Under the pieces are notes generated by a model. That model was not told the origin of the DNA. It was given only the letters and a program-made list of their open reading frames with translations, and did not search any database. Below, piece after piece: positions 1-64,000 of a DNA stretch of 64,000 nucleotides (its first letter is position 1; each line of letters starts with the position of its first letter). Source of the stretch: Pseudomonadota bacterium (lineage in GTDB: Bacteria; Pseudomonadota; Alphaproteobacteria; UBA1280; RI-95); NCBI GenBank assembly GCA_016125375.1, contig WGLU01000001.1, positions 186,001-250,000 on the forward strand. The letters are read 5' to 3'. A program made the translations under genes and the position numbers.

Positions 1-345
1 GGTCCATATATGTGCCAGATGCACGGAATGCTGAATTTGTTTCAGACTTCGCAAATCATGCACATCATCCAGCATATCGAGCAATGAGGATGGCACCGGA
101 ACCCCTCTATACACGCCTTTACGGCGCTTCTTCAGGCTCTCAAAGATGATTTGTCCGCTTTCAAAGTCCACTCGGTCTGCGGTCAAAGCCAATGCTTCCG
201 AGATTCTGCACCCGGTAAATGCAAGGACATGACAAAGAGTTCGCACTTGTTCAGGCGAGTCTTCTGCAGCTTTGAGGAAGGCTCTGCGCTCTCTGGCAGT
301 CAGATATTTTCGGCGGCCGCCTTGGTCGAATAGTTGTTCAGACAT
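1..345 (-). CDS. Tyrosine recombinase, FimB/FimE-like, 5' part only
   Basis: This is the first 115 codons of a site-specific recombinase of the lambda-integrase family; the 3' part lies outside the window. The protein opens almost at once with the start of the catalytic domain (YLTARERRAFLKAAE), so it lacks the usual ~100-residue core-binding domain. That architecture is typical of the ~200-residue FimB/FimE group. The catalytic Arg I is R47 in FTGCRISEALALT, and the beta-hairpin lysine region is SLKKRRKG (about K72-K76). Start is the ATG at 345. It is divergent from the secreted protein at 710, with two inverted palindromic sites between them. The other catalytic residues (H-R-H-Y) cannot be checked here, so it could be a fragment. 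Confidence 0.85.
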   Translation of the reverse strand, partial: MSEQLFDQGGRRKYLTARERRAFLKAAEDSPEQVRTLCHVLAFTGCRISEALALTADRVDFESGQIIFESLKKRRKGVYRGVPVPSSLLDMLDDVHDLRSLKQIQHSVHLAHIWT

Positions 346-397
346 CAGTCGTGTTACATCCCTTAAGACACGGCTGTCGGGCTCGCGCCACTGAACA

Positions 398-416
398 ACA
401 GAATTACCAATTCTGT
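398..416 (-). repeat. Inverted copy 1 of 19-bp palindromic site
   Basis: On the minus strand this reads ACAGAATTGGTAATTCTGT: 6-bp inverted arms (ACAGAA/TTCTGT) around the asymmetric core TTGGTAA. It matches the site at 527-545 at 16 of 19 positions but in opposite orientation. Arms plus a 7-bp core is the layout of a tyrosine-recombinase crossover site. A regulator operator is the alternative. It lies 52 bp upstream of the recombinase start. Confidence 0.6.
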
Positions 417-427
417 CAAATTACGGA

Positions 428-457
428 ATTATTTCACAATTTCTTATGGGGGTTCAA
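428..457 (-). promoter_or_regulatory. Candidate sigma70 promoter inside the inverted-site segment
   Basis: On the minus strand TTGAAC (452-457) and AATAAT (428-433) are separated by 18 bp. As sequenced it points towards the recombinase gene at 345. If the segment between the two 19-bp sites inverts, it would point towards the gene at 710. The region is AT-rich, so chance matches are likely. Confidence 0.35.
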
Positions 458-526
458 ACAAATTGTACATATTCACAAAGCCAACGATTTGTAAGATGTT
501 GAAATACATTGAATATTTCTTCTGAA

Positions 527-545
527 ACAAAATTGGTAATATTGT
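527..545 (+). repeat. Inverted copy 2 of 19-bp palindromic site
   Basis: ACAAAATTGGTAATATTGT shares the TTGGTAA core and near-identical arms with the reverse complement of 398-416. The palindrome extends outwards as GAAACAA (524-530) / TTGTTTC (542-548). A weaker third copy, GAATAGGTAATTTTTT, lies at 564-579 in the same orientation. The rest of the 346-709 gap is AT-rich with no gene. Confidence 0.6.
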
Positions 546-709
546 TTCAACATTATTTGTCGTGAATAGGTAATTTTTTTCAGATAACGGTTCACTGAAC
601 ACGCGGATTTTGGAGAGTATTCAGCTCTCATGTAAGCAAATATATTCCCTTGAACAGAGGGGCCATGACTGTCGGAAGTGAGATGTTTTAACCAATATTG
701 AGGGCAGTC

Positions 710-2041
710 ATGCGTAGTAAAATGTTTATTCGCGGCACATCCATTATGTCCGCCAAGTCAGAAGGTGCGCTTACCGAGAAGTGTATTCTCACAGCGTACT
801 ACGGAATCAGAGAAGTCATCAAAAGCGCTGTACATTTTATCTGTATAGCCGTTATGGGGCTCTTGCTATTCAGTACGAATGCAAATAGCCAGAATAAGTT
901 CTTCAGTACGCCAGAACGGGGAGGTGCAGAAGGAGCGAAAAGTCAGGCGATTCTCCAGATGCTGATGGATGAGAATGCAGCGCGTCACACCGAGACATCA
1001 GCAAATGCGACGAGCATTACAGCGCTCAGTGCATCAACAGAGGCCAGCTTTACAACGGTCGGCAGCTGTGGCGCGCAGGGCATGATATTCGGCCCCGGCC
1101 ACACGCTTGCCGATGGCAATGACTGTATCCCATCCATGCAGGTAGATAATGACGGGCGGATTGCGCTGCAGGCAGGGATGACCTTTGGCGACTATGAGAT
1201 ATGTTCTCCGACGACGGCTGGGACCATCCGCTACAACGCGTCCGCCAAACGCATGGAGTTCTGCAACGGTGATGTATGGGGCATGCTCGGCGGGAATACA
1301 GGTTGCTCGATTAACTTTCCCGCCATATCTGACGCAGATCCGGATAGCTATTACGACACCACAGATGCTGTTTACAGCGGCTCGACCGCAACAGCAGCGG
1401 TAAATGGGGCAACTTCGGCAACACTGCGCCGCAATGGGGGCAATACCGGTACCGCCTCTGGCGTAACCATCAATCCGGGTAATAGTGTCGGTATTCACGG
1501 CAAGTCAGCCACGATGTACAACCAGACTGCTGCGTTCACGCTTGATATCGGCGCTTACACTGCCTGCTGGCAGATTACGACCAAACAACAGGACGTCACG
1601 CCGAACAGCTTCTCTTTTACGAACGTATCGAATCAGAACCTCGATACGTTAGTTACCTCTAACAGTGTAACCGTCAGCGGTTTTGATGGTGCTCTGACTG
1701 CATCAGTATCGGGTCAGGGCAATCCACAAGTCAGCGTAGATGGTGGGGGATGGGCCTCATCCGCCTCTATCAGTGCCGGCCAGTCAGTCAGACTCAGGCT
1801 AACGTCGAACAACGCTTATAGCAGTGCGGTATCTGCTTATCTTAACATAGGTACCTACTCGACCTCATGGAGCGTTACCACAAAGCCAAATGGCTGTAAT
1901 ACGCCATGCGGGTTTGTTGCTAACGGCGGAACCTGGAAGGCGAACGGCGCCAATACTGCCTGCGGTGCAAGTTGGTCCTGCCCGCACATTGTGTTCTACA
2001 AATGTGTTGATGGCAGTGGTGTTGTGACGAGTTCATGCTGA
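710..2041 (+). CDS. Secreted or surface protein with two Ig-like repeats
   Basis: A 443-residue protein. The ATG at 710 is preceded by GAGGG at 8 bp, which favours it over an upstream TTG at 698. Residues about 40-61 form a hydrophobic segment ending in STNANSQ, which looks like a signal peptide or anchor after an unusually long N-terminal region. A motif rich in C and G follows (CGAQGMIFGPGHTL), then TIRYNASAKRMEFCNGDVW, a pattern I associate with phage-tail and pilus-like secreted proteins. Two related ~75-residue repeats follow; each ends in a DIGAYTACWQITTK or NIGTYSTSWSVTTK strand and resembles bacterial Ig-like adhesin domains. The C-terminal ~45 residues hold seven Cys. Function is unknown; a surface adhesin or fibre is the best guess. 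Confidence 0.7.
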   Translation: MRSKMFIRGTSIMSAKSEGALTEKCILTAYYGIREVIKSAVHFICIAVMGLLLFSTNANSQNKFFSTPERGGAEGAKSQAILQMLMDENAARHTETSANATSITALSASTEASFTTVGSCGAQGMIFGPGHTLADGNDCIPSMQVDNDGRIALQAGMTFGDYEICSPTTAGTIRYNASAKRMEFCNGDVWGMLGGNTGCSINFPAISDADPDSYYDTTDAVYSGSTATAAVNGATSATLRRNGGNTGTASGVTINPGNSVGIHGKSATMYNQTAAFTLDIGAYTACWQITTKQQDVTPNSFSFTNVSNQNLDTLVTSNSVTVSGFDGALTASVSGQGNPQVSVDGGGWASSASISAGQSVRLRLTSNNAYSSAVSAYLNIGTYSTSWSVTTKPNGCNTPCGFVANGGTWKANGANTACGASWSCPHIVFYKCVDGSGVVTSSC

Positions 2042-2078
2042 TTGTTCCAGGGAGAGGGGAGCTAACTGCAGTCAGTTA

Positions 2079-2780
2079 TTAGCGTGACTGCGATATGCCG
2101 GGTTGCAGAAAGCGCTCCAACCCATCCCAAGATGTACGCAGAATGGGCCGCGTACGCGGGTCAATCAGACCGACTTCATCAAGCGTGTATTCTTTGCGCC
2201 CGTAGTTACAAGGTGCACAGGTAACGACAACATTCTCGATGCTGTTATCGCCACCACGACTGTGGGGCAGAATGTGGTCGAACTGGAGCCACATGCATTG
2301 CAGCGCAGCGTGTTGGGTTTGGTTGGATGATCCCCAGCAGGCTGCGATGGGATAGGCGCTATGCATGGCCTTGCGAACATTCTCGTGGATGAGTGGAATG
2401 CCACAGAAAAGGCAGTGGCGGCCATAGACCTGAGTGATGTCTTCTTTCCGGGTATCGGAGGGCATGCGTTCTTGTGCGCGCTCAGATTTTTTCAGGTAGG
2501 GCGGTGAGTCGGGAACCTCTCTGAAGCGTCTGAACTTGGGCTGCTCGGGATTTTCTTCCAGGCTGCCCCAGAGGGATTCAGTCCAATTACGTATGGTGGG
2601 TATGTTCGCATCGTGGATAAGTTGCTCGGCTATTTGATGATGGCCGGACAGATGCGCCGATGTTGCGCGGTCCAGTAGGTGGGCGGCATGAAAAATCTCG
2701 CTGATAGGGGCGCGCATGCAAGTACGTGGCTGCCAAAAAGCAGCATCTAAGGAGTCAGTTTGTGAGGAGGTGTCTTTCAT
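2079..2780 (-). CDS. HNH endonuclease family protein
   Basis: A 233-residue protein with a C-terminal HNH nuclease domain. The first zinc-knuckle pair is C123-x2-C126, followed by the DHILPHSRGGDNSIENVVV core (D168, H169, N183) and a second pair C188-x2-C191. The N-terminal ~115 residues have no recognised domain. I place the start at the ATG at 2780, because a longer reading to 2945 would run through tRNA-Phe. The Shine-Dalgarno is weak, so a later Met (about residue 22) is possible. The gene begins 24 bp from the tRNA 3' end. Such proteins occur in mobile elements and as solitary McrA-like nucleases; the substrate is not predictable. Confidence 0.8.
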   Translation of the reverse strand: MKDTSSQTDSLDAAFWQPRTCMRAPISEIFHAAHLLDRATSAHLSGHHQIAEQLIHDANIPTIRNWTESLWGSLEENPEQPKFRRFREVPDSPPYLKKSERAQERMPSDTRKEDITQVYGRHCLFCGIPLIHENVRKAMHSAYPIAACWGSSNQTQHAALQCMWLQFDHILPHSRGGDNSIENVVVTCAPCNYGRKEYTLDEVGLIDPRTRPILRTSWDGLERFLQPGISQSR

Positions 2781-2803
2781 CTGCTTGGCGGATTCTTGAA
2801 AGG

Positions 2804-2879
2804 TGGTGGCCAGGGACGGAATCGAACCGCCGACACGGGGATTTTCAATCCCCTGCTCTACCGACTGAGCTACCTGGCC
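2804..2879 (-). tRNA. tRNA-Phe(GAA)
   Basis: A 76-nt cloverleaf with encoded CCA. The acceptor stem GGCCAGG pairs with CCTGGCC. The anticodon loop carries GAA (stem GGGGA/TCCCC), and the T-loop reads TTCGATT. Its 3' end faces the HNH gene and the recombinase region, the side where genomic islands usually integrate. Confidence 0.97.
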
Positions 2880-2950
2880 ATTGGCGAAAGAACGGTCGGA
2901 TACTATGACAGTGACTTGGCCTTTGCAACGAAAAATTACGCCCATCCGGT

Positions 2951-2979
2951 AAAAAAATGCCCCCGCGGAAGCAGGGGCA
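2951..2979 (-). terminator. Rho-independent terminator of the MFS gene
   Basis: On the minus strand the stem TGCCCCTGC/GCGGGGGCA with loop TTCC is followed by seven T. It lies 36 bp downstream of the MFS stop codon. Confidence 0.85.
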
Positions 2980-3014
2980 AGGATGGGTAGTCTCGTATGT
3001 ACGGGCGGGGTACC

Positions 3015-4361
3015 CTAGCTGTCATGAACCCACTTCATCCGGACACATGGTGTGCGGAGGATGGTGGTGCTCATCCGGCGGGTGCGCTTGGACATGGTGT
3101 ACATGTTGTTGTCTGTCCAAGCGCTGACCTTGCGCCATACGAGGCGGATTTCTCCCTCAGGCAGCTGGGTATCCTCGATAACAGGTACGCCACTGCGTGT
3201 ATAGCTGAGCAGGGCAATCAGGCCGCCGATAAGGAACAGGCTGCCAATCACGGCAGGCAGGCCCATGTAGCCTAAATGGTCCAGCATATAGCCGTTCAGC
3301 AAGGGGCCGGTCATACTGCCTGCGTCATAGCAGATGTTCAGCATGGTTGTTGCCAGCATCAGCTCGGCAGCGCGGAAGCGCTCGCCCAGCAATGCAGAGC
3401 CGGTAACGCCCATGACCGAGCACAAGGCACCCAGCACAAAAACAGCGGTCATCAGGCCTATGCCAGTCCAAGCAGAGGCTGCCAGCAGCAGTGCTGTTAC
3501 AACGCCAACACCCATCGTGCCCAGGGTGAACAGGTTCTTGTCCGACCGGTCCATGACCATTGCCAGTGGATATTGCATCACCAGACCGCCCGCAATAAAC
3601 CATGTCATCAGCATCAGTGCATTTTGCTCACTCATGCCTGCGCCAAGGCCGAACATGCCCAGAAAATCCAGTACACCTTCGGTTGCGTAGCCGGCAACAA
3701 AGCAGACTGCCCACAGGAACGTATGGCCTTTGATAATACCGCGCAGGTTGCCGAAAGTTGGCGGTGTGATGCTCAAATCGGGCAGACGTGTGGTCAAAAT
3801 CGGCAGAGCAGACAGGATGGATGCACCAACGCAGATGGCAAAACCGCTGTTGCCTACACCTGTTTGGGCAATGGCAAGCGGGCCAAGGGCATAGCCACCC
3901 ATACTGGCGAGAAAGTACAACGTAAAGACACGGCTGAGCTCATTCTCCCGTGTGCGGGCATACAGCCAGAGGTCAAAAATAACATACACCGGCCCAACCA
4001 GCAGGCCGCGCAGAGCTTCGTGGCTCATCCACAGAGCATATGCGTCCGGATTGATGGCAGGCAGTGCCAACGCCACTGTGATAATGGCAAAGGCAGCCGG
4101 AATGAACGTATTCAGGCCAACATAGCGGATAATGTACGGACCGCCGAACAGGGCGACGATACGGCCGATTACTGCACACGTAAACAACATGCCAATATCG
4201 CTGGCAGACCAGCCAAGCGCTTCACCCTGCAAGGTGACGGCAGGCGCAATGCAGCCGAAGGCGGCCATTAAAAAGAAGGCGGAAACAATGACGGGCCACG
4301 TGCCGACCAACGATGCTGGCAGCAAAGCCGTAGTCCGATTTTTTACAATATGCCAAAACAT
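3015..4361 (-). CDS. MFS transporter
   Basis: A ~448-residue inner-membrane protein of the major facilitator superfamily with about 12 hydrophobic helices. Typical features are a repeated two-bundle layout, a cytoplasmic loop with MVMDRSDKN after the middle, and many Gly-rich helices. The C-terminal ~60 residues are polar and cytoplasmic. The substrate is not predictable. I use the ATG at 4361; a GTG at 4370 is possible and neither has a clear Shine-Dalgarno. It is a single gene with its own terminator, preceded by a 300-bp hairpin-rich leader region. Confidence 0.85.
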   Translation of the reverse strand: MFWHIVKNRTTALLPASLVGTWPVIVSAFFLMAAFGCIAPAVTLQGEALGWSASDIGMLFTCAVIGRIVALFGGPYIIRYVGLNTFIPAAFAIITVALALPAINPDAYALWMSHEALRGLLVGPVYVIFDLWLYARTRENELSRVFTLYFLASMGGYALGPLAIAQTGVGNSGFAICVGASILSALPILTTRLPDLSITPPTFGNLRGIIKGHTFLWAVCFVAGYATEGVLDFLGMFGLGAGMSEQNALMLMTWFIAGGLVMQYPLAMVMDRSDKNLFTLGTMGVGVVTALLLAASAWTGIGLMTAVFVLGALCSVMGVTGSALLGERFRAAELMLATTMLNICYDAGSMTGPLLNGYMLDHLGYMGLPAVIGSLFLIGGLIALLSYTRSGVPVIEDTQLPEGEIRLVWRKVSAWTDNNMYTMSKRTRRMSTTILRTPCVRMKWVHDS

Positions 4362-4671
4362 GGCGAACACACATAATCTAGTTTATTTGATTTCAAGACA
4401 AAGCCGCGCGCAGGTACCTGATGGTCAGGCCGCGGTGCGGTAGAAGACTGTTAAGGCTAAGGGACCCTAATCTTCGGGGGAAACGCAGTGGGGAGGCTCG
4501 CTAGCGCGCACGAAAACAGGGGGGAGGCAGGCTCCCATCCGGTCTTTCAGGCTGTACAGCAGCCCGTATGTTACTTGCGCTAACATGGTCGATCACTCGA
4601 TTTTTTTAGAATGCTTGGTACACATCTCTTATGCACCAGCGCCTTAAAAATGACACTGACAGCCACTTTTG
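4362..4671. other. Gene-free hairpin-rich interval
   Basis: No gene fits here. The part around 4434-4570 is GC-rich and self-complementary, with GGGAG-gcagg-CTCCC near 4532-4546 and GGCTG-tacag-CAGCC near 4550-4564. It would be a ~200-nt leader for the MFS gene on the minus strand, or a small RNA. I could not match it to SRP RNA (no GGAAGGAAGCAGC), RNase P, or a riboswitch class I know. Confidence 0.4.
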
Positions 4672-5613
4672 TCAAGGGTGCAATGCAATATCAGCCCAGA
4701 TGGACAAATGGTCGCTCCATTTAACGAAGACAAAACCGCTGTCGGATACTGTTGCTGTTTGTGGCACAAGGATATGGTCGATGGGCACGGCCGGGATGAC
4801 GGAAAGCCAGGATGACATCCAGTTGTGAGCGCGCTTAAGGCCCTGTTTTGACTGAATGTTTTTGAAAGCATCATCCCACTGTACGGTATTGAAGTCCCCC
4901 ATGACGATAAGGGGGTGCTCGGGCTTGAACAGGCTGATGGCACTGAGGGTCCGGTCGCGCCATTCGCGCAGCCCCGGAGAGATGGGTGGTAACGGGTGTG
5001 CGGCTACTAAAGTGACATATCCCTGAGGGAGTAGAATGTCATAAACCGGTGATGTATCGTCTATCGTCAATCGGGGACGTATGGGGTAGCGGCTCAGCAC
5101 GGTGGTCGGGTGACTCATCAAACCGCGGACTGTATGGCGATAGGGCAGGGCATCACCGAGGGCTTGCTCGGCGGCGTGCTCCATATCCGGCGTACTTTCC
5201 AGAATGACAGCGATATCAGGGGTCACAGTGGTCAATTGGTGCACTTTATCAGCCACATGTGCAGGTGTTTCGGACATGGCAGCATTGATGTTCATAACCA
5301 TCAGCCGCAAGGTATTGGGCGCTGGTGGCGCCGCTGGGACGTGCTGGCGTAATAGCGCCGGCACAGTAAACAGGCAGAAAAACAAGGTGGCGGGCAGGAA
5401 CAGCCCTGTCAGGCCCTTGCGGACCCACTTGCCACGGACTTTGTGTAGGAGGACCAACATGATGAGGGCAAACAGAAAATCGGTCCAGATGACGTAACGG
5501 ATGCTGTCCAGCAGCAGGAAGAAGTGCCATTCGGTCATAAAGGGGGTCACAATCTGGACGACGGTGAACACGGTCAGTAACATACTGAGTTGGAAGGGCA
5601 GGGTACGCAGCAT
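4672..5613 (-). CDS. Membrane-anchored endonuclease/exonuclease/phosphatase family protein
   Basis: A 313-residue protein. About three hydrophobic segments fill the first ~95 residues, followed by an EEP (DNase I/exonuclease III fold) domain. Family motifs are MVMNINAAM, VILESTP (metal-binding Glu), VMGDFNTV, and IDHILVP followed by WSDHLSI (catalytic His). The layout is like E. coli YafD, and the active domain probably faces the periplasm. ATG at 5613 is preceded by AAGGCG. It lies downstream of a related gene (5676-6674), with a terminator in the 62-bp gap. The substrate (nucleic acid, phospholipid or phosphoinositide-like) cannot be told from sequence. Confidence 0.82.
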   Translation of the reverse strand: MLRTLPFQLSMLLTVFTVVQIVTPFMTEWHFFLLLDSIRYVIWTDFLFALIMLVLLHKVRGKWVRKGLTGLFLPATLFFCLFTVPALLRQHVPAAPPAPNTLRLMVMNINAAMSETPAHVADKVHQLTTVTPDIAVILESTPDMEHAAEQALGDALPYRHTVRGLMSHPTTVLSRYPIRPRLTIDDTSPVYDILLPQGYVTLVAAHPLPPISPGLREWRDRTLSAISLFKPEHPLIVMGDFNTVQWDDAFKNIQSKQGLKRAHNWMSSWLSVIPAVPIDHILVPQTATVSDSGFVFVKWSDHLSIWADIALHP

Positions 5614-5640
5614 GAGGACGCCTTAATCTTGTTATCCCAT

Positions 5641-5670
5641 AAAAAATGCCACCCCGTTGACGGGGTGGCA
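5641..5670 (-). terminator. Rho-independent terminator between the two EEP genes
   Basis: On the minus strand TGCCACCCCG-tcaa-CGGGGTGGCA is followed by six T. It ends the 5676-6674 gene and sits 28 bp before the start of the next EEP gene, so that gene depends on read-through or on a promoter hidden in the hairpin region. Confidence 0.85.
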
Positions 5671-5675
5671 AGTCG

Positions 5676-6674
5676 CTAATGAGGCATCAGACGGACATCC
5701 GCCACAACGGCCAGATGGTCGGTTGCGGGAACGTACCGGACATCGCTTGCCAGCACCTGCGTGTTCTCGGGCACCAGAACGTAGTCCAGCGGTGCAACCG
5801 GAACCACCCGCCATTGCCGCCCGTAAAAGGCGACCCTGTAGGCAGGGAAGGTCGGTTGCGGCAGGCCGGCCATTTTCAGGCCGAAGCGCGTCATCAGGTT
5901 TTGGATGTTACGCTGCCAGGGCACGGTATTGAAGTCCCCGGTAATGACGACCGGCAGGTCGGTTTCGACCTTGCTGAGGCTGTCCAGCGCCGCATTGCGG
6001 GCCAGATGCCGTGCCGGTGTCAGGGGTGAGTAGGGGTGCACCTGCACGAGGCGGAACGTGCCGTTCGGCCCGTCCACATCGTAATGGACAATGCGCCCTT
6101 CATCCTGAATCAGCACCCTGCGGACAGGGTATTTGCTGAGCAGGATCATGCTGTAATCGCCGTAGTTGCTGGCAACCTGCGTGACGATCTGGTTGGGATA
6201 CTGGCGGGCGAGCCGCGGCAGATATTTGTCCCAATCCGGGCGCGCCTCGACGATGCTCATCACATCGGGGTTCGTTTCCAGAATGAACTTGACCTTCGGT
6301 CCCAGATTGTCGTTGGGATGAAGGGCGTTCAGGCTGGCAATCCGCATTACGTCCGCCTCGATCGGGTGCGGCGGAAAGGATGCAGATTCAGGCTGCTGGA
6401 CGCGCAGATAGATAATGGCGCCCAACACGGCAGACAGCAAAGCCACAACGGGCCAGCGCCAGCGGTCGGTCTTGTTGTTGTAGATCAGCAGCATCAGCAG
6501 GCCGCGCCACGGAAACCACAACAGGAACAAGCCGCCCAGCGTTATGAAGGTGAGTGGCAGGGCAAGGCTGTGGATGAGCATGAGCGCATACACATGCTGA
6601 AATGCCGCTGCCACAATCTGGACCCCGCCCAGCAGGCAAAGCCCGAGGGTGAGCAGATAACGGGTCAGCGCCAT
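5676..6674 (-). CDS. Membrane-anchored endonuclease/exonuclease/phosphatase family protein
   Basis: A 332-residue paralogue of the neighbouring gene: about three N-terminal hydrophobic segments, then an EEP domain with RIASLNALH, MSIVEARPDW (Glu ligand), VVITGDFNTVPW, PLDYVLVPE and ATDHLAVVADV. The ATG at 6674 has GGAGG five bases upstream and is a better start than the ATG at 6686. It is divergent from the ClpP-like gene at 6972. It probably acts at the outer face of the inner membrane; the substrate is unknown. Confidence 0.85.
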   Translation of the reverse strand: MALTRYLLTLGLCLLGGVQIVAAAFQHVYALMLIHSLALPLTFITLGGLFLLWFPWRGLLMLLIYNNKTDRWRWPVVALLSAVLGAIIYLRVQQPESASFPPHPIEADVMRIASLNALHPNDNLGPKVKFILETNPDVMSIVEARPDWDKYLPRLARQYPNQIVTQVASNYGDYSMILLSKYPVRRVLIQDEGRIVHYDVDGPNGTFRLVQVHPYSPLTPARHLARNAALDSLSKVETDLPVVITGDFNTVPWQRNIQNLMTRFGLKMAGLPQPTFPAYRVAFYGRQWRVVPVAPLDYVLVPENTQVLASDVRYVPATDHLAVVADVRLMPH

Positions 6675-6971
6675 AAGCGCCTCCATGGGGTTAGAGCTTC
6701 AGGATATGCGAAACGTGAAAAGATACAGCAAACTGTACGCAGAAAAGGTGCGCGCAGACGGTGTTATTGTCAAGTGCGATGGGGAGCGGAAAGCACTCTA
6801 AATGGCAGTGCAGCATAAAAAAATTGCATGCGTATACATTTTTTTGTGGCAAGGGCCTTTACGCCTCGGTATCATCCACCTCTGAACGTTGTTCAATCTC
6901 TTTTCACTTTTCTTCAAAGCGTGTTTTCACACTTAGTCTCCTTTTTTCCCCGAGTTTTCGGAGGCAAAACA
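6675..6971. other. Divergent intergenic leader of the ClpP-like gene
   Basis: 297 bp without a gene, between divergent coding regions. The right half (about 6850-6960) is strikingly pyrimidine-rich on the plus strand and would be a long 5' UTR. A/T runs flank TGCATGCGTATACA near 6815-6847. I see no convincing sigma70 or sigma32 promoter pair. Confidence 0.4.
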
Positions 6972-8261
6972 ATGACCGACAATCTCAAGACCCTGACCCA
7001 CGAAGAGGCCCTCGAGGGCTTCCGCGCGGTCACCCGTAACCGCACGCTGGAGCGTGTTGGCCACTTCGTCGAGGAACTCAAGGCCGCTGAGGCCTCCGGC
7101 GCGCCCAACGGTGCCTACCGGATCGTGGTTCCCGACAACGCCCATGGCGGCCGTGGTTTCGACCTCGCGTCCATCATGTTCAAGAACCGCTTCCTCTACC
7201 TGGAAGGCCCGGTGACGCAGGAAGCCGTGTGGGAGCTGCAGAAGCAGATCCACTACCTCTGCTCCTCGGCCGTTCTGTGGCAGAAGGGCAAGTTCGGCGT
7301 GCCGAAGACGGACGAAGTCGGCCGTGAGCGCATCCGCCGCATCACGATCTACATCGACTCGCCTGGCGGCTATGTCGACTGGGGCCTGGAGCTCCACGAC
7401 TTCATCCGCGAAGCCGAGGACATCACCCAGGAGCCGGTCGTCGTCATCATGAAGACGCAGGCTGCCTCGATGGGTTCGCTGCTCATGCAGTCGGGCACCA
7501 AGTTCATGCGGCTGGCGTTCCCGCGCTCGCTGATGATGATCCATGGTCTGTCCTACGGCAACCAGGGCAAGATCGAGCAGCACATGGACGGAGCCTCCGG
7601 CTCGGTCGTGCGCGCTGCCCAGCTCTACCAGATCTACGTCGAGAAGATGCTGGAGGCCCACATCGGCGCCGGCCGCCTGGTCGACAACGGTGACGGCACC
7701 CTGACCAACCCGGTCACGGGCTCCAAGGCCACCGTCGACGAGCGCAAGCGCGAGCTCCTGAAGTGGCTCAAGACCCACATGGAGAACCGCGACACCTTCC
7801 TGAAGGTGTCCGAGTGCCTCAAGCACGGCCTCATCGACTACGTCATCTTCAACGAAGACGAGCAGATGGCCTACTACGACCATGTCTACTGGTACCTCGG
7901 CCTGAAGGAACCGGCCCGCGAGGAAGCCACGCAGGAACTGCGCGGTCACTTCGACGAGGACGGCGTCTTCATCGGCGACTTCGTGTGGTCCAAGGAGCCC
8001 CTCATCAGCAAGGCGCTGGTCTTCATCGCCCAGCAGGCTGCCGGTAAGGACGAAAAGGCTGACAAGGCCCAGAAGCTGCTCGCCAAGAGCGTGGACGATC
8101 GTACGGCGTCCCTCAAGGCCATCCGTGCGTTGCAGGCCCGCAACCTGGCGAAGGCCATGGAGAAGGAAGCCGGCTACAGCTGGATTCTGGACGACCTGGT
8201 CGCCGACTACGCTGCGCAGTTGAAGAAGCACAACAGCGCTGACGGCCCGGCCATCAGCTAA
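6972..8261 (+). CDS. Enlarged ClpP-like serine peptidase
   Basis: A 429-residue protein whose middle (about residues 70-295) is a ClpP/crotonase-fold serine peptidase. The oxyanion strand is IYIDSPGGY, the nucleophile S166 lies in KTQAASMGSLL, the base H191 in RSLMMIHG, and D274 in NRDTFLKVSECLKHGLID aligns with the ClpP catalytic Asp. The triad is therefore complete. Unlike ClpP (212 residues at 14524), it has a ~70-residue N-terminal extension, a ~13-residue insert near residue 105, a ~35-residue insert before D274 and a ~135-residue Lys/Ala-rich C-terminal region. The ATG at 6972 follows GGAGG; a longer reading upstream has no support. Codons end in C or G far more than in neighbouring genes, which suggests high expression or transfer. 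It is a single gene with its own terminator. Whether it pairs with a Clp ATPase is unknown. Confidence 0.85.
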   Translation: MTDNLKTLTHEEALEGFRAVTRNRTLERVGHFVEELKAAEASGAPNGAYRIVVPDNAHGGRGFDLASIMFKNRFLYLEGPVTQEAVWELQKQIHYLCSSAVLWQKGKFGVPKTDEVGRERIRRITIYIDSPGGYVDWGLELHDFIREAEDITQEPVVVIMKTQAASMGSLLMQSGTKFMRLAFPRSLMMIHGLSYGNQGKIEQHMDGASGSVVRAAQLYQIYVEKMLEAHIGAGRLVDNGDGTLTNPVTGSKATVDERKRELLKWLKTHMENRDTFLKVSECLKHGLIDYVIFNEDEQMAYYDHVYWYLGLKEPAREEATQELRGHFDEDGVFIGDFVWSKEPLISKALVFIAQQAAGKDEKADKAQKLLAKSVDDRTASLKAIRALQARNLAKAMEKEAGYSWILDDLVADYAAQLKKHNSADGPAIS

Positions 8262-8270
8262 TCGAACGGA

Positions 8271-8302
8271 AGTGCCGCCCCTTGTGGGCGGCACTTTTTT
8301 TG
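8271..8302 (+). terminator. Rho-independent terminator of the ClpP-like gene
   Basis: AGTGCCGCCC-cttgt-GGGCGGCACT followed by a T run. Confidence 0.9.
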
Positions 8303-8338
8303 TGCAAACTAGACGGATAACAAATTCAAAAACTGGTT

Positions 8339-8563
8339 ATGCAAATGTTCTATAAAGCATTTTTACGGCACCCTGCCAGCGTTGGTAAGTCCTACGCAGG
8401 GCACCTCTGGGGCGCATGGCGCTATGGCTGGCAACTGCAAAAGGCAGCGTGCAGTGCCTTTGTGCATGGCCTGTTGCCTGCTGTTTGCGAAACAACAGCC
8501 AGCGATGCTGTCGAAAACCTTTACAAGAAAGGGCAGGCAAAAGATGCGCAGAAAAATACTTAG
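8339..8563 (+). CDS. DUF6356-like small protein
   Basis: A 74-residue protein (MFYKAFLRHPASVGKSYAGH... WRYGWQLQKAACSAFVHGLLPAV). The pattern of an F-x2-HP-x-SV-x-ESY-like start, a central hydrophobic segment and a VHGLLPA stretch is what I remember of the alphaproteobacterial DUF6356 family; the match is from memory. The function of that family is not known to me. Start is the ATG at 8339, or the ATG at 8345 two codons later. The 3' end overlaps the start of the next gene by 20 bp in a different frame, suggesting translational coupling. Confidence 0.65.
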   Translation: MQMFYKAFLRHPASVGKSYAGHLWGAWRYGWQLQKAACSAFVHGLLPAVCETTASDAVENLYKKGQAKDAQKNT

Positions 8564-8846
8564 CCTTTTTATCCCTGTGGTGCTGATGCTGCCAGTCGGT
8601 GCCCACGCAGTTTGTATTGAGCCTGATGCCAAGCCGCCTGTTTGTACGGAGCAGAAACCGGACAAGCGTTTCGAGACCGAGGAAGAGTTCACAAAATGCC
8701 GGGAAGAGGTGGATGCCTATACATCATCCCTGTCGGATTGGGTTGTGTGTGTGATGGGCGAGGCCAAGGACCGTGCTGCTGCGGCCTTTACGCAGTTCCG
8801 ATGCAAAACCCGTGCAGATACAGTGTGTTTTGACGAAAAACCCTAA
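8544..8846 (+). CDS. Small secreted six-cysteine protein
   Basis: A 100-residue protein with a clear signal peptide (KILSLFIPVVLMLPVGAHA, cleavage near residue 22). The mature part is ~78 residues with six Cys, consistent with disulfides in the periplasm. The ATG at 8544 is preceded by GGGCAGG. In-frame codons extend upstream to 8382 but would put the signal peptide in the middle, so they are rejected. No family recognised. The stop codon overlaps that of the convergent kinase gene by 2 bp. Confidence 0.65.
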   Translation: MRRKILSLFIPVVLMLPVGAHAVCIEPDAKPPVCTEQKPDKRFETEEEFTKCREEVDAYTSSLSDWVVCVMGEAKDRAAAAFTQFRCKTRADTVCFDEKP

Positions 8847-9724
8847 GGGTGCAGGGCGGCGAGGGCCTCCACCTCGTCAAGCGCGGGAATGCTGGCCATG
8901 GTGCCCAGACGCTGGACAGCCAGCGCAGATGCGGCGCGGGCAAATTTAAAGTGTTCGGCAAATTTGGCCTCCGGCTTGCGAAGGTATGAAAAGACGTACG
9001 CACCGTGGAAGATGTCCCCGGCACCTGTGGAATCGACCACTTTTCCCTTCTCCAGCGGAATTGCCGACATTTGTTGGAATTGGCCATCCTCAACAAAGAC
9101 GAGCCCTTTGTCGCCCAATGTGACGGCTGGTACTTTGACGCCTTTCTCGCTCAGCCAGTCCACCATTTGGCGGGGAGATAGGGAAAACTGCTCGCAAAAC
9201 CGCTCGGAAACAACCGCCACATCAATGTAGTCCAGCAGGTGCTCAATGTCCTGACGGCGGCTGCCGCCGTCAAGCGACGTCATAATACCTTTCTGACGGC
9301 AGAGGCGTGCGTAATGGATGGCTGCATCCATCTGGTGGCCGTCAAGGTGCAGGGCACGCAGGCCTGTGATGTCCAGTTGGGGGATGGCATCCAGATAATG
9401 CGTATCCCGGCAGCGCAGGATGGAGCGTTGGCCATTGTTCGGGATGACGAGTGAAAGCGCGGTACGGCCAACCTGACGTGGGTGCAAGGTGACGGGATGC
9501 TTTTCACAGACTGCCAGCGTGTAATCGCTCAGGGAGTCCTTGGCGACAGAGGTCAGAAGATCCGTCTGATGGCCAAGAATGGCATTGGTAAAAGCCGCGA
9601 TAACGGCATTGCCGCCCAGACCAAAGGCGTAATCGTCGGCAACGGCCTTTTCATCACCCGTGGGGATGTGGTCTGCAACGATTGTGACATCGATATAGGT
9701 ATGGCCGATAAACAGGGAATCCAT
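8843..9724 (-). CDS. PfkB-family carbohydrate kinase
   Basis: A 293-residue cytosolic kinase of the ribokinase/PfkB family, which phosphorylates a sugar or nucleoside hydroxyl with ATP. The N-terminal part has the substrate Gly-rich segment FGLGGNAVIAA (PfkB signature 1 region). The C-terminal signature 2 is VDSTGAGDIFHGAYV, with catalytic Asp D237. The exact substrate is not clear. The gene is divergent from a nucleoside deoxyribosyltransferase, which makes ribose, deoxyribose or a nucleoside plausible. ATG at 9724, with AAAGG upstream. The gene ends tail-to-tail with 8544-8846. Confidence 0.88.
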   Translation of the reverse strand: MDSLFIGHTYIDVTIVADHIPTGDEKAVADDYAFGLGGNAVIAAFTNAILGHQTDLLTSVAKDSLSDYTLAVCEKHPVTLHPRQVGRTALSLVIPNNGQRSILRCRDTHYLDAIPQLDITGLRALHLDGHQMDAAIHYARLCRQKGIMTSLDGGSRRQDIEHLLDYIDVAVVSERFCEQFSLSPRQMVDWLSEKGVKVPAVTLGDKGLVFVEDGQFQQMSAIPLEKGKVVDSTGAGDIFHGAYVFSYLRKPEAKFAEHFKFARAASALAVQRLGTMASIPALDEVEALAALHP

Positions 9725-9737
9725 CTTGTGCCTTTGG

Positions 9738-9769
9738 TTATTTTGCCCAACAGCTTTTTATTTTGCCCA
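9738..9769 (+). repeat. Two 12-bp direct repeats at 20-bp period
   Basis: TTATTTTGCCCA occurs exactly at 9738-9749 and 9758-9769, in the 94-bp divergent region between the PfkB kinase and the deoxyribosyltransferase. A period of about two helical turns on one DNA face is typical of a regulator binding site. Confidence 0.6.
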
Positions 9770-9818
9770 TTTGTGCGGTACATTCAAGAAGGAGTTTCCA
9801 CAAAAAGGATTTACACCC

Positions 9819-10406
9819 ATGACAGGACGCGCACCCCGTATCTATTTGGCCGGCCCGGATATCTTCCGTGAGGATGCTGCCGAGTTTGCCAACTGGCAAA
9901 AAGCAGTCTGCCGGGATTACGGGCTTGAACCGCTTCACCCGATGGATAACAACTTCAAGCCGGATTTTAAATCGCTCGACGGCGCACGGGATATTTACCA
10001 CGCCGACGTTGGCCAGATGCTCCGGTGTGATGTCATTTGCGCGAATATGGGCATGTTTCGGGGGCCGGAACCCGACAGCGGCACATGCTTCGAAGTGGGT
10101 TTTATTGCAGGCCTGAATGCCGCACGCGAACGCTTTGGTGCTCAGGTACCGTTCCGTCCCTTGTACGGTTATGTTGAAGAAGCACCTACATACCCGGAAG
10201 CCATCCGCATGTGCGGACTGGAAGACCCGGAGAATCCCGGTTATGACGTACAGGGCTGCCATATCACGCCGTGGGAGGTGTTGACGGTGAACCTGATGAT
10301 GGAAATCCCCATGCATGAAACAGGCGCCTTTATTACAACCGGTTTTGAAGATTGTATCGCCCAGATTGCCGCCGACTGGAAGGCCGGCAAGTTTACGGTG
10401 GCTTAA
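9819..10406 (+). CDS. Nucleoside 2-deoxyribosyltransferase
   Basis: A 195-residue enzyme that moves the deoxyribose of a deoxynucleoside to another base, or hydrolyses related nucleotides. Motifs are IYLAGPDIF (phosphate/sugar loop, residues 8-16) and EPDSGTCFEVGF, with the family DSGT at 86-89 and the likely nucleophile E92. The ATG at 9819 has AAGGA upstream; a longer in-frame reading overlaps the divergent promoter region and is not used. Four bases separate it from the phosphatase gene at 10410, so the two are probably co-transcribed. It likely acts in nucleoside salvage together with the divergent PfkB kinase. Confidence 0.88.
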   Translation: MTGRAPRIYLAGPDIFREDAAEFANWQKAVCRDYGLEPLHPMDNNFKPDFKSLDGARDIYHADVGQMLRCDVICANMGMFRGPEPDSGTCFEVGFIAGLNAARERFGAQVPFRPLYGYVEEAPTYPEAIRMCGLEDPENPGYDVQGCHITPWEVLTVNLMMEIPMHETGAFITTGFEDCIAQIAADWKAGKFTVA

Positions 10407-10409
10407 GCT

Positions 10410-10949
10410 ATGGCGCTGAAAGCCATTATTTTTGACCGCGACGGTACGCTGAACGAAGAAGGGCCGACGGAAGGCGGTTATGTGACCAGGCCCGGTGACC
10501 TTGTCCTTATCGACGGTGTTGCCGACGTATTGCGCGATCTGCGTGGGCGCGGAATAAAGCCATTCGTCTACACACAACAGTCCTGCGTGGGGAAAGGTCT
10601 CTTGGATGAACAGGGACTTGCAGCCATCCACGCACGCATGCAGGACCTGTTGGGCAAGGATGCCCGGATAGAGGCGTTCTATTACTGTCCACATGTGGCA
10701 GCGGACCGCTGTATGTGCCGCAAGCCCATGCCCGGTATGTTGTTCCGCCTTATGACTGACCACAAACTGCGCGGGGATGAGGTGGTTGTTATCGGTGACA
10801 GCCTGCGTGACGGTCAGGCCGCACACGCACTGGGACTGCGGTTTGCCTATGTGCGTACCGGTAAGGGGAAGGTGCTGGAGCAAAGCGCGGAAGCACCGGA
10901 TGTGCCGTTTTACGATACGCTCGCCGAGGCGGTAAAAAGCTTCCTTTAA
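10410..10949 (+). CDS. HAD-IIIA hydrolase, GmhB/histidinol-phosphatase type
   Basis: A 179-residue phosphatase. HAD motif I is FDRDGTLN (D9, D11), motif II TQQS, the motif III lysine is in CRKPMPG, and motif IV is VVVIGDSLRDG. The zinc-binding loop CPHVAADRCMC is the mark of the GmhB/HisB-N subgroup, which dephosphorylates D-glycero-manno-heptose bisphosphate or histidinol phosphate. There is no heptose or histidine gene nearby; its partner is a deoxyribosyltransferase, so the substrate is open. Confidence 0.85.
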   Translation: MALKAIIFDRDGTLNEEGPTEGGYVTRPGDLVLIDGVADVLRDLRGRGIKPFVYTQQSCVGKGLLDEQGLAAIHARMQDLLGKDARIEAFYYCPHVAADRCMCRKPMPGMLFRLMTDHKLRGDEVVVIGDSLRDGQAAHALGLRFAYVRTGKGKVLEQSAEAPDVPFYDTLAEAVKSFL

Positions 10950-10966
10950 ATGGTTTAAAAATCTCC

Positions 10967-10995
10967 TTGAAAAGAGGGGGCGTTGTGCGTATGTT
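10967..10995 (+). promoter_or_regulatory. Promoter of the tRNA-Arg/His/Leu cluster
   Basis: TTGAAA, 17 bp, TATGTT. The expected start point is ~45 bp upstream of tRNA-Arg, and a terminator follows tRNA-Leu. Confidence 0.6.
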
Positions 10996-11051
10996 GTGGG
11001 TCGCAGCAGCGCGGGTGGATACCCGTATGTGTGCACCAGGCAAAGCGCGTT

Positions 11052-11128
11052 GCGCCCGTAGCTCAGTTGGATAGAGCACCTGCCTTCTAAGCAGGCGGTC
11101 GCGCGTTCGAATCGTGCCGGGCGCGCCA
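11052..11128 (+). tRNA. tRNA-Arg(TCT)
   Basis: A 77-nt cloverleaf. Acceptor GCGCCCG/CGGGCGC, discriminator G and encoded CCA. The anticodon loop CTTCTAA gives TCT. Confidence 0.96.
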
Positions 11129-11156
11129 GCGTTGTTGCGAACCGTAGCCGTGTTAT

Positions 11157-11233
11157 GGCGGATGTAGCTCAGTTGGTAGAGCACATGGTTGTGGTCCATG
11201 TGGTCGTGGGTTCGAGTCCCATCATTCGCCCCA
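11157..11233 (+). tRNA. tRNA-His(GTG)
   Basis: Cloverleaf with anticodon GTG, acceptor GCGGATG/CATTCGC and encoded CCA. Coordinates include the encoded G-1 at 11157 opposite discriminator C73, the identity mark of tRNA-His. Confidence 0.96.
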
Positions 11234-11287
11234 TCGGTTTACGGCAGCTCAAAGGATTCTTTCCAGTCTGTTCCCCCTGTTTTCTAT

Positions 11288-11372
11288 GCGGATGTGGCGG
11301 AATTGGCAGACGCACTGGATTTAGGTTCCAGCGGGGTAACCCGTGGGGGTTCAAGTCCCTCCATCCGCACCA
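11288..11372 (+). tRNA. tRNA-Leu(TAG)
   Basis: An 85-nt class II tRNA with a long variable arm. Acceptor GCGGATG/CATCCGC, anticodon TAG, CCA encoded. Confidence 0.96.
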
Positions 11373-11378
11373 TAGAAA

Positions 11379-11404
11379 AGACCCGCTTGGCGGGTCCTTT
11401 TTTA
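11379..11404 (+). terminator. Terminator of the tRNA cluster
   Basis: GACCCGC-ttg-GCGGGTC followed by CTTTTTTT, directly after tRNA-Leu. Confidence 0.88.
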
Positions 11405-11423
11405 TAACAGTACTAAAGATAAA

Positions 11424-11454
11424 GAAAAACCCCCGCAGCTTGCGCTGCGGGGGC
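11424..11454 (-). terminator. Terminator of the SPFH gene
   Basis: On the minus strand CCCCCGCAGC-gcaa-GCTGCGGGGG is followed by TTTTTC. Confidence 0.88.
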
Positions 11455-11477
11455 TGCCTTACGGCACGCTTGGGGGG

Positions 11478-12437
11478 TTACTTGCCCGCCGGGACGGAGA
11501 TACCCGCATTACCGCCGGTGACGACGGTGATGTTGGGGTTACCCGCCTTGACGGCCGATTCGAACGCTTCCGCATTCGTCTTGGCCGCATTGGCGTTGAT
11601 GATGGCGACCATGTCCGCAATGGACACGTCCTTGGGCAGGGCGCCCATCATCTTGGCGATACCCAGACCTTCGTTTTCCTGACGCAACGCCGCCTGCTGG
11701 GCGATGTCGGTCAGGGTCTTCTGGCGACGCAGTTCGACGTCGGCAGCCTTTTCTTCGGCGATGGCGTTCAGAACGCGCTCGTTCGCAGGTTCGAACTTAC
11801 GCACCTGAGCGTTCGGGAAGATGAAGGCGGCTTTCGCCTCTTCCGCGGTGAAGCCGGCATTGATCAGGTCGGCGCTCACGATACGGAGGAGGTTGGCCGG
11901 AATGTCGGCAGCCAACTTGCCACGCCCTTCTTCGCTGGTGGCCTGCTCCCAGTTCTGGGAAGAGACCGCGTCACGAATAGCGGAACGTGCCGAGTTGTTG
12001 AGCATGGTCACGTATTCGGTGCCATACTTCTGCTTGATCTTCCAGGCCATCTGCGGCTGCAGGATGTAGGGGACAGTCACGTCCGCCACCATCCGGATCT
12101 TATCCGCAGAAAGCGCTTCCGCCGTGGTCTGCCCCGTGAAGGAGAAGTCCTGACGACGGGTCTCCATCTCCGTGGTGTTGACCATCGGGTTGATGAAGTG
12201 CAGACCTTCGCTGTAGTAGCCGGACTGCTGCTCGCCGAACCAGTCGGTGACGACCACGCGGCCGGAGTTCACCTGGGTGGCCGACGAGAAGATGGCGATA
12301 CCCAGTCCGACAACGGTCAGAGCGATCTGGCCGTACATACGGAAGGGCAAGTCGCCACTTTCCTTGTTGCCTTTCGGCAGGAGGAACGACGCGCCGAACA
12401 GCGCCAGAATGATGACAACGAAAACGATGAAGCCCAT
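11478..12437 (-). CDS. SPFH/prohibitin-family membrane protein
   Basis: A 319-residue protein. One or two hydrophobic segments lie in the first ~57 residues (VFVVIILALFGASFLL; IALTVVGLGIAIFSSA). They are followed by a prohibitin-type SPFH domain (about 60-230) and an Ala/Glu-rich coiled-coil region, consistent with ring-forming scaffolds at the inner membrane. The start ATG at 12437 has a perfect AGGAGG seven bases upstream. Codons are more G/C-ending than in the neighbours, as in the ClpP-like gene at 6972. In other bacteria SPFH proteins such as HflK/HflC or QmcA associate with FtsH; a link to FtsH here is only an analogy. Confidence 0.85.
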   Translation of the reverse strand: MGFIVFVVIILALFGASFLLPKGNKESGDLPFRMYGQIALTVVGLGIAIFSSATQVNSGRVVVTDWFGEQQSGYYSEGLHFINPMVNTTEMETRRQDFSFTGQTTAEALSADKIRMVADVTVPYILQPQMAWKIKQKYGTEYVTMLNNSARSAIRDAVSSQNWEQATSEEGRGKLAADIPANLLRIVSADLINAGFTAEEAKAAFIFPNAQVRKFEPANERVLNAIAEEKAADVELRRQKTLTDIAQQAALRQENEGLGIAKMMGALPKDVSIADMVAIINANAAKTNAEAFESAVKAGNPNITVVTGGNAGISVPAGK

Positions 12438-12602
12438 GGCTTCCTCCTATGGTCAGTGGTGGATGAGAGTTACTGTGGTTGGTAACTGCGCAATGGCGTC
12501 GTCTGGCCCGCGAATGCGGACACGAACGTGAAAAGAAAAACAGATGAGCCTATTGCGTATCTGCTTATAGAGGGAGCCGTTAGAGAGTTTCTGACGTATT
12601 GT

Positions 12603-12965
12603 TTAATCAAGACGTTGCTGGCAGCGCACGTTTTTACTCATGGGGTCCGGTTGCCAGTAAACCTCGTTACCTTTGCCGCGCAAGGTGGATACGCCGTTGC
12701 TGTACTTGAAGCCGGAGGCGCTTACTTGTATGGGCAGGTTGATCAGACCATCGACATTATCAAAGGGAACAGCCTTTGGTCCCGCGATGGTCACGTAATC
12801 CATCTCGCCGCTCACATAGGCAACCTTGAGTACGCTGCCGTTGGTGCAGCTATAAGTAACGTGTGGCGCATTGCGGTTATCGGCATACTTTCCGCAGGGG
12901 CACATCGTTGTCGTACAGGCGCTGAGCAAAAGCAGGGCAGGGGCGGCAAAAAAGGCGCGGTTCAT
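12603..12965 (-). CDS. MliC-like lipoprotein
   Basis: A 120-residue lipoprotein: signal peptide with lipobox LLSAC (Cys at about 16), then a domain VTYSCTNGSVLKVAYV...GFKYSNGVSTLRGKGNEVYW. This fits the membrane-bound inhibitor of C-type lysozyme (MliC/PliC) family, including its SxxG-like and YxCxxG patterns. It probably protects the cell wall from lysozyme. I chose the ATG at 12965 (GGATATCC upstream) over 12977. It lies upstream of the SPFH gene on the same strand, with a 165-bp gap, and is divergent from tig. Confidence 0.72.
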   Translation of the reverse strand: MNRAFFAAPALLLLSACTTTMCPCGKYADNRNAPHVTYSCTNGSVLKVAYVSGEMDYVTIAGPKAVPFDNVDGLINLPIQVSASGFKYSNGVSTLRGKGNEVYWQPDPMSKNVRCQQRLD

Positions 12966-13099
12966 AAGGATATCCATTTGTTTTTATAGGTCCACATCAG
13001 GTTACCTGCCTTGCGCAGGTCATGCAACTGCCATGGCTGAATGTACAAAAAAGCCAGCAAATACGGGCTTTCGTATACAATAATTCGTGTTGTCTTTGT

Positions 13100-13127
13100 T
13101 TGCATTGGGCGGATTTGCTGCTATTAT
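13100..13127 (+). promoter_or_regulatory. Candidate tig promoter
   Basis: TTGCAT, 16 bp, TATTAT, about 60 bp upstream of the trigger factor start. Confidence 0.45.
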
Positions 13128-13184
13128 CGCAGCTCATGGATTCTATCAAGTAACGCTAATAATTACGTATTAAGGACATCTCTT

Positions 13185-14501
13185 ATGCAGATTGTTGTTC
13201 AGAAAAAAGGTGATTTGGGCCGCGAAATGGTGGTCACCATCCCCGCTTCGGAAGTAGAAAAAATGATGACCGAGCGTCTGGAAGAAGTGCGTGTTAACGT
13301 CAGTTTGCCAGGCTTCCGTCCGGGCAAAGCGCCGTTGGAAGTTGTCCGCAAGCGTTACGCCGAGAAGGTTGGTATGGACGTGCAGCGCGACCTGATTGCC
13401 GAGACCATGCCTAAAGCTTTTGATAAAGAAAATGTACGTCCTGCCGGCCAGCCGAATGTAAACTTTGGGACGCTGTCTGAAGGTAAGGATTATCAGTACA
13501 CCATCGCTTTCGACATTATGCCGGAAGTGGCGCCCAAGAAATACGAAGGGTTGAAGCTCGTTCGTCATACCACAACGGTTGATGACAAACTGGTGGAAAA
13601 GTCCATTAAGGAACTGGCCAAAACACGCCGCATGTTCAAAAAAGTCGACGGTGCTGCCAAAAAGGGTAATATCACCAAAATTACAGCCAAGGGATTTGGT
13701 AAAGATGGCAAAGCCATCCCAGGCGCAGAAGTGACCGAGTTTCCGCTGGAACTGGGTTCAGGTCAGTTTATTCCGGGTTTTGAAGACGGGCTGATTGGCA
13801 AGAAAGCGGGCGACAAGGCAACGCTTGAGCTGACTTTCCCGAAAGATTATCACGCCAAGGAACTGCAAGGTGTTAAAGCCAAGTTTGAAGTTGATGTGCT
13901 GGAAGTGCAGTCTGCCGAAGAACCGAAGCTGGATGATGAGTTTGCAAAATCGCTGGGTCTGACCGATCTGGCTGACCTGAAAGCCAAACTGAAAGAACGT
14001 CTGGAAGCGGATGTGGCAACTGCCAGCGAACAACGCCTCAAGCGCGAATTGTTTGATTCCCTGGACAAGGACAATCAGTTCGAAATCCCCGAGAGCATGC
14101 TGAAAGCAGAGTTTGAAACTATCTGGCGTGCCCTGATGGAAGACATGCACCGCCGTGGTGTGACCTTTGGCATGATGGGCAAGACAGAAGACGAAGTCCG
14201 CGCCGAACATCGTGAACTGGCCGCACGCCGTGTGCGTTTGGGTCTGCTGCTGGCAGAGATTGGCCGCAAGCATGGTGTTGAGGTGAAAGAGGACGAAGTT
14301 GCTGCTGAGATCGAGAAGATTGCCTCTGCTTACGGCCCGAGCGCCGATAAAGTGCGTCAATACTTCAAACAGCCGCAGGCCCGTAACGAAATTATTGGCC
14401 CGCTGTACGAGAAGAAAGTTTGCGACTGGATTCTGTCCACCGGTAAACTGACTGATAAGACAATTGATGCTGACGAACTGTTGGCTGAGATTGCTGGCTA
14501 A
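13185..14501 (+). CDS. tig: Trigger factor
   Basis: A 438-residue ribosome-bound chaperone and peptidyl-prolyl isomerase that meets nascent chains at the exit tunnel. The N-terminal ribosome-binding domain holds the loop GFRPGKAP (about 43-50). The FKBP-type domain is around 150-240 (GQFIPGFEDGLIGKKAGD), and the helical C-terminal substrate domain follows. The ATG at 13185 has AAGGA upstream; an upstream in-frame reading to 13041 is not supported. It heads the tig-clpP-clpX-lon block, which puts folding and degradation of new proteins together. The C-terminus is shorter in acidic tail than some relatives, but the length is normal. Confidence 0.96.
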   Translation: MQIVVQKKGDLGREMVVTIPASEVEKMMTERLEEVRVNVSLPGFRPGKAPLEVVRKRYAEKVGMDVQRDLIAETMPKAFDKENVRPAGQPNVNFGTLSEGKDYQYTIAFDIMPEVAPKKYEGLKLVRHTTTVDDKLVEKSIKELAKTRRMFKKVDGAAKKGNITKITAKGFGKDGKAIPGAEVTEFPLELGSGQFIPGFEDGLIGKKAGDKATLELTFPKDYHAKELQGVKAKFEVDVLEVQSAEEPKLDDEFAKSLGLTDLADLKAKLKERLEADVATASEQRLKRELFDSLDKDNQFEIPESMLKAEFETIWRALMEDMHRRGVTFGMMGKTEDEVRAEHRELAARRVRLGLLLAEIGRKHGVEVKEDEVAAEIEKIASAYGPSADKVRQYFKQPQARNEIIGPLYEKKVCDWILSTGKLTDKTIDADELLAEIAG

Positions 14502-14523
14502 CCGTTAAAATCAGGGGTTCGTT

Positions 14524-15162
14524 ATGGATAACACAACAAAAAACACCATTCTGAACAATTTGGTCCCCATGGTTGTGGAGCAATCCCCCCGTGGCGAGCG
14601 TGCGTATGATATTTACTCCCGCTTGCTGAAGGAGCGGATTATCTTCCTGACGGGCCCCGTTCATGACGATATGGCAAACCTAATCGTCGCACAGCTGCTG
14701 TTCCTGGAGTCGGAGAATCCTGACAAGGATATCTCCATTTACATCAACTCTCCCGGCGGTTCTGTAACGGCTGGCATGGCTATCTACGATACGATGCAGT
14801 TCATCCGCCCGGATGTCAGCACCATTTGTATCGGTCAGGCTGCAAGCATGGGCGCGTTTCTGTTGGCAGCAGGGACAAAGGGCAAGCGCTACGCGCTGGC
14901 AAATGCACGTGTGATGATTCACCAGCCTTTGGGTGGTTTCCAAGGTCAGGCAAGCGACATTGAGATCCATGCCAAAGAAATCCTGCAATTGAAAGAGCGC
15001 CTGAATAAAATGCTGGCCCACCACACGGGCAAGCCGCTGGCGACTATCAGCAAGGATACCGACCGTGATTACTTCATGGACGCCGATACCGCCAAGAAAT
15101 ACGGTATTGTGGATACTGTTCTGGTGGAACGCCCGGAAGCCAAAAAGGGCTCGGCTAAATAG
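14524..15162 (+). CDS. clpP: ATP-dependent Clp protease proteolytic subunit
   Basis: A 212-residue serine peptidase that forms the tetradecameric degradation chamber for ClpX or ClpA. Catalytic triad: S108 in [10 protein letters not shown]133 in [10 protein letters not shown] and D182 in RDYFMDA. A short propeptide is likely at the N-terminus. It lies 22 bp after tig and 137 bp before clpX. Length and motifs are standard, in contrast to the enlarged ClpP-like protein at 6972. Confidence 0.97.
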
Positions 15163-15227
15163 GCTCTTGTAAGGCACGCGTCTTGCACGTAACCCTATAA
15201 AGCCAAGGGGTATCGGTGCATCACGCG

Positions 15228-15256
15228 TTGACTTGGCAGTTTTTAGAGCTGATACT
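15228..15256 (+). promoter_or_regulatory. Candidate clpX promoter
   Basis: TTGACT, 17 bp, GATACT in the clpP-clpX gap. It would allow clpX and lon to be expressed apart from tig-clpP. Confidence 0.5.
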
Positions 15257-15299
15257 TAATAATAAGAGAAATATCTTGTACGGGGGCGTTTGAGAAACG

Positions 15300-16565
15300 A
15301 TGGCACGTTCTTCCGATAGTGGATCCAGTAACACGCTTTACTGCTCGTTCTGCGGTAAAAGCCAGCATGAAGTCCGTAAACTGATTGCAGGCCCAACCGT
15401 CTTTATTTGCGACGAGTGTGTTGGCCTTTGCATGGACATCATCCGTGAGGAGCAGCGTACGCCTGTTTCCCACGAACGTTCAGGTGTGCCAGCACCTAAA
15501 GAAATTAAATCCATTCTGGACGACTACGTCATTGGTCAGGAGCGCGCAAAACGTATCCTGTCTGTGGCTGTACATAACCACTACAAACGTCTTGAGCATA
15601 TGACCCACGAATCTGAGGTCGAACTGCAAAAGTCGAACATTCTGCTGGTTGGTCCTACCGGTTGCGGTAAAACCCTGCTGGCACGCACACTGGCCCGTAC
15701 GCTGGATGTGCCGTTCACCATTGCCGACGCGACAACGCTGACCGAGGCTGGTTATGTAGGTGAGGACGTTGAGAACATCATCCTCAAACTGTTGCAGTCG
15801 GCCGACTATAACGTCGAGCGTGCACAGCGTGGTATCGTCTATATCGACGAGGTGGATAAAATTTCCCGTAAGTCTGACAACCCATCTATTACACGTGACG
15901 TGTCGGGTGAGGGTGTTCAGCAAGCCTTGCTGAAAATTATTGAAGGTACGGTTGCTTCCGTTCCGCCACAAGGTGGTCGCAAACACCCGCAGCAGGAGTT
16001 TTTGCAAGTAGATACAGGGAACATCCTGTTTGTCTGCGGCGGCGCTTTTGCGGGTCTGGGTAAGATCATCGCCCAGCGTCAGCGCAAGTCCAGCATGGGC
16101 TTTAGTGCCGAAGTAGAAGGACCGGATGATCGCGGTACGGGTGAACTTTTTGCCCTGTGCGAACCGGAAGATCTGCTCAAGTTCGGCCTGATTCCAGAGT
16201 TTGTGGGCCGTCTGCCTGTGATTGCAACGCTGGAAGATCTGGATGAACCTGCCCTGATTCAGATTCTGACCGAGCCGAAGAACGCGCTCGTGAAGCAGTA
16301 TCAGGAACTGTTCGCTATGGAAAACGTAAAGCTGACCTTTGCGGACGAGGCGTTGACGGCAATTGCCCGTCAGGCTATCGAGCGCAAAACCGGCGCACGT
16401 GGTCTGCGTGCGATTATGGAGAATATCCTGCTGGATGTGATGTTTGACGTCCCGTCCATGGAGGGTGTGGAAGAGGTTGTAATTAACAAAGACGTGGTAG
16501 ACGGGCGTACCGAGCCGCTGCTGATTTACAGCGACAAGAAAAAGCCCGAGGCTGACGCCAGCTGA
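15300..16565 (+). CDS. clpX: Clp protease ATP-binding subunit ClpX
   Basis: A 421-residue AAA+ unfoldase that feeds tagged substrates to ClpP. The N-terminal zinc-binding domain has C15, C18, C37 and C40. Walker A is GPTGCGKT, Walker [10 protein letters not shown], and the pore loop is GYVGEDVE. The sensor-2 region [10 protein letters not shown] lies near the C-terminus. The ClpP-contact loop is [12 protein letters not shown] or close to it (IGF-type loop not seen exactly). ATG at 15300; lon follows after 50 bp. Confidence 0.97.
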
Positions 16566-16615
16566 TCTGCCAGAGCCAAAACTAAATCCGAATAACAACA
16601 ACGTGGATGACGTCC

Positions 16616-19075
16616 ATGACCGAGCATAAAATAGACAGTAATACGCCGCTTCCCGTACTGCCGTTGCGCGATATCGTTGTGTTCCCGAACATGATTGTTC
16701 CTCTGTTCGTGGGCCGCGACCGTAGCGTACGCGCGCTGGAAGAGGTGATGAACAAAGACAAGCAGATTCTGCTGGTCGCACAGAAAGACGCCGGTCAAGA
16801 CGAACCGGGTACAGACGATATTTACCGCGCCGGTAGTCTGGGGAACGTTTTGCAACTGCTGAAACTCCCGGATGGTACCGTTAAAGTGCTGGTAGAGGGT
16901 GTAACCCGCGTCCGTTTAAGCAGCGTTGAAGATACGGGTGAGTACTTTCAGGCAAAGCCGGAAGCGTTCATCGAGCGCGAAGGTGCGCCTCAGGAGCTGG
17001 AAGCGCTGGTACGTGCGGTGATTACCGAGTTTGAAGAATACGTCAAACTGAACAAGAAAATCCCGCCAGAAGTACTGGTAAGCCTTGCTGCTATTGATGA
17101 GCCTGCCCGTCTGGCAGACACCATTGCCTCGCACCTGAATTTGAAGGTGACCGAGAAGCAAGAACTGCTGGAAATGGATCTGGTGGATGACCGCTTGGAG
17201 CGTCTGTACCAGCTGATGGAAAACGAAATCGGCGTTCTGCAGGTTGAGAAGCGTATTCGCAGCCGCGTTAAACGTCAGATGGAAAAAACCCAGCGTGAGT
17301 ACTACCTGAATGAGCAGATGAAGGCTATTCAGAAGGAGCTGGGCGAGTCCGAAGATGGCAATGAGCTGACGGAGTTTGAAGAGAAAATCAAATCCACCAA
17401 GCTCTCCAAAGAAGCTAAGGAAAAGGCCGAAGCCGAGCTGAAGAAGCTCAAAATGATGTCGCCGATGTCGGCAGAGGCTACGGTCATCCGCAACTATCTG
17501 GACCTGATGCTCTCGTTGCCGTGGCAGAAGAAGACCCGTCTGAAAAAAGACCTCGGTTTTGCTATGGACGTGCTGGATCACGACCACTTTGGTCTGGAGA
17601 AGGTTAAAGAGCGTATTGTTGAGCACTTGGCTGTCCAGCAGCGGGTTAATAAAATCCGCGGCCCGATCCTGTGCCTCGTAGGCCCTCCGGGTGTTGGTAA
17701 AACATCGCTGGCGGAGTCCATCGCCCGCGCAACTGGCCGTACATATGTACGTATGGCACTGGGGGGCGTGCGTGACGAAGCCGAGATTCGTGGCCACCGC
17801 CGTACCTATATCGGCGCGCTGCCCGGTAAGATCATTCAGGGCATTAAAAAGTCCGGTTCCTGTAACCCGCTTTTCCTGCTCGACGAGATCGACAAGCTGG
17901 GCAACGATTTCCGTGGCGACCCGTCTTCGGCGTTGCTGGAGGTTCTTGACCCTGCGCAGAACAGTACCTTCCAGGACCATTATCTGGAAGTGGACTTTGA
18001 CCTGTCGGACGTGATGTTTATTACAACGTCCAACTCGCTCAATATCCAAGGCCCGCTGCGTGACCGTATGGAGATTATCCGTCTGTCCGGTTACACCGAG
18101 CAGGAGAAGCTGGAAATCTGCAAACGCCACCTCATCCCGAAAGCCATTAAAGAAAATGGCCTGAAGAAAGAAGAGGTTGTTATCAAGGATGAAGCCATTC
18201 AGGACGTTATCCGCTACTACACCCGCGAAGCCGGTGTGCGTAGCTTGGAGCGCAGCATGCAAAGCCTCTGCCGTAAGGCGGTACGCGAGCTGCTGACAGC
18301 TGCTTCGCCTTCGAAGAAGAAAAAGGCTGCTGCCGAAGGTAAAACCGTCAAAGCCGCACCGAAGAAAATCGTTATCGACGCTAAAAAAGTCGGTGAATAC
18401 TTGGGTGTCCGTCCTTTCGCATATGGCGAGAAGGAAAAAACCGATCAGGTTGGCCTGGTAACAGGTCTGGCCTGGACGGAAGTTGGTGGCGACATTCTGC
18501 CTATCGAGGCCATGATTCTCGAAGGGAAGGGACGTGAAAAGTTCACCGGTAAGCTGGGCGATGTGATGCAGGAGTCCATTGCTGCGGCTGCCAGCTACGT
18601 GCGCTCGCGTGCCGAGAGCTTCGGTCTGGATCCTGACTATTATCAGAAGACCGATATTCACATTCACGTTCCGGATGGGGCAACGCCTAAAGATGGTCCA
18701 TCTGCTGGTTTGGCCATGGCGACAGCAATTGTGTCCGCCCTGACCAAGATCCCTGTTCGCAGTGACGTGGCTATGACGGGTGAGATATCACTCCGCGGTA
18801 ACGCCATGCCTATCGGTGGTCTGAAGGAAAAACTGCTTGCTGCCCTCCGTGGCGGTATCAAAAAAGTCATCATTCCGCGCGAGAATGAAAAAGACTTGCA
18901 GGATATTCCACAGAACGTCAAAGACGGTATGGATATTGTTATCGTTGACCACATCGACGAGGTACTCAAGCATGCGCTGGTCAGCCAGCCCAAGGCTAAA
19001 ACCTCCAAGAAAAAAGGGTCTGTGGGTGCAAAAGTAGCTGCCAGCAAAGTTGGCTCTACACGCGCAAGCCACTAA
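16616..19075 (+). CDS. lon: Lon protease
   Basis: An 819-residue ATP-dependent protease. The N-terminal LON substrate domain (about 10-205, [20 protein letters not shown]) is followed by a coiled coil, an AAA+ module (Walker A GPPGVGKT near 356; Walker [12 protein letters not shown]) and a peptidase domain with the Ser-Lys dyad S696 ([10 protein letters not shown]) and K739 ([10 protein letters not shown]). A Lys/Ala-rich insert ([16 protein letters not shown]) separates the AAA lid from the peptidase domain, and a Lys-rich tail ends the protein. I prefer the ATG at 16616, where GGA is well spaced, over 16607. The last gene before a strong terminator. Confidence 0.97.
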
Positions 19076-19091
19076 ATCCGCCGTTAGAAGG

Positions 19092-19125
19092 GCGCCGCAT
19101 ATTGCATATGCGGCGCTTTTTTTTG
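19092..19125 (+). terminator. Terminator of clpX-lon
   Basis: GCGCCGCATAT-tgc-ATATGCGGCGC followed by eight T. Confidence 0.92.
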
Positions 19126-19318
19126 CTTTTTATCTCGGCTGGTTCTGTCTGCGCTTCTGCATACAATAAAGTAAGGATAGGGCTTAAATATCAATAAAAA
19201 CATATAGTTAATATTTACTTGTGGGTTAAAAGGGCTGTTTTGCGCCAAAAAGCAAGCTAAAAAGTGCAGAAAAGTGCAGAAAAACTTGGTTGACAGCCAT
19301 TTTTGCTTATCGTTAAAT
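19126..19318 (+). promoter_or_regulatory. HU promoter region
   Basis: The 19126-19449 gap has no gene. TTGACA at 19290 and TTAAAT at 19313 are spaced 17 bp, a strong sigma70 promoter. Two exact tandem copies of AAAGTGCAGA (19261-19280) lie just upstream of the -35 box. The 5' UTR is ~125 nt. Confidence 0.65.
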
Positions 19319-19449
19319 CTTCAGTGTTCACCTTGTTTTGAGGGGGTGGACAGAGTAAATCAGGAGGCGCTTTGCAGTCTCATCCGGGCAGTCCGGCTGT
19401 GTGTGAAGTGCTTAACAAAACTAAATATTCTTTATGAGGGTATAAGCTC

Positions 19450-19722
19450 GTGAATAAGAACGAATTGATCGCTCGTGTAGCCGACCACGCCAAGCTGACC
19501 AAAACCGACGCCGCTAAGGCAGTTGACAGCGTGCTGGACACAATTATCGCTTCTCTGAAAAGCAAAGAAGAAGTTCGTCTGGCTGGTTTCGGCACTTTTG
19601 CTGTGACCCACCGCAAAGCGACCACCGGCCGCAACCCGCGCACTGGCGCCCCGATCAAAATTCCGGCAACTAACCTGCCGAAATTCCGCCCGGGCAAAGG
19701 TCTGCGCGACTCCGTAAACTAA
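19450..19722 (+). CDS. hupB: DNA-binding protein HU
   Basis: A 90-residue histone-like protein that bends and compacts DNA as a dimer. The GTG at 19450 starts MNKNELIARVADHAKLTKTDA. The family signature GFGTFAVTHRKATTGRNPRTG and the arm tip RNPRTGAPIKIPAT are complete. Length is exactly that of HU-beta. Placement directly after lon is the usual order. It has its own promoter and terminator. Confidence 0.96.
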   Translation: MNKNELIARVADHAKLTKTDAAKAVDSVLDTIIASLKSKEEVRLAGFGTFAVTHRKATTGRNPRTGAPIKIPATNLPKFRPGKGLRDSVN

Positions 19723-19729
19723 GAATAAT

Positions 19730-19757
19730 TTTTAGCGCAAAAAACGCTAAAATATTC
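19730..19757 (+). terminator. Terminator of HU
   Basis: TTTTAGCG-caaaaaa-CGCTAAAA followed by TATTCTT. Confidence 0.7.
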
Positions 19758-19794
19758 TTGACCCGACCACATAGATGCCTTATCTATGTGGTCG
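19758..19794 (+). promoter_or_regulatory. tRNA-Val/Asp promoter overlapping a 13-bp inverted repeat
   Basis: TTGACC (19758-19763), 17 bp, TATCTA (19781-19786) fit a promoter for the two tRNAs. The same bases form a perfect inverted repeat, CGACCACATAGAT (64-76) / ATCTATGTGGTCG (82-94), with a 5-nt loop. So it could instead be a second terminator of HU, or an operator. Confidence 0.5.
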
Positions 19795-19826
19795 TTCTCT
19801 TTAAGAAGAAATGCTCAAAGAAGAAT

Positions 19827-19902
<76 letters not shown>

Positions 19903-19940
19903 TCTCTTTATGCGTATCTTGATCTAAAGAGAGATTATGT

Positions 19941-20017
19941 GGGGGTGTAGCTCAGTCGGTTAGAGTGCTAGCCTGTCACGCTAGAGGTCGCGGGTTCGAG
20001 CCCCGTCACTCCCGCCA
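19941..20017 (+). tRNA. tRNA-Asp(GTC)
   Basis: A 77-nt cloverleaf. Acceptor GGGGGTG/CACTCCC with one G-U pair, anticodon GTC, discriminator G, CCA encoded. Confidence 0.96.
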
Positions 20018-20027
20018 CGTAATTTGC

Positions 20028-20058
20028 AAAAGCTGTTTCCCTCGGGAAGCAGCTTTTT
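20028..20058 (+). terminator. Terminator of tRNA-Val/Asp
   Basis: AAAGCTGTTTCCC-tc-GGGAAGCAGCTTTTT; the right arm carries one mismatch and a T run. Confidence 0.75.
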
Positions 20059-20065
20059 GCATTTT

Positions 20066-20083
20066 TGTGTCTATACAGACACA
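20066..20083. promoter_or_regulatory. Palindrome upstream of nuoA, candidate operator
   Basis: TGTGTCT-ATAC-AGACACA, perfect 7-bp arms, 98 bp before nuoA and just after the tRNA terminator. It is the only obvious regulatory candidate for the whole complex I operon. No clear -35/-10 pair was found around it. Confidence 0.45.
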
Positions 20084-20180
20084 GCACTACTTTCAGGTAA
20101 CCGCACAGCAACTAGGCACTTGCGCGCGCGGGCAGTTGGCGGTAAAAGTAGAGGGGTTTAAATACAAGGGAAATAATCCC

Positions 20181-20537
20181 ATGCTTCAAGAATATCTGCC
20201 CATTCTGTTGTTCCTGATTGTGGCAACGGGCTTGTCGACTGTTATGATGGCTTTGCCCTTTGTGGTGGCGCCCCGTAAGCCCGACGCAGAAAAAACTTCT
20301 CCTTACGAGTGCGGCTTTGAAAGCTTTGACGATGCGCGTGGCCGTTTTGACGTACGCTTTTATCTGGTAGCCATTCTGTTCATCGTCTTTGACCTTGAGG
20401 TAGCTTTCCTGTTCCCTTGGGCGATGGCCTTTGGTGACATTGGCCTCTTCGGGTTCTTCAGCATGATGATTTTCCTTGGTGTGCTGACTGTGGGCTTTAT
20501 TTACGAGTGGAAGAAAGGAGCCCTTGAATGGGAGTGA
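20181..20537 (+). CDS. nuoA: NADH-quinone oxidoreductase subunit A
   Basis: A 118-residue membrane subunit of respiratory complex I with three hydrophobic helices and the conserved loop [14 protein letters not shown], followed by [22 protein letters not shown]. It helps form the quinone-site/membrane-arm junction. ATG at 20181 with AAGGGA upstream; longer readings run into tRNA-Asp. First gene of the 14-gene operon, overlapping nuoB by 10 bp. Confidence 0.96.
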
Positions 20538-21070
20538 ACGCTGCCACCCTTACCGCGGCTGACCGCGCCGAGATTCAGGCCGAAGGCTGGGATAAAATCA
20601 ATCAGGAAGTCGGGGACAAGGGCTACCTGCTCACCACAGCTGATGATCTGGTGAACTGGGCCCGTACCGGTTCCCTGTGGCCGATGACTTTTGGTCTGGC
20701 CTGCTGTGCGGTTGAGATGATGCACGCCGGTGCCAGCCGTTACGATCTGGACCGCTTTGGTGTGGTGTTCCGCCCAAGCCCCCGCCAGTCCGATGTGATG
20801 ATTGTTGCCGGTACATTGTGCAACAAAATGGCACCGGCACTGCGGAAGGTATATGACCAGATGCCTGAGCCGCGCCACGTTATTTCCATGGGCTCCTGTG
20901 CAAACGGCGGTGGTTACTATCACTATTCCTATTCTGTGGTCCGTGGGTGCGACCGCATTGTCCCCGTGGATGTTTATGTTCCAGGGTGCCCTCCAACTGC
21001 TGAAGCGTTGATCTACGGTATTCTGCAACTGCAGAAGAAAATCCGTACCCAGCGTGTGTTTGCCCGTTAA
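20528..21070 (+). CDS. nuoB: NADH-quinone oxidoreductase subunit B
   Basis: A 180-residue peripheral subunit that carries cluster N2, the last iron-sulfur cluster before quinone. The four Cys ligands are visible: ACCAVEMM (two), MGSCANGGG and YVPGCPP. AGGAG precedes the ATG at 20528, inside the end of nuoA. Confidence 0.96.
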
Positions 21071-21081
21071 GGAGGTCCGAC

Positions 21082-21741
21082 ATGCATATCGACAAAATGC
21101 TGGATGTAACAAAGCTGTCCGACCTGGATGCCTACATCAAATCCGCGCACGCAGATTGGCTGCACGAGAGCACCATCGCAAACCGTGAGCTGACGATTAT
21201 CTGCCGTCGCAAAGACCTGATTTCGTTGCTGACGTTCCTGCGCGACGATAAGAACACACAGTTCAAAACATTGTTGGATATCTGCGGTGTAGACCATCTG
21301 GGCCGCGCAGAACGTTTTGATGTGGTCTACCATTTGCTGTCCCTGGTCAAAAACATCCGCCTGCGTATCAAAGTACGTATCCGCGAAGATGAGACTGTGC
21401 CAACCGCAACGGGCGTTTTCTCCAGCGCCAACTGGTACGAGCGCGAAACTTACGACATGTACGGTATCATGTTTGAAAATCACCCCGACTTGCGTCGCAT
21501 TCTGACGGACTATGACTTTGACGGTCACCCGCTGCGCAAAGACTTCCCGGTCGAAGGCAAGGTGGAGATGTGGTACGACGATGAGCAGAAACGTTGTGTC
21601 TATCGTCCCATCAGCCTGAAACAGGACTTCCGCAGCTTTGAATGGCAGTCGCCGTGGGAGGGCATGCACGATAACTTCCACCTGGCAGAAGAAGACAACC
21701 CCTTTGATGCGGGCGAGTTTGCCGCGCCTAAGAAAGACTAA
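21082..21741 (+). CDS. nuoC: NADH-quinone oxidoreductase subunit C
   Basis: A 219-residue 30-kDa-type subunit of the peripheral arm. The signature ERETYDMYGIMFENHPDLRRIL is intact. C and D are separate genes here, as in alphaproteobacteria, not fused as in E. coli. AAGGAGG precedes the ATG. Confidence 0.96.
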   Translation: MHIDKMLDVTKLSDLDAYIKSAHADWLHESTIANRELTIICRRKDLISLLTFLRDDKNTQFKTLLDICGVDHLGRAERFDVVYHLLSLVKNIRLRIKVRIREDETVPTATGVFSSANWYERETYDMYGIMFENHPDLRRILTDYDFDGHPLRKDFPVEGKVEMWYDDEQKRCVYRPISLKQDFRSFEWQSPWEGMHDNFHLAEEDNPFDAGEFAAPKKD

Positions 21742-21744
21742 GCC

Positions 21745-22950
21745 ATGACGGACACACCAAATACAGTTGCCCGCGAAGTAACCATCGGCGAGGACTTTAC
21801 GCTTAACTTTGGCCCCCAGCACCCGGCAGCCCACGGCGTTTTGCGCCTTGTGCTGGAGATGGAAGGTGAGGTTATCAAACGTGCCGACCCACACATCGGC
21901 CTTTTGCACCGGGGTACAGAAAAGTTGCTGGAAACCCGTTCCTACGTGCAAGGCTTGCCGTACTTTGACCGTCTGGACTACGTGTCCATGATGTGTCAGG
22001 AGCACGTGTGGTGTCTGGCTGTTGAGAAGCTGCTGAACATCGAGGTACCACAGCGCGCGCAATATATTCGTGTTCTGTTCTCCGAACTGACCCGTGTGCT
22101 GAACCACCTGCTCTGGCTGGGCTGCCACGGTCTGGATCTGGGCGCCATGAGCATGTTCCTGTATTGTTTCAAGGATCGTGAGACGATTTTCGACTTTTAT
22201 GAAGCCGTCAGCGGCGCGCGTATGCACGCAAACTACTTCCGTCCGGGTGGTGTATCCCGCGACCTGCCGGAAGGGCTGGAAGCCCGTATTGCGGCCTTTG
22301 CTGCCGAAATGCCAAAGAACATCGACATGCTTGAGGAGCTGCTGACCAACAACCGCATCTGGAAGCAGCGTACGGTCGGTATTGGTGTTGTTTCCCCGGA
22401 AGAAGCGTATGACTGGGGTATGACAGGCCCAATGCTGCGTGGCTCCGGTATCGCATGGGATCTCCGCAAAGCCCAGCCGTACGAAGTGTATGACAAGATG
22501 GACTTTGATATTCCCGTTGGCAAAAACGGTGACTCTTATGACCGCTACCATGTCCGTGTGGAAGAAATGCGCCAAAGCCTGCGCATCATCAACCAGTGTC
22601 TGGAGCAGATGCCCAAAGGCCCGGTCAAGGTGCAGAACTTTAAAATCTCGCCGCCCAAGCGTTCCGAGATGAAGGGCAGCATGGAAGCGCTGATCCACCA
22701 CTTTAAATACTTCACCGAGGGCTTCCACGTACCGGAAGGCGAGGTTTACGTTGCAGTAGAAGCACCGAAAGGCGAAATGGGCGTTTATCTGGTGTCCAAG
22801 GGCGGTCCACGTCCGTACCGTGCCAAGATTCGTGCCCCCGGTTTTGCCCATCTGCAAAGTCTTGACCACATGACCCGCGGCCACATGCTGGCCGACGTGG
22901 TGACTATCATCAGTACGCAGGATATTGTTTTCGGGGAGGTTGACCGATGA
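21745..22950 (+). CDS. nuoD: NADH-quinone oxidoreductase subunit D
   Basis: A 401-residue 49-kDa-type subunit that forms most of the quinone pocket with NuoB. It has [22 protein letters not shown], with the quinone-site His, and [12 protein letters not shown] near the N-terminus; DIVFGEVDR ends the protein. It overlaps nuoE by ATGA. Confidence 0.96.
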
Positions 22951-23504
22951 GCCGCAGCGCTGCCGTGAACGTAAAAATCGACCACGATGACAAGGTGTAT
23001 GCGTGGTCCGATGCCGCCAAAGCCAAAATTGAGGCGCAAATCAAGAAGTACCCGCCGGAGCGTAAGGCCTCGGCTGTTATTCCGCTGCTGAAACTGGCAC
23101 AAGACGAGTTTGATGGCTGGCTGCCTGTTGGTCTGATGAATCTGGTGGCCGATACACTGGAGATGCCGAAAATCCGCGTCTACGAGGTCGCAACGTTCTA
23201 CGACATGTTTTATACAGAGCCCGTCGGCAAGCATGTGGTACGTGTATGCACCAACGTGTCATGCATGATTCGTGGTGCTGAGAAAGTGATTGAAGCCGTG
23301 CAGAAAGAGGTTGGTCTGGATAAACCCGGCACTTCTGCTGACGGCCTGATTACGGTGGAGTCGTTCGAGTGTCTGGGTGCGTGCTGCGAAGCACCGATGA
23401 TGATGGTGGGCGAGCACTACCACGTCAACCTGACTCCGGAGCGTGCCGTTGGCATCGTCAAAAATATCAAAGCCGGTAAGGCCCCTGTGGAGCCAAGCAA
23501 ATGA
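22947..23504 (+). CDS. nuoE: NADH-quinone oxidoreductase subunit E
   Basis: A 185-residue thioredoxin-fold subunit of the NADH-dehydrogenase module. The [2Fe-2S] ligands follow the family pattern: CTNVSC and ECLGACC. Overlaps both neighbours by 4 bp, indicating translational coupling. Confidence 0.95.
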
Positions 23505-24814
23505 GCAAGAAAAAGAACCCGTATATTCTGGCGGACGCCGACAAGTGTTTTCCCAATCTGGACGGAAAGGGTGACTGGCGTCTGGAAGCCTACCGCAAGC
23601 GCGGCGGCTATGAAGGGTTGAAAGAAATCCTGCAAACAGAGCCTGCTGCGATTATCGACAAGCTCAAGGCATCCTCCCACCGTGGCCGCGGTGGCGCGGG
23701 TTTCCCGACCGGTCTTAAGTGGTCGTTCATGCCCAAGCCAGATGGCATCAAGCCCAACTATCTGGTTGTCAACTCCGACGAGTCCGAGCCGGGTACCTGC
23801 AAAGACCGCGATATTCTGCTGAACGATCCACACACGCTGGTCGAAGGCATTATCATTGGCTGCCATACGCTGGGTGCCAAAGCCAGTTACGTATATGTGC
23901 GCGGCGAATATGTGGACGAGGCCGACCAATTGGAGCGTGCCATCGAGGAGGCTCATAACTTCGGCTACCTGGGCGAGGATGTTTTGGGTACTGGTAAAAC
24001 CTTCAACATCTACGTACACCGTGGGGCAGGAGCTTACATTTGCGGCGAAGAAACCGCGCTGTTGGAATCACTGGAAGGCAAAAAAGGCCAACCGCGCCTT
24101 AAGCCGCCATTCCCGGCAGGTTACGGCCTGTATGGCTGCCCGACCACCATCAATAACGTGGAAACTGTTGCACAGGTACCGCCCATCCTGAAAAAAGGTG
24201 TGGAGTGGTGGACCCAGTTTGGCCGCCCCAACAACCACGGCACAAAAATTTTCAGCGTCTCCGGCATGGTCAACAAGCCCGGTAACTACGAGGCGCCCAT
24301 GTCTATTCCCCTGAAAGTCCTGATTGACGAGTATGCTGGCGGTGTTGTCGGCGGGTGGGATAATCTGCTGGCGGTCATCCCCGGTGGGTCATCCACGCCG
24401 ATTCTCTCTGCCGAACAGTGTCAGGATATGCTGATGGACTTCGACGCCCTGCGTGGCGCCGGTACAGGCCTGGGCACAGCAGCCGTGATTGTGATGAACA
24501 AGGACACGGATGTGCTCAAGGTCATGACCCGCATTTCCAAGTTCTACAAGCACGAGAGTTGCGGCCAGTGCACACCCTGCCGCGAAGGTGTGGGCTGGGT
24601 CTGGCGGATGATGGAGCGCCTGAGCAATGGCGAGGGTACCATCGACGAACTCGACCAACTGGAAAATGTTACCCGCCGTATCGAAGGCCATACCATTTGC
24701 GCCTTTGCCGATGGAGCCATGTGGCCGGTACAGGGAACGTTGAAGCATTTCCGCCCGCTGTTCGAACAGCGGATCAAAGCCCGCAATAAAACCAAAGTAC
24801 GGAAGGGTGCCTGA
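23501..24814 (+). CDS. nuoF: NADH-quinone oxidoreductase subunit F
   Basis: A 437-residue subunit that binds NADH and FMN. The Gly-rich nucleotide loop is GRGGAGFPTGLKWSF and the FMN region GAGAYICGEETALLES. The [4Fe-4S] N3 ligands are in ESCGQCTPCREG, with a further Cys near the C-terminus (HTICAFADGA). Confidence 0.96.
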   Translation: MSKKKNPYILADADKCFPNLDGKGDWRLEAYRKRGGYEGLKEILQTEPAAIIDKLKASSHRGRGGAGFPTGLKWSFMPKPDGIKPNYLVVNSDESEPGTCKDRDILLNDPHTLVEGIIIGCHTLGAKASYVYVRGEYVDEADQLERAIEEAHNFGYLGEDVLGTGKTFNIYVHRGAGAYICGEETALLESLEGKKGQPRLKPPFPAGYGLYGCPTTINNVETVAQVPPILKKGVEWWTQFGRPNNHGTKIFSVSGMVNKPGNYEAPMSIPLKVLIDEYAGGVVGGWDNLLAVIPGGSSTPILSAEQCQDMLMDFDALRGAGTGLGTAAVIVMNKDTDVLKVMTRISKFYKHESCGQCTPCREGVGWVWRMMERLSNGEGTIDELDQLENVTRRIEGHTICAFADGAMWPVQGTLKHFRPLFEQRIKARNKTKVRKGA

Positions 24815-24816
24815 CC

Positions 24817-26922
24817 ATGACGACCGCACCCCAACCTGCACCGATGGTGAAAGTGACCATTGACGGCCAGACAACGGAGATGCCTAAAGGCTCGACCATT
24901 ATTCAGGCTGCCAAGAAGCTGGGTATCGAAATCCCTCACTTCTGCTATCACGAGCGCCTGAGCGTGGCCGGCAACTGCCGCATGTGTCTGGTGGATCTGG
25001 AAGGCGCCCCAAAGCCGGTGGCAAGTTGCGCTTGGCCGGTTGCCGACAATATGGTTGTCAACACCCAGTCCGAACGCACGCAGAACGCCCGTAAAGGCGT
25101 GATGGAGTTCCTGCTCATCAACCACCCGCTGGATTGCCCAATCTGCGATCAAGGCGGCGAGTGCGACTTGCAGGATATCGCCGTGTCCTACGGTTCCGAC
25201 CGGACGCGCTTCCATGAAGCTAAACGCGCCGTGGCTGACAAGGACCTCGGCCCGCTGGTGGAAACGGTGATGACCCGTTGCATCCACTGCACCCGTTGCA
25301 TCCGTTTTGCGACCGAGATTGCCGGTGTGCCCGAAATGGGTGCGACTGGCCGTGGCGAGAATATGCAGGTAGGTACCTATGTGGAGCAGGCACTGGCGTC
25401 GGAGCTGTCCGGCAACATGATCGACCTGTGCCCGGTGGGTGCGCTGACCAGTAAGCCATACGAGTTTACCGCTCGTCCGTGGGAGTTGAAACATACGGAC
25501 AGCATCGACGTGATGGATGCGCTCGGCAGCCACATCCGTATTGACCACCGTGACGGCAAGGTGATGCGTGTGGTACCGCGGGAGTGTAACGAGATTAACG
25601 AAGAATGGCTCTCTGACGCTGGTCGCTTCAGCTATGATGGCTTGGCGAACAACCGCCTGACCCACCCGATGGTGCGCAAGGGCAAAAAATTGACCGCCAC
25701 AACATGGCAGGAAGCATTTGCCGTAATTGCCGAAGCCGCAAAGGGCATGCGTAAAAACCGCATTGCCGGCGTGGCTGGTAACCTGCTGTGCGCGGAAGAC
25801 CTGTATGCCTTTGACCATTTCATGAAGGATACGCTCGGTACCGACAACGTGGATTGCCGTACCAATGGTCTGACTATCGACGGTAAAGTCCGCGCTGCCT
25901 ATATCATGAATACGCCAATCGCCGAACTGGACAAGGTTGACGCTGTGCTGCTGGTCGGCTGTAACCCCCGCCTTGAAGTACCTGTGCTGAACGCCCGCCT
26001 GCGTAAGGGGGTGCTCAAACGCGGTATGAAGGTTGCCAGCATCGGTGCCCCGGTTGATCTGACTTACCCGGTACAGACGCTGGGAGAGAGCCCCAAACTG
26101 CTGGATGATATTCTGGAAGGCAAACACCCGTTTGCAGATGTGCTGCGTGAGGCGACCAACGGTGTGATTCTGGTGGGTGCCCGTGCGGTACTGACCCGTC
26201 CGGACAGCCAGCAGATTCTGGATAAAGCCCGCGAAGTTGCAGAAATGTACGGTTTTGTACGTCCTGACTGGAACGGCTTTAACGTGCTGCATCAGGCGAC
26301 AGGTCGCATTACCGGTCTGGATATGGGTGTTTACCCGCAAAAAGACGGCTATCACTCCGGCGGCATCGCAGAAGCTGTAAAGGCTGGGAAAATCGACCTG
26401 CTGGTGCTGCATGGCGAAAGCCAGCGCCCGGCGAGCGACTTTGAGGGCGCCAAGTTCACGGTGTTCATTGGAACACATGACAGCCCCTATGCACAGTTGG
26501 CCGACGTCGTTCTGCCTGCTGCTGCTTATACCGAGAAGGCTGGCCTGTGGGCTAACGTGGAAGGCCGCGTGCAGGAGGGCCACATGGCTGTCCGTCCGCC
26601 GATGGAAGCCAAGGAAGACTGGAAAATCTACCGAGCGCTGTCCGAGGTGCTTGGCAGTAAGTTGCCGTTTGATAACCAGACCCAGCTGCGTGCGCTGATT
26701 GCGAAGCTTAATAAGGCCTACGCGCCTGAGAATATTGGCAAGGTTACACGCGCTGACTGGAAACACTTCGGGATGTCGGGTTCTGTCCGCGAGGAGGGCT
26801 TGAGCACCTCTGTTCCGGCTTATTACCTCAGTAACGAGATTATGCGCGCCTCCAAAGTAATGCGCGACTGTCAGGATCTGGCGGATGCCCGGGCCGCTCA
26901 AACCATGAAGAAGGCAAGCTGA
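24817..26922 (+). CDS. nuoG: NADH-quinone oxidoreductase subunit G
   Basis: A 701-residue large peripheral subunit. An N-terminal ferredoxin domain ([15 protein letters not shown]) is followed by the His/Cys cluster motif [18 protein letters not shown], a [4Fe-4S] motif [10 protein letters not shown] with later CPVGAL, and a molybdopterin-type domain without an obvious cofactor role. Length agrees with alphaproteobacterial and mitochondrial NDUFS1 forms. Confidence 0.96.
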
Positions 26923-26923
26923 T

Positions 26924-27940
26924 ATGGAAGCACTGTTTGCACTTGTCACGGCGGAAAACGCCCTGCTTATTGCCAAAAATCTGGCACTCATTCTGTGCAT
27001 TACCCTGCCGTTGTTGGGCGCTGTTGCGTACCTGACGCTGGCAGAACGTAAGGTCATTGGCTGGATGCAGCTGCGTGTTGGCCCCAACCGTGTAGGGCCT
27101 TATGGTCTGCTGCAACCGATTGCCGACGCGGTGAAGCTGATCTTCAAGGAAACCATTATCCCTGCGGATGCCTCCAAAGTCGTCTTTATGATTGCGCCTG
27201 CCATGGTCATGGTGCCGGCACTGATTGCCTGGGCAGTTATCCCGTTCGGGGAAGGAATGGTGTTGGCTGATATCAATCTTGGTGTTCTGTACTTGCTGGC
27301 GACATCGTCATTGGGTGTTTACGGTGTGCTGATGTCCGGCTGGGCCTCCAACTCCAAATATCCGTTCCTTGGCGCGGTGCGGAGCGCCGCACAGATGGTG
27401 TCTTACGAGGTTTCCATGGGCCTGACTTTGCTCTCCATCATTCTGATGTCGGGCAGTATGAACCTGAGCGACATCGTCATGGCGCAAAAGGGCATGTGGT
27501 ATATGATTCCGGCATTCCCTATGTTTGTCGTCTTCATTATCTCCATTCTTGCGGAAACCAACCGCGCACCGTTCGACCTGCCGGAAGGCGAGGCCGAGCT
27601 GGTGGCTGGCTTCCATGCTGAATATGGCAGTATGCCGTTTGCGCTATTCTTCCTCGGCGAGTACGCAAATATGATTTTGATGTCCGCCATGACGGCTGTC
27701 CTGTTTATGGGCGGCTGGCTGCCACCAGTAGATATGGCTCCCTTTACATGGGTACCGGGCATTGTCTGGTTTGCCGCCAAAATCGCCTTTGTGCTGTTCA
27801 TTTTCCTGTGGGTGCGTGCCACGTTGCCACGTTACCGCTATGACCAACTGATGCGTCTGGGTTGGAAAGTGTTCCTGCCGTTTACGCTCATCTGGCTGGT
27901 GTTGACGGCAAGTGCCATGCATCTTCTTGGAAAAGTTTAA
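26924..27940 (+). CDS. nuoH: NADH-quinone oxidoreductase subunit H
   Basis: A 338-residue membrane subunit of about eight helices at the junction with the quinone tunnel. Both signatures are present: [19 protein letters not shown] and [20 protein letters not shown]. It starts one base after the nuoG stop. Confidence 0.96.
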
Positions 27941-27957
27941 GATAGGGTTCTAGTGAT

Positions 27958-28443
27958 ATGAAGTTGTTCGACTTTTTGAAGGGCTTTATGCTGGCGGATA
28001 TGCTCCGCGGGCACAAGGTGACCCTGATGAACATGTTCCGCCGGAAGGTGACCATCCAATACCCGGAGGAGATGACGCCGGTATCACCGCGCTTCCGTGG
28101 AGAACACGCGCTGCGTCGTTATCCTAACGGCGAAGAACGTTGCATTGCCTGCAAGCTGTGCGAGGCCATTTGCCCGGCCAAGGCGATTACCATTGAGGCC
28201 GAACCGCGCAAGGACGGCTCCCGCCGGACCACCCGTTACGACATCGATATGGTCAAGTGCATTTACTGCGGCCTGTGCGAGGAAGCCTGCCCGGTAGACG
28301 CCATTGTGGAAGGTCCGAACATGGAGTTTGCCGTGGATGACCGTAGCAAGCTGATTTACACCAAAGACAAACTGCTGGAACTGGGCGACAAGTGGGAGGT
28401 CTCGATTGCCGAGCGCCTGCGCAAAGACGCCCAGTACCGTTAA
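27958..28443 (+). CDS. nuoI: NADH-quinone oxidoreductase subunit I
   Basis: A 161-residue subunit with two [4Fe-4S] clusters (N6a, N6b). Ligand motifs are [16 protein letters not shown] and [16 protein letters not shown]. The N-terminal amphipathic helix docks to the membrane arm. Confidence 0.96.
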
Positions 28444-28458
28444 GGAGGCCGTAGACCT

Positions 28459-29073
28459 ATGCTCGCCTTTGCCGATCTGGTTTTCTATATGTTCGCCGCG
28501 ATGCTGCTGGGCAGTGCAATGGGCGTTATTTTTGCCAAGAACCCCATGCACTGTGTGTTGCTGCTGATTCTGACCTTCTTCAATGCGGCAGGGTTGTTTA
28601 TCCTGCTGGGTGCCGAGTTCATCGGTCTGTTGTTGGTGATGGTCTATGTGGGCGCGATTGCAGTTATGTTCCTATTCGTGCTGATGACCATCGACATTGA
28701 TTTTGCGGTCTTGAAAGAAGGCTTTGCAAGCTATCTGCCGAGTGGTCTTATCGTCGGCGCCGTGCTGATGGCCGAACTGGTGATTGCCGGTCAGGCTGGC
28801 CTGTTCAGCGGTGCCCGTATCAGCACGCTGACGGCTATGCCAGCACCTGATGGTGTGGAAAACATCCGCGCACTGGGGCAGGTCCTCTTTACCCATTATC
28901 TGTTCCCGTTCCAGGTGGCTGCGCTGATTCTGCTGGTTGCCATGATTGGCGCCATTGTGCTGACACACCGCCGCCGCGAGGGTGTGCGCCGCCAGAACGT
29001 GATGGCGCAGATTGCCCGTACCCGCGAGGACAGCCTGTCCATCGTCAAAGTTAAACCCGGCCAAGGTATTTAA
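28459..29073 (+). CDS. nuoJ: NADH-quinone oxidoreductase subunit J
   Basis: A 204-residue membrane subunit of about five helices; [19 protein letters not shown] contains the pi-bulge helix of the family. AAGGAGG precedes the ATG at 28459. Confidence 0.95.
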
Positions 29074-29084
29074 GGAGAAGAACA

Positions 29085-29399
29085 ATGCTCTCTACAGTCG
29101 GTCTAACCCACTACCTTGTTGTAGCTGCCGTTTTGTTTACCCTCGGCGTACTGGGGATTTTTATTAACCGTAAGAACATTATTCTGGTCCTGATGTGCAT
29201 CGAAATGATGCTGCTGGCCGTGAATATAAACATGGTGTCCTTCTCGGCATTTCTGCATGATTTGGCCGGGCAGGTGTTCACCTTCTTTATCCTGACGGTT
29301 GCCGCCGCCGAAGTGGCCATTGGCCTCGCGATTGTGACCGTGTTCTTCCGTAACCGTGGGTCGATCGAAGTTGACGACACCAACATGATGAAAGGCTAA
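29085..29399 (+). CDS. nuoK: NADH-quinone oxidoreductase subunit K
   Basis: A 104-residue three-helix membrane subunit. The proton-path Glu residues are in [13 protein letters not shown] and [21 protein letters not shown] precedes the ATG. Confidence 0.96.
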
Positions 29400-29405
29400 A
29401 GACCC

Positions 29406-31343
29406 ATGACGACCGATATGTACTTTGCCCTTGTGTTGCTGCCGCTGGCGGCCTCGGTTGTGGCGGGCCTTGGTGGTAAACGCATAGGTGATGCCGGTGC
29501 AATGGCCATCACGATTGGTGGTGTGGTCACCAGTTTGCTGCTGTCCATCTGGGCTTTTATCGACATTGCTGTCCTGAATGGTTCCTCAGTTGAAGCAGAA
29601 TTGTACACGTGGATTTCCACAGGTACTCTGAACCTGAGCTTCGGCGTGCTGATTGACAAGCTCACCGCCGTGATGCTGATCGTGGTGACAGGTGTTTCCG
29701 CCATGGTGCATATCTATTCGGTCGGTTACATGAGCCATGACCCGTCGCGGGCGCGCTTTTTCAGCTACCTGTCGCTGTTCACCTTCATGATGCTGGCGCT
29801 TATTACGGCACCGAACATGGTACAGATGTTCCTGGGCTGGGAAGGGGTGGGCCTTGCGTCCTACCTGCTGATCGGCTTCTGGTTTAAGAAAGAGAGTGCA
29901 AACCTTGCATCCATGAAGGCGTTCATCGTCACCCGTGTGGCGGACGTGGGCCTGATTCTGGCTGTTCTGACAACATTCGCCGTTTTCGGCACGCTGAGCT
30001 TCAGCGGTATTTTCCCGTCTCTGGATACAGTGGCAGCTAAGGACTACGTCTTCTTTGGCCATTCTTTCCCGGTACTGGAGTTGATTGCCCTATTCCTGCT
30101 GATTGGTGCCATGGGTAAATCGGCGCAGTTCGGCTTCCACACATGGCTGCCGGATGCGATGGAAGGTCCAACGCCTGTATCCGCTCTGATTCACGCAGCT
30201 ACAATGGTGACTGCTGGCGTATTCCTGCTGGCACGCATGTCGCCGCTGTTCGAGCATGCCGAGGCAGTGTTGACGCTGGTTGCCATCGTCGGTGCCATTA
30301 CGGCCATGTTTGCTGCCAGCATCGGTCTGGTTCAACGTGATATTAAACGCGTGATTGCTTACTCTACCTGTTCGCAGTTGGGCTATATGTTCTTCGCCTG
30401 CGGGATTTCTGCCTACTCGGCCGCTATTTTCCACCTGATGACGCACGCTTTCTTCAAGGCACTGCTGTTCCTTGCAGCTGGCTCGGTCATTCACGCTATG
30501 AGTGATGAGCAGGACATGTTCAAAATGGGCGGTATCCGCAAATACCTGCCGTATACCTATCCGCTGATGTGGATTGGCTCTCTGGCTCTGATGGGTATCC
30601 CGCCATTCGCTGGCTTCTTCTCGAAAGATTTTATTCTGGAAGCCGCTTACGCAACAGGCGGGGATATGGGCTTGATGCTTTACATCTTTGGTACTGCCGC
30701 CGCCCTGATGACTGCGTTCTATAGCTGCCGCGTTATGTTCCTGACTTTCCACGGCAAGCCGCGCGCAAGTAAAGAGGTGATGCACCACGTTCATGAATCG
30801 CCGTGGGTGATGGTCGGTCCGATGATGTTCCTGTGTGTGGGTGCTGTGCTGGCTGGTTGGCTGGGTCACGGCATGACCGATACCCACTGGTGGAACGGCG
30901 CCATTTACATTGCCGAAGGTCACCTGCTGGGTAGTCACGAAGGTTTGGAAGAGGTGCACCATATTCCTCTACTGGCCAAGTTTGCACCGCTGGTGCTGGT
31001 CTTGTTCTCCAGTTGGGTTGCTTACTGGGTTTACATCAAACGTTCGGATATTCCTGCACGTTTTGCCAAAGCGGTTGATCCGCTTTACAGCTGGGTCATG
31101 AACAAATGGTATGTGGACGAGCTCTATGACTTGCTGTTTGTACGCACGGCTCGTGCTCTGGGCCTGATGCTCTGGCGCCGTGGGGACGAGAACACCATCA
31201 ACCGTTTCGGTCCCGATGGTATGGCTTACGTTACCACCCGGGGGAGCGAGGCACTGCGCCGTCTGCAAACCGGTTACATCTACCACTATGCTTTTATCCT
31301 GATTGTGGGCGTTATGGCGCTCATAACCTGGTTTATTCTGTAA
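29406..31343 (+). CDS. nuoL: NADH-quinone oxidoreductase subunit L
   Basis: A 645-residue antiporter-like proton-pumping subunit at the distal end of the membrane arm. It has GWEGVGLASYLLIGFWF, the THAFFKALLFLAAGSVIHA region with the central Lys, and the long C-terminal lateral helix ending in a membrane anchor. Confidence 0.96.
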   Translation: MTTDMYFALVLLPLAASVVAGLGGKRIGDAGAMAITIGGVVTSLLLSIWAFIDIAVLNGSSVEAELYTWISTGTLNLSFGVLIDKLTAVMLIVVTGVSAMVHIYSVGYMSHDPSRARFFSYLSLFTFMMLALITAPNMVQMFLGWEGVGLASYLLIGFWFKKESANLASMKAFIVTRVADVGLILAVLTTFAVFGTLSFSGIFPSLDTVAAKDYVFFGHSFPVLELIALFLLIGAMGKSAQFGFHTWLPDAMEGPTPVSALIHAATMVTAGVFLLARMSPLFEHAEAVLTLVAIVGAITAMFAASIGLVQRDIKRVIAYSTCSQLGYMFFACGISAYSAAIFHLMTHAFFKALLFLAAGSVIHAMSDEQDMFKMGGIRKYLPYTYPLMWIGSLALMGIPPFAGFFSKDFILEAAYATGGDMGLMLYIFGTAAALMTAFYSCRVMFLTFHGKPRASKEVMHHVHESPWVMVGPMMFLCVGAVLAGWLGHGMTDTHWWNGAIYIAEGHLLGSHEGLEEVHHIPLLAKFAPLVLVLFSSWVAYWVYIKRSDIPARFAKAVDPLYSWVMNKWYVDELYDLLFVRTARALGLMLWRRGDENTINRFGPDGMAYVTTRGSEALRRLQTGYIYHYAFILIVGVMALITWFIL

Positions 31344-31354
31344 GGAACTGACCC

Positions 31355-32890
31355 ATGGACTTGCCATTGCTTTCCTCTCTTATCTGTGTCCCGCTGATTG
31401 GCGCAGCCTTCCTGTTCACCATGCGTGGGGACAAGGAAACCGTTGACCGTAACGCCCGTCAGGTTGCGTTGTGGACGGCTTTGTTCAACCTTGCGCTGGC
31501 AGTTGTGGCATGGATGTCGTTCGACCCATCGCTGGGCCACATGCAGATGTTGGAGTCCCATCCGTGGATCGAGAGCTTTAACATCAACTACAACCTGGGT
31601 GTGGATGGTATCTCGCTGCCGTTCGTTCTGCTGACAGCACTGCTGACTCCCATCTGTATTCTGGTGTCGTGGACCAGCATTACCAAACAGGTACGCGCCT
31701 ATATGGCGGCCTTTCTGGCTTTGGAAGCCTTCGTTATCGGGGTGTTCTGTGCGCTGGATTTTGTGCTCTTCTACGTGTTCTGGGAAGCGATGCTGATCCC
31801 GATGTTCATCATCATCGGCGTCTGGGGCGGGGAAAACCGTGTCTATGCGGCTATCAAGTTCTTCTTGTACACCTTTGTTGGCTCCGTGCTGATGCTGATT
31901 GCCATGCTGTACATGTATCAGGCAAGCGGCGGCTCGTTTGATATTCAACACTTGGCGACGCTCAACTTTGCGCCAGAGGTACAAAAATGGCTATGGCTCG
32001 CGCTGTTTGCTGCATTCGCCGTTAAAGTGCCGATGTGGCCGGTACACACATGGCTGCCGGACGCACACGTACAGGCACCCACAGCTGGTTCGGTGATTCT
32101 GGCAGGTATCCTGCTGAAAATGGGCGCCTATGGATTCCTGCGCTTCTCGTTGCCGATGCTGCCGGAGGCCTCGGCCTACTTTGCACCGATGGTCTTTGCC
32201 CTGAGTGTGATTGCCATTATCTACACCGCGCTGGTGGCGCTGATGCAGACGGATATTAAAAAGTTGATTGCGTACTCCTCAGTTTCACACATGGGTTTTG
32301 TCACACTGGGTATTTTTGCCGGTACGGTAGAAAGCATCCAGGGCAGCATCATGCAGATGGTCAACCACGGTGTTGTGGCAGCCGCACTGTTTATGCTGGT
32401 GGGTGTTGTGTACGACCGCATGCATACCCGCGATATTGCCAAGTTCGGCGGTATTGTGAACACCATGCCGGTATACGCACTGGTGTTTATGCTGTTTACC
32501 ATGGCATCGGTGGGCTTACCTGGTACCAACAACTTTGTGGGCGAGTTCCTGATTCTGCTGGGCAGCTACAAAGTAGCGCAAATGCCAACTGCACTTGCCT
32601 GCGCCGGTATTGTGCTGGGAGCGTGCTATATGCTGTGGCTGTATAAGCGCATGGTCTTCGGCGAGATTAAAAACGCCGAAGTAAAAGTACTGACCGATAT
32701 GAACTTGCGCGAAAAAATCAGCTTTGCACCGCTGATTATACTGGCGCTTTTGCTGGGCCTTGTGCCTGCATTGATGCTGGACATGAGCGCCAAATCCGTT
32801 CAGGCAATGGTCGACAACCAGAAACTGAAATACCAACTTGAGCCGGCCGAACTGGCACTGGCGACCCAACTGAAAGGGGTAACCAAATGA
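31355..32890 (+). CDS. nuoM: NADH-quinone oxidoreductase subunit M
   Basis: A 511-residue antiporter-like proton-pumping subunit. Conserved parts are FWEAMLIPMFIIIGVWGG, the broken helix with VKVPMWPVHTWLPDAHVQAPT and AYSSVSHMGFVTLG. Overlaps nuoN by ATGA. Confidence 0.96.
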   Translation: MDLPLLSSLICVPLIGAAFLFTMRGDKETVDRNARQVALWTALFNLALAVVAWMSFDPSLGHMQMLESHPWIESFNINYNLGVDGISLPFVLLTALLTPICILVSWTSITKQVRAYMAAFLALEAFVIGVFCALDFVLFYVFWEAMLIPMFIIIGVWGGENRVYAAIKFFLYTFVGSVLMLIAMLYMYQASGGSFDIQHLATLNFAPEVQKWLWLALFAAFAVKVPMWPVHTWLPDAHVQAPTAGSVILAGILLKMGAYGFLRFSLPMLPEASAYFAPMVFALSVIAIIYTALVALMQTDIKKLIAYSSVSHMGFVTLGIFAGTVESIQGSIMQMVNHGVVAAALFMLVGVVYDRMHTRDIAKFGGIVNTMPVYALVFMLFTMASVGLPGTNNFVGEFLILLGSYKVAQMPTALACAGIVLGACYMLWLYKRMVFGEIKNAEVKVLTDMNLREKISFAPLIILALLLGLVPALMLDMSAKSVQAMVDNQKLKYQLEPAELALATQLKGVTK

Positions 32891-34404
32891 CACCCTTCAA
32901 TATGATGCCGTTTGACTGGTTTGCTGTTGCGCCCGCCCTGCCGGAAGTGTTTTTGGCATGTGCAGCCATGGGACTATTGATTGTCGGCGTGTTCTCTCGT
33001 GGTGAAGTTGCTTCCCGTAGTGTGGGGGGCCTTGCTCTGGTGTCGCTGGTGGTGACCTATGTCATCATGCACGCAGCAAAGGTTGCTGATTTTCAACAGG
33101 CGTTCCCCAAAGGGGCGGTTGGCTTCATGTTCGTGGCCGACGAGTTTGCCTTTTATGCCAAAGGCCTGATTCTGGCTGCCGGTGTGTTCTCCATCCTGCT
33201 GACGCCTGACTTTATGAACCGTAACAGTATCAATAAGTTTGAATACTACGTGTTGATTACGCTGGCGACGCTGGGGATGATGATTATGGTCTCCGCCAAT
33301 GACCTGCTGGCCATGTATGTAGGTATGGAACTGATGAGCTTCTGCCTTTACATTCTGGCGGCTTTCTGGCGGGATAACCTGAAATCCAGCGAAGCTGGGC
33401 TTAAGTATTTCGTTCTTGGCTCTTTGGCTTCCGGTCTGATGCTCTATGGCATGAGCCTGCTGTACGGTATGACAGGTGATACATCCTTTGACGGTATCGG
33501 TATCCTGCTTGGCAACGGCTTGCCCAACATTGAGCACAGTGTTGCCATTACCGTGGCACTGGTGCTGATGATTGTGGCGATGGCCTTTAAAGTATCCGCC
33601 GTGCCATTCCATATGTGGACACCGGATGTTTATGAGGGGGCGCCTACACCTGTAACGGTGTTCATGGCCACCGCGCCTAAAGCAGCTGCCATGCTGTTGA
33701 TGATGCGTGTGCTGTACCAGCCACTACTGGCGTTGGAAGATCAATGGATGCAGATGCTGACTGTTCTGTCGCTGCTCACCATGGGTATCGGCTCGTTGTT
33801 GGCAATCGTTCAGACCAATATCAAACGTCTGCTGGCTTATTCGTCTATCGGTAACGTGGGTTTTATGCTGGTTGGTGTGGTTGCTGGCACAGAAGATGGT
33901 GTACAAGGCGTGCTGGTTTATCTGGCCATCTACCTGACCATGACCATCGGTCTGTTTGCTGTGCTGCTGAGCCTGCGTCGCAAGAATGTTTTTGTTGAAA
34001 CTATCGATGACCTCGCGGGCCTTGCGCGTACGGCACCCGGTGCGGCCTTCGCCATGATGCTGATTACCTTCTCGCTGGCAGGTGTGCCGCCGCTGGTCGG
34101 GTTCTTCGGTAAGTTTTACGTCTTCAGTGCGGCTATTGCTGCCGGTCAGACGTGGCTTGCCATATCCGGTGTCCTGTTCTCGGTCATTGCGGCGTATTAC
34201 TGCCTGCGCATCGTCAAAGTGATGTACTTTGACGAAGGCAAGTTCCGCCCTGAGTTGAATCAACCCAGCAATGCACAGTGGATTGCTGTTCTGGCTGCAG
34301 CAGGTGTGCTGGTAATGTCGGTCTTCATTGACGTGCTGGATCACACCGCCGGACGTGCAGCAAGCAGCTTGTTCCGCTTGGAGCATACGGTTGCTCGACA
34401 CTAA
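32887..34404 (+). CDS. nuoN: NADH-quinone oxidoreductase subunit N
   Basis: A 505-residue antiporter-like proton-pumping subunit, the last of complex I. It has YVGMELMSFCLYILAAF, FKVSAVPFHMWTPDVYEGAPTPVT and AYSSIGNVGFMLVG. The coding end overlaps the birA start by 14 bp, so the operon continues. Confidence 0.96.
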   Translation: MTPFNMMPFDWFAVAPALPEVFLACAAMGLLIVGVFSRGEVASRSVGGLALVSLVVTYVIMHAAKVADFQQAFPKGAVGFMFVADEFAFYAKGLILAAGVFSILLTPDFMNRNSINKFEYYVLITLATLGMMIMVSANDLLAMYVGMELMSFCLYILAAFWRDNLKSSEAGLKYFVLGSLASGLMLYGMSLLYGMTGDTSFDGIGILLGNGLPNIEHSVAITVALVLMIVAMAFKVSAVPFHMWTPDVYEGAPTPVTVFMATAPKAAAMLLMMRVLYQPLLALEDQWMQMLTVLSLLTMGIGSLLAIVQTNIKRLLAYSSIGNVGFMLVGVVAGTEDGVQGVLVYLAIYLTMTIGLFAVLLSLRRKNVFVETIDDLAGLARTAPGAAFAMMLITFSLAGVPPLVGFFGKFYVFSAAIAAGQTWLAISGVLFSVIAAYYCLRIVKVMYFDEGKFRPELNQPSNAQWIAVLAAAGVLVMSVFIDVLDHTAGRAASSLFRLEHTVARH

Positions 34405-35131
34405 GGCTATCGCCCATACGGCGCCGCTGATTTATCTGGAAGAGGTTGACTCCACCAATAACATCGCGGCGGACCTCGGCAGACAAGGTGCCGTCCCCTT
34501 TACGGTTGTCATGGCAGAACGCCAGACAGCGGGCAGGGGGCGGCATGGGCGTGTCTGGCGGACGTTCCCGTATCAAAGCCTGGCCATGTCCATCGTCATT
34601 CCGGCAGTAGACAGTACGCTGCCACTTGTTGCATGCCTGTCGCTGTATCAAGCCTGTCACGACTTGGGTATTCAGAATATCGCCCTCAAATGGCCGAACG
34701 ACCTTATGTTTGGCAGCCGCAAACTTGCAGGTGTGCTGACAGAGAGCTATCCCCTGTCAAACAGTACAGGCCGCTTTTATGTGCTCGGTTGCGGTATTAA
34801 TGTGAACACGCCGGAAGATGAGGATGTACCAGAGGTTGCTGGAACGCTTGCAATGGCTGTCGGACGACCGCTTGCGCGCGAAGAGGTGGCCAAAGCCTTT
34901 CTTGTCAGGCTGCAAAAGAACTGCACCACGCTGGAGAAACATGGTTTTGCGCCATTTTTGACGGAATATCAACAGGCATGCATTACGCTGGGTAAGCCTG
35001 TTGTCTGGAAAGAGGGCGGTCGCGAAGTTAGCGGAATTGCACGTGATTTAAATGCTGATGGCAGTATTTTGCTTGAAACGCCCGCCGGAATGCATACATG
35101 TCACTCTGGTGAAATGATTATCGAGCATTAA
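34391..35131 (+). CDS. birA: Biotin--[acetyl-CoA-carboxylase] ligase
   Basis: A 246-residue enzyme that attaches biotin to the BCCP subunit of acetyl-CoA carboxylase via biotinyl-AMP. The biotin/ATP loop is GRGRHGRVW, and KWPNDL contains the catalytic Lys; a small C-terminal domain follows. It lacks the N-terminal DNA-binding domain of E. coli BirA, so it is not a repressor. I chose the TTG at 34391, with GGAG eight bases upstream, within the end of nuoN. An upstream GTG (34328) would deepen the overlap without a better ribosome site. Confidence 0.92.
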   Translation: MLDTKAIAHTAPLIYLEEVDSTNNIAADLGRQGAVPFTVVMAERQTAGRGRHGRVWRTFPYQSLAMSIVIPAVDSTLPLVACLSLYQACHDLGIQNIALKWPNDLMFGSRKLAGVLTESYPLSNSTGRFYVLGCGINVNTPEDEDVPEVAGTLAMAVGRPLAREEVAKAFLVRLQKNCTTLEKHGFAPFLTEYQQACITLGKPVVWKEGGREVSGIARDLNADGSILLETPAGMHTCHSGEMIIEH

Positions 35132-35132
35132 A

Positions 35133-35948
35133 ATGCCCTATCTGATGACCATCGATATGGGGAACAGCGATGTCAGCATCGGGGTGTTTGGACCTGATGA
35201 TAAATCGCCCCGCGCCAAATGGCGCATAGGTACCCGCAGCCACCGTACAAAAGACGAATATGGCCTCCTGATAGAAGGAGCTGCCCGCCACTATGGGTTT
35301 GATACTGCTGATATCTGCCATATTGTCGTCAGTTGTGTTGTGCCCCTTGCGCTCAAACCGCTCCTTGATGGATGCAAGGAATATTTGGGGATAACGCCTC
35401 TAGTCGTCGGGCAGGGGGTCAAAACGGGCATCGACATCAAATACGGTAGCAAAGGTGAGCTGACAACTGACCGTGTTGCCAATATGTCGGCGGCGTTCAG
35501 GCAATTTCCTTCCGGTGTTGTTGTTATTGACTGCGGTACGTTGATAAGCCTTGATGTTGTTGACGGAAATGGCGTATACAAAGGCGGTAATATTTTACCT
35601 GGCCCTCTGTTGATGCATCAGGCGCTTGTTGAAGCGGTACCGCGCATCCCCGAAGTTCCGAGGGGCACACCATACCGTGTATTGGGAACGGATCTGATGG
35701 AATCGATCCAGAATGGTGTTTTTTATGCCGTCGCAGGCGCGTTGAACATGATGCTGGATGCCTATCGGGCACAACACAATATCCGGCTGCCTGTCATCGC
35801 CACAGGTGGGTTTGCGCCCGAGCTCGTAGAGTATGTGGCCTTTGACCATATAGAGCCTGACTTAACACTCATTGGCCTGAAACAAATTTATGACAAGAAT
35901 CGGCAACCCGATGGGGCTGCCACCCAACGTAAAAAAGAGAATGGATAG
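35133..35948 (+). CDS. coaX: Type III pantothenate kinase
   Basis: A 271-residue enzyme for the first step of coenzyme A synthesis (ASKHA fold). Family motifs: DMGNSDVSIG (8-17, phosphate loop), a TTDR version of the usual GADR (catalytic D113), DCGTLISLDVVD (133-144) in place of the usual DxGTATT, and GGNILPG (151-157). The key Asp residues are kept, but the adjacent positions are unusual. It starts one base after birA. The nuo-birA-coaX-rnj order is common in alphaproteobacteria. Confidence 0.88.
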   Translation: MPYLMTIDMGNSDVSIGVFGPDDKSPRAKWRIGTRSHRTKDEYGLLIEGAARHYGFDTADICHIVVSCVVPLALKPLLDGCKEYLGITPLVVGQGVKTGIDIKYGSKGELTTDRVANMSAAFRQFPSGVVVIDCGTLISLDVVDGNGVYKGGNILPGPLLMHQALVEAVPRIPEVPRGTPYRVLGTDLMESIQNGVFYAVAGALNMMLDAYRAQHNIRLPVIATGGFAPELVEYVAFDHIEPDLTLIGLKQIYDKNRQPDGAATQRKKENG

Positions 35949-35954
35949 AATTAA

Positions 35955-37619
35955 GTGACTTCTAAAAAACAAGGACTGAGCGCGCTGCCTTTAGGTGGCG
36001 TTGGTGAAATTGGTATGAACCTGATGGTCTACGAGTGCGACGGCGAGATGATTGTCGTCGATGCTGGCCTGACCTTCCCGGACGACTTTACCCCCGGTGT
36101 GGATGTTGTCCTGCCCGACATCAGATACATCCGCGACAACATCAAGCGCCTGAAGGGCATTATCATCACCCACGCGCACGAGGACCATATCGGTGGCCTG
36201 CCCTATTTGTGGGAAGATATGCCCGTACCTGTGTACCTGACCCGTTTTTCGCGTCTGGTGCTGGAAGGCAAACTGGATCAGGTCGGACTGAGCGGCGTGG
36301 TGCCTATTAACGAGGTCGTACCGGGTAAGCGTTTTACCGTAGGTAAGTTTGATATTGAGTTTGTGCGTGTCACACACTCCATTCCGGATGCGTTCGGTTT
36401 GGCCATTCGTACACCCTACGGCACGGTTGTGCATACAGGGGATTATAAAATGGACACCCGTCCGGCCCTGAACGACCAGACAGATACAAATCGCTGGAGC
36501 GAGATTGGGGACGAAGGTGTGCTGGCCATGCTGGGTGACTCCACCAATATCTTCAAACCCAAAACATCGGGCGAGGAAGCCGAGGTGGCCGAGAGTCTGG
36601 ATGCTATTATCGCCGGGCGGAAAAACCGCATCGTCTTCTGTACGTTTGCCAGTAACGTGGGCCGCTTGAAAACGGCGGTTGAACTCGCTGCCAAGCATGG
36701 CCGCAAGTCCTGCTTTATGGGCCGCAGCATGCATAAAATGATGGGCTATGCCCGTGATTGCAGCATTATCCCTGACAAATTGCTGGATAATACGGTTTCG
36801 CTGGATGAAGCGATTAAAATGCCGCGCAGCAAAATTATGTTCATCGTGACGGGTTCACAAGGTGAGGCTAAAGCCGCACTGGCCCGTATCTCCCGTGGGG
36901 AAGACCGCATGCCGCTGGAAGCCGGGGACTCGGTCATCATGTCCTCGAAAATGATTCCAGGTAACGAGCGCATCATCTACCACATGATTAACCGCCTGAC
37001 CAAACTGGGCGCCGAGGTTGTGCATGAAAAGGCCGAGTTCGTTCACGTTTCCGGCCACGCTGCCCGTGACGAAATCGCCCAGATGTACAAGCTGGTTCGT
37101 CCACAGATTGCAGTACCGGTGCACGGTGAATACTCTCACCTGAAGGAACACGCTGAGTTTGCGCGTTCGCTTGGTGTGTCACAGAGCTTTGTGATTGAGA
37201 ACGGTAAGCGGATGTACCTTGCCCCGGGCGAGCCGCAAGTGCTGGAGGAAGGCGTCCAGACTGGCCGGATGTATGTCGATGGCTTGAATATTCTGGATGA
37301 AGACAAGTTCATTTTGCGTGAACGCCGCCAAATGGCAACAGACGGGATGGTCACCATTTCGGTTGTTATCAATAGCCGTGGCCAAGTAGTTGGTAAGCCC
37401 GTGCTGCGCAGTAAGGGAATTATCGACGAAGACCTGCAGGGCGATGTTGTAAAAGAAGCTAAAGAAGAAGCGTTACATGCTTTGCAGAATGCTTTTGGTG
37501 GAGGCCCTGTTGACGACATTAAACTGGCTGAGGAAACCCTGCGTATTGCAACGCGACGGGTGTTTTTACGGGAGCGGGGACGTAAGCCTGTGACCGTACC
37601 GGTGGTTGTAAAAGTTTAA
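35955..37619 (+). CDS. rnj: Ribonuclease J
   Basis: A 554-residue metallo-beta-lactamase/beta-CASP nuclease with endo- and 5'-3' exonuclease activity in mRNA and rRNA processing. The metal motif is HAHEDHIGGLPYL, other ligands lie in HSIPD and HTGDYKMD, and the late motif is HVSGHA. The start is a GTG at 35955, six bases after coaX. A C-terminal oligomerisation domain follows. Standard length. Confidence 0.95.
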   Translation: MTSKKQGLSALPLGGVGEIGMNLMVYECDGEMIVVDAGLTFPDDFTPGVDVVLPDIRYIRDNIKRLKGIIITHAHEDHIGGLPYLWEDMPVPVYLTRFSRLVLEGKLDQVGLSGVVPINEVVPGKRFTVGKFDIEFVRVTHSIPDAFGLAIRTPYGTVVHTGDYKMDTRPALNDQTDTNRWSEIGDEGVLAMLGDSTNIFKPKTSGEEAEVAESLDAIIAGRKNRIVFCTFASNVGRLKTAVELAAKHGRKSCFMGRSMHKMMGYARDCSIIPDKLLDNTVSLDEAIKMPRSKIMFIVTGSQGEAKAALARISRGEDRMPLEAGDSVIMSSKMIPGNERIIYHMINRLTKLGAEVVHEKAEFVHVSGHAARDEIAQMYKLVRPQIAVPVHGEYSHLKEHAEFARSLGVSQSFVIENGKRMYLAPGEPQVLEEGVQTGRMYVDGLNILDEDKFILRERRQMATDGMVTISVVINSRGQVVGKPVLRSKGIIDEDLQGDVVKEAKEEALHALQNAFGGGPVDDIKLAEETLRIATRRVFLRERGRKPVTVPVVVKV

Positions 37620-37647
37620 TCGTATTATATTTAGGGTTTTTGGATGG

Positions 37648-37692
37648 GCTCTTCTTTACTATAGTGTAACCCGACACATAATAAAGAAGAGC
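37648..37692 (+). promoter_or_regulatory. 11-bp inverted repeat at the start of the FG-GAP gene
   Basis: GCTCTTCTTTA (37648-37658) and TAAAGAAGAGC (37682-37692) are perfectly complementary across 23 bp. The right arm contains the probable Shine-Dalgarno (AAGAAGAG) of the ATG at 37701. TATAGT at 37660 between the arms could be a -10 box. It may be an RNA hairpin that hides the ribosome site, or a DNA operator. Confidence 0.5.
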
Positions 37693-37700
37693 ATTTTGTC

Positions 37701-39506
37701 ATGCCCATTAAAGGTAGTAAATATACCGGTATCGCCGTTGGCGGCGCCTTGCTTGTTTTCTTGGCTGTTAACAATCGTCTGAGCGAACACGGGTATGATG
37801 TTTACCCTGCCAAGGCCCCGGACAGCATCTCAGAGCTTAGCCCCGTACATTTCACCGAGTCCGCTCAGCAACTGGGACTGGTTGCGCCCAACCGTTTTTA
37901 CTATCCCAACACGTCTCCCAAGGCTAAACAGTACGAACCGCTGCTTTCGCTGTCGCCGTCTGTTTCTGTGGCAGATGTGAACGGTGACGGCTTTATGGAT
38001 GTTTATGTAACGGCTCCGGCGCCGGATATCCCGAACAAGCTGTTTATCAACCATGGCGGCAAGTCTTTTGAAGAGGTTGCAGCCAAAGTGGGATTGGACG
38101 ATACGGATAGGACGTATAAAGAGCCGTCCATGGCGTATTGGGGTGATTTCAACCATGACGGTAAGCTGGATGTGTTTATGGCCCGTTACGGCTGCCATAC
38201 ACTGCACACCCAACAGGCCGACGGTACCTTCAAGGCTGCGTTAGTGGGGTATTGCTCCCAACCGTGGTCTATCAACGTTTTCGATTTCAACCGCGATGGT
38301 AATCTGGATGTGTTCTTTGGGAATTACTACCACGCGGAGGACCTATCCAAGTATGTGGCGCTGGAGCACATCTTTACCCGTGCCGGCTTGCCGAAGACGG
38401 GTTCGGCGAATGCGATTCTGCTCGGCAAGGGGGATGGTACATTCGGCCTGTTGGATGACGGCGTTCTCAAAGATTACCCGGACCATACGGCAGCCGTTGG
38501 TTTCTCGGATGTGAATATGGACGGTTATCCGGATATTGCAGTCAGCAACGATTACAACCCGGACCGTATGTATCTGAACCAGGGCGGGAAAACACTTAAG
38601 GAAGTGACTGAACAGTCCATCCCGTCGGATAAACACGGCTTTAATGACATGAATGCCGAGTTTGTGGACTTTGATATGGATGGCCTGATTGACCTGTTTG
38701 TTACAGGAGGCTTTGGCCCACCGATTTCTGTTTCGGATAATCTGCTCTGGAAGCGTAAAAGCAACGACTCGACCGAGTATGAAGAGGTGGCACGCAAGTG
38801 GAACGCCCACGGTTGCGGTTCTGCATGGACGGCCAAGTTCTCTGACTTTGACAACAACGGTGATCTGGATTTCTTCATCATCAACGGCCAAGGGTATGGG
38901 GCTAATGTGAAGGATCCTAAGGACGCCAAATCCTATAACTACGTCCGTAACGAGATCCGCAGCACGCCCGGCTCCTTGCGTTACACGTTGGACAGTATGC
39001 CCGATTTCAGCAACTACGAAATGTGGGCTTTCCAGCACAGCTGCGTGATGTGGCAAAAAGACGGACAGTTCTACGATGTGGCCCAGAAAGCAGGCGTGGC
39101 TGACTATACCGAAGACGGCCGTAGTCTAGCGCTGGTAGACCTGAATAACGACGGTAAACAGGACGTGCTGGTGGTGAACATGAATGCACCGATGTACGTC
39201 TTCATCAACGACAGTAAAACAGACGGTAACTGGGTTGGTATTTCCGCCATTTGGGAAGATGGTACCGTTGCAACCGGTGCGCGCCTGATGGCTAAGCGCA
39301 CGGACGGTAAACCATTGGTACGGGAAGTATTTCCGGGCAATGGACACCATAGCCAGAACGACCCCAGAATCCACTTCGGCCTGGGTAAGGCCAAACTGGC
39401 AGATGACGAGATTGCAGTCCTGTGGCCTGATGGCACAATGGAGCGGTTTACCCATCAACCGATGAATACCTACGTTACACTTGTCCATGGGAAGGGGGTA
39501 AAGTAA
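37701..39506 (+). CDS. FG-GAP repeat protein with ASPIC/UnbV domain (CRTAC1-like)
   Basis: A 601-residue exported protein. A hydrophobic N-terminal segment (TGIAVGGALLVFLAVNN) serves as signal or anchor. Many VCBS/FG-GAP blades follow, each with a calcium-loop pattern such as DVNGDGFMDVYV, DFNHDGKLDVFM, DFNRDGNLDVFF, DVNMDGYPDIAV, DFDMDGLIDLFV, DFDNNGDLDFFI and DLNNDGKQDVLV. They form a beta-propeller. The last ~110 residues are an ASPIC/UnbV domain (VGISAIWEDGTVATGARL... HFGLGKAKLADDEIAVLWPDG). The function of bacterial members is not established. The stop codon overlaps the next start by one base. Confidence 0.88.
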   Translation: MPIKGSKYTGIAVGGALLVFLAVNNRLSEHGYDVYPAKAPDSISELSPVHFTESAQQLGLVAPNRFYYPNTSPKAKQYEPLLSLSPSVSVADVNGDGFMDVYVTAPAPDIPNKLFINHGGKSFEEVAAKVGLDDTDRTYKEPSMAYWGDFNHDGKLDVFMARYGCHTLHTQQADGTFKAALVGYCSQPWSINVFDFNRDGNLDVFFGNYYHAEDLSKYVALEHIFTRAGLPKTGSANAILLGKGDGTFGLLDDGVLKDYPDHTAAVGFSDVNMDGYPDIAVSNDYNPDRMYLNQGGKTLKEVTEQSIPSDKHGFNDMNAEFVDFDMDGLIDLFVTGGFGPPISVSDNLLWKRKSNDSTEYEEVARKWNAHGCGSAWTAKFSDFDNNGDLDFFIINGQGYGANVKDPKDAKSYNYVRNEIRSTPGSLRYTLDSMPDFSNYEMWAFQHSCVMWQKDGQFYDVAQKAGVADYTEDGRSLALVDLNNDGKQDVLVVNMNAPMYVFINDSKTDGNWVGISAIWEDGTVATGARLMAKRTDGKPLVREVFPGNGHHSQNDPRIHFGLGKAKLADDEIAVLWPDGTMERFTHQPMNTYVTLVHGKGVK

Positions 39507-40357
39507 TGATCACGCAAACAGTTAATGTTCTGGGCCTCAAACTGCCAAAGATTGATCCCCGCTGGTGGCTGATTATCAATCACATCACACTGGTATCGCT
39601 GGGGTTGATTGCTTACGACATGCGCCGTAGTGCCGTGCAGGTGGGATTTGCCTTCGCGTGCGGGATTCTGAGCGAGATTCTCTTCTCCGCAGTTACCCGT
39701 AAACAGGTGTTCTTCAGTATCCGCGACAGGTTGATGTCGGCTACGATCTTGTGTTCTGCCACCATTATTCTGGTCAGGGCGGAGGACTGGTGGTTTTACG
39801 GCCTGATGGCAGTCATCGGTGTAGCCTCCAAATACCTGCTGGTGAACGACAAGGGGCGCCATTTGTTCAACCCGACCAACTTTGCTGTGGTCTTTGCAGT
39901 TATGGTGATGCCGCTGTACTTGCAGTTCCGGCCGGATACATTCAGCGCCAGCTGGGTGCCGATGGCCGTCATTCTGTGTTTTGCGGGTATGGCAACCATT
40001 ACTGCCAAAAGCTGGCGGGCGCCGCTGGCATACATGGGTACGATTTTTTTGGTAGGCCTACCTCTGGGAATGATGCTGGGTTATCACCCTGTTCGGGTTA
40101 TCGGGCCTGAAATCAGTGTGACGACACTTTTGTTCTGCCTTGCCGCCATGACGGACCCGCAAACATCACCGCGTGCGCCCAAGCAGCAGTTGCTCTACGG
40201 GAGTCTAATTGCTTTGGTGGCGCTTTTCCTGCGCTATAACGAGGTGTATTACCACCAGTTTGTGGCGCTTTTTGTGGTGACCTGCCTGAACAGTGTGCTG
40301 TTCAGTTCGCCGGGCTTGCCGCCGCAACAGCAGCAGCAAATAGGGACCAAAGGGTAA
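39506..40357 (+). CDS. RnfD/NqrB-like membrane protein
   Basis: A 283-residue protein of about nine or ten hydrophobic helices. LFNPTNFAVVFAVMVM and LAAMTDPQTSPRAPKQQLLYG match the NQR2/RnfD/RnfE family pattern, in which these loops surround flavin and quinone sites. I do not see a clean S-T/S-GAT flavinylation motif, so covalent FMN is uncertain. No other rnf or nqr gene is nearby. It is translationally coupled (TAATG) to the upstream FG-GAP/ASPIC protein, so the pair probably works together at the inner membrane and periplasm. Confidence 0.8.
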   Translation: MITQTVNVLGLKLPKIDPRWWLIINHITLVSLGLIAYDMRRSAVQVGFAFACGILSEILFSAVTRKQVFFSIRDRLMSATILCSATIILVRAEDWWFYGLMAVIGVASKYLLVNDKGRHLFNPTNFAVVFAVMVMPLYLQFRPDTFSASWVPMAVILCFAGMATITAKSWRAPLAYMGTIFLVGLPLGMMLGYHPVRVIGPEISVTTLLFCLAAMTDPQTSPRAPKQQLLYGSLIALVALFLRYNEVYYHQFVALFVVTCLNSVLFSSPGLPPQQQQQIGTKG

Positions 40358-40384
40358 AAAAGTAAATTCTTTTGGTCATGGCTA

Positions 40385-40412
40385 TTGACATGGGCTGGTG
40401 TTTTTCTTAAAA
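40385..40412 (+). promoter_or_regulatory. Candidate rplM-rpsI promoter
   Basis: TTGACA, 16 bp, TTAAAA. A weak hairpin ACACA/TGTGT follows at about 40421-40441 in the leader. Confidence 0.55.
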
Positions 40413-40481
40413 CTACGCGGACACAAGCCCCGTATCTGTGTATTTTATTGTGTAAATTAATTGGATTGTAGGTATCTCAAA

Positions 40482-40943
40482 ATGAAGATGACCGCGAGTG
40501 CTAAGCCGACGGAAGTGACCCGTGACTGGTTTGTGGTAGACGCCACTGACCTGCCGCTGGGCCGTCTGGCCACCCAAATTGCCATGCGTTTGCGCGGCAA
40601 ACATAAGCCGAGCTTTACCCCGCATGTGGATACGGGCGACAACATCATCGTGATTAATGCTGAAAAAGTGCGTTTGACTGGCCGTAAAATGGAACAGGAA
40701 AAGCACTTCTGGCACACCGGCCACCCCGGTGGTATCAAAGAAGTTGCTGTACGTGACGAACTGCAGGGCAAATACCCTGAGCGCGTAATTGAGCGTGCTG
40801 TTCTGCGTATGATGCCGAAAGAAAGCCCGCTGGCACGCGACATGATGGGCAAGCTGCACGTATATGCCGGCAGCGAGCACCCACATGCTGCTCAAAAGCC
40901 TGCAGCGCTGGATGTTGCAGCCCTGATTCGTAAAAAATCCTAA
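40482..40943 (+). CDS. rplM: 50S ribosomal protein L13
   Basis: A 153-residue ribosomal protein. It has [27 protein letters not shown] and the central HTGHPGG segment. The ATG at 40482 follows GTAGG; a reading from 40461 is not supported. Co-transcribed with rpsI 16 bp downstream, the universal pairing. Confidence 0.96.
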
Positions 40944-40959
40944 GGCAGAAGGTTAGACA

Positions 40960-41385
40960 ATGAGCATTGCTGAAAACATCAAAGCCGCTGCCCGTAAAGC
41001 TGGCCGCTTCTACGCAACTGGCAAGCGTAAAGACGCTGTAGCCCGCGTATGGCTGTCCAAGGGCAAAGGTACTATCACCATCAATGGCCGCGAATTCGCT
41101 GACTACTTCGGTCGTCCGGTATCGCGCATGATCATCATGCAACCGTTTGAAGCCACCCAGATGAATGGCAAGTTCGACGTGAACGTATCTGTTCACGGCG
41201 GCGGCCTGTCCGGTCAGGCTGGTGCGGTTCGTCATGGTATCGCCAAAGCTCTGGTTGAATACGACGAGGGTAACCGTACAGCTCTGAAGCCGCTGGGCTT
41301 CCTGACTCGCGACCCGCGCGTTGTTGAGCGTAAAAAATACGGTCACCACAAGGCTCGCCGCAGCCCGCAGTTCTCCAAGCGCTAA
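40960..41385 (+). CDS. rpsI: 30S ribosomal protein S9
   Basis: A 141-residue ribosomal protein. The signature [19 protein letters not shown] and the conserved C-terminus [16 protein letters not shown], whose tail reaches the P-site tRNA, are present. AGAAGG precedes the ATG. Confidence 0.96.
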
Positions 41386-41409
41386 CGCGCGACTGCCGGG
41401 GTGTTGGCT

Positions 41410-42285
41410 ATGGCCACAACCGACCTGCATACAGACGAGGCTTCCCGACAGGGGGCCTCGTCTTGCGTTGGTGTCTTCGACTCTGGCGTTGGTGGTCTGA
41501 CAGTTCTGACAGCCCTGCGCGATGCTATGCCAACGGAAGACTTTATTTACTTCGGCGATACAGGCCGCACACCATATGGCTCCAAGCCACAGGAAATGGT
41601 TGCCCGCTTTGCTGAAGAGATTTCCGCCTTTCTACTGAGCAAACAGGTCAAGGCGATTGTCATTGCCTGTAATACGGCCTCTTGTGCTGCTCTCGATAAA
41701 CTCAGCCGTACTCTGCCCGTACCCGTTTTCGGGGTGATTGATCCAGCCATTGATGCTGCGCTGGTGCACGGTAAGCGCATTGGTGTGATTGGAACCAGTG
41801 GCACGATTAACAGTGAGGCTTATCAGACCCGCTTGAGCGCCCGTGGCGCGCATGTGTGGTCCAAGGCGTGCCCACTGCTGGCACCAATGGTGGAAGAGGG
41901 GCTGTGGGACGATCCTATCGCCCAACTTGTTGTACGCCACTATCTTGAAGATGCACCAAAGAGCCTGCATAGCCTGATTCTGGGCTGTACACATTATCCG
42001 GTGCTCAAGAACGTGATGAGCCGTGTTGTCCCGTGGGTGAACCTGATTGACTCTGCCGAGTCAACGGCTGAGGTTGTGCGTACGGCATTGCATCAGAAGG
42101 GCCTTGCCAATACACGCGGTACAGGCGCCATTCGCCATTTTGTAACGGGCGATGCCTCAAGTTACAGACTTCTTGCTTCCCGCTTTGGCGTGGATACGTC
42201 GTCCGTGACAGCGATTGATGTTGCAGACCTGATTGTGCTGGGCCAGCAATTTGCAGCCACACCCCAACAACGTATGCCGGCGTAA
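41410..42285 (+). CDS. murI: Glutamate racemase
   Basis: A 291-residue enzyme making D-glutamate for peptidoglycan. The two catalytic Cys are in IACNTAS and LGCTHYP; the substrate loop is VFDSGVGGLTVL. The ATG at 41410 with GGGG upstream is preferred to the GTG at 41401. The N-terminal ~20 residues before the fold are extra. It follows rpsI closely (24 bp) and precedes a cell-shape pair (42289-43649). Confidence 0.94.
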   Translation: MATTDLHTDEASRQGASSCVGVFDSGVGGLTVLTALRDAMPTEDFIYFGDTGRTPYGSKPQEMVARFAEEISAFLLSKQVKAIVIACNTASCAALDKLSRTLPVPVFGVIDPAIDAALVHGKRIGVIGTSGTINSEAYQTRLSARGAHVWSKACPLLAPMVEEGLWDDPIAQLVVRHYLEDAPKSLHSLILGCTHYPVLKNVMSRVVPWVNLIDSAESTAEVVRTALHQKGLANTRGTGAIRHFVTGDASSYRLLASRFGVDTSSVTAIDVADLIVLGQQFAATPQQRMPA

Positions 42286-42288
42286 GTC

Positions 42289-43062
42289 ATGGCCTATACG
42301 ATTATATTCATTGCCCGCGACAGTACGCACAACATCAACCGTACGTTCAATGTTTCGCGTCCTGCATTCTGGGGCGTGATAGGTGGACTGATTGCTGCGC
42401 CGTTTGCAACTTTTGTACTGGCACTTTTTTATCTGGCACCCGCGTCTTACGAGGCGCGGATGAACGCTCTGCGTGACGCTGTGGCTGCCGCCAAAAAGGA
42501 GCTGGCATTTTTACAGGGAGCTTATGACGCCGTTGTCGCCGAACGGGATGCTCTGAAACAAAACCTCTCGCAGGAGCGGGAGCAACGAGCCGCTGCAGAG
42601 GCCGTGACGGCAATTGCGGACAATGCGCGGGCTACAACCTCTGCCCGTATGCAGGATTTGGAAAATCAGGTCTTTGAATTGGGCAACAAGGTCAAACTGT
42701 ATGATAGTTTCTTGCGGCCGGAAGAACAATCCCTGCCATTGCAATGCTTTAACCTGAAGGTGAATTACGACCAGCCCAAAAACCGGTTGATGTACAATGT
42801 CAGCTTCCTGAAAACAGACCAGAAAGACAAAAGGTCCGTGGACATAGAGGTCCGCTTTCAGGTACTCTCTGGAATCGAAGTGGTCGGCCTTGACGATGCA
42901 ATTGAAGATGCCGATCGTATTAGAAAGACCTCCCTTACGCAGGAACGTCAGCTGAGCGGTATATTGCGCACCAAGCTTGCCAGCGAGGGGATGCGTATTC
43001 TCGACGTCAAGGCCTACGGCAAAGACGAAAGCCTGATGGCGCACTGTTGGAAAGCATTTTAG
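42289..43062 (+). CDS. Membrane-anchored coiled-coil protein (DUF6776-like)
   Basis: A 257-residue protein. A short cytoplasmic N-terminus is followed by one transmembrane helix (about 29-50), a long Ala/Glu-rich coiled coil (55-140) and a C-terminal beta-rich domain (CFNLKVNYDQPKNRLMYNVSFLKT...). The layout, and its position directly before bactofilin, recall DUF6776 proteins; I have not tested this. The place is often taken by an M23 peptidase in other bacteria, but no HxxxD/HxH motif is seen here. It may link bactofilin to the envelope. Confidence 0.7.
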   Translation: MAYTIIFIARDSTHNINRTFNVSRPAFWGVIGGLIAAPFATFVLALFYLAPASYEARMNALRDAVAAAKKELAFLQGAYDAVVAERDALKQNLSQEREQRAAAEAVTAIADNARATTSARMQDLENQVFELGNKVKLYDSFLRPEEQSLPLQCFNLKVNYDQPKNRLMYNVSFLKTDQKDKRSVDIEVRFQVLSGIEVVGLDDAIEDADRIRKTSLTQERQLSGILRTKLASEGMRILDVKAYGKDESLMAHCWKAF

Positions 43063-43064
43063 GT

Positions 43065-43649
43065 ATGTTCTGGAAAAAGAAAAAAGACCCGTCCTCCGCA
43101 TTTGATGTGGAAGACAAACAGTCGTCTGGACACAGCATTATTGCACAGGGTGTGCACGTTATCGGCGATATCAAATTCTGCGGTTCGCTGCGTATTGAAG
43201 GCCGCGTTGACGGTAAAGTCAGTGTCGCCGATGGCAAGAAGGGCAATCTCGTCCTGAGCCAGGACGGTATCATTAATGGTCCGGTCATCGTTACAAACCT
43301 GCTTACGGACGGTCATATCAACGGCAATACACTGGTGGAAGAACGGCTGGAATGCCGCTCTCATGCCATTATCCGCGGCGAGGTTATTTATCAGGTTATT
43401 CACATTGCAGAAGGGGCCAGTATCGAAGGCCGTTGCATGCAGCGTAGCGACCTGATGAAAATAGCCGAACAACGTGCGCGTAATGTGCTGACATCGCCAG
43501 AGAGCCGGTCAGCCACATCAACTCAGGCACCTAGAGCGCAAACTGTCAGTGGGACCCAATCCCAGCGTCAAAGCAGTGGTAGCGACACACAGCAATCATC
43601 CGGCAACGTAACGGTGCTGTCTCCCAATAACTTTTTGCGTAAAGGCTAA
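43065..43649 (+). CDS. Bactofilin
   Basis: A 194-residue polymer-forming cytoskeletal protein. The central bactofilin domain (about 27-125) has the repeated hydrophobic beta-helix pattern GVHVIGDIKFCGSLRIEGRVDG and IIRGEVIYQVIHIAEGASIEGR. A Ser/Thr/Gln-rich tail follows. The protein forms non-nucleotide filaments that localise envelope enzymes. The ATG at 43065 lies three bases after the upstream gene's stop. Confidence 0.92.
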   Translation: MFWKKKKDPSSAFDVEDKQSSGHSIIAQGVHVIGDIKFCGSLRIEGRVDGKVSVADGKKGNLVLSQDGIINGPVIVTNLLTDGHINGNTLVEERLECRSHAIIRGEVIYQVIHIAEGASIEGRCMQRSDLMKIAEQRARNVLTSPESRSATSTQAPRAQTVSGTQSQRQSSGSDTQQSSGNVTVLSPNNFLRKG

Positions 43650-43652
43650 GCC

Positions 43653-44183
43653 ATGTCTCACGGGCCTATTATCCTGCCGTATAAAGGCGTGTACCCTAAA
43701 ATTCACGATACGGCGTTTATCGCCCCGGGGGTGAGCATCATCGGTGATGTGGAAATAGGACCGTATACGAATATCTGGTTTGGCGTTGTCATCCGCGGGG
43801 ACGTGAACAAGGTACGTATCGGTGCGCGTACAAATATTCAGGACGGTACCATTTGCCACGTCACTTACAAACAGGCTGACCTGATGATTGGGGATGAGGT
43901 AACAATCGGACATAACGCTATTTTGCACGGATGCCATATCCATACCCTCGGTTTTGTCGGCATGGGCGCAACCGTTATGGACAAATGTGTTGTCGAAAGC
44001 AGCTCTATGGTTGCTGCCGGAGCTCTTATTTCTCCGGGAAAAGTGGTGAAAACAGGCGAGCTCTGGGCGGGTACACCTGCCAAAATCATGCGCCCGATGA
44101 CCCAGCAGGAAGTTGATTATCTGCCCTGGTCGGCAGAACACTACGTGACCCTCGGCCAAACCTACAAAGCCGACATCAGCTAA
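43653..44183 (+). CDS. Gamma carbonic anhydrase family protein
   Basis: A 176-residue left-handed beta-helix hexapeptide protein. The three metal His are plausible: H69 (ICHVTYK), H92 (VTIGHNAILHG) and H97. Such proteins (YrdA/PaaY/CaiE type) bind zinc or iron; carbonic anhydrase activity varies. Start ATG at 43653, three bases after bactofilin, so the same operon. Confidence 0.9.
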   Translation: MSHGPIILPYKGVYPKIHDTAFIAPGVSIIGDVEIGPYTNIWFGVVIRGDVNKVRIGARTNIQDGTICHVTYKQADLMIGDEVTIGHNAILHGCHIHTLGFVGMGATVMDKCVVESSSMVAAGALISPGKVVKTGELWAGTPAKIMRPMTQQEVDYLPWSAEHYVTLGQTYKADIS

Positions 44184-44212
44184 GTTTTTTGCACCCCTGT
44201 CAGTGGAAAGGC

Positions 44213-44242
44213 TTGTAAAAGCTTTGCGCCCGTCCCCATAAT
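44213..44242 (+). promoter_or_regulatory. Candidate promoter of the 42-residue gene
   Basis: TTGTAA, 18 bp, CATAAT, about 40 bp before a strong GAGGAGG ribosome site. Confidence 0.55.
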
Positions 44243-44283
44243 GGAATGTATAGGCGTTATATATGCCAGAGGAGGACCGCTAA

Positions 44284-44412
44284 ATGACTGATGCAACCTT
44301 GTTGGAACTTTCGGTATTGTCTGTTGTTGCACTGACTGTTGTGGCCTTCTGGCACGCTAAGCTCAAGCCGGTGAAGATTAAAGTAGAGAACGTGCGCGTG
44401 CCGCGCCGTTAA
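44284..44412 (+). CDS. 42-residue single-helix membrane microprotein
   Basis: A short gene with all parts of a real transcription unit: promoter at 44213, GAGGAGG nine bases before the ATG, and a strong terminator 14 bp after the stop. The protein has a short acidic start (MTDATLLELS), one transmembrane helix (VLSVVALTVVAFWH) and a basic tail KLKPVKIKVENVRVPRR that would stay in the cytoplasm. No family recognised. It sits between the carbonic anhydrase operon and aldolase. Confidence 0.65.
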   Translation: MTDATLLELSVLSVVALTVVAFWHAKLKPVKIKVENVRVPRR

Positions 44413-44425
44413 CCAGCTGTTTTTT

Positions 44426-44453
44426 AAGGCGGGCCTTCGGGCCCGCTTTTTAT
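44426..44453 (+). terminator. Terminator of the microprotein gene
   Basis: GCGGGCC-ttc-GGGCCCGC followed by TTTTTATT. Confidence 0.9.
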
Positions 44454-44475
44454 TGTGCTGTGCACGTTAATGCGG

Positions 44476-44516
44476 TTGTCATACTGCGTTAAAAACGCCA
44501 GAATATTGGCGGTTTT
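44476..44516 (+). promoter_or_regulatory. Aldolase promoter with overlapping inverted repeat
   Basis: TTGTCA (44476) and AGAATA (44500) at 18 bp form a weak promoter. AAAACGCCA (44492-44500) and TTGGCGGTTTT (44506-44516) form a near-perfect inverted repeat over the -10 region, a candidate operator for glycolytic control. Confidence 0.45.
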
Positions 44517-44546
44517 ATAACTTACTCAAAAGAGGATCAGGTTGCG

Positions 44547-45572
44547 ATGAACAAGCAAGAACTCATGAAAACCGCTCAAGCGCTGGTTGCCAATGGTAAA
44601 GGCATTCTGGCCGCTGACGAGAGCACAGGCACCATCGAGAAGCGCCTGACCTCTATTAACACTCCGAACACCGAAACGAACCGCCGCGACTATCGGGAAA
44701 TGCTCTTCACGACCGACGGTATGGAGGAGTTCATCAGCGGTGTGATTCTGTACGATGAAACACTGCGCCAAAAAGCTGCCAACGGCACGCCGTTCAGCAA
44801 AATGCTGCAAGCCAAGGGCGTCATTCCTGGTATCAAGGTGGATGCTGGTGCCAAAACACTGCCCGGCGGCCTTGATGGCGAGAAAATCACCGAGGGTTTG
44901 GACGGTCTGAGCGACCGCCTGAAGGAGTACTACGGACTCGGAGCCCGTTTCGCCAAATGGCGCGCAGTCATCGAAATTGACGCTGTGCGGCCTTCCTCCC
45001 TCTGTCTGGCTGCCAACGCCGAAGCTCTGGCCCGTTACGCTGCGCTGTGTCAGGAAGCAAACATTGTTCCCATCGTTGAACCTGAAGTGCTGATGGATGG
45101 TGATCACGACATTGCACGCTGTGAAGAAGTAACATCGGATGCGCTGTCGACCCTGTTTGCAGCACTGGAGCGCCATAATGTTCTGCTCGAAGGCATTCTG
45201 CTTAAGCCGAACATGGTTATCCCGGGCCTGAAGTGTAAAAAACAGGCTTCCGCTGCCGAAGTTGCCGAGGCAACCTTGCGCTGCTTCCGCCGTCATGTGC
45301 CGGCTGCTGTACCTGGCATTGTTTTCCTGTCCGGTGGTCAAGCCGATGATGTAGCCACTGCAAACTTGAACGCCATGAATGCGGCAGCAGGTGAAAAGCC
45401 TTGGAAGCTGAGCTACAGCTATGGCCGTGCCCTGCAGGCTGCAGCGCTGAAAGCGTGGGGTGGCAAGCCGGCCAATATTGCCGCTGGCAAGCGTGCCTTC
45501 TATCACCGTGCTAAAATGAACAGCATGGCTGCCATGGGGACATATAAAGCCATCATGGAAAATGCAGCCTAA
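44547..45572 (+). CDS. Fructose-bisphosphate aldolase class I
   Basis: A 341-residue Schiff-base aldolase that cleaves fructose 1,6-bisphosphate. It is of the eukaryote-type class I family: KGILAADESTGTIEKRL near the N-terminus, KWRAVIEI, and the Schiff-base Lys in EGILLKPNMV, followed by FLSGGQ. Its tkt-gap-pgk partners lie 1 kb away on the other strand. It is a single gene with its own operator-like site and terminator. Confidence 0.95.
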   Translation: MNKQELMKTAQALVANGKGILAADESTGTIEKRLTSINTPNTETNRRDYREMLFTTDGMEEFISGVILYDETLRQKAANGTPFSKMLQAKGVIPGIKVDAGAKTLPGGLDGEKITEGLDGLSDRLKEYYGLGARFAKWRAVIEIDAVRPSSLCLAANAEALARYAALCQEANIVPIVEPEVLMDGDHDIARCEEVTSDALSTLFAALERHNVLLEGILLKPNMVIPGLKCKKQASAAEVAEATLRCFRRHVPAAVPGIVFLSGGQADDVATANLNAMNAAAGEKPWKLSYSYGRALQAAALKAWGGKPANIAAGKRAFYHRAKMNSMAAMGTYKAIMENAA

Positions 45573-45604
45573 GGTGTTGGTCTAAACAATACCTCCACAG
45601 TTGT

Positions 45605-45637
45605 TGATGCAGCCCTTGGGGGCTGCATCTTCTTTTA
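45605..45637 (+). terminator. Terminator of the aldolase gene
   Basis: GATGCAGCCC-ttg-GGGGCTGCATC followed by TTCTTTT. Confidence 0.85.
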
Positions 45638-45660
45638 GCTTGCGAAAAACCGCCGAATAG

Positions 45661-45696
45661 GGTGGAGTAGGGGGTACGTTTACCTCCACCGTTTTT
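45661..45696 (+). terminator. Hairpin with T run in the CDF-gene leader
   Basis: GGTGGAG...GTA-cgtt-TACCTCCACC pairs as a 10-bp stem with a 6-nt bulge on the left arm, followed by GTTTTT. It lies 30 bp before the metal-transporter start. It may be a second aldolase terminator or an attenuator. Confidence 0.5.
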
Positions 45697-45725
45697 CCAA
45701 CTTACTTTGCTTCTGGAGGCCTCTT

Positions 45726-46397
45726 ATGGGTCACAACCACGATCACTCTCCCAGCCCGAAAGACTTGGAGAAAGCCGCATTCCGCCGTGTGCTCTGGCTC
45801 GTTATCGTCATCAACGCCGTGATGTTCGGTGTGGAGATTTTCGCCGGTATCAAAGCCGGTTCTGTCTCTCTGATGGCTGATGCGCTGGACTTCCTCGGTG
45901 ATACTCTCAGTTACGGCCTGAGCCTGTTCGTGCTGAATAAGGCGCTCAAAGTACGCGCCAGTGTTGCGTTGCTCAAGGGCATTTCGATGGGCCTGTTCGG
46001 CCTGTGGGTGCTGGGTAACGTGGCATGGTACGCCATACACGGCAGCGTGCCTGACGCTATCGTCATGGGCTCCATCGGTATCGCCGCCTTTGTGGCAAAC
46101 GTTGTCAGTGCTCTGGTGCTGTATCGTTTCCGCACGGGCGACAGCAATATGCGTTCGGTCTGGGTATGCAGCCGCAACGACGCGCTGGGTAACCTTGCTG
46201 TTATCGCCGCCGCGAGTGGTGTGTTTGCCTTCGCAACAGGCCTGCCGGACCTTGTCGTCGGGTTGGTCATGTCGCTGCTGGCGTTGTGGGGTTCCGTTCA
46301 GGTTATCCGTCATGCGTGGGCGGAAATCCGCACCGGAGTCGAACAGTCCAAGGGCTGTTGCGACCATGACCACGACGATCACGATCACAAACATTAA
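45726..46397 (+). CDS. Cation diffusion facilitator-type metal transporter
   Basis: A 223-residue inner-membrane protein with a His-rich N-terminus (GHNHDHS) and C-terminus (CCDHDHDDHDHKH). Six hydrophobic helices carry the metal-site segments ADALDFLGD (helix 2) and SRNDALGN (helix 5). The cytoplasmic CDF domain is missing, so it is a short CDF form. It probably exports zinc, cobalt or cadmium. GGAGG precedes the ATG. Confidence 0.87.
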   Translation: MGHNHDHSPSPKDLEKAAFRRVLWLVIVINAVMFGVEIFAGIKAGSVSLMADALDFLGDTLSYGLSLFVLNKALKVRASVALLKGISMGLFGLWVLGNVAWYAIHGSVPDAIVMGSIGIAAFVANVVSALVLYRFRTGDSNMRSVWVCSRNDALGNLAVIAAASGVFAFATGLPDLVVGLVMSLLALWGSVQVIRHAWAEIRTGVEQSKGCCDHDHDDHDHKH

Positions 46398-46401
46398 CGA
46401 G

Positions 46402-46430
46402 AAAGGCCGCCCAATCGGGCGGCCTTTTTA
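46402..46430. terminator. Bidirectional terminator between CDF gene and pgk
   Basis: AAAGGCCGCCC-aat-CGGGCGGCCTTTTT, symmetric, so it can end both convergent units. Confidence 0.88.
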
Positions 46431-46441
46431 TTTGGCAGTAA

Positions 46442-47647
46442 TTAAGCAGCGTTCTTGCTGCTCCCTACGGCTTTGATGCCCGGAAGCTCTTTACCTTCAA
46501 GGAACTCCAGCAGCGAGCCACCCCCGGTGGAGATGTAACCTATGTCTGCTTCCACACCTGCTTTGGCGATGGCGGCAATGGTGTCTCCACCTCCGGCCAG
46601 CGAGTAGGCCTGTGATGCGGCAATGGCTTTGGCCAGCGCCGTGGTACCCATATCAAATGGTGCAATCTCGAAAGCACCAACAGGGCCGTTCCACAAAATG
46701 GTTCCAGCCTGGCTAATCAGCTTGCTCCATTGCTCAGCGGTTTTGGGGCCAATATCCAGTGCCATACTGTCGGCTGGGATGTGTTCAACATCCGCAACCT
46801 GTGTCGGCATGTTTTCCTTCAGCCCTTCCGCCACCGTCACATCTACGGGCAAGAGGATGCGGCAGCCGCAGGCGCCAGCGAGCGATAGAATCTCTTTGGC
46901 ATTGGCACGCTGTTCCAGCTCGAACAAGCTGTTGCCCATATCGTGCCCGAGCGCAGCCAGAAAAGTATTGGCCATCGCGCCGCCAATCATCATTTGGTCG
47001 GCCTTGGTCACAAGGTGGCGCAGGATATCAATTTTGCTGGATACCTTCGACCCGCCGCTGATAACCAGTACAGGTTTTTTAGGTTTGTCGAATACCTTGC
47101 TCAGGGCATTAACTTCCTGCTGCATCAGGCGGCCGATGCCCTTTTGGGCAACAAACTCGGCAATGCCCGCAGTGCTGGCATGGGCGCGGTGGGCGGTGCC
47201 GAACGCATCGTTCAGGTACACGTCACCCAGCTTTGCCAATTTGCGGGCAAACTCTGGGTTGTTGGCTTCTTCTTCTGCATGAAAGCGCAGGTTCTCCAGC
47301 AGGCCAACACCCTTGGGGTTCAGGCGGGCGGCCATTTCCTCTGCATCGGGGCCGATACAGTCGTCCGCAAAGTCCACGGTCTGCCCCAGCAGGGCCGACA
47401 GGTGTGCCGCAATGCCGCGCAAAGACTCTTTGTCATCCCGCTGGCCGCCCGGGCGGCCGAGGTGGCTCATGAGCACAATGCGGGCATCCTTGGCTTGCAG
47501 ATCCACAATGGTTGGCAGGTGGGCGCGGATGCGCGTATCGTCGGTAATGGTGCCGTCCGCAGCGCGGGGGACGTTAAAGTCCACCCGCACCAGAACGGTT
47601 TTACCGTGCACATCCAACGTATCAATCGTTTGTATCACGTCAGGCAT
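46442..47647 (-). CDS. pgk: Phosphoglycerate kinase
   Basis: A 401-residue glycolytic enzyme that makes ATP from 1,3-bisphosphoglycerate. It has VLVRVDFNVPRAADGTITDD, SHLGRPGG and the C-terminal nucleotide loop GGGDTIAAI with STGGGSLLEFLEGKELPG. The ATG at 47647 has AAGGA upstream; an extended reading into gap is rejected. Last gene of the tkt-gap-pgk operon. Confidence 0.96.
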   Translation of the reverse strand: MPDVIQTIDTLDVHGKTVLVRVDFNVPRAADGTITDDTRIRAHLPTIVDLQAKDARIVLMSHLGRPGGQRDDKESLRGIAAHLSALLGQTVDFADDCIGPDAEEMAARLNPKGVGLLENLRFHAEEEANNPEFARKLAKLGDVYLNDAFGTAHRAHASTAGIAEFVAQKGIGRLMQQEVNALSKVFDKPKKPVLVISGGSKVSSKIDILRHLVTKADQMMIGGAMANTFLAALGHDMGNSLFELEQRANAKEILSLAGACGCRILLPVDVTVAEGLKENMPTQVADVEHIPADSMALDIGPKTAEQWSKLISQAGTILWNGPVGAFEIAPFDMGTTALAKAIAASQAYSLAGGGDTIAAIAKAGVEADIGYISTGGGSLLEFLEGKELPGIKAVGSSKNAA

Positions 47648-47655
47648 CCTTATCC

Positions 47656-48666
47656 TTACAGTTTGCCAAAGTAGGCAGCAACGTCGAGCATCCGGTTGGA
47701 GAAGCCCCACTCGTTGTCATACCACGAGAGGATTTTCACCATCTTGCCGCCGTCCATGACACGGGTCTGCGTTGCATCGAACACGCTGGAGTGGCTGTTG
47801 TGGTTAAAGTCGATGCTCACCAGCGGGGCGGTGTTGTAGCCCAGAATACCCTTGAGTTCGTTGCTCTCAGCCGCTTTTTTCAGTGCTGCATTGATGGCAT
47901 CAACGGTTACTGGCCTAGCGGCCGTAAAGGCCAGATCCACAACTGAGACGTTCGGTGTCGGGACGCGGATGGCAAAGCCGTCCAGCTTGCCATTGAGCTC
48001 CGGCAACACAAGGCCGACGGCTTTGGCTGCACCTGTGGTGGATGGGATCATGCTCAGCGCGGCGGCGCGGGCGCGGCGCAGGTCTTTGTGGGCAACGTCC
48101 AGCACGCTCTGGTCGTTGGTGTAGGCGTGAACGGTGGTCATCAGACCACGCTCGATGCCGAACTCCTCATGCAGGACTTTGGCAACTGGTGCCAGACAGT
48201 TGGTGGTGCACGACGCGTTGGAGATAATCTTGTCTGAGCTCTTCAGCGTCGTGTGGTTAACGCCATAAACAACGGTGCTGTCCACGTTGGTGCCGGGAGC
48301 AGAGATGATGACCTTACGCGCGCCGGCCTCAATATGGGCTTTGGCTTTTTCGCCATCGGTGAAGATGCCTGTGCACTCCAGAACAATATCCACACCCAGT
48401 TTGCCCCAGGGCAGCTCTTTCGGGTCGCGGATGGCGGTTACGGCGATGCGTTTGCCGTTAACTGTAATCCCATCAGCCTCGGCGCTTACATCACCATTAA
48501 AGGTACCGTGGACAGAGTCGTACTTGAACAGGTGGGCGTTGGTCTCTACAGAGGCGAGGTCGTTAATGGCGACAACTTCCACATCCGATCGGCCTTGTTC
48601 ATACAGGGCACGCAGTACGTTACGGCCAATGCGGCCAAATCCGTTAATGGCTACTTTAATCGTCAT
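47656..48666 (-). CDS. gap: Glyceraldehyde-3-phosphate dehydrogenase
   Basis: A 336-residue NAD-dependent enzyme. The Rossmann start is [17 protein letters not shown], and the active-site Cys lies in [13 protein letters not shown]. The cofactor-selecting Asp follows VVAINDL, consistent with NAD. Eight bases before pgk. Confidence 0.96.
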
Positions 48667-48671
48667 GTTCT

Positions 48672-50684
48672 TTATCCTTTTTTAACAAGGTTGGTCATGG
48701 TTTTGGTGGCGGCGTCAGCCGTCAGCCCAAAGTGGGTGTACAGGTCTTTGGCGGGGGCGGAGGCACCAAAGCCCTCCATGCCCATCATCACGCCGTCTAT
48801 GCCCAGCCAGCGGTGCCAGCCGAACGGCGTTGCCGCCTCTATGGCCACACGGGCGGTTACAGATGGGGGCAGCACGCTATCGCGGTAGGCTTTGCTTTGC
48901 TTAGCGAACAGCTCCATACACGGCATGCTGACCACGCGGGTTTTGATGCCCTGTGTGCTCAATGCTTTGTGGGCGTCCATGGCGATGCCGACCTCGCTGC
49001 CCGTGGCCATGAAAATGCCCTCTGGCGTGCCGTCACAGTCGGCCAGGATATATGCGCCTTTGGCGGATTTATTCTCTGCCGTATCACTGCGCTGGGTTGC
49101 CATGCCCTGACGGCTCAGCACCATGCAGCTTGGGGTTTTGGTGGCCTTGAGCGCCAGTTCCCAGCACTCGGCTGTTTCAATCTGGTCGCAGGGGCGGAAG
49201 GTTAGCACATTCGGCGTGGCGCGCAGCATGGCCAGATGCTCAACCGCCTGGTGGGTAGGGCCGTCTTCGCCCAGACCGATAGAGTCGTGGGTGAGCACGA
49301 ACACTGTGCCGATTTCCATCAGCGCTGCCAAACGGATGGCCGGGCGCATATAGTCCGCAAAGGTAAGGAACGTACCGCCTGCCGCGCGGAAAGTGCCGTA
49401 CAACGTCAGGCCGTTCATCACCGCGCCCATGGCGTGCTCGCGCACACCGTAGCAGATGTAGCGCTGGCCGAAGTCGTCCGGCGAGAGGTTCTCCAGCCCT
49501 TTGGCTTTGGTGTTGACGCTGCCGGTCAGGTCGGCGGAGCCCAGCACCAGATGGGGCAACAGGGGGCTGAGAACGTCCAGTACGTTACCGCTGCACTGGC
49601 GGGTCGCAAGCGCTGGCTTATCGGCTACAGCCTTATCCTTAAGGGGTTTAAGCGCGCCAAGTACATCGGCGCTTAATACGTCGCTCTGGGCGGCGGTAAT
49701 GGCGGCTTGGGTTGCTTTATCCAGTTTGTTCCATGCCTTCTGCCAGTCAGCATGTTTGGCGCGGCCTTTATCGGCGGCTGTTGCCCATGCATCGTAAATA
49801 TTTTGTGGGATTTCAAACGGCGCGTGCGGCCAGTTCAACGCCTTGCGAACGGCATCCGCCTCGTCGGTACCCAGCGGCGAGCCGTGGGCTTTGGCGCTGT
49901 CCACTACTTTGGTGCTGCCGTAGCCGATGTGGGTCTTGCAGGCGATAAAGCTGGGCTTGTCCTGCTTATTCGCCCAGGTTAGGGCACGTTCAATATCCGT
50001 ATGGTCGTGGCCGTCGCAGGTGGTGGTGGCAAAGCCGTAGGCCTCAAAGCGTTTGGCCATGTCAACCGATGTGGCGAGGCTGGTTTTACCGTCAATGGAA
50101 ATGCCGTTATCGTCAAACAGCAGGACGAGGTTTTTCAGCTTCAGGTGGCCGGCAAGGTCGCAGGCCTCGTGGCTGATGCCTTCCATCAGGCAGCCGTCGC
50201 CCACGGCAACATACGTTTTGTTGCCAAACAGCGTGGTGCCGTAGCGGGCAGCCATCATCTCCTGCGCCAGCGCAAGGCCAACGGCGGTGGCCACGCCCTG
50301 ACCCAGCGGGCCCGTGGTCACTTCCACGCCCGGTGTGTGGCCATACTCGGGGTGGCCCGGGGTCTTGGAGCCAAGCTGGCGGAAGTTCTTCAACTCCTGC
50401 AGGGGCAGGTTATACCCGGACAGGTGCAGCACGCTGTACAGCAGCATGGAGCCATGGCCGTTGGAGAGCACAAAACGGTCGCGCCCCAGCCATGCCGGTG
50501 CCTGCGGGTCAAAGTGCATGAATTTGGTAAACAGTACCGTGGCAATATCGGCCATGCCCATGGGCATGCCGGGGTGGCCGCTGTTGGCGGCGTTTACGGC
50601 GTCTATGCTTAAAAAGCGGATGGCATTGGCCATTTCCTGCGCGGTGGCGGGTGAGGGAATTGCTTTCAGTTCTGGCGCGGCCAT
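48672..50684 (-). CDS. tkt: Transketolase
   Basis: A 670-residue thiamine-diphosphate enzyme of the pentose phosphate pathway. It has [17 protein letters not shown], the cofactor motif [32 protein letters not shown] (split here for length as GDGCL...DDN), and a C-terminal domain ending in [17 protein letters not shown] precedes the ATG at 50684. First gene of tkt-gap-pgk, divergent from the zapA operon. Confidence 0.96.
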
Positions 50685-50796
50685 AGGTATTATCCTTTTT
50701 CTCGGGTTGCCAAGTGCTCAAAAGAGTACACGCTCGCGCCCGCGCCCGCAAGCAAAGCCAATCAACCCTGCGCTGCAAAAAGGTGTTATGTGGTGC

Positions 50797-50826
50797 TTGA
50801 CGCTTGGGGCGCGTGTGCCGTATGCT
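50797..50826 (+). promoter_or_regulatory. Promoter of the zapA operon
   Basis: TTGACG, 18 bp, TATGCT, ~60 bp upstream of the first gene. The opposite strand has a GC-rich stretch with only a weak candidate (TTGCGG, 17 bp, TACTCT) for tkt. Confidence 0.6.
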
Positions 50827-50888
50827 GGCTGACCAGAGTTCAGGAATGGCATGATGATTTTTGCCTAACCGTAAGGAATAGTTGATAA

Positions 50889-51155
50889 ATGTCTTTCGAG
50901 TCTCCCGATTTTGATTGCTGCGAGCGCCTGCGTCAGGCGGTGATGGGTCTTGAACGTGCTATTGCCAATGGCGCCAGACTTTCTGCGGATGATATAGCGT
51001 CTGTTACACCGATAACCTTTGGTGGTGTGGATGCGGATGAGTTGGCGCGCCTGAAAGAAGAAAACGAAGACCTGAAAGCCAAACAGGCGCAGGCAACGGT
51101 ACGTCTGGACAAGTTGATTGATTCCCTGAGTGCCAAAATGGAGCTGGACGCATGA
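50889..51155 (+). CDS. Small coiled-coil protein upstream of zapA
   Basis: An 88-residue protein. The N-terminal half has no recognised fold. Residues about 50-84 are a charged coiled coil (ELARLKEENEDLKAKQAQATVRLDKLIDSL). Overlap with zapA by ATGA suggests a cell-division role, perhaps like the ZapB or DUF4164 proteins found next to zapA; this is inference from context. Confidence 0.72.
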   Translation: MSFESPDFDCCERLRQAVMGLERAIANGARLSADDIASVTPITFGGVDADELARLKEENEDLKAKQAQATVRLDKLIDSLSAKMELDA

Positions 51156-51457
51156 GCAAGGAACTGGACGTACAGGTTGGGGGCCGTGCCTACCGTGTTG
51201 CCGTTGAGGAAGGGCAGGAAAGCCGCGTAAAGTCCATCGCTAAACATTACGACGATATTGTATCCCGCCTGCGTAACAGCCCCGGTGGCGGCCAGATTGA
51301 CCGCGACCGCCTGCTGGTGCTCTCCGGCCTGATGCTGGCAGACGAATATTTCTCCCTGCGTGACAAGTTCGAGACGGATACCAAAGCTCTGACTGCCTTC
51401 CAGAACAGCATGGCTGAACGTCTGGAACATCTCATGGGCAAGCTGCAACAGAACTAA
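51152..51457 (+). CDS. zapA: Cell division protein ZapA
   Basis: A 101-residue FtsZ-associated protein. LDVQVGGRAYRVAVEEGQE is followed by helix DRLLVLSGLMLADEYFSLRDK and a C-terminal coiled coil that bundles FtsZ filaments. Followed by 5-FCL; no room for 6S RNA between them. Confidence 0.9.
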   Translation: MSKELDVQVGGRAYRVAVEEGQESRVKSIAKHYDDIVSRLRNSPGGGQIDRDRLLVLSGLMLADEYFSLRDKFETDTKALTAFQNSMAERLEHLMGKLQQN

Positions 51458-51464
51458 CCTGCTT

Positions 51465-52025
51465 GTGACTGACGCCAAAACCCACCTCCGCCAACAGCTC
51501 CGCGCCAAGCGCGACGGTCTGGATGCTTGGCATCGCGACGCCTGCTCGCTGACTATCGGACGCCGCCTTGTGGGCTGGCTGATGTCTTATGCGCCGCAAG
51601 GGGCTTGCGTGTCGCTCTTTGCCGCTATTCGCAACGAGGCGGATATTCTGGTCCTTGCTCCAGAGCTAGTGCAGGCTGGCTACAGGATTTGTCTGCCCAA
51701 GGTTGCCTCTAAGACGGAAATTGTCTTTACTGTCTGGGATGGGGTGTCGCCACTGGTAAAAGACAGGCAGGGCATTCTTTCCGCAACAGGAGAATCCTGT
51801 ACGCCCGACATCGTGTGTGTACCGTTACTGGGTTTTGATCGCCGCGGACACCGGCTGGGCTACGGCGCCGGCCATTACGACCGCTGGCTGGCCAAAAAAA
51901 CGCATCACAGTGCAATCGGTATTGCCTTTGCTGTGCAGGAGGTGCCTCAGGTGCCGGATGAAGAACATGATCACCCGCTGGACTGGGTCATTACGGAGAA
52001 GGAGTGCATTCCGTGTCAGGTATGA
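51465..52025 (+). CDS. 5-formyltetrahydrofolate cyclo-ligase
   Basis: A 186-residue enzyme that returns 5-formyl-THF to the folate pool using ATP. R13-K15 region near the N-terminus binds ATP, and LGYGAGHYDRWLA is the family signature, with PLLGFDRRGHRLG before it. Start is a GTG at 51465. It overlaps the next gene by 13 bp. Confidence 0.93.
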   Translation: MTDAKTHLRQQLRAKRDGLDAWHRDACSLTIGRRLVGWLMSYAPQGACVSLFAAIRNEADILVLAPELVQAGYRICLPKVASKTEIVFTVWDGVSPLVKDRQGILSATGESCTPDIVCVPLLGFDRRGHRLGYGAGHYDRWLAKKTHHSAIGIAFAVQEVPQVPDEEHDHPLDWVITEKECIPCQV

Positions 52026-52825
52026 CGATTTTATTTCTGGGCGACGTTGTTGGCAAACCGGGGCGCAAGGCGATTGCGGAGCATCTGCCCGCCTTCCGCG
52101 AGAAAGAGAAAATCGATTTTGTCATTTGCAATGCCGAGAACGCTGCCGCCGGCTTCGGCATCACACCCGGTACGGCCAAAGAGCTGTACGACGCGGGCGT
52201 GGATGTGATTACGCTGGGCAACCATACGTGGGATCAGGCTGAAACCGAAAACATGCTGAACGAAGACTGGAAGGTCCTGCGCCCCCTGAACTATCCGCCT
52301 AATACGCTGGGTAAGGGGTGGCGTTTGTATCCGCTGCCCGATGGTCGCCAGATTGCGGTGGTCAACCTGATGGGGCGTTTGTTCATGGAACCGGGTCTAG
52401 ACTGCCCGTTTCAGGCCAGCCGCACCCTGATGCGCGACCTGCGTATCGGCGAGGGGTGCGATGCCCTGGTGGTGGATGTGCACGCCGAAGCCGCAAGCGA
52501 AAAAGCCTGCCTTGCCAACCTGTGGGACGGTAAAGCGAGTCTTGTGACCGGCAGCCATACCCACGTGCCGACCGCGGACGAGCGGATACTGGACGGGGGC
52601 ACCGGCTACCATACCGATGCCGGCATGTGCGGACACTACAACTCCTCACTCGGCATGGCTTATGCACCAGCGACCGCACGCTTCGAGAAAAAGGGAAAAA
52701 TCCGCCTTGAAGTTGCCGAAGGTGTGGGCACGATGTGTGGCACACTGGCTAAATTAGATGCTGACGGGAAGTGCACGCACATTCGTGCCATCCGCATCGG
52801 CGGTGTGATTACACAGGCAGCATAG
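52013..52825 (+). CDS. ymdB: YmdB-family metallophosphoesterase
   Basis: A 270-residue TIGR00282-type phosphoesterase. Metal motifs are FLGDVVGKPG, NAENAAAG, TLGNHTWDQ and TGSHTHVPTAD. Bacterial members cleave 2',3'-cAMP or affect RNA turnover. The GTG at 52013 has AAGGAG eight bases upstream, which supports it over the ATG at 52022. Confidence 0.9.
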   Translation: MSGMTILFLGDVVGKPGRKAIAEHLPAFREKEKIDFVICNAENAAAGFGITPGTAKELYDAGVDVITLGNHTWDQAETENMLNEDWKVLRPLNYPPNTLGKGWRLYPLPDGRQIAVVNLMGRLFMEPGLDCPFQASRTLMRDLRIGEGCDALVVDVHAEAASEKACLANLWDGKASLVTGSHTHVPTADERILDGGTGYHTDAGMCGHYNSSLGMAYAPATARFEKKGKIRLEVAEGVGTMCGTLAKLDADGKCTHIRAIRIGGVITQAA

Positions 52826-52833
52826 CTTGTTTT

Positions 52834-52856
52834 TACGCCGTATTTGGCGTATTTTG
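52834..52856 (+). terminator. Weak terminator after ymdB
   Basis: TACGCC-gtattt-GGCGTA followed by TTTTGG, in the 65-bp gap before yebC. Confidence 0.5.
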
Positions 52857-52890
52857 GTCGAGTTTCATTTTTCAGTAACGGAGGTTCCCC

Positions 52891-53637
52891 ATGGCTGGGC
52901 ATAGTAAGTGGGCCAACATTAAACACCGCAAGGCTGCACAGGATAAAAAGCGCGGTAAAATCTTCACCCGCCTAATTCGCGAAATTATGACAGCGGCCCG
53001 CCACGGCGGCGGTGATATCGCCTCTAACCCGGGTCTGCGTTTGGCTGTTGACGGTGCCCGCGCCGAGAACATGCCTAAAGATACCATCGAGCGCGCCATC
53101 AAGCGCGGTACCGGCGAGATTGAAGGCGCCGATTACGTAGAAGTTGTTTACGAAGGCTACGGCCCCGGCAACGTTGCCATGATGGTCAAATGCCTGACCG
53201 ACAACAAAACCCGCACCGTTGCCAACGTGCGCGCCGCTTTTGGTAAAAACGGCGGCCGTTTCGGCGAGGCTGTGGCCTGGATGTTTGACCAGAAGGGCAT
53301 TATCCTGTACCCAAGCTCCATTGGCGCCGAGGACGATGTTATGGAAGCAGCGATTGAAGCTGGCGCAGACGACGTGATTGTTGAAGCCGAGGGCTATGAG
53401 GTCCATACCGCTATCGAAGACTTTGCAACCGTGCGGGACGCTCTGGAAGCCAAGTTTGGCAAAGCAGAAGAGGCTGACCTAGGCTTTATCGCCAAGAATG
53501 AAACGCCGATAACCGATGAAGAAAAAGCGACCACGCTGATGAAACTGGTCAATGCGCTGGAAGACGATGATGACGTGCAGAGTGTGACGACCAACGCCGA
53601 CTTTGACGACGCCGTCATGCAGGCAATGGCATCCTGA
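52891..53637 (+). CDS. yebC: YebC/PmpR family protein
   Basis: A 248-residue conserved protein, a translation factor or transcription regulator. It begins MAGHSKWANIKHRKAAQDKKRG, the family hallmark. GGAGG precedes the ATG. Located upstream of ruvC, as in many proteobacteria. Confidence 0.95.
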   Translation: MAGHSKWANIKHRKAAQDKKRGKIFTRLIREIMTAARHGGGDIASNPGLRLAVDGARAENMPKDTIERAIKRGTGEIEGADYVEVVYEGYGPGNVAMMVKCLTDNKTRTVANVRAAFGKNGGRFGEAVAWMFDQKGIILYPSSIGAEDDVMEAAIEAGADDVIVEAEGYEVHTAIEDFATVRDALEAKFGKAEEADLGFIAKNETPITDEEKATTLMKLVNALEDDDDVQSVTTNADFDDAVMQAMAS

Positions 53638-53668
53638 CGGTTGCTATATAACAGACAGGCAGCGCGCG

Positions 53669-54268
53669 GTGTATTGGCTGGATAAGGATATTCTCGGTAT
53701 CACCGCCGCTGCGCTGGGTGGATACTCTCAGCTGTACTATATTTTTGTTATCCTGCGCGGGCGCGCCCGTCCGCACATGTTCTCTTTCCTCATCTGGGGG
53801 ACTGTCATGGGTATCGCCGCCGCTGCTCAATGGAGTGCAGGCGCTGGCGCTGGCGTTTGGTGGACGACTGTGAGCGCACTGGGGTGTTTGGGTATTGCGT
53901 TGCTCGCTGTCTTTAAGGGCGAGAAGAATATTACCCGCAGTGACCGCATGGCTTTGATTGCGGCCTTCTCCGCTATTCCCCTGTGGTATGCGACAAAAGA
54001 GCCGTTGTTCTCGGTTCTTCTCGTTACGACGATAGATGTAGTTGGTTTTTACCCGACCTTCCGTAAATCCTACATCCGCCCTTTTGAGGAAAGTGCGCTT
54101 GCTTTCTTTATCGGTGGCTTCAGCAGTTTTTTGAGCGTATTGGCTCTTGGTGCATTTACCGCTACAACAGTTCTGTATCCTGCAATTATTGCAGTGACCA
54201 ACGCCGTTTTTGTAAGCATGTTGCTGTGGCGGCGACGTGCCTTGGGTAGCACTATGGAGGCTGTCTAA
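53669..54268 (+). CDS. Membrane protein with internal duplication, PQ-loop-like
   Basis: A ~199-residue protein of six or seven hydrophobic helices. Two halves resemble each other: YSQLYYIFVILRGRARPHMFSFLIWG and YPTFRKSYIRPFEESALAFFIGG share Y-x-Q/P...R-x-RP...F-(I/W)G. This hints at a SWEET/PQ-loop-like fold, which is inference. I choose the GTG at 53669; an upstream reading overlaps yebC. It lies 1 base before ruvC, so it belongs to the ruv operon. Confidence 0.65.
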   Translation: MYWLDKDILGITAAALGGYSQLYYIFVILRGRARPHMFSFLIWGTVMGIAAAAQWSAGAGAGVWWTTVSALGCLGIALLAVFKGEKNITRSDRMALIAAFSAIPLWYATKEPLFSVLLVTTIDVVGFYPTFRKSYIRPFEESALAFFIGGFSSFLSVLALGAFTATTVLYPAIIAVTNAVFVSMLLWRRRALGSTMEAV

Positions 54269-54269
54269 G

Positions 54270-54770
54270 GTGCGTGTGTTAGGTGTTGACCCGGGATTGG
54301 AAAAAACCGGCTGGGGGATTATTGAAGTAGATGGTAACCGCCTTTCCTTTGTTGCTGCGGGTACCGTTATTACCAAACGCACAGATGCCGGTGCTTTGCG
54401 TCTGAAGGAGATTTTTGACGGCCTGACGGCTATCGTCCAACACTATCAACCCCACGCAGCTGCGGTGGAAGAGGTATTTGTGAACAACAATGCCCGCTCC
54501 AGCCTTAAACTCGGGCAGGCGCGGGGCATGGCTCTGCTGGTACCTGCGCTGCACGGGCTTGATGTGGCAGAATACAGTGCCACAACCATTAAAAAAGCGG
54601 TGGTAGGTACAGGTAAGGCGGAAAAAACGCAGGTCAGCCATATGGTTAAAATCCTCTTGCCCCGGGCGATTCTGCAAACGGCAGATACGGCAGATGCCTT
54701 GGCAGTAGCCATTTGTCATGCGCATACGTTACAATCGTCTATAACGAGAACAAAGGCGGCATTGCGATGA
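54270..54770 (+). CDS. ruvC: Crossover junction endodeoxyribonuclease RuvC
   Basis: A 166-residue Holliday-junction resolvase. Catalytic acidic residues: LGVDPGLEKTGWG (D7 area), VEEVFVNNN (Glu) and TADTADALAVAICHA (two Asp). The start is a GTG at 54270, just after the previous stop; GGAGG lies upstream. Overlaps ruvA by ATGA. Confidence 0.95.
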   Translation: MRVLGVDPGLEKTGWGIIEVDGNRLSFVAAGTVITKRTDAGALRLKEIFDGLTAIVQHYQPHAAAVEEVFVNNNARSSLKLGQARGMALLVPALHGLDVAEYSATTIKKAVVGTGKAEKTQVSHMVKILLPRAILQTADTADALAVAICHAHTLQSSITRTKAALR

Positions 54771-55366
54771 TTTACCTCCTGCAAGGCAAGATAGCGCTGA
54801 TCGGTGACGACTTTGCAGTCGTAAACGTGGGTGGTGTGGGATACGAGGTTCATGGCTCTGGCCGCATGTTAAGCCGCCTGAAGGTGGGTGATGCCGAAGA
54901 GCTGCTGATTTATACGCATGTGCGTGAAGATCATATCCACCTGTACGGATTCCAGACTGCTGATGAGCGGGCCTGGTTCACAAAATTGCTTGATGTTTCC
55001 GGCGTAGGCGCAAAAGTGGCGCTGGCACTGCTGACAGCATTGAGTCCCGAAGAAATCACTCAAGCTATCTCCACCGCGCAGCCGACCATGCTGACACGTG
55101 CAAGTGGCGTGGGCAAAAAGCTGGCGGAACGTATTGTGCTGGAGCTCAAAGGCAAAGTAGCCAGTATGCCTGCTGGCATCAGCATTGGCACGGCTGCGAC
55201 CGCGCCACAGGGCGGCGTACAAGCGGATGTTGTGTCTGCCTTGACGAATATGGGCTTTAAAATGTCGGATGCGCAAAACGTTGTTGCAACCGTAGCTGCC
55301 GGGCAGGGGGCTGAGGGTGATTTTGGCCAGATGCTGAAGGCATCCCTTCAGGCGTTGAGGAGCTAG
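54767..55366 (+). CDS. ruvA: Holliday junction branch migration protein RuvA
   Basis: A 199-residue junction-binding protein. OB-fold start (MIYLLQGKIAL), two helix-hairpin-helix motifs (LLDVSGVGAKVALALL and LTRASGVGKKLAERIV), and a C-terminal RuvB-binding domain. AAAGG precedes the ATG at 54767. Confidence 0.95.
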   Translation: MIYLLQGKIALIGDDFAVVNVGGVGYEVHGSGRMLSRLKVGDAEELLIYTHVREDHIHLYGFQTADERAWFTKLLDVSGVGAKVALALLTALSPEEITQAISTAQPTMLTRASGVGKKLAERIVLELKGKVASMPAGISIGTAATAPQGGVQADVVSALTNMGFKMSDAQNVVATVAAGQGAEGDFGQMLKASLQALRS

Positions 55367-55369
55367 GCT

Positions 55370-56398
55370 ATGATGAATAATCTCGCCGAAGACCGTTTGA
55401 TTGATGCTGACCGAATCACAGGTGATAACCCTGACCTGACCGTGCGCCCTGAAAAGCTGGAAGATTTTGTCGGCCAGCCCAAGTTGCGCGAGAATCTGAG
55501 CATTTTCATTCAGGCCGCAAAGGCGCGTAAGGGTGCATTAGATCACGTGTTGTTTCATGGCCCTCCGGGTTTGGGCAAAACCACTCTTGCGGCGATTGTG
55601 GCAAAAGAGCTGGGTGTGAACTTTCGTTCCACATCGGGGCCTGTGATTGAGAAAAGTGGTGATTTGGCTGCTATCCTGACATCGCTTGAGCCTCATGACG
55701 TACTGTTTATCGACGAAATCCACCGCCTGTCTACACAGGTTGAGGAGATTCTTTACCCTGCGCTGGAAGACTATAAGCTGGACATTGTGATTGGTGATGG
55801 ACCTGCTGCGCGCACCGTTAAAATTGACCTGCCGCCCTTTACTCTGGTGGGGGCGACGACCCGTTCTGGCATGCTCAGCAACCCGCTGCGAGACCGTTTT
55901 GGCGTGCACCTGCGGTTGGAGTTTTATAACCCTGAAGACCTGACCCGTATCATTCAACGTGCGGCGTATAAGATTGGTATTCCGTTGGAAGAGCAGGGCG
56001 CGTTTGAAATCGCCCGCCGCAGCCGCGGCACGCCACGTATTGCCAACCGTCTGCTGCGCCGTGTGTGGGATTTTGCCACCGTGATGGGTGACGGCACAAT
56101 TACATCTGCGATTGCCGATAAAGCGTTGCAGGCGCTTGAGGTGGACAGCCTCGGCTTTGACCGGAATGACCACCGCCTGCTGGAAGCTATCATTGACCGT
56201 TTTGAAGGCGGTCCTGTTGGTTTGGAAACCCTTGCCGCCGCTATCGGGGAGAGCAAGGACACCATTGAAGATGTCATCGAGCCGTACCTTATCCAGCACG
56301 GGTTCATCCAGCGCACACCGCGTGGACGTGTGGCGCTAACAGCTGCCTATACCCACCTTGGTCGGACGCCCAAAAACATCCAAGCAGCACTCCTGTAG
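55370..56398 (+). CDS. ruvB: Holliday junction branch migration helicase RuvB
   Basis: A 342-residue AAA+ motor. Walker [12 protein letters not shown], Walker [11 protein letters not shown], sensor/Arg-finger region [16 protein letters not shown], and the C-terminal winged helix [11 protein letters not shown]. Three bases after ruvA. Confidence 0.96.
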
Positions 56399-56427
56399 AA
56401 AAAATATTTTTTATGTGTGCGTTTTCA

Positions 56428-56449
56428 GGGGGTTACAAAACCCCCTTAT
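56428..56449 (+). terminator. Possible ruv operon terminator
   Basis: GGGGGTT-acaa-AACCCCC followed by TTATG; weak T run. Confidence 0.5.
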
Positions 56450-56457
56450 GAACGTGC

Positions 56458-56486
56458 TGGACGCGGCTGAAAGACTGGTTTATACA
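56458..56486 (+). promoter_or_regulatory. Candidate tol-pal promoter
   Basis: TGGACG, 17 bp, TATACA, ~40 bp before tolQ. Confidence 0.45.
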
Positions 56487-56532
56487 TGGAATCCCCAAGC
56501 AAAAAACAGGTTCACTGAGGGATAAGAGGTCT

Positions 56533-57303
56533 ATGGATACTGTCGCTACCGTTGCCAACGAAATTTCGGTTATCAGCCTGTTCAGTCAGGCATCTGTTTT
56601 CGTCAAGTTCATCATGCTCGGTCTGCTGACCATGTCGGTTGTGGTCTGGGCTGTGTTGATTGAGAAATATAACCGCCTGCGTGTCCTGAAACGCCGTGCC
56701 GACAAATTTGAAGAAGCCTTCTGGGGCGAGAAGGGTCTGGAAGATCTGTACCGCAACACCCAACCCGAGGACACCGACCACCCGATGGCCATGCTGTTTG
56801 TGGTTGGCCTGCGTGAATGGGAACGTGCAAAGGATAGCGAAGGCGAAGAGCACGGTATCATTCAGCTTGGTGTGGTTGAGCGTGTACACCGCCTGATGAA
56901 TGCGACCATGGTACGCGAGCTTGAACGTATTGAAAAATACCTGCCGATGCTGGCCACTGTCGGTGCGACTGCACCGTTTGTGGGCCTGCTGGGCACGGTT
57001 TGGGGGATTATGCACTCTTTCCAGACCATCGGCGTGACTAAGAACACCTCTCTGGCGTCAGTAGCTCCTGGTATTGCCGAAGCGCTGCTGGCCACTGCCG
57101 TTGGTTTGTTTGCTGCGATTCCCGCTGTTCTTGCCTACAACAAACTCTCGACGGACCTGGGCCGTTATGCCAGCCGTTTGGAAAACTTTGTAACCGAGTT
57201 TGTGACCATTCTGGATCGCCAGCAGCAGGAAGCAATTGTCAGCGCGCGTAAAAGCGGTAAAAAGCGCCGTGCAAGTGACAACGAGCAAAAACTCGCCTCC
57301 TAA
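56533..57303 (+). CDS. tolQ: Tol-Pal system protein TolQ
   Basis: A 256-residue inner-membrane protein of the MotA/TolQ/ExbB family with three helices. The pore-lining region is APFVGLLGTVWGIMHSFQ and GIAEALLATAVGLFAAIPAVLAYN. With TolR it uses the proton gradient to energise TolA and constrict the outer membrane in division. Confidence 0.94.
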   Translation: MDTVATVANEISVISLFSQASVFVKFIMLGLLTMSVVVWAVLIEKYNRLRVLKRRADKFEEAFWGEKGLEDLYRNTQPEDTDHPMAMLFVVGLREWERAKDSEGEEHGIIQLGVVERVHRLMNATMVRELERIEKYLPMLATVGATAPFVGLLGTVWGIMHSFQTIGVTKNTSLASVAPGIAEALLATAVGLFAAIPAVLAYNKLSTDLGRYASRLENFVTEFVTILDRQQQEAIVSARKSGKKRRASDNEQKLAS

Positions 57304-57328
57304 ACATAAAAATAACGAGGATTAGGTC

Positions 57329-57769
57329 ATGGGTGGCCCCGTTCTGACAACTAGCCCGCGTAACCGACGTTCCTTCAAACGTCCACCAATGGGCGAGATT
57401 AACGTTACCCCGTTTGTGGACGTCATGCTGGTGCTGCTGGTCGTCTTTATGATCAGTGCGCCGTTGATGACGCAAGGAATTCAAGTTGCCTTGCCACAGG
57501 TCGAGAATACCCAGATTAACGAGAAGATGGAGCCGATTCAGGTGACCATTAAACGTGCGGGTGAGGTATACGTTCAGGAACGTAAGATCGAACGCAAGGA
57601 CATGGTGGACACTCTGAAAGCCATCCAGTCCCAAAAGCCCGGTACGCAGATTCTGGTGCGTGCAGATAAAGATGCTGCCTACGGGCAGGTGATGGAAGTC
57701 ATGTCTGCCCTGCAAGTTGCAGGTTTGGTGGATGTGGGTCTGATTACCGAACCGCCTGCCAGTAAATAA
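57329..57769 (+). CDS. tolR: Tol-Pal system protein TolR
   Basis: A 146-residue protein: one membrane helix VTPFVDVMLVLLVVFMI with the essential proton-carrying Asp, then a periplasmic domain. RBS GAGGATTAG; 25 bp after tolQ. Confidence 0.93.
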   Translation: MGGPVLTTSPRNRRSFKRPPMGEINVTPFVDVMLVLLVVFMISAPLMTQGIQVALPQVENTQINEKMEPIQVTIKRAGEVYVQERKIERKDMVDTLKAIQSQKPGTQILVRADKDAAYGQVMEVMSALQVAGLVDVGLITEPPASK

Positions 57770-57793
57770 AAACAAGGAATAACAGGTAACGCC

Positions 57794-58591
57794 ATGCGCC
57801 GTGGAGTTCTCCTCTCGCTGCTGCTGCATATCGCCCTCGTATTCGTACTGTGGGTGAACCTGCCTGCGTTCCTGATACCTGAAGAAAAAATCACCTATAT
57901 TAATGTGACTCTGGTGTCGTCCCCTGATGCGGCAAAAACCACCAAAAAGCAGGAAATCAAACCTGTAAAGACCCAACAGAGCAACGCACCTCGTGAAGCG
58001 CCCAAGCCCAAAAAAGAACAAGTGCAGACACCCGATCACGGGACAAAAGTTGTGAGCACACAACAAAGCAGTAAAAAGACGCAGGTAAAGAAACAAGAGG
58101 CCAAGAAACAACAGAAGCAGGAGAAAAAGGTTTCGGAAATCCGTCCTCCTAAGCTGGATAAAACACCGGATAAGAAACCGACACCTGTGAGCAAAAAGGA
58201 ACCGCCCAAGGAAAAAACCGAGGACGACTTCCTTAAGGCGTTGAGTTTTATTGACGATCTGAAGAATAAAAAAGAGGCTCTGGAAGAGGGCGAAGAGACT
58301 GACACCAAGATCTTTGATGTGGATCAGCAGGACATCGCGGTCCTGAAGCGTCATATCGAGAAAAACTGGTTCCGCCCGCCCGGTATCAAGGGGCTGAATG
58401 ACATGAGCGTGGCTGTTTTGGTGAGTGTTAACCGTGACGGTAGCATCCTGAAAATGGAGCTGACACACTCTTCGGGCCAGCCGTTCTTTGATAATTCGCT
58501 CTTGCGCGCGGTCAGAAAATCGGTACCCTTACCCATACCCGCGGATAAATACGACATGTTTAAAACTATTGAGCTGCGGTTCAACGGATAA
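57794..58591 (+). CDS. tolA: TolA-like protein with TonB C-terminal domain
   Basis: A 265-residue envelope-spanning protein. N-terminal anchor (LLSLLLHIALVFVLWV), then a ~130-residue Lys/Pro/Gln-rich linker, then a TonB/TolA-type domain (VAVLVSVNRDGSILKMELTHSSGQPFFDNSLLRAV). The position between tolR and tolB gives the assignment; the linker is shorter than in E. coli TolA. Confidence 0.88.
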   Translation: MRRGVLLSLLLHIALVFVLWVNLPAFLIPEEKITYINVTLVSSPDAAKTTKKQEIKPVKTQQSNAPREAPKPKKEQVQTPDHGTKVVSTQQSSKKTQVKKQEAKKQQKQEKKVSEIRPPKLDKTPDKKPTPVSKKEPPKEKTEDDFLKALSFIDDLKNKKEALEEGEETDTKIFDVDQQDIAVLKRHIEKNWFRPPGIKGLNDMSVAVLVSVNRDGSILKMELTHSSGQPFFDNSLLRAVRKSVPLPIPADKYDMFKTIELRFNG

Positions 58592-58601
58592 AGATAAAGC
58601 T

Positions 58602-59930
58602 ATGAAAAAAATCATTCTTTCTGTGTTTGTTTGTTTGGTCAGCGCCTTTGGGTTGCAAAACGCTAACGCTTTGGTTCGTATTGACCTGACTGACGCTAAC
58701 GCCAACCCACTGCCAATTGCACTTGCCAACCTTGCTGGTACCAGCGAGGAAGAAAAGGCGATGGGTAAGCAGATTAAAGACCTTATCCGTAATAATCTTA
58801 AAAATACCGGCCTGTTCCGCCCTATTGACGACAAAGCTTTCCTTCAGTCCGAAGAATCTTTGCAGAAGCAAGGCCCCGTCTTCTCGCAGTGGCGACTGAT
58901 TGATACCCAGGCTGTCATGGTCGGGAGTGTTGAAATTATTGATGACGGTAGTGCCGATAAAAAACTGCGCGTCGTTTATCGCCTGTTCGATGTGTATTCC
59001 GAAGAGCAAATTACCGGCCGCGTGTATACGGCAACCCTTAAGTTCTGGCGGCATGTCGCACACCGTATCTCCGACGATATCTACAAGAGCCTGACCGGCG
59101 AAGAAGGTTACTTTGCTACACGTATCGTGTTCATTGCCGAGGAGCCGAGCGGTCGGGGCTACAAAGCCAAGAAGCTCTGTGTGATGGATCAGGATGGTGG
59201 CAATTACCAGTGCCTGACCAATGGCCGTCACTTGGTGCTGACTCCGCGTTTCTCGCCTACTGCACAAAAAGTTATTTATATGTCTTACGAGAGCAACCAG
59301 CCGCGCCTGTATCTGCTGAGCCTTGTTTCTGGTGAGCAAGAGATTCTTGGCGACTTTGAAGGATTGAACAGTTCGCCGCGTTTCTCGCCAGACGGTAACA
59401 GCGTCGCGATGACACTTACCATGGGGCACGCCGGTAACCCGGAAATTTACTCCATGGACCTGCGGACACGTAAGTTGCGCCGTCTGACAATCCACCGTGG
59501 AATTGATACGTCACCATCGTTTTCTCCTGATGGTAAGTCCATCGTGTTTAACTCCGACCGTGCAGGTAAACCGGCGCTGTACATCATGGATAAAGACGGT
59601 AACAACGTGCGTCGTCTGACATATGGTGATGGCAAGTATTATGCGCCCGTATGGTCACCCCGAGGTGACTTGATTGCCTTTGTTAAGCAGTTGAATGGCC
59701 GCTTCAGCATTGGTGTGATCGACCCGCAGGGAGAAGAGGAGCGTCTGCTTACCGACAGCTATATGGACGAATCGCCCAGCTGGTCGCCTAACGGTCGTGT
59801 AATCATCTTTGCGCGTCAGAAGGGGGATAGCACCCGCGTTCATACCATTGACCTGACCGGTTATAACGAGCGCCAGCTGCCAACGCCAACAGATGCGACC
59901 GACCCAAGTTGGTCACCGCTGTTGCAATAG
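58602..59930 (+). CDS. tolB: Tol-Pal system beta-propeller protein TolB
   Basis: A 442-residue periplasmic protein that binds Pal. Signal peptide MKKIILSVFVCLVSAFGLQNANA, N-terminal mixed domain (60-160), then a six-bladed propeller with repeated SPDG, as in PRFSPDGNSVAMT and SPSFSPDGKSIVFNS. ATG at 58602. Confidence 0.95.
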   Translation: MKKIILSVFVCLVSAFGLQNANALVRIDLTDANANPLPIALANLAGTSEEEKAMGKQIKDLIRNNLKNTGLFRPIDDKAFLQSEESLQKQGPVFSQWRLIDTQAVMVGSVEIIDDGSADKKLRVVYRLFDVYSEEQITGRVYTATLKFWRHVAHRISDDIYKSLTGEEGYFATRIVFIAEEPSGRGYKAKKLCVMDQDGGNYQCLTNGRHLVLTPRFSPTAQKVIYMSYESNQPRLYLLSLVSGEQEILGDFEGLNSSPRFSPDGNSVAMTLTMGHAGNPEIYSMDLRTRKLRRLTIHRGIDTSPSFSPDGKSIVFNSDRAGKPALYIMDKDGNNVRRLTYGDGKYYAPVWSPRGDLIAFVKQLNGRFSIGVIDPQGEEERLLTDSYMDESPSWSPNGRVIIFARQKGDSTRVHTIDLTGYNERQLPTPTDATDPSWSPLLQ

Positions 59931-59986
59931 AGGCACGCATGGGTGGCATATTTTATGTGCCGTAAGGGTTAAAATGTTGGTTTTTG

Positions 59987-60065
59987 TGGACAACTACCTG
60001 CAAAAGCATGATATAAAGTTGGCAGTAACGGTTTTTAGCGCTGTTTCAGCCGCAAAAGCTGAAAC
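59987..60065 (+). promoter_or_regulatory. Candidate pal promoter and leader hairpin
   Basis: TGGACA (59987), 17 bp, GATATA (60010). The leader then has GTTTCAGC-cgcaaaa-GCTGAAAC at 60043-60065. It would give pal extra transcription beyond tolQRAB. Confidence 0.45.
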
Positions 60066-60105
60066 TGTTCATAATAAGTAAAGAGAATAAAGAGAGTACG
60101 GTTCC

Positions 60106-60645
60106 ATGTTCAAAAAGGCTCTTGTTTCGGTTGCTTCGGTGATGGTACTGGCTGCATGTGCCACAAGCCCCACCGCGCACAGCTATAAAAATGACTATGA
60201 CTACGTGACCCAGGAAGACATTCGTCCGATGGTTGACGAGTCCAAAGGTGTTTACTCCTCCGACGTTGTCGTGAGCGATAAAACCAAAGCCGTTCGCAAA
60301 GATTTCATGAACGCCGTGGGCGACCGCGTGATGTTTGACTTCGACTCTGCCAACCTGTCGGCAGATGCTCAGAAAGTTCTGACCGGTATTGCAAACTACA
60401 TCCTGCAATCTGGTGAAGTTGACGGCATTACCGTAGAAGGTCACTGCGACGAGCGCGGTACACGCGAATACAACTTGGCTTTGGGTGACCGCCGTGCGGT
60501 TGCTGTAAAGCGCTTCCTGGTTGGTCTGGGCGTTGATGCTGCTAAAATCAACACCATCAGCTACGGTAAAGAACGTCCGGTTGACAACGGTCATAACGAG
60601 CGTGCATGGGCTAAGAACCGCCGCTCTGTTATCGTTCTTAACTAA
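60106..60645 (+). CDS. pal: Peptidoglycan-associated lipoprotein Pal
   Basis: A 179-residue outer-membrane lipoprotein. Lipobox VLAACATS, then an OmpA-type peptidoglycan-binding domain: VMFDFDSANLS, EGHCDERGTREYNLALGDRRA with the diaminopimelate-binding Asp and Arg, and SYGKERPVDNGHNERAWAKNRR. Confidence 0.96.
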   Translation: MFKKALVSVASVMVLAACATSPTAHSYKNDYDYVTQEDIRPMVDESKGVYSSDVVVSDKTKAVRKDFMNAVGDRVMFDFDSANLSADAQKVLTGIANYILQSGEVDGITVEGHCDERGTREYNLALGDRRAVAVKRFLVGLGVDAAKINTISYGKERPVDNGHNERAWAKNRRSVIVLN

Positions 60646-60660
60646 GAACGGTTGTTAGAA

Positions 60661-60695
60661 TGGAAAAGCGCCCACTTCCGAGTGGGCGCGCTCCA
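60661..60695 (+). other. Hairpin between pal and cpoB
   Basis: GCGCCCACT-tccg-AGTGGGCGC (60668-60689), flanked by TGGA/TCCA. A 9-bp stem with tetraloop and no T run: an mRNA-stability or processing element, not a clear terminator. Confidence 0.55.
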
Positions 60696-60713
60696 ATGGA
60701 AACGAGGTAAGTC

Positions 60714-61544
60714 ATGCGTCAGTTCCTCTTGGGATTGCTCACCACTAGTATTTTGTCCACCAGTTTTGCCTATGTCGCCTGTGCTGAAGAGGGTGACGAC
60801 GTAGAGGCGCGTCTGTCCCGCATGGAACAGCGCATCATGGCACTGGAGAAGAAAGTGCTGGGCACGATGAGTGATGGCTCCGGCGGCACCTTGTTGGCAG
60901 ACCATGAAGCTCGTATCGATAATATTGAAAATGAGTCGGCTAAGATCTACGGCAAGACGGAAGAAGTGGCAAATGCCATTCAGAAGCTGGCGGAAAAAGT
61001 TGACCTGATTTCCAAAGATATGGATCTGCGTATTCAGGATCTGGAAAAGAATGTCGCTATGGGCGGCGTAAAAGCAGCAAAAGAGCCTTCCGACAAGGAG
61101 GCGGCGCCTAAGTCGGCAGCAAAAAAGCCGGCCACTAAGGCAGATATCGACGCTGCCGTCCCTGAAAAAATTTCGGCAGAAAAGCTGTATGATCAGGCTT
61201 ATGACTATATGACCAAGTCGCGCTACGCGACGGCTCAGGTTTGGTTTGAGGCCTTCCTTGAGCGTTTCCCGCAACATGACCGTGCAGATAACGCCTGGTA
61301 TTGGCTGGGTGAAATGCATTTGGTGCAGGACCGCCCTGAAGACGCAGTTATTGCGTTCTCTAGTGGTCTGAAATCTTTCCCTACCGGCGCCAAAGCACCG
61401 GATAATATGCTCAAAATGGGCGTGGCATTTGAGAAAATGGGCCGCAAGGATTTGGCAAAGAGCACATGGGAAAAGTTGACGAAAGACTTCCCGAACGCAG
61501 CTTCCGCAGCTAAAGCTAAGAAGCGCCTTGAAGGTATGAAGTGA
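60714..61544 (+). CDS. cpoB: Cell division coordinator CpoB (YbgF)
   Basis: A 276-residue periplasmic protein: signal peptide to about residue 24, coiled coil (30-115), Lys/Ala-rich linker, then TPR repeats (LYDQAYDYMTKSRYATAQVWFEAFLERFP...). It joins Tol-Pal work with peptidoglycan synthesis. GAGG precedes the ATG. Confidence 0.93.
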   Translation: MRQFLLGLLTTSILSTSFAYVACAEEGDDVEARLSRMEQRIMALEKKVLGTMSDGSGGTLLADHEARIDNIENESAKIYGKTEEVANAIQKLAEKVDLISKDMDLRIQDLEKNVAMGGVKAAKEPSDKEAAPKSAAKKPATKADIDAAVPEKISAEKLYDQAYDYMTKSRYATAQVWFEAFLERFPQHDRADNAWYWLGEMHLVQDRPEDAVIAFSSGLKSFPTGAKAPDNMLKMGVAFEKMGRKDLAKSTWEKLTKDFPNAASAAKAKKRLEGMK

Positions 61545-62776
61545 GCCTTACGGCAACAGTTGAGTCTTTACTCTCAGCGCATTTGGCACCTCAAGCCAAA
61601 TGCGCTGTTGCTTTTTCCGGTGGTGGTGACTCACTTGCACTTCTGCATGCTGCCATTGCTGCCCGTGGAACGGAACGGGTCCTGGCATTACATTTTAACC
61701 ATGGCCTGCGTGAAGCTTCCAATGCAGAAGCGGATTGGGTGTCAGACACATGTGCCAGGATTGGCGTCACCTGCCTCGTAGGCACATGGCAGCCACCTGC
61801 TATCCGCAATAACATTCAGTCACAGGCGCGTAGAGCGCGTTATGCCTTCCTGCTTGGTCAGATGAAGCTGGCCGGCATACAGCATCTGCTTTTGGGCCAT
61901 ACGCGGGACGATGTTGCTGAAACACTGCTCGAACGTCTGGGACGCGGCAGTGGGGTCAGGGGGCTGGCCGTATTGCCTGCAGAAACACAAGTGGGTGGGT
62001 ACACGTTTCTACGGCCACTCCGCGCGCAATCACGGGATGCTCTCCGGCAATGGTTGAAGGCTCGTGGTTATTCGTGGCTGGAGGACCCCAGTAATGCGAA
62101 TCGAGCTTTCAAACGCGTCAGGCTTCGGGAGCTTATGCAGCAAAATGCGGATGTCCTGAATGCAGAAGCACTGGCCAGCACTGTGGATGCATTGATTGAT
62201 GCTGACAATCTTTTGAATACACAAGCGCACAACTGGATTGCTTCCCATGCAAGAGAGGTCATTCCGGGCGTCTTTGTATGCGGCCATACGTTGGAACAAT
62301 TGCCGGATGAACATCTTCTGCGCGTTTTTTCAGGGCTCTCGCAACGCCTGTCACCTATGGCAGATATTCCCCGTGGTTCAAAGGTGCTGCAAGCCCTTAA
62401 AAACATGCGAACAAGGCATCACGTACGTTTGGGGGCGTTGGATGTTTGGCACACAGCTGTGGGTTTTGTGCTGGCGTCGACAGCTTATGGTCATGCGGAT
62501 TTCTTTACCATAAAAAATGCAGGTAAGTCCTTGCACACCAACCAGATTCAGTTTGGACGTGATTTGCCGGCCAAACTACGTCAGAGCATTTTTAAACGGT
62601 CATTTTTTCCGTTAACCATCAGAAATCATATGCCTTTCTGGTGTGATGATGAGGGAAGAATTGCAGCGGCATTTGCAGGTGAGGGGTTAACCCTTCCGGG
62701 CCAGACCACACAGCTTTTGGCAGAATGGTCACCGGACCCCGTGCATTTTCTTGCCTTGCAGAGTGTGCGCGACTAA
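61541..62776 (+). CDS. tilS: tRNA(Ile)-lysidine synthase
   Basis: A 411-residue enzyme that converts the wobble C of tRNA-Ile(CAU) to lysidine with ATP. The PP-loop is AVAFSGGGDSLALL (residues 22-35), and HFNHGLREAS and LGHTRDDVAETLLERL are family motifs. GTG start inside the cpoB end (4-bp overlap). Confidence 0.93.
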   Translation: MSLTATVESLLSAHLAPQAKCAVAFSGGGDSLALLHAAIAARGTERVLALHFNHGLREASNAEADWVSDTCARIGVTCLVGTWQPPAIRNNIQSQARRARYAFLLGQMKLAGIQHLLLGHTRDDVAETLLERLGRGSGVRGLAVLPAETQVGGYTFLRPLRAQSRDALRQWLKARGYSWLEDPSNANRAFKRVRLRELMQQNADVLNAEALASTVDALIDADNLLNTQAHNWIASHAREVIPGVFVCGHTLEQLPDEHLLRVFSGLSQRLSPMADIPRGSKVLQALKNMRTRHHVRLGALDVWHTAVGFVLASTAYGHADFFTIKNAGKSLHTNQIQFGRDLPAKLRQSIFKRSFFPLTIRNHMPFWCDDEGRIAAAFAGEGLTLPGQTTQLLAEWSPDPVHFLALQSVRD

Positions 62777-62817
62777 GATGAACAAACATTTTAATGACCA
62801 ATTCCGAGGACTTTCCC

Positions 62818-64000
62818 GTGGGTAATAATCGTAACGTTCTGATATGGCTTTTGATGCTGGTGGCTTTCTTCCTGATGTGGGCATCTTTCCAAAGGGAGAA
62901 CGTCCAGAGCGGGCGGGAGATTACCTATACCGAGTTTATGAAGAATGCGGATGAGGGCGTCTACAGCCAAGTACGTATCCGCGGTGAAAAATTGATGGGT
63001 GTGCGTGCCGATGGCGCAGACCGTAGCATCGCTCCATACGACCCGGATATGGTCAAAATCCTGCGCGACCGTGGTGTGAATGTACGGGCTGAGGCAACTG
63101 ACCCGGGCGTGATGTCCATTCTGCTGGGCTGGGTGCCCATGCTGATCTTCATCGCGTTCCTGTTCTGGATGATGCGCCAGCAAATGGGCGGCAAGGGCGG
63201 AGCCATGTCGTTCGGGCGCTCCCGCGCAACGCTGCTGACAGAGAACCAGATTAAAGTCACCTTTGATGATGTGGCAGGCGTGGACGAAGCCAAGCAGGAG
63301 TTGGAAGAGATTGTCCAGTACCTCAAAGACCCGGGCCGCTTTAGCCGCTTGGGTGGTAAGATACCGAAAGGGGCTTTGCTCGTAGGTTCGCCCGGTACAG
63401 GTAAAACCTTGCTGGCCAAAGCCGTAGCGGGTGAGGCTGGTGTACCGTTCTTCAGCATCTCAGGTTCCGACTTTGTGGAGATGTTCGTGGGTGTTGGTGC
63501 CGCTCGGGTGCGTGACCTTTTTGAACAGGGTAAAAAGAACGCTCCCTGCATTATCTTTATCGATGAGATTGACGCCGTTGGCCGTCACCGTGGTGCGGGT
63601 TTTGGTGGTGGTAACGATGAGCGTGAACAAACGCTGAACCAGTTACTGGTAGAAATGGATGGCTTTGACTCGAACGAGGGTGTCATCCTGCTTGCAGCAA
63701 CCAACCGTCCCGATGTGCTTGATCCGGCATTGATGCGTCCGGGCCGTTTTGACCGTCAGATTGTTGTACCGCTGCCGGATATTCGTGGCCGTACGCAGGT
63801 GCTGAAAACCCACATGCAGAAAGTGCCGTTGGGCGCAGATGTGGATGCCGAGGTTATTGCCCGCGGTACGCCGGGTTTCTCGGGTGCTGACCTTGCCAAC
63901 CTTGTCAACGAAGCTGCCCTGATGGCCGCCCGCCGTAACAAGCGTTTGGTCGATATGGAAGATTTTGAAGCAGCCAAAGACAAAGTAATGATGGGTGCGG
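62818..64000 (+). CDS. ftsH: ATP-dependent zinc metalloprotease FtsH, 5' part
   Basis: 394 residues of this membrane-bound AAA+ protease are in the window; the zinc protease domain lies beyond the right edge. Two membrane helices ([18 protein letters not shown] and [18 protein letters not shown]) flank a periplasmic domain. Walker A is [13 protein letters not shown], the pore loop FVEMFVGVG, Walker [12 protein letters not shown], and the SRH segment ends [19 protein letters not shown]. The GTG at 62818 follows GAGGA; an in-frame ATG at 62794 lacks a ribosome site. Follows tilS, as usual. Confidence 0.96.

Follow-up and report, generated by a model that had tools for sequence, protein, structure and literature searches.

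The peptidase ClpP is closely bound up with its ATPases, and bacteria that carry more than one set of these components have been described. Myxococcus xanthus harbors two ClpPs and three ClpXs, with a tig-clpP-clpX operon and extra copies dispersed over the genome (PMC11423568). Two further systems concern the translation of selected gene sets. Pyrimidine-rich stretches 5' of the Shine-Dalgarno (SD) sequence are binding sites of S1, and in E. coli stress mRNAs are selected through acetylation of S1 (PMC9437053). In mycobacteria, DosR stands for a codon-biased translation of stress genes (PMC5114619). Here, we describe a locus of a small alphaproteobacterium (assembly GCA_016125375.1, the source genome) that encodes a 429-aa enlarged ClpP-like serine peptidase, which we term ClpP2. 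All coordinates without a locus prefix refer to the window, the 64,000-nucleotide stretch of contig WGLU01000001.1 (positions 186,001 to 250,000) that was analyzed. Our best reading is that ClpP2 is a further form of ClpP within an accessory proteostasis set that is marked by its codons and leaders. To the fuller proposal we assign a probability of roughly 0.45: ClpP2 would act as the peptidase within an accessory proteostasis set under common regulation, would have a remodelled docking face and would probably be served by a second ClpX.

The clpP2 gene occupies positions 6972..8261 on the forward strand. A start at the ATG at 6972 is backed by the Shine-Dalgarno motif GGAGG (6960..6964, +) 7 nt upstream, the strong ribosome site of an earlier note on this DNA. 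The same note had pointed to a pyrimidine-rich leader, and indeed the segment 5' of the ribosome-binding site (6880..6959, +) scores 0.80 for pyrimidines, where the genome averages 0.60; its predicted fold is unremarkable (z -1.28). Such a leader is present also at the ortholog in the metagenome-assembled genome UBA6503. The strong terminator holds as a structure, a hairpin with a U tract at 8262..8305 (+; -24.4 kcal/mol, z -4.45), but a simple consensus terminator scan reports nothing at this position. The window further contains a canonical clpP (14524..15162, +; 212 aa, ordinary codons) about 6.3 kb downstream, put at 7 kb before, and a canonical clpX with an MGF loop (15300..16565, +). Together with the preceding trigger-factor gene they form the order tig-clpP-clpX (13041-16565), and hence clpP2 is a second, additional ClpP, about 29% identical to the canonical ClpP of the source genome. 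This genome encodes two ClpPs and three ClpX-like genes; besides, there is one short ClpP match in a 304-aa ORF. Divergent from clpP2 lies an Exo_endo_phos gene (5676..6686, -) in tandem with a paralog (4672..5613, -). Both clpP2 copies combine a polypyrimidine leader, a strong SD, a terminator hairpin and a divergent Exo_endo_phos neighbor, and among the 6 genomes of the order, the two with clpP2 are also the only ones in which matches to this neighbor were found. An SPFH/Band_7 gene identified by Pfam (11478..12437, -) shows the same A-avoiding codon habit as clpP2 (A3 0.017). Located 3 kb from clpP2, it has an ordinary leader score of 0.63.

ClpP2 matches the Pfam family CLP_protease (PF00574) with 74.3 bits (E 1.5e-20), above the cut-off of 20.2. 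All eight NCBIfam ClpP models listed match it below their own cut-offs (the best with 70.8 against 249 bits), and the canonical clpP equivalog TIGR00493 reaches 61.4 bits against a cut-off of 308.6. The two other families that had been named as candidates for comparison also stay below threshold, with 24.1 of 155.5 bits for the SppA_dom equivalog (SppA / S49) and 35 of 120 bits for the phage head-maturation protease NF045542. An AlphaFold model of the single chain, built from a 16-row alignment, is confident in a core of about residues 65-310 and of low confidence at both ends (mean pLDDT 65.8). This core (7164..7901, +) has the ClpP fold, as seen in the model and its structural matches. The best matches listed by Foldseek against the PDB are ClpPs (E 2e-15, TM by target about 0.8-0.9), VIA comparison with 3ktg_A gave Z 21.8 and an rmsd of 1.9 over 185 residues, with Z around 21-22 among the matches, and viral proteins match the model less well than the ClpPs of the PDB. 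The triad proposed earlier can be retained: S166 (codon 7467-7469), H191 (7542-7544) and D274 (7791-7793) align with the triad of viral ClpPs and of the canonical ClpP encoded in the window, and the UBA6503 ortholog has all three residues as well. ClpP2 thus keeps the fold and the triad residues of ClpP. It probably also forms a ClpP-type chamber; the oligomer and its activity are what we infer from these features.

The protein is twice the size of ClpP (429 versus 212 aa), as had been noted before. By alignment it gains an N-terminal extension of about 48 aa, which precedes the axial N-terminal segment, inserts near residues 104-119 and 228-268, and a C-terminal tail of about 120 aa that starts after residue 310 or so. 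The long insert sits in the handle helix (inter-ring) region. All of these additions had been recognized, and a further insert of 4 aa near 148-151 joins them. The ortholog has a 25-aa N-terminal extension and lacks the first insert, so the enlargement is conserved only in part. The 4-aa insert lies beside the docking pocket, at its rim, and belongs to a pattern, RxAExITxEPV, that is common to both ClpP2s. At the pocket position aligned to E. coli M92, ClpP2 has K161 and the ortholog Q, while 13 of 14 canonical rows are hydrophobic there. The remaining pocket positions that were examined are either hydrophobic, as are Y127, I159, L181, F183 and I292, or ordinary. The suspicion that the ATPase-docking face is changed gains support from the K161/Q exchange and the conserved rim insert. 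Our best reading of the alignments is a ClpP remodelled at its ATPase-docking face, with an extended N-terminus on the pore side, a changed pocket, a rim insert and a long C-terminal tail.

These changes lend themselves to two other interpretations. ClpP2 might work without any Clp ATPase, as a self-compartmentalised peptidase whose N- and C-terminal extensions gate the pore and which degrades peptides or unfolded protein. The altered pocket (K161/Q and the rim insert), long extensions on the ATPase-facing side and the absence of an adjacent ClpX or ClpA gene are in line with this idea, whereas the other pocket positions are still hydrophobic. We regard an ATPase-free ClpP2 as unlikely and return to it with the second ClpX. 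Alternatively, ClpP2 and the canonical ClpP could assemble into mixed rings or mixed double rings, in which ClpP2 would tune the canonical enzyme. Both proteins have the same fold, and bacteria with two ClpPs can form mixed assemblies (PMC11423568). Such mixing is improbable given the low identity of about 29% to the canonical copy, the long insert in the inter-ring handle region, and the equivalent of R170, which is kept in ClpP2 but is D in the ortholog.

Relatives of ClpP2 are rare. The one ortholog found, in UBA6503 (contig DJLZ01000005.1), has 368 aa and 41% overall identity, and NCBI taxonomy places that genome only among unclassified Pseudomonadota. Two of 6 genomes of the order carry clpP2, and the same two (the source genome and UBA6503) are the carriers among 385 genomes of the class; a third class-wide match, in G345 (E 3.9e-16), groups with ordinary ClpPs in the tree. 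A scan of the genome contigs returned no relative with the ClpP2 protein alone and UBA6503 only with a two-row ClpP2 alignment, viral contigs gave two loci with ordinary ClpP-like matches, and a search of the phylum with the ClpP2 alignment brought up mainly ordinary ClpPs. In none of these searches was a close characterised homolog found, and open-licence PMC text yielded no paper on UBA6503, on an ATPase-free ClpP-like protein, or on a codon dialect combined with a pyrimidine leader. In a tree of 38 rows, the bootstrap of which had not settled, the two ClpP2s form one clade (support 100/99) outside the 36 other ClpPs, canonical and phage. The branch that leads to the clade is long, at 7.2 changes per column, which makes its placement unsure.

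Descent of ClpP2 from a phage, by domestication of a ClpP-like or head-maturation protease, is very improbable in our judgement. PHROG head-maturation protease profiles do match it (68.6 bits), and jumbo phages carry ClpP, ClpX and MoxR-vWA (PMC7824862). However, Pfam and the PDB match cellular ClpP at least as well, the phage matches listed are 24-28% identical, and in the tree the two ClpP2s do not fall among the phage ClpPs that were sampled. The neighbors, scanned from 3276 to 16562, comprise Exo_endo_phos, PfkB, nucleoside deoxyribosyltransferase, HAD, Band_7, trigger factor, clpP and clpX, the rest being without a Pfam match, and no head or packaging genes (capsid, terminase) were recognized among them.

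The codon use of clpP2 deviates as the earlier note had described, with strongly G/C-ending codons. With a GC3 of 0.892, clpP2 holds rank 3 of 396 sampled genes, whose mean is 0.652 (sd 0.083), and the ortholog reaches 0.698 against a mean of 0.434 (rank 2 of 215). The ranks for the source genome refer to about a fifth of it, read with a simple gene caller from hand-picked stretches. Most of these were spaced at even steps, and the window with its flank and the ribosomal operon were added; the loci L166, L167 and L170, which were reached via ClpX2 or VWA searches, are left out of the ranks. The genes sampled from UBA6503 lie nearly all on one contig and take in the surroundings of ClpP2 as well as the ribosomal operon. 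The signature common to both copies is a near-absence of A-ending codons except GAA, with an A3 of 0.003 in clpP2 (rank 2 of 393) and 0.016 in the ortholog (rank 1 of 210), and with AAG for Lys and CAG for Gln at 100% in both. In UBA6503 the genes with this habit are a discrete class, as 12 of 210 sampled genes have an A3 below 0.10 and the next gene follows at 0.164, while in the source genome they are the tail of a continuum and not a discrete group.

High expression, which the earlier note had suggested from the leader, the ribosome site and the terminator, is not supported by the codons. In both genomes the genes for ribosomal proteins make free use of A-ending codons, and a bias for high expression was therefore rejected as the sole cause of the habit. 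In UBA6503 these genes use CTA at 0.40, TCA at 0.46, ACA at 0.46, CCA at 0.50 and AAA at 0.63, and the ortholog has 0.00 for all five. The CAI of clpP2 relative to ribosomal proteins is 0.70, compared to their own mean of 0.76. Avoidance of a trinucleotide, such as an endoribonuclease site, was discarded as well, since out-of-frame trinucleotides are near the expectation from synonymous shuffles, and the extremes listed stay within |z| 2.5.

For the codons, not for the ClpP itself, it has to be considered that the deviation merely reflects acquisition by horizontal transfer, the donor being of high GC content. High-GC alphaproteobacteria avoid A-ending codons anyway (the control G017 has GC3 0.82 and A3 0.06), ClpP2 occurs in no other of the 385 class genomes searched, and in UBA6503 the class has a higher GC12 than other genes (0.528 versus 0.494, p 2e-4), so that some of its genes may be of foreign origin. 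In the source genome GC12 is not raised (0.528 versus 0.521). The ortholog also differs in GC3 (0.89 versus 0.70), the UBA6503 copy keeps host-like use of GGT, CGT and GAA, and the habit is retained in both genomes despite unlike backgrounds (0.89 against a mean of 0.65, 0.70 against 0.43). An arrangement of two class genes described below, ClpX2 and FtsH2, is common to two families, which implies that they are old in the order, and the controls lack pyrimidine leaders. Transfer as the whole explanation of the codons appears rather doubtful on this evidence.

The leaders are a second mark of the same genes. The genes in the top 5% of GC3 and those in the top 5% of leader score overlap in 8 of 11 cases in UBA6503 (Fisher p 2e-9) and in 10 of 20 in the source genome (1e-9). 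In a 35-nt window, leaders with a score of at least 0.8 precede 17 of 324 genes of the source genome, 11 of 169 of UBA6503 and 5 of 43 of G003, a further genome of the order, and none of 265 genes (0/101, 0/85 and 0/79) in three control alphaproteobacteria processed alike. From the AT-rich G003 four stretches were used, all chosen through search hits; its four class orthologs are without the codon habit and keep the leaders (4/4, against 1/39 of the other genes), and leader and codons can thus part. Pyrimidine leaders of class genes can pair with the purine-rich SD, and the predicted SD accessibility is low, with unpaired probabilities of 0.14 versus 0.51 for other genes in UBA6503 and 0.23 versus 0.39 in the source genome. 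An RNA thermometer or otherwise structured SD was rejected: shuffled leaders give equal SD pairing, and hence the pairing is an effect of base composition. By analogy, the leaders in common suggest an S1-dependent initiation, and the codons in common suggest a codon-biased translation of the kind reported for DosR.

What had escaped the earlier note is that these codon and leader features mark a whole gene class, including a second ClpX (ClpX2), an FtsH homolog (FtsH2) and other proteases. Among the 12 class genes of UBA6503 are ClpP2, ClpX2, FtsH2, a trypsin-like protease, a MoxR-type ATPase, ORFans and a putative VWA protein. The last, encoded directly downstream of clpP2, was assigned as VWA/MIDAS by eye from its sequence, and Pfam gives no VWA match. 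In the source genome the A3 values are 0.003 for ClpX2, 0.016 for FtsH2, 0.011 for MoxR (matched by eye) and 0.048 for VWA. When 20 strongly A-avoiding genes sampled from the source genome, clpP2 excluded, were searched with Pfam, 9 belonged to protease, chaperone or membrane quality control, a grouping drawn up after the list was seen, 7 had no match and 4 were others. The nine are NfeD (below the curated cut-off), SPFH (2), Bax1-I, S9 peptidase, trypsin-like, M16 (2) and DnaJ. Of 20 random genes with ordinary A3 none had a quality-control domain, and 3 lacked a Pfam match. The codon and leader class may accordingly be a separately controlled second set in which many genes serve protein quality control, as the sequences suggest.

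Several members of the class deserve a description of their own. The zinc motif of FtsH2 contains one extra residue in all three genomes that have it beside ClpX2 (HEILGH, HEAAGH and HEILGH versus HEAGH; L063:2986-5220, L166:11169-13448 and L168:10269-12437), and its protease may for this reason be altered or dead. A third ClpX-like gene, on contig C8 of the source genome (L170:6085-7350, A3 0.016), has an apparent C4 zinc-finger segment; no IGF-type motif was detected in it by the pattern used. The genes for the MoxR ATPase and the putative VWA protein adjoin each other and have polypyrimidine leaders in the source genome (L167:6640-10110) and in G003 (L169:128-2249). On contig C9 of the source genome an SPFH and NfeD cluster was found (L050:3627-6860), with an NfeD-like gene that is the most A-avoiding of the sample (A3 0.000). 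A phage origin of the class was considered and dropped: ClpX2 is only 32-35% identical in the best 8 of 79 phage records, MoxR has 4 records and VWA 0.

ClpX2 was found in 3 of 385 class genomes at E <= 1e-50, namely the source genome, G003 and UBA6503, and in all three clpX2 is kept beside ftsH2 in divergent orientation. It is not adjacent to clpP2, and in the source genome the two genes lie on separate contigs. The IGF-type loop of ClpX2 is absent in both genomes with ClpP2 and is kept (SIGFG) in G003, where ClpP2 was not found, though the ClpX2, FtsH2, MoxR and VWA genes are there. ClpX2 is the likeliest unfoldase for ClpP2, we infer from the sequences, because it belongs to the same class in both ClpP2 genomes and has lost its loop just there. 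The loop pattern over three genomes is a hint only of a link between the two proteins. Loop loss could equally mean that ClpX2 docks no ClpP at all, which would favor the ATPase-free ClpP2 set out above; the presence of a ClpX paralog of equal codon and leader class in both genomes argues against it.

In the preferred reading, with ClpX2 as partner, the lineage-specific set with polypyrimidine leaders, strong ribosome sites and near-absent A-ending codons, in which proteases and chaperone-type ATPases are numerous (ClpX2, FtsH2, MoxR/VWA, SPFH/NfeD, trypsin-like, M16 and S9), would be translated jointly under a particular condition, for example stress or slow growth. ClpX2 would then feed proteins to ClpP2, which would degrade them. 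A ClpP that keeps its triad and alters its docking face shows one way in which a second Clp machine could be kept separate from the existing one. One may go further and speculate that the order possesses a second proteostasis machine in parallel to the first (ClpP2, ClpX2, an FtsH with HEXXXH, MoxR/VWA and membrane-protease partners) and operates it as one translational regulon, with polypyrimidine leaders and a private codon dialect that is roughly the reverse of that of the ribosomal proteins, made when growth-type translation is shut down and with a re-invented ClpP2-ClpX2 interface. We consider this bolder version unlikely as a whole. If the class is indeed a translational regulon, leader type, synonymous-codon choice and a protein quality control set would be linked in one bacterium, and regulation by codons would be directly testable by recoding.

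How ClpP2 relates to described systems can be summarized as follows. With the canonical ClpP (S14, PF00574) it shares the fold, the SPGG and ASMGS motifs and the positions of Ser, His and Asp, but it differs in its doubled size, the altered docking pocket, the extended N- and C-termini and NCBIfam scores below the cut-offs. Like the phage ClpP-like and head-maturation proteases (PHROG 94, NF045542) it has a ClpP domain within a longer protein; unlike them it stays below the NCBIfam cut-off and lies in a chromosomal context in which no phage neighbors were recognized. Myxococcus xanthus (PMC11423568) is similar in that the source genome, too, has tig-clpP-clpX plus dispersed extra ClpP and ClpX genes, with two ClpPs and three ClpX-like genes. 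The two ClpPs there, however, share 80% identity, while ClpP2 is enlarged and about 29% identical to its canonical paralog. With the DosR and S1 systems our locus has in common a functional gene group with shared synonymous-codon bias and the pyrimidine-rich regions 5' of the SD to which S1 binds. In contrast to those cases, both signals coincide here in one class that is rich in proteostasis genes and that may be regulated as a unit.
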